Virus record (IMG/VR): IMGVR_UViG_3300010885_071966
Location: 1 to 36,942 of that record
DNA length: 36,942 bases
Direction: 5' to 3' (one strand)
Source of the DNA: a virus
The position numbers and the translations under genes are program-made. The notes below the pieces were generated by a model, which ran no database searches, was not told the origin of the DNA, and worked only from the letters and a program-made list of their open reading frames with translations. This document shows positions 1 through 36,942 of this stretch, piece after piece (position 1 is the stretch's first letter; the number at the start of each line of letters is the position of its first letter).

Positions 1-1044
1 ATCGATAAAATGTTAGTAGATCCAAGATTCGCTGATACTCTCATAGAATTTTACAAATACACCTTTAAGATGGGTGGTGCATCAACTGTTCCTGGTGAAC
101 CGACTAGAGATACAGCGCCATTTTTTGCGGCAAGAACTGTATATGAAGATAAGGATTGGAGAAACATTCTTACGCAGGATTCAAATACATGTCCTACGTT
201 TAACATTACGACTCATACATTTATTGATGGAAGTTGTAATAATCTTCCGGCTGGGATGAAGCATTCTGGAATTCTTACTGATCCTGGCATACATAGTTTG
301 TTTTTTGGAAACCTATCGTTTAGAAGAAATCGCTTCTATCATGAAACTTTTTTATGTAGGTCAGGTAATGAACAATCTGGTGGAGAGCCTACCGACATGC
401 CGCCACAAGATCCGCCGTGTAGCGACAGCATGCCAATACCAGGATATCAAAACAAATGGCCTGTGAATGAAATTGCTGGTGCTTGTAACGGTGGCAGAGT
501 TGATTTCCATGCGTATAATGTTGGCAACATATGTTCAAATTGTCATTCAACATGGAATCATCGTGCACCATTATTTTCTCAATTCGATTCCAAGGGTATA
601 TATCAGATGTTGACGCCTGCAGGAGAATATGCAGTATTAGTTCCAGTTTCTGGATCACCAAAGGCAAAGCTGTCTGATTGGTTATGCGTTGGTCAAACAT
701 GTCCGAATGGTGGAAATAATACAACAGCATGGAAAAAATCCATGAATGTTGATGGAGTAGAAACTTTAGCTTCTGCAGCAAATTTGACTGAGTTTGGTCA
801 ACAAATGTCAAAAGACGATGAAGTAATTGAATGTGCTATAAAGAGAGTTTGGAATTATTCAATGGGTAGAGCTGATATAACTGAGATTGGCGGGAGGAGT
901 TGGGTAAATCTTCCCGACAGAAAAGATGCAAATTCTCAATTGCTAACATCTTCAAAGCTAGTTTCATTATTTAAGTTAAACAACTATAGTTTAAAGAGTG
1001 TTTTTAAGGCGATATTCGTTTCCGACGATTTCATAAGGTTTTAA
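1..1044 (+). CDS. DUF1588/DUF1585-type cytochrome-like protein (5' end beyond window)
   Basis: The frame is open from base 1; the first ATG is at 10, but no stop precedes it, so the gene probably begins upstream. Numbering from that ATG, a segment at residues 86-116 (GILTDPG ... FLC) matches the DUF1588 pattern of planctomycete/myxobacterial cytochrome proteins. A single CSNCH at 175-179, followed by F..FD..G.Y, is the c-type haem motif in its usual DUF1588 context. The last residues (FKAIFVSDDFIRF) look like the end of DUF1585. Known relatives are exported proteins encoded next to DUF1501/DUF1552 genes, which fits the third gene downstream. The redox role is inferred and the substrate is unknown. 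It is unusual beside phage genes; it may be host DNA or cargo. Confidence 0.7.
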   Translation: MDKMLVDPRFADTLIEFYKYTFKMGGASTVPGEPTRDTAPFFAARTVYEDKDWRNILTQDSNTCPTFNITTHTFIDGSCNNLPAGMKHSGILTDPGIHSLFFGNLSFRRNRFYHETFLCRSGNEQSGGEPTDMPPQDPPCSDSMPIPGYQNKWPVNEIAGACNGGRVDFHAYNVGNICSNCHSTWNHRAPLFSQFDSKGIYQMLTPAGEYAVLVPVSGSPKAKLSDWLCVGQTCPNGGNNTTAWKKSMNVDGVETLASAANLTEFGQQMSKDDEVIECAIKRVWNYSMGRADITEIGGRSWVNLPDRKDANSQLLTSSKLVSLFKLNNYSLKSVFKAIFVSDDFIRF

Positions 1045-1047
1045 AAA

Positions 1048-2067
1048 ATGAATAAAAATAAAACGATATTATTGTCCCCGTTTATTCTTGCTGCATTGTT
1101 TATGACATTTATGTCATGTGGGTCCATAACGCCTAATATCGGCGAGAATGAGTGTCCTGTTGATGACGATTTAGCAAGTAGCAGTATAATAGTTTCAGCT
1201 GTTTCTTCTGGTATTGGAGGAGCTATCAATACCTCTTCTACGTCTACAATAGCATCATCATCTGGCAGCGGAATGCAAGTACAAGAATATGACATTCCTT
1301 TAGAAAGCGAGATTGCAACTCGGCTTCATAGTTGTCATAAACTAACATATGCGCAACTTGGTAATTTTTTGAGATCTCGAGGTGTTATAATCCCGCCTGG
1401 GAATGTTTCTGATTTAAAGACAACGCAAGTTAATATTTTTGGTTCTATGCAAACGTTGGGCAGCGTTTTTGGTGGAAGTAATAATGCTTGTGAAATGGCT
1501 GATACTGTTGCGAATGGAGCCGGTCAAGCAAACGATCCGTTATGTCCTATGGGAGAAGTTTGTTTTTGTAATCAGGATGATAAGGTAAATGAAATTAATC
1601 GAAGTTGTTTAGATGTAGGAAATAACTCTCCTGATGCCAAAGATGGATATTGTGTATCGAAGCCATCTGCTGTAGGATATTTATACTTTTCTGGTAAGGA
1701 TGCATTTGGCGTTCCAAAATTAGATTCTCGACTTTCTGAAAAAGATGAACATTCAACAGCTAGTGCGATGAGATTAATGGATGTTTTTATTCAATCAGCG
1801 CCACAAATTATTGCAAATATTGGAAATCCTTTAAAAGCTCCTGCGTGCACATTAGCGGGAGTGAATAAATCGATGTTTGATGCTAGCGATGGTAGTTGTG
1901 TTGAAGAAAATGTAAGTTGTCTTATCGGGCAACCTGCGACTGAGGATCATATGTTGCTTTGTAATTTAATCATTCAAAAAGCAAATTCAAGTGATCTAAC
2001 AGATGTAATGAAAAAACGTAATATTGCAGTTGCAGTGTTGTTAAGTGCAGCTCATTCTTGTCAATGA
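1048..2067 (+). CDS. Cys-rich putative lipoprotein
   Basis: It starts three bases after the preceding stop, so the two are probably co-translated. Residues 1-24 form a signal peptide with a lipobox ending FMSC (Cys24), predicting lipidation and membrane anchoring outside the cytoplasm. A Ser/Thr-rich linker follows (about residues 45-75), then a globular part. A cysteine cluster near residues 168-210 (LCPMGEVCFC and later Cys) suggests disulfides in an oxidising compartment. I do not recognise the family. The context, between a CxxCH cytochrome-like protein and a Tat-exported DUF1501-like protein, suggests the three act together in the envelope. The export prediction is strong; the function is unknown. 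Confidence 0.7.
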   Translation: MNKNKTILLSPFILAALFMTFMSCGSITPNIGENECPVDDDLASSSIIVSAVSSGIGGAINTSSTSTIASSSGSGMQVQEYDIPLESEIATRLHSCHKLTYAQLGNFLRSRGVIIPPGNVSDLKTTQVNIFGSMQTLGSVFGGSNNACEMADTVANGAGQANDPLCPMGEVCFCNQDDKVNEINRSCLDVGNNSPDAKDGYCVSKPSAVGYLYFSGKDAFGVPKLDSRLSEKDEHSTASAMRLMDVFIQSAPQIIANIGNPLKAPACTLAGVNKSMFDASDGSCVEENVSCLIGQPATEDHMLLCNLIIQKANSSDLTDVMKKRNIAVAVLLSAAHSCQ

Positions 2068-2080
2068 AAAGAGAATTAAA

Positions 2081-3682
2081 ATGACTAATTGGAAATTAAA
2101 AGATCTTCGTAGTAACCGTCGCCGCACGTTTCTTAAGATGTGTACGGCAACAGCTGCTGCTATTGGCATTTCTAGGACTGATTTATTAAACTTTCTCTCT
2201 GACGAAGGCGGATATGGCATTGCAGAAGCTGCTGGATCTACATATGGTAGATCGCTTATTATTCCGTCTCCGAATGGTGTGTATGCATGGTTTCAGGAGT
2301 TGTGGCCTGTTGCTGATGTTGCTTTTAAAGCCTGTCAAAACGCAAACGTTCCGAGCCAATCTTCTCAGTTTGGAGGATTCTCTTCTTATCTCTACACGTC
2401 GCAATATGGATATAACCCAGGTAATGGATATCGCGGAACATATACATGGGGCAAAGGAAATGTTATGCCATCGCTTCCAACAGGCGTCAAAGGATGGAGT
2501 GGCGGTGATAGATCTTTCTTTTATGGGCCTCATGCGCCTTGTTTCGATCATACAAATGGAGTTCCTAAATATCCTGTGACTGCGCTGATGTCTGGCAAGG
2601 ATGAAACACATACTGAGTTTCCAACTTCGGCAACTGTACTTTCAGGAAACTCATCAATGCAAGCAGCACTTGCTGCATTGGGTTCAGCAGGCTCCGGCGC
2701 GATTGTTCCTGTTCTAGGCATAGACCCTGTTAAATATGGTCGAGCGCCTGGTGCTCCCGAAGTCGCTACCGTTCCTAGTGCTAACGGTATGATTGATTTA
2801 TTCAATTCTGCAGCTAGCCAATTTACACTAGCTACCAAGGTAGATCAAGAACTCTTTGAGGTCTATTATAAGGCTCTGGTTGGCCTTAGAAAATCCTCAA
2901 ATAAATCTACGTGGTTACCACAGATGGCAATTACAAAGAATTCTGCACGCATTATTGGTCTTAATTTTGCGAGCCAATTAACACCAACGAGTCAAGATCT
3001 AATTGACTTTGGAATTCAGGAAATGATTGATGGGCTTAATACTAGTTCTGCGTATATGACTGCTACGCAAAGAAGCGGAATAGAAGAGTTTAGCAAGGTT
3101 CTTATAGTAGTTGCCAAGGCATTTACGTTAGGTCTTAGTAAGACGGCAATAGTAGCATTATCACCGGGTCCAACGAGTGACACAACGTTCACAGATCCGC
3201 ATGTAACATTCGATTCGTCATTATTAATGAATCAAGGTCGAAATACTACAAAGCATTTAGGAAAGGCAATAGATGGTTTCTATGGGTATCTTTCAAAGCA
3301 GGTAGATCCTGAGAATCCTACAGAAAAGTTAGATCAAAACACAGTTCTTGTTGCTTATGGTGATACTCCTCATACACCGTTGCAAGGTAATGCTTGGCCA
3401 GATGCAACACCTGATGCCTGTAATTGGTCGTATGTTATGGATCCTAAGGGAAATATCAAGAATGGGTGGTTTGGTCATTGTTATGCCAACAAGATAAATA
3501 ATCGTAATGGAATTGGATATGATCCATTAACTGGGCTAGACGATATGAATAAAACGTCCGACCAGATGTCATCATTCTCTTCAACTGCTGCAGTATATGC
3601 TACGGCTAGGGGTGATAGTAATAAGACAGCTGAGTTTGGAAATTCACCAAATATTATTTCTGGATTAATTAATTCAAAATAA
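2081..3682 (+). CDS. Tat-exported DUF1501-like protein
   Basis: The ATG at 2081 is preferred over an in-frame GTG at 2045: it follows a purine-rich AGAGAA and puts the twin-arginine signal (SNRRRTFLK, residues 10-18) near the N-terminus, followed by an Ala-rich hydrophobic stretch. The GTG start would overlap the upstream gene by 23 bases. The C-terminal half has LDQNTVLVAYGDTPHTP, resembling the 'llddT.vv...EFGRTP' stretch of DUF1501 (sulfatase-like fold) proteins, though the EFGR signature is altered to YGDT. DUF1501 genes often pair with DUF1588/DUF1592 cytochrome-like genes, as here. The substrate is unknown. The Tat signal implies folding, perhaps with a cofactor, before export. Confidence 0.65.
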   Translation: MTNWKLKDLRSNRRRTFLKMCTATAAAIGISRTDLLNFLSDEGGYGIAEAAGSTYGRSLIIPSPNGVYAWFQELWPVADVAFKACQNANVPSQSSQFGGFSSYLYTSQYGYNPGNGYRGTYTWGKGNVMPSLPTGVKGWSGGDRSFFYGPHAPCFDHTNGVPKYPVTALMSGKDETHTEFPTSATVLSGNSSMQAALAALGSAGSGAIVPVLGIDPVKYGRAPGAPEVATVPSANGMIDLFNSAASQFTLATKVDQELFEVYYKALVGLRKSSNKSTWLPQMAITKNSARIIGLNFASQLTPTSQDLIDFGIQEMIDGLNTSSAYMTATQRSGIEEFSKVLIVVAKAFTLGLSKTAIVALSPGPTSDTTFTDPHVTFDSSLLMNQGRNTTKHLGKAIDGFYGYLSKQVDPENPTEKLDQNTVLVAYGDTPHTPLQGNAWPDATPDACNWSYVMDPKGNIKNGWFGHCYANKINNRNGIGYDPLTGLDDMNKTSDQMSSFSSTAAVYATARGDSNKTAEFGNSPNIISGLINSK

Positions 3683-3725
3683 TATTAAGCATATATAATA
3701 TTTAATGTTTGTAATGAGAAAAACA

Positions 3726-4715
3726 ATGACATCAAACGAGCAAAAACTTCGCAGATTAATTAGCAATGAAATTAAGACAGTTATTAAGGAATCTGTTCAC
3801 CCGCGGCAGAGTCTAGTATCTTTAATTTTTGAGGATAAAAGTGAGAATTTAAAAGACGTTGCCCCTGAAACAGTTGCGCCTACAGAACTTGATAAAGTCG
3901 ATCCTGTTATTGCAAAAGTAATTGTTAAGTCTGGCGAAATGGACAAAGATAAAGGTGACGATGTTATTAAAGTATCTCCAAAGTCCTGGCCGGCTGCTGA
4001 CCTAAAGCCTTCACAAACTACTATGAGAATAGAAGGTACCATAAGTATGGCATTTTCCATGCTTGCAGGTACGATGGATACTAATCTAGGTTGTATCGTC
4101 TCAAGTGATAATCACATCATGGACGGTCATCATAGATGGAGCGCTGCAATTTTAGTTGATCCTTCATCAACTGTCTCAGGTTTTGGAGCCGAGCTACCGG
4201 GAAATGAATTAGTAGGTGTTCTTAATGTTTTGACCAAAGGTATCTTTGGAAAATCAAAAGGAAACCCGGGCAAAGGATCAATCGCTTCATATACACCTGA
4301 AAATGTTAAGTCTGCAATAGAAAAATTTCTTGAAGCAGGTTCAACACATGTAAAACCTGACGAAGCAAAAAAATTGTTAGAAGAAAAATTCGGGTCAGTT
4401 GAAAAAGGTGTAGAGACAATGTCTAAAAACGTTGAGTCTATGAGCAAAGACGTGCCAGGCTGGGCACCCGATAGAGCGCAAATGCCTGTTATTGATCCTA
4501 AAGAAGTTCCTGCTGCTGCAAAAGCGTTGTCTTCGGGTAAGGTTGATGTCATGCCACCGTATTCTGCTGTTGTTAAAAGATCTTTTTCAGGTGCTGAAAA
4601 GTCGGCTACTTCTAAAAAAGATTCTAAAAAAGATTCTAAAAAAGAAGAATCTCGCGGCGCCTCAGGAGATGTTTTAATCGAGCGTTGGCAAAAGCTTGCT
4701 GGTTTAATTAAGTAA
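3726..4715 (+). CDS. Putative head-associated protein with ParB/sulfiredoxin-like motif
   Basis: Possible starts are 3705, 3714 and 3726. I chose 3726 because it gives a short N-terminus (MTSNEQKLRRLISNEIK...) like that of other genes in this window, and a purine-rich GAGAAAAA lies just upstream. The N-terminus is a basic amphipathic segment with I-K-E/S, resembling a prohead-protease site. Near residues 124-138 the motif SSDNHIMDGHHRWSAA matches the ParB/Srx-like fold signature (xGxHR). The middle is helical and charged. Near the C-terminus there is a triplicated SKKD/E, and the protein ends in LIERWQKLAGLIK. It is not a plausible partition ParB because it lacks a recognisable helix-turn-helix region. 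Function unknown; packaging into the head is inferred from the N-terminus. Confidence 0.65.
   Translation: MTSNEQKLRRLISNEIKTVIKESVHPRQSLVSLIFEDKSENLKDVAPETVAPTELDKVDPVIAKVIVKSGEMDKDKGDDVIKVSPKSWPAADLKPSQTTMRIEGTISMAFSMLAGTMDTNLGCIVSSDNHIMDGHHRWSAAILVDPSSTVSGFGAELPGNELVGVLNVLTKGIFGKSKGNPGKGSIASYTPENVKSAIEKFLEAGSTHVKPDEAKKLLEEKFGSVEKGVETMSKNVESMSKDVPGWAPDRAQMPVIDPKEVPAAAKALSSGKVDVMPPYSAVVKRSFSGAEKSATSKKDSKKDSKKEESRGASGDVLIERWQKLAGLIK
4611..4646 (+). repeat. Three tandem 12-bp units within the ParB-like gene
   Basis: TCTAAAAAAGAT occurs twice and is followed by TCTAAAAAAGAA. The units encode SKKD-SKKD-SKKE, a basic, probably disordered linker. Length changes in 12-bp steps would keep the frame. 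Confidence 0.9.
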
Positions 4716-4791
4716 TATCTTCTTGTTTCTTGACATATAAAAAAATCTTTTCAAATCGCAAGTATTAATGTGCAAATATCACGGGCAACAA

Positions 4792-4812
4792 TATTTGGCA
4801 AATTGCCAAATA
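4792..4812. promoter_or_regulatory. 21-bp perfect inverted repeat (operator-like)
   Basis: The arms TATTTGGCAA and TTGCCAAATA are exact reverse complements separated by a single A. The site lies in the 149-base gap before the 80-residue gene at 4865. There is no following T-run, so it does not look like an intrinsic terminator. A binding site for a dimeric repressor is possible but unproven. Confidence 0.5.
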
Positions 4813-4864
4813 CGATTTCTAGACTAGCAAGTTTCCGCAGTGCATATATTTATTAGATGTTGAT

Positions 4865-5107
4865 ATGTCTATTTTAAAAGAATTCATTCAAGAGGCGATT
4901 AAAACGACAGTGCTTGATATCGGTAATTATTTTAATGTTGGCGATGAAATATTATTCGGTAAATGGAAAAATAAGCGTGGATTAATTATTGATCTATTTT
5001 TAGATCCTCGCGGGATACCAACTGTTATAATTGAGCCTATTTCGAAGGGTAGAAAAAAGAACGTAATAATGGGTTTATTTAAGATTAGAAAAAAAGTTGA
5101 TGACTGA
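4865..5107 (+). CDS. Small protein with T4-type capsid-targeting N-terminus
   Basis: An 80-residue protein. Its first ten residues, MSILKEFIQE followed by Ala, align position by position with the capsid-targeting sequence of T4 internal proteins (MKTYQEFIAE followed by Ala), including the I-x-E cleavage site at residue 10. The rest, about residues 25-75 (VGDEILFGKWKNKRG, then ..PRGIPTVIIEP..KGRKK), resembles small beta-rich proteins common in large myoviruses, of unknown role. No Shine-Dalgarno sequence is obvious and an AT-rich TATATTTA lies about 20 bases upstream. It is probably packaged inside the head and trimmed by the prohead protease; this is inferred from the N-terminus only. Confidence 0.65.
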   Translation: MSILKEFIQEAIKTTVLDIGNYFNVGDEILFGKWKNKRGLIIDLFLDPRGIPTVIIEPISKGRKKNVIMGLFKIRKKVDD

Positions 5108-5116
5108 ACATTGATC

Positions 5117-5569
5117 ATGATGCATTTACCGATTTATTCTAGTAGAACTTGCGGCGATTGCACAAAGTGTTGCGAAGGTTGGTTAGAAGGTGTCGTACAT
5201 GGATATAAGATGTATCGAGGCTGTTCCTGTCATTTTTTAGAAAAATCATGTAGTGCATACGAGTCTAGACCCGAAAATCCATGTAAAAGCTATAATTGCG
5301 CATGGTTGTTAGAAGACAAGTTTCCGAGTTGGATGAAACCCAGCTTATCCGGCGTGATAATAACAAAATTAACGATGAAGATACCGACTAATAATGGGAT
5401 GAACCAAGTTGAATATTATAATGTCACAGAAACTAATAGCAAGATTGACTCGTCTGTTCTCAATTGGCTTATTCATTGGGCTCTTGATAGCGATATAAAT
5501 CTAGTATATGAACTAGAAGGTAAAATACATGCTATTGGAAAACAAGAATTTAAAGCATTAATTTTTTGA
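5117..5569 (+). CDS. YkgJ-type Cys-cluster (Zn/Fe) protein
   Basis: A TTG at 5111 and ATGs at 5117 and 5120 are in frame; 5117 is taken as the start. From this start, residues 12-19 read CGDCTKCC, followed by CSCHF, C..Y..RP and a later NC. This matches the YkgJ/UPF0153 pattern (CxxCxxCC ... CxFL...C..Y..RP..C), thought to bind zinc or an iron-sulfur centre. The protein is 150 residues, somewhat longer than the core domain; the C-terminal third is unassigned. The YkgJ family has no settled function, and its members occur in bacteria and in several large phages. The gene begins ten bases after the preceding stop, so the two may be co-transcribed. Confidence 0.7.
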   Translation: MMHLPIYSSRTCGDCTKCCEGWLEGVVHGYKMYRGCSCHFLEKSCSAYESRPENPCKSYNCAWLLEDKFPSWMKPSLSGVIITKLTMKIPTNNGMNQVEYYNVTETNSKIDSSVLNWLIHWALDSDINLVYELEGKIHAIGKQEFKALIF

Positions 5570-5632
5570 AAGCCTTTCTAAAAATTAATAACCAAGTGAT
5601 ATATTTCTATATATTACAAGTACTTATAGATC

Positions 5633-5887
5633 ATGATTACGAATACAGTTTTAAGACCCAACGAGGTTGGCGCTTATTTGTTTCGAGTCAAAGGTGAACT
5701 TGAAGTCATGTTAAATTCGATTCGTTCATGGCGCGCTAAGGGGCTGGATGGTAATCATGTTATTCCGATTGAAGTATTACCACTCGAATTAAAATTAGAA
5801 AAAGCACTAATCGGAGTCGATGAAATGATTAATTTAGTTTCAAGAATTAAGATGAGTCGAAAAAACAAAAGCGACATTGTTAAATAA
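5633..5887 (+). CDS. Hypothetical 84-residue protein
   Basis: I do not recognise this protein. It is predominantly helical with an amphipathic middle (VKGELEVMLNSIRSW) and a Lys-rich C-terminus. There is no signal peptide or Cys motif. The ATG at 5633 has no Shine-Dalgarno sequence; the AT-rich TACTTATA ends five bases before it. It sits among other small genes with the same strand and spacing, which supports it as real. Confidence 0.55.
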   Translation: MITNTVLRPNEVGAYLFRVKGELEVMLNSIRSWRAKGLDGNHVIPIEVLPLELKLEKALIGVDEMINLVSRIKMSRKNKSDIVK

Positions 5888-5965
5888 TTTAAACTATTTT
5901 TATTGATAAATAAGAAAAACTGTATTCTTTAGGTATCGATTGGTTTAACGCCTTACTTATATGTT

Positions 5966-6271
5966 ATGAATCATCTTAGAAATTTTATCAAAGAACGAAT
6001 TCTTCTCTTGAAAGAAGAAGAACAAGCTAGCACTGGAAAAGACGTTAAAGATACATCTTCTTCTAAAATCGCTACTAACAAGTTAGCTTCAAATCCGGCA
6101 CTTCTTTCAGCGATTGAGGCAATTAAAGATTCTCAAGGATTAGCCGCATTTTTGCAAGACATAACGGCTGTAGCAGTTGAAAAAGGCATGGACTTAGAAA
6201 AAATGAAATCAGGCGTCAAGAAGTTTTCACAAGCTATTATGAGTGCAAAGCCTGAAGATTCTAAAAAGTAA
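5966..6271 (+). CDS. Small helical protein with capsid-targeting-like N-terminus
   Basis: A 101-residue protein beginning MNHLRNFIKERILLLKEEE, which keeps the F-I-x-E pattern at residues 7-10 seen in the gene at 4865 and in T4 internal-protein leaders. A second L-K-E occurs at 15-17. A low-complexity Ser/Thr/Lys linker follows (about 22-40), then a helical domain (residues 41-95) ending in Lys. No family is recognised. Like its neighbours it lacks a Shine-Dalgarno sequence, with TACTTATA just upstream of the ATG. An internal head protein or scaffold-core component is the working guess. Confidence 0.6.
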   Translation: MNHLRNFIKERILLLKEEEQASTGKDVKDTSSSKIATNKLASNPALLSAIEAIKDSQGLAAFLQDITAVAVEKGMDLEKMKSGVKKFSQAIMSAKPEDSKK

Positions 6272-6358
6272 TTTTACTATACGCTTTTCAATAAAGCGAT
6301 CAGATTACTACTGCTCAGTGATACAATACATCTTTTGTGAGATATTATCTTAACAACA

Positions 6359-6388
6359 TCAGAAGCAAATAATGAAAAATGCTTCTGA
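6359..6388 (+). promoter_or_regulatory. 5' stem-loop upstream of the 6406 gene
   Basis: The arms TCAGAAGCA (6359-6367) and TGCTTCTGA (6380-6388) are perfect 9-bp complements around a 12-base AT-rich loop. The hairpin ends six bases before the GGAG ribosome site at 6394-6397. It could stabilise the mRNA or control translation; there is no T-run, so it is not a terminator. Confidence 0.5.
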
Positions 6389-6405
6389 CAACTGGAGATT
6401 ATATC

Positions 6406-6681
6406 ATGACCGCTAGCAAAAATCAAAAGCTTGTTTCACAAAATCGTAATGCTACTATTCGTACTCGTAAGGATCGTACAGGTAAGATGCGTACTGAAAC
6501 TGTTGGTCGCGACAGTGCTACGCTCGTAGCGGCGATAAGTACGAATCAAAAGAATAATTCTACTCGTCTGTTCGTAGATTTTCCAATTAGCGGCGGCGCT
6601 GTAGAGTTCACGGGTAGCGAGGCAAGAACATTGTATCGTTTGCTTCAAAAGCACTATGCAGAGTCTGGCAAGACTTGGTGA
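6406..6681 (+). CDS. Small basic protein, probably strongly expressed
   Basis: The ATG at 6406 is chosen over an in-frame ATG at 6379 because GGAG lies eight bases upstream and the earlier start falls inside a hairpin. The product has 91 residues. The first third is strongly basic and Asn/Gln/Thr-rich (TIRTRKDRTGKMRT); the rest (LFVDFPISGGAVEFTG, then a helix LYRLLQKHYAE) looks like a small alpha/beta fold. Many CGT and GGT codons suggest selection for high expression. It is flanked by a 5' hairpin and a 3' intrinsic terminator, so it may form its own transcript. No family recognised; nucleic-acid binding is a guess from the charge. Confidence 0.7.
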   Translation: MTASKNQKLVSQNRNATIRTRKDRTGKMRTETVGRDSATLVAAISTNQKNNSTRLFVDFPISGGAVEFTGSEARTLYRLLQKHYAESGKTW

Positions 6682-6712
6682 AACTTACAAAGTTTTAACT
6701 TCGCATAACTTT

Positions 6713-6743
6713 AGCCGTATCCTTTTAAAGGAGTACGGCTTTT
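6713..6743 (+). terminator. Intrinsic terminator after the small basic protein gene
   Basis: AGCCGTA (6713-6719) pairs with TACGGCT (6734-6740). The inner CCTT/AAGG extends the stem with one bulged G and a tiny loop, and a four-T tail follows. It lies 32 bases after the stop at 6681. Confidence 0.75.
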
Positions 6744-6757
6744 GTCATTAAAAATTG

Positions 6758-6775
6758 ATCTCGACATCTCGAGAT
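6758..6775. promoter_or_regulatory. Tandem ATCTCGA with palindrome, possible operator
   Basis: ATCTCGA occurs at 6758-6764 and again at 6766-6772; the second copy is part of the perfect palindrome ATCTCGAGAT (6766-6775). It lies between a terminator and the gene at 6843, where a promoter would be expected. No clear -35/-10 pair is seen. Confidence 0.3.
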
Positions 6776-6842
6776 AATGATACGTTTATTTTAGTTTATC
6801 GCTACTTCAACAAAAGGCGTCGTTTGCAGATAAAAGTAATCA

Positions 6843-7145
6843 ATGATATTGAATTTAAATCCAGAACAATTTTTATTAGTTTATAATTACGTGTCAAATT
6901 CTCCAAATTCGATAGCGCAGGAATTAAAAACAAAAATGGATCTAACGCTATTAGAAGTGTTATCATCAATCGATGATAAAAAAGCTCAATTTAGTTTTTT
7001 AAATTGGCTAAAACAAGAAAAAGAAAAAATTCGTCATATGGAAAACGAATTAGAAAATATTAAAGAAAATATTAAAATTAATCAAAAAGTCGTACACGAC
7101 GACGCTAATGATGGTTTATATTTCCCGGTTATTGCTGTAAAGTAA
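6843..7145 (+). CDS. Hypothetical coiled-coil protein
   Basis: A 100-residue protein, not recognised. Residues 1-50 are mixed hydrophobic helix (FLLVYNYVSNSP). About residues 55-82 (WLKQEKEKIRHMENELENI) form a heptad-like charged coiled coil, followed by a short beta-like C-terminus. It begins a run of three tightly packed small genes (6843, 7152, 7333) ending at a terminator, so these are probably one transcript. No Shine-Dalgarno sequence is evident. Confidence 0.6.
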   Translation: MILNLNPEQFLLVYNYVSNSPNSIAQELKTKMDLTLLEVLSSIDDKKAQFSFLNWLKQEKEKIRHMENELENIKENIKINQKVVHDDANDGLYFPVIAVK

Positions 7146-7151
7146 AACTAT

Positions 7152-7331
7152 ATGTCGGCATCAACTACACAGCTATTAGAACAAATAGTAGATCTTGAAT
7201 TATCAATTTGCGAGTTTCGTGCTTCTAACAAGGCAACGAAACATCTTGAGGATCTATTAATTGAATTGAAGGAAAGGCTTCAACTAATGAATGAAGCTTT
7301 GGAAAATGGCAATTCTTTAATAAAAGGATAA
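7152..7331 (+). CDS. Hypothetical 59-residue helical protein
   Basis: A short open frame from ATG 7152 to TAA 7329-7331. It begins six bases after the preceding stop and ends one base before the next ATG. The product (MSASTTQLLEQIVDLELSIC...) is an almost continuous amphipathic helix with a Leu/Glu/Lys pattern and no known motif. Its last codons (AAA GGA) supply the ribosome site of the next gene, so the pair looks translationally coupled. The tight packing is the main support. Confidence 0.6.
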   Translation: MSASTTQLLEQIVDLELSICEFRASNKATKHLEDLLIELKERLQLMNEALENGNSLIKG

Positions 7332-7332
7332 T

Positions 7333-7551
7333 ATGCAAAAAGTAAATCTATATCATCCATTATTCGATGAGAAAAATGAACTTCCTCCATTAACTCTTAG
7401 AGTAGGCGTTAAAGCTCCTTCGATTATGGTTGAAGGCGGCACTCCTGAGGTTCGTATAAAGTCTGAAGTTTATGTTCTTCTTTCGGCTCTACCTCGAGAT
7501 TTACAAGCAAGGGTTAGTACTGCTATTCAGGCATTAATCGACGGTATGTGA
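7333..7551 (+). CDS. Hypothetical 72-residue protein
   Basis: The start ATG is preceded by AAAGGA at 7323-7328, inside the end of the previous gene. The product has a Pro/Leu-rich N-terminal half (LPPLTLRVGVKAPSIMVEGG) that looks beta-stranded and a C-terminal helix (LPRDLQARVSTAIQALIDGM). No family recognised. It is the last gene before a strong hairpin and T-run, closing the small-gene block ahead of the neck and tail cassette. Confidence 0.6.
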   Translation: MQKVNLYHPLFDEKNELPPLTLRVGVKAPSIMVEGGTPEVRIKSEVYVLLSALPRDLQARVSTAIQALIDGM

Positions 7552-7560
7552 AATTTTTGC

Positions 7561-7587
7561 GATACTGAGTCAGTATTTTTTATTTTT
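7561..7587 (+). terminator. Intrinsic terminator before the neck/tail cassette
   Basis: ATACTG (7562-7567) and CAGTAT (7571-7576) form a perfect stem around AGT, followed by TTTTT-A-TTTTT. It starts ten bases after the stop of the 72-residue gene. Confidence 0.8.
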
Positions 7588-7601
7588 ATCGTTTTAAAGC
7601 A

Positions 7602-7609
7602 TATAAAAA
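7602..7609 (+). promoter_or_regulatory. Possible late-type promoter element TATAAAAA
   Basis: One base differs from the T4 late promoter TATAAATA. It lies downstream of a terminator and about 55 bases before the first tail-region gene, a sensible place for a promoter. Such matches are expected by chance in AT-rich DNA. Confidence 0.25.
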
Positions 7610-7663
7610 TGTATTTTATTTTTTAAAGTTTGCTACATGCCCCGCGAAGTTCATAATTAATTT

Positions 7664-8848
7664 ATGACTTCATTTTCACAAACGATTAGTCCCACACCAT
7701 TTGGGTTTTTTGACTCTGATGTTATTTTTCAATCAGAGGCTAATGCAATGGTGACTTTCGTTAAGCGAAAGCTTGGAGATGACGTTTTGTCGGTCGAATT
7801 AACACGTAAAGAAATATGGGCGTGTTTTGAAGAATCTTGTTGCGAATATAGCAGATTTATACATGAAACTAAAATAACTTCTGAAATGACTAACGTTTTA
7901 GGATTGCCTAAAGACGGCCAAGACTTTACGAATAAATATTCACAATCTAGTTTAGACTTTTTAATTCGTAAGGCAGAACCTTATGCCAATGAATCATTTG
8001 TTGGAGGTTCTTATAATGCAACTTTAGGGTATCTGGATATGGAATCTAATCGTCAAGATTATGATTTATACGAAGAATTAAAAATTGCATCCGGCTCGAA
8101 TGCTGGGAGTAGCGTATTTGATATGTTACCTACCGGTTCAAAAGGTAAGATGAAGATCGTCGAAGTTTTTCACTTTGAACCGCTCGCTGCTCAATCTTTC
8201 CTTCTCAACGCATCTAACGTAACAAACTTTTTAGCTACTAATTTCAATTACGAGTCTTATGTCAACTCTACGGTGTTTTATGTTCTTCCTATTTTCGAGG
8301 ATGTACTTCGTAGAGGTATGTTAGAGTCTGCGTCTAGAGTTCGCCGATCGAATTATTCGTATGAAGTACTAGGTACCAAATTAAGAATTTACCCTATACC
8401 CGTATCTAGCTTACAAGTTGGTAGACTGTATGTTAAAGTCATGCCGCCAAAAAGCCCTTATAATCCAGCGTATACCGATGATTCATTAAGCGGTATTTCA
8501 GGTCCTAGTACATTTCCGCTAGGCAATATTCCTTTTACTAGTATCAATCAACCTGGTCGTCAATGGATTCGTCAATACACATTAGCACTTTGTAAAGAGC
8601 TGCTAGGTTTAATTCGTTCAAAATTTCAAACGATACCAATACCCAATGCTGACCTTCAGCTTAATGGTGAAGCGCTATTAACGCAAGGGAGAGAAGACAA
8701 AGAAAAACTTGCTATACAGATGAAAGAGTTTTTAGCAAACTTAACTCATCAAAAGTTGATGGAAGCTGATGCGCTCGCAGCAGAAAATCTACAAAAACAA
8801 CTAAGATATATTCCAATGCCTTTAGGAAAATCTGTCATCATAGGTTGA
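7664..8848 (+). CDS. Neck protein, T4 gp13-like
   Basis: A 394-residue protein placed first in a cassette that continues with gp14-, gp15-, gp18- and gp19-like genes. The N-terminal helix region (ELTRKEIWACFEESCCEYSR) and the C-terminal block WIRQYTLALCKELLGLIRSK, followed by IPIPNADLQLNGEALL, match a pattern I associate with neck/head-completion proteins of large myoviruses. In T4, gp13 (309 residues) works with gp14 to close the filled head and receive the tail. This protein is longer and may carry an extra domain. There is no Shine-Dalgarno sequence before the ATG. The assignment is by motif and position; a generic virion structural protein is the fallback. Confidence 0.65.
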   Translation: MTSFSQTISPTPFGFFDSDVIFQSEANAMVTFVKRKLGDDVLSVELTRKEIWACFEESCCEYSRFIHETKITSEMTNVLGLPKDGQDFTNKYSQSSLDFLIRKAEPYANESFVGGSYNATLGYLDMESNRQDYDLYEELKIASGSNAGSSVFDMLPTGSKGKMKIVEVFHFEPLAAQSFLLNASNVTNFLATNFNYESYVNSTVFYVLPIFEDVLRRGMLESASRVRRSNYSYEVLGTKLRIYPIPVSSLQVGRLYVKVMPPKSPYNPAYTDDSLSGISGPSTFPLGNIPFTSINQPGRQWIRQYTLALCKELLGLIRSKFQTIPIPNADLQLNGEALLTQGREDKEKLAIQMKEFLANLTHQKLMEADALAAENLQKQLRYIPMPLGKSVIIG

Positions 8849-8890
8849 TTTTTGTCATGGTATTAAGTGTAATTTTAAAAAGCCTATTAA

Positions 8891-9064
8891 GAAAGCTATG
8901 GGAATACTAAAAAGTTTCTAGTTTTAAAATGTGATATATGTCATATTAACATTGCAAAATTTGATTCTGTTAAAAAGCAATTAGTCGATATGGTTATAGA
9001 TGAGTTTAAAGTTATAACAGAAATTGAGTTAGGAAAGGAGACATTATGGCAAGGCTATTTATAA
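8891..9064 (+). pseudogene. Possible remnant of a zinc-finger homing endonuclease
   Basis: Between the two neck genes a frame without a usable start codon encodes SYGNTKKFLVLKCDICHI and further residues to a stop at 9062-9064. The '(F/Y)LVLKC(D)xC' pattern resembles the Cys-rich opening of phage homing endonucleases. The frame runs into the next gene's start. It may be a decayed insertion or chance; the evidence is one short motif. Confidence 0.3.
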
Positions 9065-9735
9065 CACAGCGAGAAATCAATTTCATAAGTGATATCACAA
9101 AAGAAATAATTAAGGACGTTATAGGACAAAAAATCGTCTATTACCCTATTTCCGAGATTCGTACTAAGACACACGAAGTTTACAATGAGGCTCTAAAAAA
9201 AGTATTTGACAGTCCAATCATTATCGATGCGCTTGTCAACAGCGAGTTTCAAACTACTACAAAAATAGACAAGTTTGGCATCGACGCTCAATACCAGATA
9301 GAGGTCTACGTTCAGCATCGTGATCTTGTAGAAAAAGGAATAAATGTTAGCATTGGAGACTTCTTTTCTTTTTCAGATATTTTTTATGAGATCACTGATC
9401 GTACATATATGCGTAACATATATGGTATGCCAGAACACAAAAATGGTATTAAATTGATCGGCACCAAGGCCCGCGAGGGGCTTTTTACAGCACCAATTAT
9501 TGGTCCAACTGATATTAGCTATACTGATCCTGATGCCATACAAATTACTTTCGTCCAACAAAGAGGCGAGGCTTTAGATAATAACGGGAATCCGACAGGC
9601 GATGTTAGGGATCTTGTTAAAAACGGCGTGCTCGATCCTCCGTTAACAGGACCTAAGGAAATTGTTTCAGTGGGAAATGACGAAAGTACAAATTCTAATT
9701 TTAGCGCTGATGCTGCGTTTTATGATGAGGATTGA
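9046..9735 (+). CDS. Neck protein, T4 gp14-like
   Basis: A 229-residue protein with a good ribosome site (AAGGAG, six bases before the ATG). Features shared with gp14-type neck proteins are an early IVYYPISEIRT segment, an EVYVQHRD strand and the block INVSIGDFFSFSDIFYEI. T4 gp14 is 256 residues, so the length fits. In T4, gp13 and gp14 form the neck ring that plugs the packaged head before tail attachment. The acidic, Asn/Ser-rich C-terminus looks disordered. The gene overlaps no neighbour; the next gene begins two bases after its stop, so coupling is likely. Confidence 0.7.
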   Translation: MARLFITQREINFISDITKEIIKDVIGQKIVYYPISEIRTKTHEVYNEALKKVFDSPIIIDALVNSEFQTTTKIDKFGIDAQYQIEVYVQHRDLVEKGINVSIGDFFSFSDIFYEITDRTYMRNIYGMPEHKNGIKLIGTKAREGLFTAPIIGPTDISYTDPDAIQITFVQQRGEALDNNGNPTGDVRDLVKNGVLDPPLTGPKEIVSVGNDESTNSNFSADAAFYDED

Positions 9736-9737
9736 AT

Positions 9738-11126
9738 ATGACAACTCGATTCAACGCGATAGATCAAATTAACAACGGCGTTTCTGGTATAAAGTCCGGT
9801 TACGATACAGGACTCAAATCTAACATAGTAATACCGTCATGTGGTATAGAGGATGTCGATGTCGGATTATTTAATCTTTTCGATAAAGAAATACAGCCGA
9901 TGGTTAGCGGACAAGATTTCGCTGCGCTAAAAAGAGTACCTGTAGTTTTTGCAGCCGGCGAAAAGTGGGCACTTTTAAAAAGAGGCAAACCAATAAGAGA
10001 TAAGTCTAACACACTAATTCTACCTTTAGTTACTATAATGAGAACAGGCATAAGTCAAGGATCAGATGATATTACACACCGCGGGATCAATCAACAAACG
10101 GGGGAATTAGTTATCAGAAGAAGACTCGATAGCTCTGATAGGGCTTATCAAAATCTGTTAAATAAACAATCTATTACTTTTCAAAAAAATGTTGCCGTCA
10201 ATAACGGCGATCCTACAATAGATAATCAAAATATTACTGGTCGCAAAATAGGCAAATCTAAGGCTACATTGGACACAAGACGTGGAGCGCTTTTAACTAG
10301 TAATTTATCAAATAATATATACGAAACGATTGTAGTTCCATCTCCTCAATTTTACACTTCAACCTATCAAATCACAGTGTGGACGCAATATACGCAACAC
10401 ATGAATCAAATCATAGAAAAGATGATCGCTTCTTTTCTTCCTCAAGCGCAATCTTGGAAGGTTACAACAAATAAAGGTTATTGGTTTGTCGCCTCAATTG
10501 AAGGTGGCGCGTTCAATATAGAAACAAACTTTGATGATATGTCATCTGCCGAAAGATATGTTAAGTGTTCTTTCGAAATAAAAATTCCTGCTTATTTGTG
10601 GGTATCTTCTGCTCCCGGCGCACCAATACCTGTAAAAAAATACATTTCTTCACCAATTATTCAATTTGCCATAGCGAGTAAAGGAACACCTGATCCTGGT
10701 TTTAATATATCTGAGGAGTTTTCTAATAATTTTTATGTTGGTAATGATGATCCTACTTTGCCATTAGCAGATCAGCCTAATGCTCGTCCTGACCAAAGAA
10801 GAACGGGAAGCTCTATAACTCCGTATAGGGGAATCGTTCAAACGTCTAATCCTGAAACTCCGGTGGCGGCCACAGCGAATCGTGAGATAGATAGCAAGAT
10901 AGGTAACGAGATAAACATATTGGATAGAGCTTCGCCTATCGTATATACGAAGACCTCTTTACCTGCTTATCCTGGCACCTCGCAGCCTGTTGTCAAATTC
11001 GATACGGGGTCTGAAACTAAATATATTAAAGTTTTTAGTAAAAATCCGACTACAGGCGAAACCGTTTATACAGAAACGAATATGAATGGAGGAGTTGAAC
11101 TTTTACCTATTAGTGAAATAGAATAA
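9738..11126 (+). CDS. Tail completion / sheath stabiliser, T4 gp15-like
   Basis: The ATG at 9738 is preferred over the in-frame TTG at 9732, since GAGG lies seven bases upstream. Residues about 65-105 (VPVVFAAGEKWALLKRGK, then LILPLVTIMRTG) are characteristic of gp15-type proteins. Later YQITVWTQYTQHMNQIIEKM also recurs in this family. The protein has 464 residues against 272 for T4 gp15; the extra length is mostly a Pro/Thr-rich C-terminal extension after about residue 320. In T4, gp15 caps the tail tube and sheath and joins the tail to the neck. Its position before the sheath genes supports the call. Confidence 0.8.
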   Translation: MTTRFNAIDQINNGVSGIKSGYDTGLKSNIVIPSCGIEDVDVGLFNLFDKEIQPMVSGQDFAALKRVPVVFAAGEKWALLKRGKPIRDKSNTLILPLVTIMRTGISQGSDDITHRGINQQTGELVIRRRLDSSDRAYQNLLNKQSITFQKNVAVNNGDPTIDNQNITGRKIGKSKATLDTRRGALLTSNLSNNIYETIVVPSPQFYTSTYQITVWTQYTQHMNQIIEKMIASFLPQAQSWKVTTNKGYWFVASIEGGAFNIETNFDDMSSAERYVKCSFEIKIPAYLWVSSAPGAPIPVKKYISSPIIQFAIASKGTPDPGFNISEEFSNNFYVGNDDPTLPLADQPNARPDQRRTGSSITPYRGIVQTSNPETPVAATANREIDSKIGNEINILDRASPIVYTKTSLPAYPGTSQPVVKFDTGSETKYIKVFSKNPTTGETVYTETNMNGGVELLPISEIE

Positions 11127-11214
11127 TTTAAATTTTATACTTTAACTTGATTTGACACTTTTTAAGACATACTTATCAGTTGAATCGCTGATTCGATAGT
11201 TAAGGAGAAGAGCA

Positions 11215-14200
11215 ATGTCCGAACAAGTTTTTAGGTCCCCTAATTTTTATGAACGTGAAATGGACCTTTCTACGCCTATTACAGGAGGGCCGATTGGAAC
11301 TCCTGCCGGCGTCGTTGGACCTACTCAAAAAGGTCCTGCGTTTATTCCTATCACGGTCGCTAGTTTTGGAGAATTCGTTTCTACATTCGGAGATTTAGAT
11401 CCAAAATATTTTGGTCCTTATGCTGTCAATGAGTTTTTAAAAAATCGAGCTTCTTTAACATATTTAAGAGTTCTTGGTGGTGGTGCCAATTCTTCGTTAA
11501 CCGATTTTGATAACACGTTAACAAATGGCACAGTAAGAAATGCAGGTTTCTCTCTTCCTGGCGTTGTTGCACAAGGCGATGCCCGTCATACTCAAGTCGT
11601 TCAATTCCTTGCAGCACAACATACACTTTCTGCGAATGAAGCCTATGGCATGCCAATGTTTAGCGATAACGATACATTCCCTGGTGTTACTGCAGGTAGC
11701 AATGTTAATTTAATTCGTGCAGCAGTGATGGTGCCAAACACAGCTCGTATCTTTGTATTGGACGGTGACGAATCTGCTCCTGCAGCCGCAGCGGTTGGTA
11801 GCGTCAATGACCAAGCACAAGCCAAGTCTATTAATGGTAAGTCTAGATTTAAGATTCTAATTTCTTCGTCTTTAGGCTCTACATTTTCAAATGATGAAGG
11901 CAAACCAGGAATCAGACTTTTAACTGCATCTTTTGATCCGACAGCAGATGATTATTACGCAAAAGTTCTTAATACTGATCCTGATAAGTTTTACTTAAAT
12001 CAACATTATTTAGCTGCAGACTTTACGGTCGACGCGCAAATAGCTGACGTTGCAGTTAATAACTATGTAGCGATGCTTTCAGGCTCTGCCGATACCAATA
12101 ATTCTTCTGGCGATCCTAGCTTAACCTATCGTGAAGCCTTTGGTGCATTTAATACTCGTTACAAGTCTCCACAGACTTCGATATTTATCTCGCAACCATT
12201 CGGTAAGACGGAATATGACCTTTTCAAATTTGAGTCTCTAGACGATGGTGAATTCGCAAACAAGCTATATAAGATTTCAATCGCAAATATCAAAGCATCT
12301 ATAGACGCGACTAACAAATATGGCACATTTAGCGTTCAAATTAGAAGCTGGAATGATAGCGATATTACGCCTATTATACTCGAGCAATTCTCAAACTGCT
12401 CATTAGATCCTGATTCAAGTAATTATATTGCAAAACTTATTGGAGATCGCAAGGTGTCTTTTCACTTTGATGCTCTTGACCCACTCGAAAGACGCTTAAT
12501 AGCATCGGGTAAGTATTCGAATAAGTCGAAGTACATAAGAGTCATCATGACTGACACGGTTGATAAAAAACTAGTACCAGAAACCGCATTACCGTTCGGT
12601 TTTCATGGACATTCGCTAATAAAGACAAATACGAATAATAACGCATTTGCAGCGCTTACCCAAGGAACTGCTAGATTAGGTGGCGCAGGCCTTGATGCTG
12701 CTCACTTCCTTTCTGGGTCAGTTATACCACCAACTCCATATCGTTATAAGGTCACCCGTGGAGAGATTTCTACGACAGGAACAAAAGCGGGTACGCCAGG
12801 TTCTAAAGAGGTGACGCTTTCTTCTCTATACTGGGGTGTTAAGTTTGAACGTAACTCATTGACTCTTACTAATGAAGTTTTAAATTCGAATATAATATCG
12901 GAAAAAAATAATCTTCTTAATTCTTTAACTAACTTTATGGGAATTGAGAAACTTGGAGTTTTACACACAGGTTCTAGCGTAGATTCATTCAACAATAATA
13001 AGTTTACATTAGCGAAGGTTGCGCTAGGAAATACATCTTTAATTGATGTTACAGGCTCTGCAGGAGCCCATATGAAAGAAGCAGTCTATATTAGGAATGC
13101 AGTTCCTGACACTAATGATTATACTGTTAGTGATGGTGTTGTCTCGGGTCGCGTTACATTAGCAACGCTTCTTGCAAAGTCTTCAGCCGGTGGCTTTAAT
13201 AAGTTCTCACAATTCGCCAAGTTTACTACTTTTATGTACGGCGGGTTTGATGGTCTCAATTATCTTGATCGCGATGCTCGCCGATTAAATGATAAGTCGA
13301 TATCTTTCGATGCTGATTCTCTTTCGACAGGAGGCGCAGCTTTAAGCTATAGCGCTGCTGGTTTCAGTTCTACAGTTAGCGGAACGGGTAAAGACAATAA
13401 CGGCGTCGCTTCATATAACACGGCGGTCGATATTATGACTGACCCATACTCAGTCGGAATCAATATTCTTGCCACACCAGGTGTTCGTGAACCTTATATC
13501 AATGATCTTACTTCTAAGAAAATCAAAGATTATGGCTTAGCTATTCACGTAATGGATATACCTTCTTATAACGATGATGGGTATCGTCTATATGACGATT
13601 CGACAGCTAAACCTAGCGTTCAAAAAACCATTACATCGTTAGACGCTCGTTCAATTGATAACAACTACGTGTCGACTTACTTCCCTGATGTTTTTATTGA
13701 CGATTCTACTAACTCTCAAAGAATTAGCGTCCCAGCGTCTGTTGCAGCACTCGGAGCGTTAGGGTTTAACGATCGAGTATCTTATCCATGGTTCGCACCT
13801 GCTGGTTTTAATAGAGCTGCGCTTGACTTCGTTAAGAATGTATCGGTTAGATTAAACGTTTCAGACAGAGACGCTCTTTATGATTCGCGTATTAATCCGA
13901 TTGCGACCTTCCCGCGGCTTGGATTCGTAATCTTCGGTCAAAAGACTTTGCAAATTAAGAAATCTGCACTCGATCGTGTTAATGTTCGCCGCTTACTTCT
14001 CGAAGTGAAAAGAATCATTATTGGTATCGCAAATCGTCTCGTGTTCGAACAGAATACTCCAATAGTTAGAAATCGTTTCGTGTCAGATTCAGTTTTTCAA
14101 CTTAGTTTAATTCAAACACAAGCAGGTCTTGAAGGCTTTCAGGTTGTTATGAACGAGACAAATAATACACAAGAAGATATTGATTTAAGTCGTCTTAACG

Positions 14201-14286
14201 GACGAATTGTCATCATTCCAACGAGATCGATAGAATACATCGCACTCGACTTTATCATAACGAACGCCGGCGTCCAGTTCGTTTGA
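11215..14286 (+). CDS. Tail sheath protein, copy 1 (T4 gp18 family)
   Basis: A 1023-residue protein with a strong ribosome site, AAGGAG (11202-11207), seven bases before the ATG. The N-terminus (residues about 20-85: TPAGVVGPTQKGPAF, FGPYAVNEFL, LTYLRVLGG) and C-terminus (from about 905: FGQKTLQ, SALDRVNVRRLL, then GLEGFQVVMNE and a final beta hairpin) are the conserved core that forms the helical contractile lattice. The roughly 700-residue middle is a surface insertion, much larger than in T4 gp18 (659 residues in all). A paralogue follows directly. Role: the sheath contracts around the tube during injection. Confidence 0.95.
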   Translation: MSEQVFRSPNFYEREMDLSTPITGGPIGTPAGVVGPTQKGPAFIPITVASFGEFVSTFGDLDPKYFGPYAVNEFLKNRASLTYLRVLGGGANSSLTDFDNTLTNGTVRNAGFSLPGVVAQGDARHTQVVQFLAAQHTLSANEAYGMPMFSDNDTFPGVTAGSNVNLIRAAVMVPNTARIFVLDGDESAPAAAAVGSVNDQAQAKSINGKSRFKILISSSLGSTFSNDEGKPGIRLLTASFDPTADDYYAKVLNTDPDKFYLNQHYLAADFTVDAQIADVAVNNYVAMLSGSADTNNSSGDPSLTYREAFGAFNTRYKSPQTSIFISQPFGKTEYDLFKFESLDDGEFANKLYKISIANIKASIDATNKYGTFSVQIRSWNDSDITPIILEQFSNCSLDPDSSNYIAKLIGDRKVSFHFDALDPLERRLIASGKYSNKSKYIRVIMTDTVDKKLVPETALPFGFHGHSLIKTNTNNNAFAALTQGTARLGGAGLDAAHFLSGSVIPPTPYRYKVTRGEISTTGTKAGTPGSKEVTLSSLYWGVKFERNSLTLTNEVLNSNIISEKNNLLNSLTNFMGIEKLGVLHTGSSVDSFNNNKFTLAKVALGNTSLIDVTGSAGAHMKEAVYIRNAVPDTNDYTVSDGVVSGRVTLATLLAKSSAGGFNKFSQFAKFTTFMYGGFDGLNYLDRDARRLNDKSISFDADSLSTGGAALSYSAAGFSSTVSGTGKDNNGVASYNTAVDIMTDPYSVGINILATPGVREPYINDLTSKKIKDYGLAIHVMDIPSYNDDGYRLYDDSTAKPSVQKTITSLDARSIDNNYVSTYFPDVFIDDSTNSQRISVPASVAALGALGFNDRVSYPWFAPAGFNRAALDFVKNVSVRLNVSDRDALYDSRINPIATFPRLGFVIFGQKTLQIKKSALDRVNVRRLLLEVKRIIIGIANRLVFEQNTPIVRNRFVSDSVFQLSLIQTQAGLEGFQVVMNETNNTQEDIDLSRLNGRIVIIPTRSIEYIALDFIITNAGVQFV

Positions 14287-14340
14287 AAAATTCGAAGAGA
14301 ACCTTATAGTTAACTTAGTAGTTAGAATGGAGCACAGTAG

Positions 14341-17300
14341 ATGTCACAACTAAAACTAGGCGCCGCAGGCGTAACAGTAAACGAAATAGATGTTTCAGGT
14401 CCACTTACCCAAGCGCCGGTTGGCATTCCAGCTGGAATCATAGGCACCGCAAAGAAAGGTCCTGCTTTCGTTCCGGTCATTGTCGGTACACTTTCTGACT
14501 TTCAAGCAAAGTTTGGAGCTGTTGATAGCAAACATTTCGGTCCTATCGCAGTTTTAGAGTGGTTAAGAAATGCTAGGTCAGTTACGTATTTACGCGTCCT
14601 CGGCGTCGGTGATGGATTAGAGAGACAAGGCGCTTCTCAATCCTATCCTGGCGCTGTGACCAATTCAGGTTTCGTCGTTGGCGAGCAACAACCCAGTGGT
14701 ACAGTTGGTAAGTTAGATAAAAACATCTATGCGAATGACAATGGTGCGCTTGGAAGAACGTACTTCATTGGTTGTTATATGTCTGAATCTGTTGGTTCCA
14801 CTTATCTTAGTGACGCAGGACTTCAAACCGTTGGTAGCAATATTGCGGCGCCAATTGTCCGCGGAATTTTAATGGCAGCATCAGGCGTTTTGTTACGTCT
14901 CTCGTCTTCTCTTACAGGTGTTGGTTCATCTGCTGCACCATCTTCTACTCAAATTGGTTCGTTAAGTGAGAACCCAAAGGGTACAGTCTTCGGTTCTGTT
15001 ACGTTAATGGATGGTACAATTGAAAAACAAGAGTTCGTTCTTCTTTTGAACGGTCACAAAGGTGATGATGCAAATTATCCTAATTTCTTGACTGCATCGT
15101 TTGATCCTACATCAAATAATTATTTCGCAAATGTCCTAAACAAAGACCCGCTCAAACTGGAAGAGACAGGACACTATCTATACAATCATTGGGATATTCA
15201 TTCTGCAGTCGCAAGTTTAACAGGTGCAGGCATTCTTTCTTCATCGCACGGTGCCGACGCCGGCGGCGCAGCTTATTATGGTAAGACAGGCATTGAGACG
15301 TCAGCATTTCTTGTTACTTCATCATTAGGTCGTAACGTATCATCTACCACTGTACCAAATTATGAAAATTTTGAAGATAGATTTAGATCTGCAAAATCTC
15401 CTTGGATTGTTTCTCAAAAATTCGGTGGCAAACCTGTTAATCTCTTTAAGTTCCACGCTATCGATGCTGGATCAAACGTTTCTAATCTCTATAAGATCTC
15501 TATCGAAAACATCACACCTTCTAACGATACCGTCAATCGCCATGGTAGCTTTATGGTTAAGATCAGAAAGTGGAGTGATAGAGATTCTGCGCAGGCCCTT
15601 GTTGCTAGTAATGAAAGCTTTGTTTGCGATTTAAACCCAGCCTCTTCTAGATATATCGCAAAGGTTATTGGTGACTTTAATTCTTATTATGACTTTGACC
15701 GTGATGTCGAAGAACAAAAGATCGTAGTCGAAGGAAATTACCCAAATCGTTCTAATCACGTTAGAGTTGAAATCGCACAAGATGTTGCAAGCGGATTCGT
15801 CGACGCGACTGCTTTACCCATGGGATATAGGGGCATCGCCCACCTTGTGACTTCTGGTTCCGCAGTATTCCCACAACTTCCTGTCGTGACGCAAGATAAA
15901 ACAGGACCAACAGGCGGCTCACTTGATAGAAGCGTATTGCGCAAAATGACTGTACCTCCATTGCCATTCCGCAAAAAAATTACTGATGGTACTATAGGTA
16001 GCGCGATTGAATTGGCAAATGTCGATTTTTATTGGGGCGCGCAATTCGAGCAGATTGAACTTGCTGCTAAGCCGAATGCTTCAGTTATGGTGAATAAGTC
16101 ACTTGAAGCTTTTGTTAAGTATCTTCCTGACTTCGCAACCGTGGCAAAGCCCGTTGTGGTTGGTGATAACACTGATGCCGCTGATACACCCGAGAATGGA
16201 ATCATAGATGCGGATAGATTCTGCAACAATTTATTCTCTCTTGAACATGTTCAGGTTGTCACAGGCTCGTCCTCACGAGCAAATTCTCTCGAATGGAAAC
16301 AAGCTGTTTATGTTCGCAAAGGATCTATCGCGGCCAACGAAGCCAACAAAACCCGCGCGCTGCAAGTTTCAGATTTAAATGAGACTGCAAATAGAAGATA
16401 CGCTAAATTTACAATGATTGTGCAAGGTGGCTTTGACGGCATCAATATTTTCGACATTGATGAGTCTAAATTAACAAATAATGCCGTGTCATCAGACATG
16501 GTTTTTGGAAATGATCGTCTTCTTAATGACGGTCCAACCGTCAAGGCATATGCAAAAGCCGTTGACATCATGAAGAACACAACGAATATTGATATCCAGC
16601 TTCTTGCGATTCCTGGAATTCGTCATCCAATCATTAGCGATTATGCTACCATCGCTGTCGAAGAACGATTTGACGCACTTTATATTATGGACGTTGAGCA
16701 ATACGTCGAAGATGGCGTTGATGCAGAATTTGAAGTTAGATCAGATGAACAGGTCGTCTCTGTATCACAAACTTTAAGTTCCTTCCGTGATAGAGCTGTT
16801 GATTCTTCTTTTGCAGCTGCGTATTTCCCAGATGTTCTCTATGCAGCCCCGGATGGTAATAACGTATTCGTACCGCCATCTGTTCTTGTCCTTGGCGCGC
16901 TAGCTTTAAATGATGCAATAGGACACCCATGGTTTGCCCCAGCTGGTTTCACTAGAGGTGCATTACCTCAACAAGCTCTTGAAGGTCGGGTTAAATTGAA
17001 AGAAGAGGATCTTGATTCTCTTTACAATGATCGGCTTAATCCGCTTGTTGCATTCGTAGGCGCACCTAAGTCTGGAACAAATCCTGCTTCAGGAGTCGTC
17101 ATTTGGGGACAAAAAACTTTGCAAGTTGCATCTTCTGCGCTTGATAGAGTCAATGTTCGCCGTCTTCTCATCGAGATTAGACGACAGGTTCGTGAGATTG
17201 CTCAAACAATTCTCTTTGAACCAAATCGTGAAGCTACGCTTGCTAGATTCTCTGCAGCAGTTACACCACGTCTACAAAGAATTCAAGCACTCGCCGGTCT

Positions 17301-17457
17301 CGAACGATTCCGTGTTATTATCGATTCTTCAACAACAACACAAACAGACGTCGAAAATAATACTGTCCGCGGTAAAATATTCGTTCAACCTACAAAGAGT
17401 ATCGAGTTTGTCAGCCTCGACTTCGTTGTAGCTAATAATACACAGCAAGTTCAGTAG
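14341..17457 (+). CDS. Tail sheath protein, copy 2 (T4 gp18 family)
   Basis: A 1038-residue paralogue of the preceding gene, 54 bases downstream, with GGAG eight bases before the ATG. It shares the N-terminal core (GIPAGIIGTAKKGPAF, FGPIAVLEWL, VTYLRVLG), a middle block (NLYKISIENI, then RYIAKVIGD) and the C-terminal core (WGQKTLQ, SALDRVNVRRLL). Similarity is strongest at the two ends; surface regions differ. Either both subunits enter the sheath, perhaps in different rings, or one serves a special zone such as the baseplate-proximal ring or collar. It looks intact, with no frameshift. By eye it is richer in G+C than copy 1. Confidence 0.95.
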   Translation: MSQLKLGAAGVTVNEIDVSGPLTQAPVGIPAGIIGTAKKGPAFVPVIVGTLSDFQAKFGAVDSKHFGPIAVLEWLRNARSVTYLRVLGVGDGLERQGASQSYPGAVTNSGFVVGEQQPSGTVGKLDKNIYANDNGALGRTYFIGCYMSESVGSTYLSDAGLQTVGSNIAAPIVRGILMAASGVLLRLSSSLTGVGSSAAPSSTQIGSLSENPKGTVFGSVTLMDGTIEKQEFVLLLNGHKGDDANYPNFLTASFDPTSNNYFANVLNKDPLKLEETGHYLYNHWDIHSAVASLTGAGILSSSHGADAGGAAYYGKTGIETSAFLVTSSLGRNVSSTTVPNYENFEDRFRSAKSPWIVSQKFGGKPVNLFKFHAIDAGSNVSNLYKISIENITPSNDTVNRHGSFMVKIRKWSDRDSAQALVASNESFVCDLNPASSRYIAKVIGDFNSYYDFDRDVEEQKIVVEGNYPNRSNHVRVEIAQDVASGFVDATALPMGYRGIAHLVTSGSAVFPQLPVVTQDKTGPTGGSLDRSVLRKMTVPPLPFRKKITDGTIGSAIELANVDFYWGAQFEQIELAAKPNASVMVNKSLEAFVKYLPDFATVAKPVVVGDNTDAADTPENGIIDADRFCNNLFSLEHVQVVTGSSSRANSLEWKQAVYVRKGSIAANEANKTRALQVSDLNETANRRYAKFTMIVQGGFDGINIFDIDESKLTNNAVSSDMVFGNDRLLNDGPTVKAYAKAVDIMKNTTNIDIQLLAIPGIRHPIISDYATIAVEERFDALYIMDVEQYVEDGVDAEFEVRSDEQVVSVSQTLSSFRDRAVDSSFAAAYFPDVLYAAPDGNNVFVPPSVLVLGALALNDAIGHPWFAPAGFTRGALPQQALEGRVKLKEEDLDSLYNDRLNPLVAFVGAPKSGTNPASGVVIWGQKTLQVASSALDRVNVRRLLIEIRRQVREIAQTILFEPNREATLARFSAAVTPRLQRIQALAGLERFRVIIDSSTTTQTDVENNTVRGKIFVQPTKSIEFVSLDFVVANNTQQVQ

Positions 17458-17464
17458 TATCAGG

Positions 17465-17506
17465 AATATTCTCTATAATTCCAACATTGTTATTTAAGAG
17501 AATATT
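17465..17506 (+). repeat. 10-bp inverted repeat with 22-base loop
   Basis: AATATTCTCT (17465-17474) and AGAGAATATT (17497-17506) are exact reverse complements between the second sheath gene and the tube gene. A T6 run follows about ten bases later, too far for a standard terminator. It may attenuate or process the sheath/tube transcript. A TATAAAGA overlaps its right end. Confidence 0.5.
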
Positions 17507-17578
17507 ATAAAGACAGTTTTTTAAAGCAAGTTTTAGTTCGATAGTGATATTTAAAATAAGTGACAGGAGAATAAGATC

Positions 17579-18070
17579 ATGGCCGCAGAGACATTAGACG
17601 TATCATCAATGATTCCCAATAAGTTCGAGCCGAAACGCAAGAACCGATGGGTACTTATGGTTGAAGGCATTGACGCATACATCATCAAGACGACATCTCG
17701 TCCTACGATTACAACTGAAGAAGTTGAGGTTCCTTTTATCAATAGCCGTCGCTACCTCGCAGGTAAGACGTCTTTTGGTACAATCGCCGTTACGCTCCAT
17801 GATCCAATAGCTCCTTCAGGCGCACAACAGGTTATGGAATGGGTACGAACTCACTTCGAGTCAGTTTCAGGAAGATCAGGCTATGCCGACTTCTACAAAC
17901 GCGACATTCAACTTAAAATGTTAGACCCAGTCGGTACCGTGGTTGAGCTCTGGGATATAAAGGGCGCATTTATTACTGAAGCAAACTTTGGCGAGGTTAC
18001 CTACGAAGACGGCGGTCCAATGGAAATCTCAATGACACTCCGTTTCGATAATTGCGTGTTGCAGTTTTAG
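17579..18070 (+). CDS. Tail tube protein (T4 gp19 family)
   Basis: A 163-residue protein, the same length as T4 gp19. AGGAG lies nine bases before the ATG. Features typical of the family are the early NRWVLMVEGIDAYIIKTTSRP, strand pairs around VEVPFINSRRY, the central ITVTLHD-like segment (TIAVTLHDPI), and the C-terminal strands ending EISMTLRFDNCVLQF. Subunits stack as hexameric rings to form the channel for DNA, inside the sheath encoded just upstream. Sheath followed by tube is the usual order. The next reading frames are mobile or accessory DNA rather than tail genes. Confidence 0.93.
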   Translation: MAAETLDVSSMIPNKFEPKRKNRWVLMVEGIDAYIIKTTSRPTITTEEVEVPFINSRRYLAGKTSFGTIAVTLHDPIAPSGAQQVMEWVRTHFESVSGRSGYADFYKRDIQLKMLDPVGTVVELWDIKGAFITEANFGEVTYEDGGPMEISMTLRFDNCVLQF

Positions 18071-18079
18071 AAAAAGCCT

Positions 18080-18107
18080 TTTACCAAACTGTAAAGTGGT
18101 ATATAAT
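18080..18107 (+). promoter_or_regulatory. Possible promoter of the homing endonuclease gene
   Basis: TTTACC (18080-18085) and TATAAT (18102-18107) are spaced by 16 bases, 32 bases before the endonuclease ATG. A private promoter would suit a free-standing mobile gene. The same site reads TATAATTA, one base from the T4 late motif. Confidence 0.35.
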
Positions 18108-18139
18108 TACCTCTGTGGCATTAAGCTACGGAGGTTTTT

Positions 18140-19048
18140 ATGTTTAAATGTCCTGAATGCGATTTTCAAATTAAAAGCATAAATTCACTCAGAATTCATG
18201 CTTCAAAAAAGCATGGTATTTCAAGCGAAGACTTGTACAATCAGGTTGTACTAAAAGGAATTAAACCAACCTGTGAATGTGGGTGCGGCTGTGATACAAA
18301 ATTTAATGGATTGAGAAATGGATATTCCAGGTTTGCATGGGGCCATGCTTCGAAAGTAAATAATAACTGGGGTCATAACAAAGAAGCTTTTGAGAAAAGT
18401 CTCACGACCAGAAGAAGAATGTGGGAAAATGGCGAAATTCAAGGATGGTGTAAAGGATTAACGAAGGACGATCCAAGAATAGCATCAATCATCGAAAAGA
18501 TGAATACGCCTGAAAGATCTGAGAAAATATCTAAATCTTTAACAGGAAAATTAAAATCAGAATCTCATAAACAAAAAATCTCAGAGCACATGAAGTCGTA
18601 CTGGGGTGAAGAAATTAATAGAGAACGTCAAAGCTTAGAACAGGCTGAAAGAATAAAAAATGGGTTGTTGACTAAATGCACTCGAGTTCATGGGTATTTT
18701 AGCAATCACAAAAAGTCAACTCGCCCGAACGTCTACTATAGATCGTTATTTGAACTTAACGCCATTCTTCATTTGGAATCAAGTGAAAATGTTATTTCAT
18801 ATACTTTTGAGCCTTACAACATTGAATATTCTTTTGACGGAAAAATTAGACATTATATCATCGATTGCTTGATAGAGTATGAAAATGGAACAAAGCTCAT
18901 CGTAGAATTTAAACCAAGCTGCCACGTTATCCACGAAAAGAATGTTGCAAAATTTCAATCAGCTGAAAGATTTGCAAATGAAAATGGATTTAAATTTGAA
19001 GTGTGGACAGAAAAAACTCATAATTTTTTATCGAGAAAAAACATTTAA
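18140..19048 (+). CDS. Free-standing homing endonuclease (zinc finger, NUMOD3, PD-(D/E)xK)
   Basis: A 302-residue protein with GGAGG five bases before the ATG. Domains in order: a C2H2-like finger (C4, C7, H20, H25); a second Cys-rich segment, CECGCGC at 45-51 followed by FAWGH (65-69), common in phage homing enzymes; NUMOD3-like repeats about 125-155 (SEKISKSLTGK, HKQKISEHMKSYW); and a C-terminal nuclease resembling TnsA/Vsr-type PD-(D/E)xK folds (YYRSLFE with E205, D242, VEFKP with E256 and K258). Such enzymes cut unoccupied alleles and spread by repair. It interrupts the tail cassette between the tube and gp26-like genes, a typical HEG location. All catalytic candidates are present, so it may be active. 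Confidence 0.85.
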   Translation: MFKCPECDFQIKSINSLRIHASKKHGISSEDLYNQVVLKGIKPTCECGCGCDTKFNGLRNGYSRFAWGHASKVNNNWGHNKEAFEKSLTTRRRMWENGEIQGWCKGLTKDDPRIASIIEKMNTPERSEKISKSLTGKLKSESHKQKISEHMKSYWGEEINRERQSLEQAERIKNGLLTKCTRVHGYFSNHKKSTRPNVYYRSLFELNAILHLESSENVISYTFEPYNIEYSFDGKIRHYIIDCLIEYENGTKLIVEFKPSCHVIHEKNVAKFQSAERFANENGFKFEVWTEKTHNFLSRKNI

Positions 19049-19149
19049 TTTCCGAGTGGGTAACCAACTATCATATTGAGAAGAATGTTTCTGGAGTTGT
19101 TTTGTGTGAAGGGTGTCATAATTTTGAGCATAGGAGTGTTAGTATATAG
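19024..19149 (+). pseudogene. HNH-like nuclease C-terminal remnant, copy 1
   Basis: A start-less frame, shifted relative to the endonuclease and overlapping its last 25 bases, encodes NYHIEKNVSGVVLCEGCHNF followed by EHR before a stop at 19147. The LCxxCHxxxH ending is typical of HNH nucleases ('LCxxCHxxxH'). Copy 2 follows the mlaC gene. Many differences between the copies are synonymous, implying both descend from a real coding sequence. Confidence 0.55.
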
Positions 19150-20057
19150 ATCATGTACATCGTCATTCGACAATCGAATACACAAGTCAAGAGGTCTATG
19201 GTATATTTAATATCATGGACCTTTCGACATTTAAGTGCTCTGAGTTTGCGCAGTATAAGACAAACAAGTTAGATTCTCTAAGAATTCGTTGTCAACAAAA
19301 ACACAAATTATCTACCCAGCTTCTTTACGCTAGATTGGTCGTCGTGCTCCTAAGTCTATGCTTCGTTGGTATCGTCCAGGCAGGGCCGGCGACCGATCTC
19401 GTAAAATTTAAACAGACACAACTTTTTAAGGTCATGGCGGCGCCAAAGAGCAACGCTCAACAAGCCAAGTTAAATGAGCTTTTCGACGAGCTGATTTCCT
19501 ACGACCAGTTCGCAGCCTACTCGCTCGGTGAGCAATGGCTTGAACGAAGCGCTACTGAGAAGAAGCACTTTTCGAATCTGTTGACAGAACTAGTCCGAGC
19601 AAATTACCGTAAGAACATTAAGGCGCTGACCGACTTTGATGTCACCTATGTCAAGGAAGACGAGTCCGCCGGTGGGACGATGGTTACGATGATCGCCAAG
19701 CACCGGACCAAGACCACCGAGCCTAAGCTTGAGGTGGAATTTCGGCTAGAGACAGTTGCCGGCAAGCTCAAGGTTGTCGATATCATCACCGAGAAGGCAA
19801 GCATGGTGAAGACGTTCCGCTCGCAGTTCTTGAAGGTCTTAAACAAAAGCGGCTTTGATGCGCTCACGGCCAAAATGCAAAAGAAGCTCGATAAGCTGAA
19901 TAAGAAGAAGAACTGAAACTTCCTCTTATTCGGAGTTATAAGAATCAGCTAGGTCATTCTAGAAAAAACTTTTAATTGTTGCATGGATTATCAATTATCG
20001 TATTGAGAAGAATATTTTTGACGTTGTTCTGTGCATTGGATGTCACAATATAGAACA
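19034..20057 (+). repeat. Direct-repeat pair bracketing the mlaC chimaera
   Basis: The arms are 19034-19130 and 19961-20057, each 97 bases, aligning without gaps at about 74% identity by hand count (25 mismatches). Both start AGAAAAAAC and share TATTGAGAAGAAT. They enclose the mlaC gene and its zinc-finger leader, as expected if the segment arose by recombination between two related homing-gene copies. Confidence 0.65.
19215..19916 (+). CDS. mlaC: MlaC/Ttg2D-like phospholipid transport protein fused to a zinc-finger leader
   Basis: A 233-residue protein. From about residue 57 it matches MlaC: LISYDQFAAYSLGEQW, ATEKKHFSNLLTELVRANY, the strand block LEVEFRLET..GKLKVVDIITE, and MVKTFRSQFLKVLNKSGFDAL near the end. 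MlaC is a periplasmic carrier of phospholipids between outer-membrane MlaA and the MlaFEDB transporter. A hydrophobic core (41-53) and VQA/GP predict signal cleavage after residue 56. Residues 5-40 align with the zinc finger of the upstream endonuclease (FKC.E, SLRI, KH..S...LY), but the second Cys and first His are lost. ATG 19215 is the only ATG before the hydrophobic core. G+C is about 33% in the leader and 48-55% beyond base 19320, against 28% in a sampled endonuclease line. Recent acquisition from a Gram-negative bacterium is inferred. No Shine-Dalgarno sequence is seen. Confidence 0.8.
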   Translation: MDLSTFKCSEFAQYKTNKLDSLRIRCQQKHKLSTQLLYARLVVVLLSLCFVGIVQAGPATDLVKFKQTQLFKVMAAPKSNAQQAKLNELFDELISYDQFAAYSLGEQWLERSATEKKHFSNLLTELVRANYRKNIKALTDFDVTYVKEDESAGGTMVTMIAKHRTKTTEPKLEVEFRLETVAGKLKVVDIITEKASMVKTFRSQFLKVLNKSGFDALTAKMQKKLDKLNKKKN

Positions 20058-20070
20058 CGCTATAGATTAA
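19963..20070 (+). pseudogene. HNH-like nuclease C-terminal remnant, copy 2
   Basis: A start-less frame encodes KKLLIVAWIINYRIEKN and continues VVLCIGCHNIEH to a stop at 20068-20070. It pairs residue for residue with the remnant at 19024-19149 (W..NY.IEKN...VVLC.GCHN.EH). The remaining bases to 20209 hold no gene that I can support; AACTTT/AAAGTT at 20081-20096 is only a weak AT hairpin. Confidence 0.55.
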
Positions 20071-20153
20071 CTGATTTATAAACTTTGATTAAAGTTGAAT
20101 TTTAGTTTAGTATTTCGCATATGCTAATTTACGCGCATTGAGAAATTTGTTAG

Positions 20154-20161
20154 TATAAATT
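20154..20161 (+). promoter_or_regulatory. Possible late-type promoter element TATAAATT
   Basis: One base differs from the T4 late promoter; it lies about 50 bases before the gp26-like gene and downstream of the mobile segment, where tail transcription would need to resume. An AT-rich background makes chance matches common. Confidence 0.3.
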
Positions 20162-20209
20162 AAGCTTTTTTATTAGCAGTAATATCAATATCAATAGAAG
20201 GAAAAACAA

Positions 20210-21091
20210 ATGAGTACAGAAGATCGCGAATCTCGTAACGCAGTGTTTTCAAATGTCACTAGTACCCCATCGAATGTTGATCATCGAACGCCTATGCAGG
20301 CGGCAACCGATAAAGTAAAGGCGGAATTTGGATTAGATATTCCGCTTGAGACTGTACCTTTGCCTTCATCAGGTAAGGTTTATGCTCAAGGAACTTCACT
20401 TTTCAATGCATCGACGGTCGATGTCAGGTCTATGACAGCTCGTGAAGAAGATATCTTAACTTCCCGAGCGCTTCTTAAGAAAGGCACAGTTATTACTGAG
20501 TTGATTAAGTCGTGTCTTATTGATCGTTCAATTAATCCAAACGATTTATTAGGCGGCGATCGTAACGCTTTAATGGTTGCAATTCGTATTACTGGTTATG
20601 GGCCTGAATACAAGGCTGAAATAGAATGTAACGAGTGTACGGCAAAGACACATCACGAGTTTAATTTAGGCGAACTACCAATTCGTCGATTGTCAATAGA
20701 TCCAGTAACACCAGGTTGTAATCTTTTCGAGTTTACACTTCCTCATTGTAGAAAGAATGTAAAGTTTCGTTTCTTAACCGGAAAAGACGAAGAAGAAATT
20801 ACGGCGATGGCTGAAAGACAAAAGAAGTTAGGACTCTCGACTGAGACTAACGTAACAACTAATTTGATGCACACGATTGTATCGATCGACGGTATCGAAG
20901 ATAGAGTGAAGATTTCGAACTTTATTAAGCATATGCCTGCTCGTGATTCGTTGGCTATTCGTAATTTCATTAAAGAAAATGAACCTGGCGTTATCATGAA
21001 GCAAGAAACATCTTGTTCGGCGTGCGGTCACTCAGAGGAGGTATCGATGCCGCTTGGCGTCAACTTTCTTTGGCCTCAGTCCGGAAGATAA
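20210..21091 (+). CDS. Baseplate hub assembly protein, T4 gp26-like
   Basis: A 293-residue protein with AAGGA seven bases before the ATG. Residues 50-100 (VPLPSSGKVYAQG, VDVRSMTAREEDILTS, ITELIKSCLID) match the T4 baseplate gp26-type family (LPS.G..Y, then a strand and T..EE..L). Two CxxC pairs, C140/C143 (CNEC) and C269/C272 (CSAC), could together bind one zinc ion. The ending NFLWPQSGR resembles the F-W-P ending of relatives. T4 gp26 has 208 residues and helps assemble the baseplate hub; this one is larger. As in T4, it lies upstream of the tape measure. Its last 38 bases overlap the next gene. Confidence 0.75.
   Translation: MSTEDRESRNAVFSNVTSTPSNVDHRTPMQAATDKVKAEFGLDIPLETVPLPSSGKVYAQGTSLFNASTVDVRSMTAREEDILTSRALLKKGTVITELIKSCLIDRSINPNDLLGGDRNALMVAIRITGYGPEYKAEIECNECTAKTHHEFNLGELPIRRLSIDPVTPGCNLFEFTLPHCRKNVKFRFLTGKDEEEITAMAERQKKLGLSTETNVTTNLMHTIVSIDGIEDRVKISNFIKHMPARDSLAIRNFIKENEPGVIMKQETSCSACGHSEEVSMPLGVNFLWPQSGR
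21036..21041 (+). promoter_or_regulatory. Internal ribosome site AGGAGG within the gp26-like gene
   Basis: A full-strength Shine-Dalgarno sequence near the end of the gp26-like gene, 12 bases before the TTG that opens the overlapping 95-residue frame. It supports a separate start there rather than a frameshift fusion. Confidence 0.55.
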
Positions 21092-21341
21092 AGAATCCCT
21101 TATCCTTGAACCCGCCTTTTTACTTATGTATTACGGCGGGTTTTTGTGGAGGGAAACTTATCACCTTCCTGTCTCTTATAAACGGTGGTTTATCGAAAGA
21201 ATCGGTAAGGAGTTTTCTAAAACCGCATCTGAAGGAGGTAGTTCTCAATCTAGAGCCTTGCATCAAAATTCGCCTGATGTCAGAGCGATGCAAGGGAATG
21301 CCCGGACTCAAACGCCGAGTCGTCTTCGGCGATTCACTTAA
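21054..21341 (+). CDS. Small conserved tail assembly protein overlapping gp26-like gene
   Basis: A 95-residue frame from TTG 21054, overlapping the gp26-like gene in another frame. The start is set by AGGAGG at 21036-21041. Residues about 10-52 (SPEDKESLILEPAFLLMYYG, then WRETYHLPVSYKRWFIERIG) form a pattern I recognise from short proteins following gp26-like genes in T4-type phages (L..P.F.L.YhGgf...Ea..lPv..R.WfieR). The C-terminal third is polar and disordered. Its role is uncertain; a chaperone for the tape measure or hub is a guess from position. An overlapping longer frame at 21013-21414 lacks such a pattern. Confidence 0.65.
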   Translation: MASTFFGLSPEDKESLILEPAFLLMYYGGFLWRETYHLPVSYKRWFIERIGKEFSKTASEGGSSQSRALHQNSPDVRAMQGNARTQTPSRLRRFT

Positions 21342-21391
21342 AATGGCTTTTTTTTATGCTTTGTGTTATTTAATAGCAATACGAGGTTCTT

Positions 21392-21673
21392 GTGGAAAAA
21401 CAACCGTTGAATGAATTGAAAGTTGGTCTTTTGGGTAAGGTTTTCTTTGCGACGCTTGGAGCATGGTTGGTTGGTAAATTTGTTAGTACAAAAATTCGAG
21501 GATCTAGAAGCGAAGTAGAAACTATTGGAAATGCGATGGCTTCCTCACGAAGATTTCAGGATGAATTAAATAAACCAGGTGCTACAATGGACTCCGTCAT
21601 TCAAAAACTTGGTGTCAAACACATGTCTGCGTCACAATTTGAACGGACTTTTGGCGTACGCTGGCCACTATAA
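21392..21673 (+). CDS. Small protein with membrane-like segment, upstream of tape measure
   Basis: A 93-residue protein from GTG 21392, with ACGAGG five bases upstream. Residues about 11-30 (VGLLGKVFFATLGAWLVGKF) form one hydrophobic segment, followed by a basic stretch and a helical polar C-terminus ending FERTFGVRWPL. I do not recognise the family. Its position directly before the tape measure and its short length fit an accessory tail-assembly protein or tape-measure chaperone, but the sequence alone does not show this. Confidence 0.55.
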   Translation: MEKQPLNELKVGLLGKVFFATLGAWLVGKFVSTKIRGSRSEVETIGNAMASSRRFQDELNKPGATMDSVIQKLGVKHMSASQFERTFGVRWPL

Positions 21674-21696
21674 ATTTTTACGCGAGTAATTAAACA

Positions 21697-24600
21697 ATGG
21701 CTAGTAATAGAGGAGGTGGAGGAGCAGGTCCGTCTGTCGATCAATTAAAAATCGCCCAGCAAATGTTTGCGATGATGGAGCAGATGAGAACGTCTGCTGC
21801 CAAGATGAGCGAGTCGTTTGAATCGCAGGCAGCTTCTACTTCTAAAATGGCCCAAAATATGAGCGGGATGAGTACAGGCGAGGTTGTCACCCAGCTTGTT
21901 GAAGTCAACGCGACGTTGAAGGAAGTCGCCGCGGCGCTAAAAGAACTTAATACAACATCAGCAGAGACTTTTGCGGCGATTTCATCAGGAGCTGCTGGAA
22001 CTACAGGTTCGCTTAATTCTCTTGCCGATGCATCTACTAGGGTCTCAGCTGCTACAGAAGGTGAACTTAGCGCTTTTCAAAAGTTAAAGAAAAAGTTAGC
22101 TGAAACGGCAGGCTCGGCAGATTCATTTGCAGATAAAATGGCCGAGATCGCGGACTACGCAGCGGAAGAGTTTCCAGTCGCCTTTAGCGCCGGAGTCGGC
22201 GCGCTAAACGGCTTTAAGCAAACGTTTGATAATCTTGTAGCTGGAGCTACAAGTATTAGCGGATTTTTTAGTTCAGTATTAAGCGGCATTTTTGAACTTG
22301 GTAAGGCGCTTATATCCCTCCCGCTTGATTTGCTAGGCGGTCTCGTTGAGATGGCTAATTCAGGCGGCGGCGGCGGCGGCGTTTCTGAACTTACGGAAGC
22401 TATAAACGGTTTACGCAAAGAGTTTGGTTCGATGACGGGTCCAACGAACAAAGGTATCATGGGCTTAACGGCATCGATGAACGGATTAAGCGTCGCAGGT
22501 ATGAATGCGACAACGATGTTTGGAAATACAGTCGATAGAATAAAACTGCTTCAAGGATTATTCTCTGAAGGCGGTGCCGGCGTCAGATCGTTTACTGACG
22601 AAATCGTTAAAAGCGGCGGCGCAGTTTTAGTATATCAAAAAGGATTAGGTTTATCTAACGAAGGAATGGGTACACTCGCATCTTTAGCCCAACGCGATGG
22701 GAAAAAGATGACTACGGTTTTAAATAACATTACTAAACAATCGCTAGCTATGGGCAAGGCTTTTGGTCTTGATGCAAAGATTATTTCGAAAGAAATGGTT
22801 AAAGCTGCTGGAAATATGGCAACGTTTGGTCATATGTCTGAAAAACAACTTGGTGTAGCTGTAACTTATGCTGCGAAGTTAGGTATGAGCTTAGAAAATA
22901 TTGCCGGCACATTGGATTCATTTGCTACATTCGAAGACGCTGCAGAGAATGTATCTACGTTGAATTCGACATTTGGTACCAACATCGATTTAAATGAAAT
23001 GATGGAGGCACAAGATCCTGCTGCGCAATCAGAGATTATTAGAAAAGCCATGTTGGCGCAAGGCATCACCGCCGACAAGTTAGACTTTCGCCAGAGAAAA
23101 CTATTAAAGTCAACGACAGGTTTTGATGACGCTGCGGTAAATGCCTTGTTATCTACTGATAATATGAGCACTAGTCTTGCTGACATAGAAAAAACTGGTA
23201 AAAAGGCAGAAAAAACGCTTCTAACAGATGCTCAGGCGATGGAAAAACTGGCCGACGGAATCGATCGAGTTTTTAAGGATGGCGGTGGCGGTGGAGATAG
23301 ACCAAAGAGTTTCTGGGAAGCATTTAAATCAGGAATGGAAAGCGGATTTAAGTCATTACCTGCCGTACAAAATTTGTTTTCAAAAATTAGAGGTGTTACT
23401 GACGTATTCGCCAAGTCCGGCGCCAAATTCTCGGCGATGGTATTTGATAAATTTCCAGGTATACAAAAGATAATAGCAAGTTTGACAGAGTTATTCGATG
23501 CCGGAAAGTTTGGGGCGCTCTTCGATAAAATCATCGCCCGCATTGGCAAGTTTTTTGATAATATAAAAACTGGAAAATATTCGTTCAAAGAGTTAATGAA
23601 AGATCTAAAAAAGGACTTTTTTGATTTCTTCGACTCTAGCAAAGGAGCCGGCGGCGGGCTTCTCGACGGTTTCGGCGATTTCTTCGGCGCAATAAAAATA
23701 ATATTTGGTGAAGTAATCGAATGGCTTATGACGTCGATGGGCAATATAATGAATGATTTAAGCGACGCGTTGACGGGGGATGGGCCTAACTTAACAGGTG
23801 CTAAGGACGCTGCAGGTAACCTTTTAAGCCCGATAGGAGACGCTATATCAAGAGGCTGGGAGGTTTTAGGACCGGCCGTCTCGAGACTCTTCGGAGTAAT
23901 GTTCAGTAAGCTTGCTGATGTAATCGGTCCTATGGTAAAAGAATGGGCTCTTAATAACTGGCATTGGATCGCCTTATATCTTTTTGGTCCTGCTGCGGCA
24001 TCGGCATTGCTTGGCGCCGGGGCGGCATTGTTAGGCAAAGGCGTCGCCAAGCTTTTTTCTAAGGTTTTTGGTGGTGCAGCAAAATCTCCATCTGTACAAG
24101 ATTCCATAAAACAGCTGAACGATGACCTCACCGCAAAAATGTCCAAGATGAAAGGAGGCGGTGATCCACCAGGACCACAAATGACAGACGAGCAAATGAA
24201 AAGCTATAAGAAGATGGAAACATCAATGGCATGGAGCAAAATCTTGCAATTCCTACTCGGTCTTGCCGTCGTTATTACTATCGGTCTTGTAGCCTATTTT
24301 ATTGCATTAAAAATTGTTAAAGGCAAATCTATCCAAGATGTAATTCTTGCCGGCCTTTTGCTTGTTGTTATTGCTGGAACAGCTGTGATAGCAGCCATTG
24401 CGTTTGATAAAATCAGTAAGGCTGGTGATCCTGATTGGCCGAAAATTGGTAAATTCTTATTGATGATGGGTGTCACAATGGGCATCGGACTCCTTGCGAT
24501 GTGGGGTATCATTGCGCTTATCAAAAAGTATCACGTTCAGCCTAAGGATCTCATCGTGATGGGTGGCATTATCATAGCGATGGGCTTATTAGGCGCCATG

Positions 24601-27069
24601 GCCGGCGCCATCGCCTACATCGCGGCAAAGGTAGGTTCATTGCCTGTGAAAGAAATCGCTATTGGCTTCGTCGCGATGGCTATCGTTCTTGGAGGGCTTA
24701 TTTTCGCTGCCGCGGAAATTATTGACACGTTGAAATCGGCGGGAGATGTTAATCCTGCTCTTTTGGAAGGAGCTGTACATCTTATAGAAGCACTAGGTAA
24801 TTTAGCTATGAAATCAGGTATCATAATTGCCGAAGCAGCCGCAATCGGTGCAGGCATCATGGCATCATTTGGCCTTGGTGCCGTTGCCATCGCCGCAGGT
24901 TTAGACGTGATGGCCCTTGTCATCGCTGCGATAACGGGCAGCGCAATGGGTATCATGAAAGAGCTAAACGGACTAAAAATTGTGGGATCTGCAGATGAAT
25001 TCAAATTAAAAATTGACGCATTCGTGTTATTATCAAATGTCATCGTCGATATGATTAGTGTCACCGGTGAAATAATCGATTCTATTAGTTCAATGACAAG
25101 CATCTTTTCATCTGCTGCTGATGACGCAGCAATGATAAAGTCAGTTACAGAATTTGTTAAAGCGTTATTTGACGGTTTAAAAGGCGTCGTTGACGCGATG
25201 ATAAAAGCAGCCAAGGAAATTCCTAGTGATAAAACAGAACAAATAAAAGTTTTCGCTATGTTATTAGGCGCAGTAGGTACATTATTAAGCGCCGTAGGCA
25301 CCAGCGCTTCTTCGTTCGTTGAAGAAACAAGTTCATTTATGGATAATATCGGACCTAGCTCATGGTTCGGTATGAAACCTGCCGGTGTTGCAAAGAAGAT
25401 GGACTCGCTAACAAATTATGTTAAGATATTACTACCTGCAATGGGCACGTTAATAACGGGTATCATCGCCGCGCTAGCGAACATTCATACAGATCCAGCA
25501 ACCCTTGGGGCAGTAGGAACAGCAGTCGGTGGAATATTCACAGGTATCGCTGCCTTAACAAAAGGTATAATGCCAGACGCATCCCAATTTAAAAGGACGG
25601 TAAAGTACGCTGGTCAGTTTGGGATAGGCGGCGCCGAGCTCCAGACGATTGACACCGATGCGATGGCTGCAAGTATGACATTCATGACAACAATGATGGA
25701 CAAACTTTCTACTATTTTACCTCCGCTTATTAGGAGTATAGGCGATGAGTTGGTCAGCATTGTTGGCAGAATTGACAAAGATAAAATTGGGGCTTTAGGT
25801 GCCTTAGGATCGATACTCGGAGCCGTCGCGACGTTGGCAACAGGATTAATGCCAAAAAATGAAATTAAAATGCCTGAGAAAGCATCGATGGTCTCAATAG
25901 GCGATAACGTCACTAACGTTACGGTTGCTGCGCCTGATCTTGGTAAAAGCTTGAAAGATCTAGCGCAATATTTGCCGCCTCTTCTCGACGTGATTTTAGC
26001 CGCCGCAGCGAAAATGCCTACCGGCGAAGGCGCCGATAAACAAATAGAGCAATTACAAAAAGTATTCGAAATGTTGCCTGGCCTTGCAGATATGGCTACC
26101 ACATTGTCGAAATCAATGGGCGCTGAGGCTGGCTGGATTAGCACCGCCAAAGAAAATTCAGATGCAAAAAGAACTACTATGATTACCGGCATTCAAAGTA
26201 TGACTGCATTTTTAAAATCGGTAGTAACTAACCCGCTTGTCCTTCCTGATTTGATAAATACATTGAAGATCGCTTCAAATACAATAGGAGACGTCGCTGT
26301 AACAACAAAGGCCATTGATTCTTTAAAGTCAATTTTTTCTGGTCTGACGAGTATGGGCACTGATGTTTTTGAAAAATTGCAAAGTTTCGTTGATAAGTTA
26401 GATACCGGCGACATGGAGAAAATTACGACCCAGCTTGTAGAAAAATCGCCTATATTCACGTTATTATTGGATGCGTTTACGCCTTTCGGAAAAAGTATGG
26501 CCGGATTTGCTAAAGGACTTTCAGACATGGGCAACGAGATATCTACCGCAGCAAAAATCGACCCGGACGTTTTAATTAAAGGTTTCCAAACTACTCTTGA
26601 CACCTTAACAAAAGTACTTATGAGTGAAGCTTTAACTCGAGCAGAAGGGCTTCAAACAAAGGCAACATATATGCAAAATATTATTGCCGCAGGTGTTGTT
26701 CCTACAGTACGCGCCGTTGAAGAGATGGTCGCGTCGGCAAAAAAGCTAGAAAGTGCTTTAGAAAAAGGTTTTCAAATCGATCTCGATGCTAAACTAAAGG
26801 CATTTGCAGGCAACTTTGGTAAAGTGGGTGCTAAGGGAGCCTATACTGTCACCGCCAAGGATGTTATTATTAATGTTAGTTTCAAAGTGACAATGGACGC
26901 ACAGGCAATCGAACGAATTATGATTACTAGCGCTTCTTCGGTGATTAGGAATAGATTGAACCTACTAATCGATGCATCAAATGATTCAGGCGATGCAGCT
27001 GAAGGTGCACAAAAATCGTTAGCGGCGACAGGAAAGATTACGCCAGGACAAACTCCACAAATGCTCTAA
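21697..27069 (+). CDS. Tape measure protein (T4 gp29 position)
   Basis: A 1790-residue protein, the largest in the window. It has a helical, Ala/Met/Lys-rich N-terminal part (about 1-180), Gly tracts at about 224-229 and 529-533, and a central block of six or seven hydrophobic segments (about 845-1090; for example LLGLAVVITIGLVAYFIAL and GLLLVVIAGTAVIAAIAF). Long amphipathic helices follow. This layout, with length far above its neighbours and a place between tube and baseplate genes, identifies the tail-length ruler that fills the tube and is ejected with DNA; the hydrophobic block may insert into the host membrane. No lysozyme or peptidase motif was noticed. No clear Shine-Dalgarno sequence precedes ATG 21697; TATAAATT lies at 21669. 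Confidence 0.88.
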   Translation: MASNRGGGGAGPSVDQLKIAQQMFAMMEQMRTSAAKMSESFESQAASTSKMAQNMSGMSTGEVVTQLVEVNATLKEVAAALKELNTTSAETFAAISSGAAGTTGSLNSLADASTRVSAATEGELSAFQKLKKKLAETAGSADSFADKMAEIADYAAEEFPVAFSAGVGALNGFKQTFDNLVAGATSISGFFSSVLSGIFELGKALISLPLDLLGGLVEMANSGGGGGGVSELTEAINGLRKEFGSMTGPTNKGIMGLTASMNGLSVAGMNATTMFGNTVDRIKLLQGLFSEGGAGVRSFTDEIVKSGGAVLVYQKGLGLSNEGMGTLASLAQRDGKKMTTVLNNITKQSLAMGKAFGLDAKIISKEMVKAAGNMATFGHMSEKQLGVAVTYAAKLGMSLENIAGTLDSFATFEDAAENVSTLNSTFGTNIDLNEMMEAQDPAAQSEIIRKAMLAQGITADKLDFRQRKLLKSTTGFDDAAVNALLSTDNMSTSLADIEKTGKKAEKTLLTDAQAMEKLADGIDRVFKDGGGGGDRPKSFWEAFKSGMESGFKSLPAVQNLFSKIRGVTDVFAKSGAKFSAMVFDKFPGIQKIIASLTELFDAGKFGALFDKIIARIGKFFDNIKTGKYSFKELMKDLKKDFFDFFDSSKGAGGGLLDGFGDFFGAIKIIFGEVIEWLMTSMGNIMNDLSDALTGDGPNLTGAKDAAGNLLSPIGDAISRGWEVLGPAVSRLFGVMFSKLADVIGPMVKEWALNNWHWIALYLFGPAAASALLGAGAALLGKGVAKLFSKVFGGAAKSPSVQDSIKQLNDDLTAKMSKMKGGGDPPGPQMTDEQMKSYKKMETSMAWSKILQFLLGLAVVITIGLVAYFIALKIVKGKSIQDVILAGLLLVVIAGTAVIAAIAFDKISKAGDPDWPKIGKFLLMMGVTMGIGLLAMWGIIALIKKYHVQPKDLIVMGGIIIAMGLLGAMAGAIAYIAAKVGSLPVKEIAIGFVAMAIVLGGLIFAAAEIIDTLKSAGDVNPALLEGAVHLIEALGNLAMKSGIIIAEAAAIGAGIMASFGLGAVAIAAGLDVMALVIAAITGSAMGIMKELNGLKIVGSADEFKLKIDAFVLLSNVIVDMISVTGEIIDSISSMTSIFSSAADDAAMIKSVTEFVKALFDGLKGVVDAMIKAAKEIPSDKTEQIKVFAMLLGAVGTLLSAVGTSASSFVEETSSFMDNIGPSSWFGMKPAGVAKKMDSLTNYVKILLPAMGTLITGIIAALANIHTDPATLGAVGTAVGGIFTGIAALTKGIMPDASQFKRTVKYAGQFGIGGAELQTIDTDAMAASMTFMTTMMDKLSTILPPLIRSIGDELVSIVGRIDKDKIGALGALGSILGAVATLATGLMPKNEIKMPEKASMVSIGDNVTNVTVAAPDLGKSLKDLAQYLPPLLDVILAAAAKMPTGEGADKQIEQLQKVFEMLPGLADMATTLSKSMGAEAGWISTAKENSDAKRTTMITGIQSMTAFLKSVVTNPLVLPDLINTLKIASNTIGDVAVTTKAIDSLKSIFSGLTSMGTDVFEKLQSFVDKLDTGDMEKITTQLVEKSPIFTLLLDAFTPFGKSMAGFAKGLSDMGNEISTAAKIDPDVLIKGFQTTLDTLTKVLMSEALTRAEGLQTKATYMQNIIAAGVVPTVRAVEEMVASAKKLESALEKGFQIDLDAKLKAFAGNFGKVGAKGAYTVTAKDVIINVSFKVTMDAQAIERIMITSASSVIRNRLNLLIDASNDSGDAAEGAQKSLAATGKITPGQTPQML

Positions 27070-27084
27070 GGAGGATGACGTGAC

Positions 27085-27303
27085 ATGACAAAAGAAGAAA
27101 AAAAGAAGTTGTTGATTGAACTTGAAAATAATGGACTATATCACGCAACAATGCAAACAATTTCGAGTGCCGTCGAGCGCCGACAAATAAAAGCTTTTGT
27201 TGACGATATATACATCAATCTATTAGACTCTTTGACTTGTGTACTTAATCCTGCACAAAAAACTAAGTCAGAAGATGCCGGCGATATTATATCTAAAGAA
27301 TAG
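27085..27303 (+). CDS. Hypothetical 72-residue helical protein
   Basis: It starts 15 bases after the tape measure stop, with a strong AAGGAGG (27068-27074) overlapping that stop region. The N-terminal half is helical and Lys/Glu-rich (MTKEEKKKLLIELENNGLYH). A middle helix follows (RRQIKAFVDDIYINLLDSL), then a polar tail. No family recognised. Its strong ribosome site and position between the tape measure and baseplate genes suggest a small tail-assembly factor made in quantity. Confidence 0.65.
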   Translation: MTKEEKKKLLIELENNGLYHATMQTISSAVERRQIKAFVDDIYINLLDSLTCVLNPAQKTKSEDAGDIISKE

Positions 27304-27317
27304 CAGACATAACATTT

Positions 27318-30300
27318 ATGGCAAATAATAACGACACAGACACCGGCACTGGTGGAATAAATTTAAATGGTGATCTTTATACCATTGATGTCGTTAAACC
27401 TAACTCGCCAGAAGATTCTTCAGGTGGTAAGCAAGGTGTGTGGACTCCTGGTCAGGTAGCTGTCGACAAAACGATTAAAGATATTTCCACACCCACTCGC
27501 GAGACATTTGCAAAATATCTTAGCAACTCCACGCTTGGAAAAGCAGGTACGTCTGTCGGTCTTCCTGTGCGACCTAACCCATATCCGGTTGGAGATGGAG
27601 ATGGAACTAAACTACAGGAAACATCATTAAAAGATCCGTATGGTAATCCTGTACCTCCAGGTATTTCGCCGAATGAAAGCAAATTTGCGCCTGAATTTAA
27701 TCTAGCGATTAGTTCTCCATCTCCATTACCTTTAACCCGCGGCTATACAAGCAACGCGCCAGGAAAACTAGATAATAGTCAAGATGGAAATAGCTTACTT
27801 AGAAATGCAACAAAACCGGCCGATCCTGATCCTAACAACTATATTAAGCCAGCCAAAGACTTATCTGATCCACTCAAGAGTTACATCTTTGGCATTTTAA
27901 AAAATAATAGATTTAATCCCGTTGTGAACAGCAACGTCTTTATTCCAGATTATTTGAGTAACATCTCGTTAAGTTCTGCGACGACAGAACGATATGAAGA
28001 GAACTCCTCATTTGTAAGCCCATCGCAATTGAATTTTGGCGTATCACTAGGTAATGATGACAAAATAAAGCGAGAATACGGATTTAGACGATTAGCTCGT
28101 ATCGCACCAATACTTCAACGAAACGCCACGTTCTTTAATTATCTTTCTCAAACAAACCCATCGCTTGAAAACTCTAATTCTTCAACACAAGGTAACAATC
28201 GTGATGCAGGAACAGATTTTACTCTACCAATCGAAAGGATAAATATAGAAAGTATAATCAACAATCTTTCTGCTGAATTAATTAAACCAGAAGAGATTAT
28301 TAACTTTGGTTCAAAATTTGAAACGGTATTAAATAATCTTGTCGATCGATTCACTAGTTTTAGCACAGAATCGCAAGTCGCCCTTGCCACTGCTCTCATT
28401 AGCGCAGTGTTTAAAGCATACGAGACTATAGATGGACAAATCGGCTCCGCAAGTTTACCTGCGGGTAGAACAGGCCGTTATGGAAGTGGCGGTGGCCGCC
28501 AAGGCATCGGAACGTATTTTGGCGGACCTACTGAAGCGACTTCTATTGTTGACTTTATGAGCGTCATGAGCAATCAAAAAATGTCTGCTAAAAAACTTCA
28601 ATTTTTAAATATTCGTGCAACGTCACGTCCATTTAGAGATGCAGTGATGGGAGGCATGCAAGCATTTTTTAACTTAAGTTCTGATTCAAACGCTCAATAT
28701 GCTAAAATTTTAAGACCGACAAAAAACGTGAATTATACCGTGGTTTTGGCTCGCTCGATTATTCGCGCAGCCACGCGAATGGCATTAGAGTTAAAAGAGA
28801 TTAATGATTCTTCTATTTCGAATAATGATGAAAAGACATACGCCAGTATAAACGTTATAAAAGACTCTAGACTAATAGGCATTTTCAACTTTTTCGCTCA
28901 CGTAGGTGATATTGGTCTTAGCCCAGGCGATGACGCAACACCGTTGTACAATGTTACCGCAGACGGTCTTGATGCAGGTAGAAAGATATCGATGATAGAT
29001 ACTTTTTCTGACGCTTATATTGCAGGAAAAGGAGATTTCGCAGCCAAGCATGGTAAAAGTCGTCTCTTTCAAGGAAAGGTTAGAAAGTTGGCGTGGGCAA
29101 TAAATCAAACGCCAGATGGATTTTTAAAGCCCAAGGATCAGGATCTTAAAAGTTTATTCGGAGCATCTTCAGGTATGATATCAAAGGATCCAACGTCTAA
29201 AATGCGAATGGAGACTTTACCTGAATTGTCACGAATTCCGACTGAAATACGAAGTGGCATAGAATCACTTTACGAATCAGAATACGTTCCGTTTTACTTC
29301 CACGATGTTCGTACTAATGAAATTTTAGGCTTTCATGCTTTCATTACGTCATTAACTGATGATTACACTGCAAATTATGAATCATTAGAAGGTTTCGGTC
29401 GTATAGAACCCGTGAAGATCTATAAGAGCACCCAAAGAAAAATTGGTGTTTCTTTTATCGCCGCCGCGCTCGATACGAATGACTTTGATGATTTATGGTA
29501 TAAAATTAATAAACTTACGACATTAGTTTATCCACAGTTTACGGAAGGCAAAAAACTTTCCAATAGTTCTGGCGACTTTCAATTCACTAAACCATTTACG
29601 CAAGCTGCCGGTGCTTCGCCGCTGATCCGTATTAGACTTGGTAACTTATTTAGATCCAATTATTCGAAATACAACTTATCTAAAATTTTCGGTCTTGATA
29701 ATCCAGAAACAGTTATTATGGGAAATGACTGGACTGGTAAATTTGCCGCCAGCGAAGCAGTTAAGGCTAAAGAAGCTCGCGCGGCGGCGGTTGCTGCCCC
29801 TGCTGAGGCAAAGAAGCGTCAGGATGCAGCGGCCGATGACACATATAATACAAAATATGCATATTTGATCCCTGACGAAGATTTCGTTCGTGCGGAAGAA
29901 GCTGTCAAACCGCCAACGAGCACGCCTAAGAGTTCGGAATCAAATCCTGCCGCAGGTCCGGCGGCTCCTCCGCAGAAAGTCGCTGATGAGGTCACTAAAT
30001 ACCGCGGTGCAATTGATGATAATAGTAAATCAAAAGATAAAATCTATTTGATTAACGCTAAAGAAAATTGTCTTGTATGCAGGGTTAAAGGCGTTTCTAC
30101 GGTCGCGACCGCAGACGCCGCCGGGGAGAAGACAAGACAATATGCCAATATCGATCCAGCAGTTAAATACGCCCCCGACGCGGTTTTTAAAGTCGCTTTT
30201 GAAAAAATGACGCTTGACGATTACCTCGCGAGCACCGGCTTCAAGAGTTCCGCCGAATTGGTCGCCGACGGCGCCAAAAAAGAAAATATCGATAAGTTGC

Positions 30301-30899
30301 TCGCCGAACGCAAAGCAAAGCTCGCGGCGATCCATGCCCAATATGACAAAGATGTAATTAGCAAAAAGCAAGCAGATATATCGAAATATGAATTTGCACT
30401 TTATGCTAATAGATTGATAGCGCGAGATGGCATGACGCACACATCGGGACAACAATACGATAAAGACATTTTAAAACTCCACGAAGATTTAAACGCTGCA
30501 GAGGCCGCGGCCAAGCAAGCATCTGATCAACAGGCAAGCACTGATGCTGCTGCTGAAGAAGAAAGAAAAAAGAGCGAAGCTGAAGGTGGATCTGACCCCG
30601 TCGCAGCAGCCAAGAAAAAATATCTTGCCAGCGCAGAAACCTTTATGAGGTCAGACACCAACTCTATCGTAAGATCATTTAGATCTGCTGGCGGACGAGG
30701 TCTCGCTGGATTTATCGATAGCGTGTCATTCGATTGGATGGCTGGTACTTGGGATACGTCCGACGGGCGTAAAGCTCCTAAGATGTGTAAAGTAACTATT
30801 TCGTTTACTCCAATTCATGATATCACACCGGGTCTCGACGCGAATGGACAAAATAGAGCACCAATATATCCTATTGGTCCATATTCTACCGGCGAATAA
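27318..30899 (+). CDS. Baseplate / tail-tube initiator-like protein (gp48/gp54 position)
   Basis: A 1193-residue structural protein. About residues 655-790 contain VPFYFHDVRTNEILGFHAFI, then GFGRIEPVKIYKSTQRKIGVSF and SPLIRIRLGNLF, a pattern seen in baseplate proteins of large marine myoviruses. The C-terminal domain (about 1125-1193: GRGLAGFIDSVSFDW, APKMCKVTISFTPIHDITPG, then NRAPIYPIG) resembles tube-like initiator domains. Between them (about 808-1108) lies an Ala/Lys/Glu-rich, probably disordered or coiled segment, richer in G+C. The N-terminal 180 residues are Pro/Asn/Gly-rich. In T4, gp48 and gp54 follow the tape measure and start tube polymerisation; this gene holds the same place. 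The exact homologue is uncertain. Confidence 0.7.
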   Translation: MANNNDTDTGTGGINLNGDLYTIDVVKPNSPEDSSGGKQGVWTPGQVAVDKTIKDISTPTRETFAKYLSNSTLGKAGTSVGLPVRPNPYPVGDGDGTKLQETSLKDPYGNPVPPGISPNESKFAPEFNLAISSPSPLPLTRGYTSNAPGKLDNSQDGNSLLRNATKPADPDPNNYIKPAKDLSDPLKSYIFGILKNNRFNPVVNSNVFIPDYLSNISLSSATTERYEENSSFVSPSQLNFGVSLGNDDKIKREYGFRRLARIAPILQRNATFFNYLSQTNPSLENSNSSTQGNNRDAGTDFTLPIERINIESIINNLSAELIKPEEIINFGSKFETVLNNLVDRFTSFSTESQVALATALISAVFKAYETIDGQIGSASLPAGRTGRYGSGGGRQGIGTYFGGPTEATSIVDFMSVMSNQKMSAKKLQFLNIRATSRPFRDAVMGGMQAFFNLSSDSNAQYAKILRPTKNVNYTVVLARSIIRAATRMALELKEINDSSISNNDEKTYASINVIKDSRLIGIFNFFAHVGDIGLSPGDDATPLYNVTADGLDAGRKISMIDTFSDAYIAGKGDFAAKHGKSRLFQGKVRKLAWAINQTPDGFLKPKDQDLKSLFGASSGMISKDPTSKMRMETLPELSRIPTEIRSGIESLYESEYVPFYFHDVRTNEILGFHAFITSLTDDYTANYESLEGFGRIEPVKIYKSTQRKIGVSFIAAALDTNDFDDLWYKINKLTTLVYPQFTEGKKLSNSSGDFQFTKPFTQAAGASPLIRIRLGNLFRSNYSKYNLSKIFGLDNPETVIMGNDWTGKFAASEAVKAKEARAAAVAAPAEAKKRQDAAADDTYNTKYAYLIPDEDFVRAEEAVKPPTSTPKSSESNPAAGPAAPPQKVADEVTKYRGAIDDNSKSKDKIYLINAKENCLVCRVKGVSTVATADAAGEKTRQYANIDPAVKYAPDAVFKVAFEKMTLDDYLASTGFKSSAELVADGAKKENIDKLLAERKAKLAAIHAQYDKDVISKKQADISKYEFALYANRLIARDGMTHTSGQQYDKDILKLHEDLNAAEAAAKQASDQQASTDAAAEEERKKSEAEGGSDPVAAAKKKYLASAETFMRSDTNSIVRSFRSAGGRGLAGFIDSVSFDWMAGTWDTSDGRKAPKMCKVTISFTPIHDITPGLDANGQNRAPIYPIGPYSTGE

Positions 30900-30942
30900 T
30901 TGTCAATGAAATTAGTTATAATGTTAATTAAGAGTTTACTCA

Positions 30943-31242
30943 ATGCCAGCATTTTCAAGATATAAAAATGATAGTTTTCGTCCTGACTTTAGAGGTATGC
31001 AATCGTCTGAAGCGATGAATCTAATTCGCACTTCAATTGAAACGGGGGAAGTGCGAATTGATAGAATTATGTTATTGACGCAAGCAGATAGGCTTGAACA
31101 TATTGCTGGCGCTATTTATGGTGACGCTAGATATTGGTGGGTCATTGCTGCAGCATCTGAGATCGGTTGGGCTTTTCAAGCGCCGCCAGGTACTGTAATT
31201 AAAATTCCTTCTTTAAAAGATATCGAAAGATTACTCGGATGA
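30943..31242 (+). CDS. Baseplate wedge protein, gp53/LysM-like
   Basis: A 99-residue protein. Residues about 43-90 (LTQADRLEHIAGAIYGDARY, WWVIAAASEIGWAFQ, PPGTVIKIPSL) form a LysM-like module typical of gp53-type baseplate proteins: 'DRLDhIA..YGd..yWWvIA..N.I', then 'G..i.iP'. T4 gp53 (196 residues) locks the wedge to the hub; this short form keeps mainly the LysM-like part. Its last four bases overlap the start of the next gene (31239), indicating translational coupling. The N-terminal 40 residues are Arg/Phe-rich and may be an interaction arm. Confidence 0.82.
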   Translation: MPAFSRYKNDSFRPDFRGMQSSEAMNLIRTSIETGEVRIDRIMLLTQADRLEHIAGAIYGDARYWWVIAAASEIGWAFQAPPGTVIKIPSLKDIERLLG

Positions 31243-33434
31243 TCGAAGATGATAACGAAAAGCTTAAATCGTTCGGTTTCGATACAGATCCTATTAGTTT
31301 TTATAGGATGCTTAATCCGTCAGACATCATAGGTAAAACCACAAAGTTCAAAGGTGGCAGCGCGTTTGACGATTCTATGAACGATCTTCAAAAGATGGTT
31401 TTATACGATACATATGTTAAAAATATAACCACCGGCGCAAATATAATAGCAACTTTAGGACCGCTCAAAAACATCCCAACTCGTGGAGTAGGTTATCAAA
31501 CGGTTGCAATTGACCCTGCAGGTCAAGCTACTTTTTTAGACACAGCATATTGGACAACGAAAACCATAAAACCTTCAGGAGAAATTGGTACAGGTCAACT
31601 TATAACAATCGCTAACTACTATCAATTTCTTGTTGACAAGAACAGTCCGCCAGATGTCGATGTTAGCATTAATGTTTTAAGAATGCCTCTTCTTACAGAC
31701 GTTAGAAAAAACACAGACGAAATATCACTATTTTTAAATTATATGCCTAGTGTGATGGCATCGAATATGGTTCCATATCTTGATGTTGAGTTTCAAATGC
31801 CTCAAATGAGTAATGAACTTGTGAAGGATGAAAACGGAATACCGATAAAACGATTTTTACAAAGACCATCAATTCTTCGCTTTTTATTAGGTTCGGTGCC
31901 ACCAGATCGTGGGACAAAACAAAGCGGTCCTTTAAACTTGCTCACGGATGTTGATGCCGCACTTATTGCGACTGTCGGGGTGCCTGTATCTCAAAAACAA
32001 TTGTCCCCTACAAGCCCGAGCATTCAAGGCGCATACATAGCCGGAATGGAACTATTTACGACGCCTCAGACTCTAACTAATATGGATTCATTGCGTGAAG
32101 GAGAAGGTCGCCTTAACGACGTAAAACCATTTTTACCACCTGCAATTTTATCATCAGTTAGTATATCACTTGCTAACACTGGTCTTAATAGTTCTAAATG
32201 GCTAGCGAGTATAGAACTTAAGATACCTGATAAAGCACGTCTTGCAGAATTTTCAGAATTCATACGAGGACCTAGCGGAGTCTCTGATGTCACTATATGG
32301 ATAACGTTTGGGTGGATCGCCCCGCGAAGCAGCACGGACGAAGACATGTACGCTAAGTTTATTAATGAAACGATGTTAGTACGATATCCGTTTACAGTAA
32401 AAAATTCCAGTTTTTCTTTTGAATCTGCAGGCATAGTTTCTCTTAAAATAGACCTGGTCGGTAAAGCAGTCTCCTCTTTAGAGTATGGAAGAATAGATAC
32501 ATACGCTGATGATAAGAAAAATATTTTAAGACAGCTTCCTGCGATACTAGCAGAAATTAAAAAGTTACGAGCATCATATAGCACTAAAAAAGCTGATGCA
32601 GCAGAAGCCGTAGGAAAACCTTCAGATAATAAATTATACGAAATTTTTGAAGCTGCCGAATCTGCAGATTGGGCACCAAAGATGCCAATCGAAGAGCTGC
32701 TAAAAACTTTAAAAGATGAAATGATCCGCCTCGAAACCGAAAAGCCTGAAGGTCCTAATACTCAGAAGAATAAGGAATTAATTTCAAGATTATATTATCT
32801 CTATGAATATGATCCTAAAACGAAAAAACCAAAGGTACTATCAGAAATAGAAGGTTCTGCAAAAGATTTTGCCAAGAAACGTTTTGATGCGTTTAGAACC
32901 AAACTAGATGACGACCCATTTTTACCGTCTGACTTAACTGTAAAAAATCATGATGACCCTACGAAAAGTAACAAAATGTTTAGCACTGACCTCGTTGCAA
33001 GTCTAGAACAATTTAAACCTGGCTTCACTCCAAAGAGTCCTGCAGGACCTACAGGCAAAGCAGGTTCTGGCGGTGCCGGCGGTGGTGGCGGTGGCGGTGG
33101 CGGTGGCGGTGGCGGTGGCGGTGCTCTCGGCCGAGGTGGTAGGAATACATTTGATAAAATCGATAAGTATTATGGGACTTTGGAAGCTAAATTGAAAAGC
33201 GCGGAAAGCACACGGAGATCGAAAGATAACGCAGCCTTCTTTGACGGCGCTCAATCGTCGACGGACGCCTCCGGAGGCGGGAATCAAACACAATCCGCTG
33301 TATCCGTCGCGACGCCTTACGGGCCTGCATTTACTGAAACTCAAATTCGCGAGTTCTCAGGACAAGAAATGTCTGAATTAAGAGTGCAAATTGACAAGAA
33401 CAACAAAGCAGGTGGCAAGGCAACTGGTTATTAA
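31239..33434 (+). CDS. Baseplate hub-like structural protein with poly-Gly linker
   Basis: A 731-residue protein overlapping the gp53-like gene by four bases (ATGA type). The first 430 residues look like a beta-rich structural domain (strands such as SSVSISLANTGLNSSKWLAS and VSLKIDLVGKAVSSLEYG). A charged helical region lies at about 435-570. Next come 15 consecutive glycines (614-628) and a C-terminal segment beginning GRNTFDKIDKYY (from 634) that resembles the start of the next gene's product. No enzymatic motif is seen. Position after a gp53-like gene and before another hub-like gene supports a baseplate role; the exact T4 counterpart is unclear. Confidence 0.62.
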   Translation: MIEDDNEKLKSFGFDTDPISFYRMLNPSDIIGKTTKFKGGSAFDDSMNDLQKMVLYDTYVKNITTGANIIATLGPLKNIPTRGVGYQTVAIDPAGQATFLDTAYWTTKTIKPSGEIGTGQLITIANYYQFLVDKNSPPDVDVSINVLRMPLLTDVRKNTDEISLFLNYMPSVMASNMVPYLDVEFQMPQMSNELVKDENGIPIKRFLQRPSILRFLLGSVPPDRGTKQSGPLNLLTDVDAALIATVGVPVSQKQLSPTSPSIQGAYIAGMELFTTPQTLTNMDSLREGEGRLNDVKPFLPPAILSSVSISLANTGLNSSKWLASIELKIPDKARLAEFSEFIRGPSGVSDVTIWITFGWIAPRSSTDEDMYAKFINETMLVRYPFTVKNSSFSFESAGIVSLKIDLVGKAVSSLEYGRIDTYADDKKNILRQLPAILAEIKKLRASYSTKKADAAEAVGKPSDNKLYEIFEAAESADWAPKMPIEELLKTLKDEMIRLETEKPEGPNTQKNKELISRLYYLYEYDPKTKKPKVLSEIEGSAKDFAKKRFDAFRTKLDDDPFLPSDLTVKNHDDPTKSNKMFSTDLVASLEQFKPGFTPKSPAGPTGKAGSGGAGGGGGGGGGGGGGGGALGRGGRNTFDKIDKYYGTLEAKLKSAESTRRSKDNAAFFDGAQSSTDASGGGNQTQSAVSVATPYGPAFTETQIREFSGQEMSELRVQIDKNNKAGGKATGY
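33078..33122 (+). repeat. GGT/GGC simple repeat encoding 15 Gly
   Basis: Fifteen glycine codons, mostly alternating GGT and GGC as a hexamer. Slippage in hexamer steps would change linker length without breaking the frame. A similar tract lies in the next gene at 33832-33897. Confidence 0.9.
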
Positions 33435-33561
33435 AACAAGTAAGAGTTAGAGTCCTGGAAATAGCGATAAAAGGTAAACGATTAGTTTGTGGCAACGGAA
33501 GATAGCGATACAAAAAAGAGTAAACGTAGATAACCTATGACAAAGAAATACATAGACATAT

Positions 33562-35313
33562 ATGCCTCCTGAAAATTATGGCCCGCCAATGCCGCCGGAC
33601 GTTGCGGCCAAGCAAGGCGTCGATGGTAGAAACACCAAGGAAAAAATTGACGCTTATTGGACACCGTTTCATGCGAAGGCATACAAATTGTATCAGGAGG
33701 CAAGCCTTCGCAATCAGGACACAGGAATGGTGGGCGTTGACGTGCCTGGCCGCGGGAACTTAGGTTTAGGTCAAATTCAAGCGTTGTGGGATTTGGAAAA
33801 AAATCAATTAAATCCTGCGGCGAAACCTAAAGGTGGCGGTGGCGGTGGTGGAGGCCGCGGCGGCGGCGGCGGAGGTGGCGGTGGCGGAGCCGGCGGTACA
33901 AAAAACGTTGCACCAAAAAAGCCTGAGCCGCCTCCTGTGCCTACATCAAAGTTAGTTTCTTTTGGAAAACTTTTTTCATCGTTTTGTCTTCCTGCGATGA
34001 CAGCTTCGGCCGCCGAGCAAAATATCGATGAAGTGCAAGTTAATTTCTACCAGATGAATGAATCATGCGGACCTATTAGTTTACACAGTATTGCTGAATT
34101 TCCTATAGAAATAGATCATGCAGAAGCAAAGTTCGCTGCAGAAGCCGAGCGCCGCGGCGGGGAATCAATGACAGTATTCGAATTTATCTCGTGGTGTAGT
34201 GAAAGCTTATTTAGCGATAAGCGCGCGCCAGGCTACGGTATGCGGGAAATATACGAACCTGCCGCAGTCGATGCGGAAGCCGAAAAAACAAAGGACGATG
34301 CTAACGCCGCGGCCAAAGACTCAAAAATGCAAGAATTTTTTACCAAGTATGGAACCTTTAAACAACCAACCTTAGCAATGAAGATTGACGTTTTTTACGA
34401 GGGTGATAATAACAAAATAGACTTGCTTTATAAACTTCAATATAGGGTTGGTGCTCAATATAATGCACCACCGCCAAAATTCGCAGGCCCAGAAAACAAA
34501 AAGCTGAAAAGAATTATGAAAATTAGCTTATTTGATCGCACATTTAATGTTTATTCTAAAACAGCAAAAGTTTTGCAAGATAAAGATGGCAAATTTAGGG
34601 CTTTCGAAACAGACGTTACTTCCGAAGAAATTAAACTTGTAACAGATCGTGTTTATGCAGATAATCCGCCTGCCACCGAGCCACAAACTTATGTTGATAT
34701 AGGTAAGGATAGTAACAAGAATATCGAAGGTAAAACTGTTACTATCGGTCGAGCTTTTTCTAGCGGGAAAAATGTATTAAAAGATTATATTGGCGAAAAG
34801 ATACCAAAAATTTCTGTAGGAATTAATAGTTCTATGGTTATAAATGCTTCATTTAGTTCCCAAATCTCAGGTCTTGCTGGAACGATCGCTATGAAGAATG
34901 CGTTTAGTAAATCTACGCTATCACCTAATGCGATGATGTCAAACTTAAACAATTTGCCTATTAAAGTTATGCCTGGCGAATTAACTTTAAACACTGTAGG
35001 TTGTCCGCTTGCAGATATAATGCAAAGTTTTTTAGTAGACTTTGATACAGGCACAACCCTCGATGCTATCTATAAAGTCACAGCGGTACAACACAACTTT
35101 TCGCTGGGTAAGTTTGAAACCGCCTGGACGATGAAACACTTTGATAGTTATTCAACTTTCTTTGGTGCTGCTACTGTTGCAAATCTCCTAAAGGAAGTGG
35201 GTAAAGATACTAAGGAAAAGAACGAACGAGATGAGGCTTCGGGTGAGCGCGTACCGGATCCGATTCCTTTAAAGTCAGCTAATATGTCTGAAACGGCAGA
35301 AACAAAAAAATAA
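33562..35313 (+). CDS. Baseplate hub-like protein with N-terminal Gly linker
   Basis: A 583-residue protein. An in-frame TAG at 33553 sets the limit, so ATG 33562 is the first start; no Shine-Dalgarno sequence is seen. Residues 1-90 contain GRNTKEKIDAYW (22-33), shared with the C-terminal region of the preceding product. A Gly tract fills 91-112. The main domain follows. Residues about 475-525 (TVGCPLADIMQSFLVDFDTG, TTLDAIYKVTAVQHNFSLG, then FETAWTM) match a C-terminal signature I associate with hub proteins of large myoviruses. The last 40 residues are charged and disordered. Likely part of the central hub or spike adaptor; no lysozyme domain is present. Confidence 0.68.
   Translation: MPPENYGPPMPPDVAAKQGVDGRNTKEKIDAYWTPFHAKAYKLYQEASLRNQDTGMVGVDVPGRGNLGLGQIQALWDLEKNQLNPAAKPKGGGGGGGGRGGGGGGGGGGAGGTKNVAPKKPEPPPVPTSKLVSFGKLFSSFCLPAMTASAAEQNIDEVQVNFYQMNESCGPISLHSIAEFPIEIDHAEAKFAAEAERRGGESMTVFEFISWCSESLFSDKRAPGYGMREIYEPAAVDAEAEKTKDDANAAAKDSKMQEFFTKYGTFKQPTLAMKIDVFYEGDNNKIDLLYKLQYRVGAQYNAPPPKFAGPENKKLKRIMKISLFDRTFNVYSKTAKVLQDKDGKFRAFETDVTSEEIKLVTDRVYADNPPATEPQTYVDIGKDSNKNIEGKTVTIGRAFSSGKNVLKDYIGEKIPKISVGINSSMVINASFSSQISGLAGTIAMKNAFSKSTLSPNAMMSNLNNLPIKVMPGELTLNTVGCPLADIMQSFLVDFDTGTTLDAIYKVTAVQHNFSLGKFETAWTMKHFDSYSTFFGAATVANLLKEVGKDTKEKNERDEASGERVPDPIPLKSANMSETAETKK
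33832..33897 (+). repeat. Gly-codon tract in second hub-like gene
   Basis: Residues 91-112 are glycine apart from one Arg and one Ala, encoded by mixed GGT/GGC/GGA codons, less regular than the tract at 33078. It probably forms a flexible linker. Confidence 0.88.
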
Positions 35314-35338
35314 TCAAATCTTGTAATTTAGCTGTTTT

Positions 35339-36559
35339 TTGAATTATATTTTATTCGTGGACAGTTTTTGCATTTCATCTACGATTCTTGGAGCTGAGAA
35401 GCATATGCTCATTTCACCTGATGGTTTTACCGTACTTGATAATGTACCTAGGAACGTTTGGCTTCTTGATGGTATGTTTGATCCGATGAAACCCATGTGT
35501 CTTGATACACTTTTGAAATTAAAAGGCATAGAGATTCCTATCTCTCCACCCGAGAAGTGGATTCGTTCAATGTCATTATTGATATCTGGCTTTATCCCGC
35601 CATGGTCGCAAGTGATGCCTCCAACGGCGTATAAATCATTTATATTAAATTTGATTAAATCAATTACAGAAACCATGGATAGCTTACCTAAGGATTATTA
35701 TAAGAGCGTCTGGTGCCCAGGCGGGCAGCTTCTTTGTAATCTTAAGTCTGCAAAGATTGACACGGATGCATATAAGCAAGAGGCAGTGGAAATAGAACGC
35801 GATTCAGGAGCCTTTGCGACATTTCGACCAGGCCCTGGTGGCTTTTTATCTCCTGTTGTTTATGATCGATTTTCCACTCGTACAGGAAGGTTAACTGTCG
35901 AAAGCGGTCCAAACATTTTAACGCTCAAGAAAAAATATAGAAAATTACTAAAATCTACATTTCCAGAAGGAACTATTTGTTCTTTTGACTTTAGTGCGCT
36001 CGAAGCTAGGATTATTCTTGCAGAAAATGGCAAAGTTGCTATGGCACCGGATTTATACAGCTCATTATCAACAGAACTATTTGATGGTCTAGTAGATAGA
36101 GAGACTGTTAAAATTGCAGTAATTAGTGAACTATATGGTGCCTCTAAGACTACTTTAGGTGCGCGGCTCGGAATTGGTAGTCATAAATTGGAAGAGTTCG
36201 TAATAAAGGTTCGATCTTATTTTGGAACCGCAGAATTGCGTAAACGACTAAAGGATGAGTTTATGCACCATGGTAAGGTTCGTAATAAGCATGGTCGACT
36301 CCTTGAGCTTGACGACCCTCAGGATCGTCTATTTGTTAATACGTACGCTCAAAGTACAGGTGTTGATGTGTCATTGCTAGGGTTTAAGACAATTATAGAT
36401 GCGTTAGGAACTGACGGTATTCGCCCTCTTTTTGTGCTTCACGACGCGTTAATCTTAGATGTAAGAAGTGATAGATTAAAAGATGTTGAGAATATTTCGT
36501 CTGTAAAAGTTCACGGTTACGAAGCTGCGTTTCCATTAAAGTTCGAAAAAATGCATTAA
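35339..36559 (+). CDS. Family A DNA polymerase, polymerase domain only
   Basis: A protein of up to 406 residues. Motifs: GRLTVESGPNILTLKKK then motif A DFSALEAR (217-224), motif B R254...K258 with ELYG (264-267), and motif C LHDA (368-370), where most family members have HDE. The length and absence of DEDD motifs indicate that the 3'-5' exonuclease domain is missing; it may be on a separate gene or lost. The start is uncertain: TTG 35339 has no Shine-Dalgarno sequence; GTG 35357 or ATG 35405 are alternatives that leave all motifs intact. Role: template-directed DNA synthesis for phage replication. It follows the baseplate genes by 25 bases with no terminator seen. Confidence 0.85.
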   Translation: MNYILFVDSFCISSTILGAEKHMLISPDGFTVLDNVPRNVWLLDGMFDPMKPMCLDTLLKLKGIEIPISPPEKWIRSMSLLISGFIPPWSQVMPPTAYKSFILNLIKSITETMDSLPKDYYKSVWCPGGQLLCNLKSAKIDTDAYKQEAVEIERDSGAFATFRPGPGGFLSPVVYDRFSTRTGRLTVESGPNILTLKKKYRKLLKSTFPEGTICSFDFSALEARIILAENGKVAMAPDLYSSLSTELFDGLVDRETVKIAVISELYGASKTTLGARLGIGSHKLEEFVIKVRSYFGTAELRKRLKDEFMHHGKVRNKHGRLLELDDPQDRLFVNTYAQSTGVDVSLLGFKTIIDALGTDGIRPLFVLHDALILDVRSDRLKDVENISSVKVHGYEAAFPLKFEKMH

Positions 36560-36592
36560 ATAATTGATTAACGTCACTAATGATTAAGATGT

Positions 36593-36604
36593 ATGTAATT
36601 ACAT
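36593..36604. promoter_or_regulatory. 12-bp palindrome ATGTAATTACAT
   Basis: A perfect palindrome in the 74-base gap before the last gene, possibly an operator; it may also be chance in AT-rich DNA. Confidence 0.25.
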
Positions 36605-36633
36605 TACGCAAACCTCACGCGGAGCAAAAACAA

Positions 36634-36942
36634 ATGAAAATTACATTATCGCAGCTTAAGCAAATTATCAAAGAAGAAATACAACGTTCATTAAATGAAG
36701 TTGACGAAGAACAAGCCGCAGAAAGAAAACCTGTGCCTGATCAGGCTGTTAAGTATGTTGTAGATAATTATTATGACAAAACTGATGGAAAAGGAAAGTG
36801 GTGGAAGATGTCTATGGAAGATGCTGTCGAGGAGTTGTTAACGTCATACGGTTACAAGACACCAGGCAAAAAACACGTGGATTTTACAGATTTAGATCAA
36901 GTCAAGGCTGTTCTACGTAAGGATAATCGCTACAAAACCACC
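36634..36942 (+). CDS. Putative head-targeted protein (3' end beyond window)
   Basis: Open from ATG 36634 to the window end (103 codons, no stop); GGAG lies nine bases upstream. It begins MKITLSQLKQIIKEEIQRSL, an N-terminus found on many proteins of large marine phages and like those at 3726, 4865 and 5966 here. I-K-E at 12-14 and L-N-E at 20-22 are possible prohead-protease sites. Residues about 35-100 (KYVVDNYYDK, WWKMSMEDAVEELLTSYGY) look like a small folded domain of unknown function. Confidence 0.7.
   Translation, partial: MKITLSQLKQIIKEEIQRSLNEVDEEQAAERKPVPDQAVKYVVDNYYDKTDGKGKWWKMSMEDAVEELLTSYGYKTPGKKHVDFTDLDQVKAVLRKDNRYKTT

Follow-up and report, generated by a model that had tools for sequence, protein, structure and literature searches.

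A homing-endonuclease leader joined in frame to a bacterial mlaC-like gene in a phage tail operon

Introduction

Phage morons and auxiliary metabolic genes are bacterial genes that sit among structural genes and bring a promoter-like element of their own. Such entry of host genes into phages is known, but the joining itself can seldom be seen. Homing endonuclease (HEN) genes form chimeras as well, and Gp88 of phage ICP1 combines a HEN-family nuclease with the DNA-binding domain of PLE RepA (PMC8263062). T4 I-TevI and SegB and Aeh1 MobE are under hairpin control, with late promoters placed so that the late mRNA avoids the folding (PMC2988022). Host-gene capture, HEN chimeras, and hairpin-controlled HEN genes are all known kinds of arrangement, and the locus described here is one example. 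It belongs to the contractile-tail module of the 36,942-base virus record IMGVR_UViG_3300010885_071966, the whole of which was analyzed (the window).

The locus contains a chimeric open reading frame (ORF) that resembles each of these systems in part. Like morons and auxiliary metabolic genes, it is a bacterial gene among structural genes with a promoter-like element, but it borrows the start codon and the RNA switch of a homing gene, and no recurrence was seen in viral_contigs or in GenBank phage records. Like ICP1 Gp88, it is a phage-borne homing-endonuclease gene fused to a foreign domain; Gp88, however, keeps the nuclease and swaps the DNA-binding domain, whereas the chimera has lost the nuclease and gained a bacterial lipid-binding protein. 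As in I-TevI, I-TevII, I-TevIII, segB, and Aeh1 mobE (PMC2988022), the read-through mRNA folds into a stable hairpin that masks its translation start. In that group a promoter lets a local mRNA escape the hairpin, and the counterpart here is a putative −10-like element in the hairpin loop. The differences are that here the promoter is a predicted one, the start codon lies within the stem, a locally started mRNA would have almost no leader, and an MlaC-like protein is encoded behind the hairpin. With MlaC, Ttg2D, and HpnM (PF05494) the chimera shares the domain, the fold, the signal core, and the residues that are invariant in bacteria; unlike them, it has 38 codons of endonuclease leader where bacterial codons 1 to 6 would be, stands alone in the tail operon of a phage, and falls below the MlaC and HpnM equivalog cut-offs.

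Results

The tail module consists of two sheath-like genes, a tail tube gene, and a T4-type baseplate gene. The sheath-like genes are adjacent and large (11215-14286, 1023 aa; 14341-17457, 1038 aa). The tube gene (17579-18070, plus strand; PHROG 4542, E = 1.6e-32) and the baseplate gene (20210-21091, plus strand; PF12322 T4_baseplate, E = 1.4e-14) form the upstream and downstream borders of an interval that holds, in this order, an endonuclease gene (HEN A), copy 1 of a repeat, the ORF at 19215-19916, and copy 2 of the repeat. The gap between tube and baseplate genes is as small as 125 bp in some related phages, and in other related viral contigs it is occupied by HEN A, by a second endonuclease gene (HEN B), or by reverse-strand genes. 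Across a large group of uncultured myophages, this interval is a hotspot at which free-standing homing endonucleases settle. An ORF on the reverse strand, about 131 aa long and marked by motifs such as PAYQISAMPFVTSSN, recurs in the hotspot of many relatives (L007 7440-7844, L013 8064-8459, L022 1957-2352, and L027 4724-5119, all on the minus strand). A PADLOC run gave no match.

The ORF at 19215-19916 (plus strand, 233 aa, ATG start) joins a HEN B leader to an MlaC-like protein in frame. Its leader corresponds to HEN B codons 1 to 38 (19215-19328, plus strand) and is preceded by the 5′ flank of a second HEN B copy (19157-19214, plus strand), whose first 20 nt (19157-19176) are intergenic DNA from behind the tube gene. 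These 20 nt are identical at 20/20 positions to the DNA right after the tube gene in L018, positions 19173-19212 are 92.5% identical to L005 and L142, and positions 19173-19306 are 74 to 84% identical in DNA to the 5′ end of HEN B. Intact HEN B is absent from the 36,942-nt window; in L005 (reference copy L005:6541-7341), L007, L010, L015, and others it lies right behind the tube gene and encodes about 266 aa. The protein starts with MDLSTF, carries a zinc finger with the ligands C8, C11, H25, and H30 as well as a CGCG segment, and has an HNH-like region at its C terminus; this last part is assigned by motif, the Pfam matches of HEN B being to zinc fingers only.

A profile of 21 HEN B N termini recovers the ORF with an E value of 8.5e-18 and HEN A with 9.3e-12, whereas the best of 1000 shuffled leaders reaches 0.07. 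Together with the HEN B DNA matches, these values identify HEN B, and not HEN A, as the parent of the leader. The sequence-only reading that prompted this analysis had likened the leader to the zinc finger of the adjacent endonuclease; the leader is indeed similar to phage zinc-finger endonucleases far beyond chance, but its closest relative is the sister family HEN B. HEN A was ruled out as the parent, since it is HEN B that shares the MDLSTF start and matches the DNA of 19173-19306. The loss of metal ligands suspected in the same reading is real: the residues C8, C11, H25, and H30, invariant in HEN B, are C8, F11, R25, and H30 in the ORF. Altogether, of 18 positions conserved in HEN B, four are lost from the leader (P9, C11, H25, and K28), three of which never vary across the 21 HEN B genes, and no HEN B gene has more than two deviations of its own (n = 21). 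The chimera contains neither the four-ligand finger nor an in-frame HNH part of a zinc-finger HNH endonuclease.

The remainder of the ORF is bacterial. When 84,980 genomes of bacteria and archaea were scanned, the relatives returned were Myxococcota metagenome-assembled genomes (MAGs) only. The best match, in a Polyangiaceae MAG (L082:4582-5172), is 86% identical in DNA over 19332-19922 (plus strand) without indels and is bounded exactly at 19332 and 19922, with nothing outside. In the tree the phage gene is sister to the L082 gene (100/98 support), with a second Polyangiaceae MAG next to the pair, and a homologue is present in 162/184 genomes of the donor's order. The captured segment runs from codon 7 of the mlaC-like gene to the stop codon plus 6 nt. 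At the left join the donor start codon and six codons are absent, and HEN B codons 1 to 38 plus one junction codon replace bacterial codons 1 to 6, so that the bacterial start MLKTILRLAAV corresponds to ...LLYARLVVV in the phage ORF. At the right join the bacterial stop codon and 6 nt of 3′ flank are followed by HEN B sequence from 19923 on. This sequence, remnant 2 (19923-20070, plus strand), is the 3′ end of the recipient HEN B: 19929-20033 and 19958-20057 align with the HEN B 3′ end, and it contains one copy of the direct repeat D1. It is dead, with in-frame stops at 19939-19941 and 19960-19962. The swap thus removed about 530 bp of HEN B interior (codons ~40 to 216) and brought in a bacterial gene segment of 591 bp. 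The two joins share a few bases of homology at most, from which we infer illegitimate recombination.

Both joins bear out the earlier proposal that a bacterial mlaC-like gene took the place of a homing-endonuclease interior in frame with the endonuclease start. The only ATG ahead of the signal core is indeed at 19215 (the in-frame TTG at 19335 and GTG at 19344 lack a visible Shine-Dalgarno sequence), the G+C content steps from 0.34-0.38 to 0.51 where that proposal placed it, and the closest bacterial relatives lack the leader. We are highly confident in the capture of an mlaC-like gene into HEN B, together with the inheritance of the hairpin described below. The Polyangiaceae donor is probably a present or recent host; the tail tube of the phage group was found in none of the 184 genomes of the donor's order, which lend no support to this host assignment.

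Because the locus is known from a single metagenomic contig, a co-occurring Polyangiaceae gene might have been misjoined into the phage contig during assembly. This would take two chance joins within one gene, correctly ordered and oriented and with the left one in frame, at points that share only a few bases. Moreover, the AT-ward drift of the captured gene and the ligand losses in the leader, at positions invariant in HEN B, indicate time spent together after the joining. We regard an assembly chimera as extremely unlikely.

HEN A, upstream, records a separate and older domain replacement. The gene is intact (18140-19048, plus strand; PF08722, E = 4e-13; PHROG 218/15427), and its counterparts in related phages are 85 to 97% identical. 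Its N terminus is a zinc-finger/CGCG array as in HNH-type homing genes, but its C terminus is TnsA-like PD-(D/E)XK, which argues that HEN A displaced an HNH-type gene earlier. An 11-bp RNA hairpin covers the HEN A Shine-Dalgarno sequence (18109-18135, plus strand; −22.9 kcal/mol, z = −5.7), with a promoter-like TTTACC-16-TATAAT immediately 5′ of it. Behind HEN A lies remnant 1 (19031-19148, plus strand), an HNH endonuclease 3′ end that is 72% identical in protein sequence to the HEN B tail and contains the other copy of D1. The two remnants form a 100-nt direct repeat (19031-19130 and 19958-20057, 74% identical), and intact HEN B genes have 3′ ends that match both, in line with the earlier suggestion of related endonuclease remnants on both sides of the ORF. 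The proximal one, however, does not stem from the mlaC event: about a dozen mlaC-free relatives also carry remnant 1 downstream of HEN A, and it hence belongs to the older event. In the closest relative, L087 (94% DNA identity), HEN A and remnant 1 are present and HEN B and mlaC are absent.

The start codon of the chimera (19215-19217) is held in a conserved 15-bp hairpin (19190-19224, plus strand; −23.2 kcal/mol, z = −7.5). In an alignment of 22 HEN B-type hairpins, 286/286 cells are paired and six pairs show compensatory change; none of 500 shuffles reaches any of these measures, and slid partners pair at 37 to 46%. The chimera retains all pairs of the conserved HEN B stem, and its hairpin is inherited from HEN B. 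It is thus a conserved RNA hairpin that hides the start, as in the I-TevI/mobE group. An extended −10-like sequence, TGGTATATT, runs into the loop (19199-19207, plus strand), and a −35-like TACACA lies some 17 nt before it. In the loop, bases 19203-19205 and 19207 are conserved though they lie outside the conserved stem, giving TATAnT with TGG before it. This −10-like loop is conserved, but promoter-like sites in the hairpin region are not enriched over shuffles. By its sequence, this element could possibly be a promoter that yields a near-leaderless mRNA starting at about the AUG. Rfam gave no match at the locus. A simple terminator reading of the chimera hairpin is less favored since no long T run follows it; only the HEN A hairpin was classed as terminator-like. 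By eye, inverted repeats with AT-rich loops also stand right before the HEN starts of many distant relatives (L142 to L221; for example, L183, L184, L203, and L214), which suggests hairpin control across the whole HEN family.

The identification of the ORF as MlaC, made initially from the letters alone, holds at the family level. Pfam PF05494 matches residues 68-223 with an E value of 3.5e-27 (95.6 bits against a gathering cut-off of 26), the top PDB matches of the predicted fold are MlaC/Ttg2D chains (E = 1.4e-9, TMt up to 0.74; the model is of medium confidence, with pLDDT 69.9 from a five-sequence alignment), and a sequence profile matches the same chains. The NCBIfam equivalogs were missed (MlaC NF011697, 27.0 bits against 195; HpnM TIGR03481, 55.9 against 160.1), and the proper name is therefore MlaC-like, with orthology unproven. 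The window has no mlaFEDB neighbors, the ORF being a lone gene among tail genes, and inspection of the 6-kb contig of the donor L082 by eye gave no obvious mla neighbors either. A putative signal sequence in the ORF comprises a long basic n-region, the hydrophobic core LVVVLLSLCFVGIV, and a VQA site. To judge from the core and the VQA site, export is plausible, though it would have to proceed with an n-region of 40 residues.

How the captured gene has changed bears on whether it does anything. At polarized sites the phage branch carries 22 synonymous and 21 nonsynonymous changes, and the L082 branch carries 12 and 3 (Fisher P = 0.07); in the tree, amino acid change since the split amounts to 0.15 on the phage branch and 0 on the L082 branch. 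Changes from GC to AT outnumber the reverse by 37 to 5 on the phage branch, and GC3 is 66% in the captured gene, 78% in L082, and 29 to 46% in neighboring phage genes. The excess and the intermediate GC3 fit residence in an AT-rich genome, but an AT-ward drift is also seen on the L082 branch (9 to 2), and hence some of the bias may be older than the capture.

The near 1:1 ratio on the phage branch, and the fact that nearly all amino acid change falls there, are what one would expect if the capture were real but the ORF were functionless passenger DNA, open only through youth. A neutral simulation is likewise not rejected (P[N ≤ 21] = 0.17; P[no stop] = 0.15), and the chimera is in no other phage in viral_contigs. 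On the other hand, there are no stops or indels in 194 codons, compared with two stops in the ~48 codons of remnant 2 (which possibly arose before the capture). All 33 of the 33 columns that are invariant in nine bacterial homologues are unchanged in the chimera, for which the chance with 21 random hits is about 0.02, although part of this branch represents bacterial time. The hydrophobic core and the VQA site are intact, and the hairpin is fully paired. The decay of the leader and the kept MlaC residues fit a zinc finger that is unconstrained and an MlaC part that is partly constrained. Between these observations we consider passenger DNA evenly balanced with its negation; the chance that the chimeric protein is expressed and exported falls slightly short of even, and its usefulness to the phage is doubtful.

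The sequence-only reading also saw in the locus a route by which homing genes could carry host cargo into tail operons. This part is not supported: the recipient endonuclease is dead, and among the 105 ORFs with this N terminus in the fetched loci, 66 continue as HNH, 19 as PD-(D/E)XK, and 18 as partial or other nuclease-like sequences, the sole non-nuclease partner being that of the chimera (this ORF was counted twice, in the window and at the copy locus L001). The idea of a cargo route thus depends on a single case. A single sequence, an exact DNA pattern, and a 10-sequence profile found no second phage with MlaC or the chimera in viral_contigs, GenBank phage records gave no match to the window protein, PHROGs gave no clear match for the MlaC-like ORF, and the open-licence literature yielded no paper that joins MlaC with a bacteriophage and a phage genome. 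As the chimera is known from one contig and no second phage carries it, it may be transient. With E. coli MlaC as the query for a phage MlaC, the GenBank matches were only bacterial-looking contigs under phage names (Salmonella, Acinetobacter) and were rejected; mlaC-bearing "phage" records that look misfiled are CAKLQH020000003.1, CAKLQF020000004.1, and AGRM01000002.1.

A stronger version of the cargo idea would have endonuclease cutting and repair systematically draw host genes into this locus. Replacements at the hotspot are repeated, HEN A too sits on an HNH remnant, at nearly the same 3′ point, and related zinc-finger N termini are fused to HNH, TnsA-like, and DUF559/MTES_1575-type C termini. 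However, all other carriers of the N terminus end in nucleases or are partial, cargo is found only in the chimera, and a chimera without a nuclease cannot home on its own. Such a systematic process is very unlikely in our view.

Discussion

We propose the following history of the locus. HEN A would have displaced an older HNH endonuclease in this lineage and left the HNH 3′ tail behind it. A second, HNH-type copy (HEN B) would have lain behind HEN A together with some post-tube DNA. Illegitimate recombination would have exchanged the HEN B interior for the lone Polyangiaceae mlaC-like gene, fusing 38 HEN B codons to bacterial codon 7 and, with the bacterial stop included, rendering the HEN B 3′ end non-coding. 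Translation of the chimera would start from the HEN B start codon inside the 15-bp hairpin. A read-through mRNA of the tail operon would fold and hide the AUG, and an mRNA from the promoter-like element in the loop would start almost at the AUG and avoid the hairpin, following the logic of I-TevI, SegB, and mobE. The product would be an MlaC-fold lipid-binding protein, cleaved at VQA, that reaches the periplasm in late infection.

If the protein is made, its likeliest effect, speculatively, is the binding of periplasmic phospholipid late in infection. The change in outer-membrane lipid asymmetry put forward in the sequence-only reading is likewise speculative. A wider reading, in which a decayed homing locus serves as a switchable slot for a host-derived, exported lipid carrier that shifts envelope lipids late in infection, is unlikely; were it true, homing hotspots in tail operons would be landing pads for host genes.

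From the capture itself, Polyangiaceae (Myxococcota) emerge as a suggested host lineage of these large phages, a common and uncultured group. With the covarying hairpin at the start codon of HEN B, control of the type described for T4 I-TevI and mobE extends to homing genes of a large environmental family. For the entry of host genes into phages, the locus offers a case in which nearly base-level resolution is available for the donor, the recipient, and the two joins, and in which a start codon and an RNA switch, already in place, have visibly passed to the captured gene.
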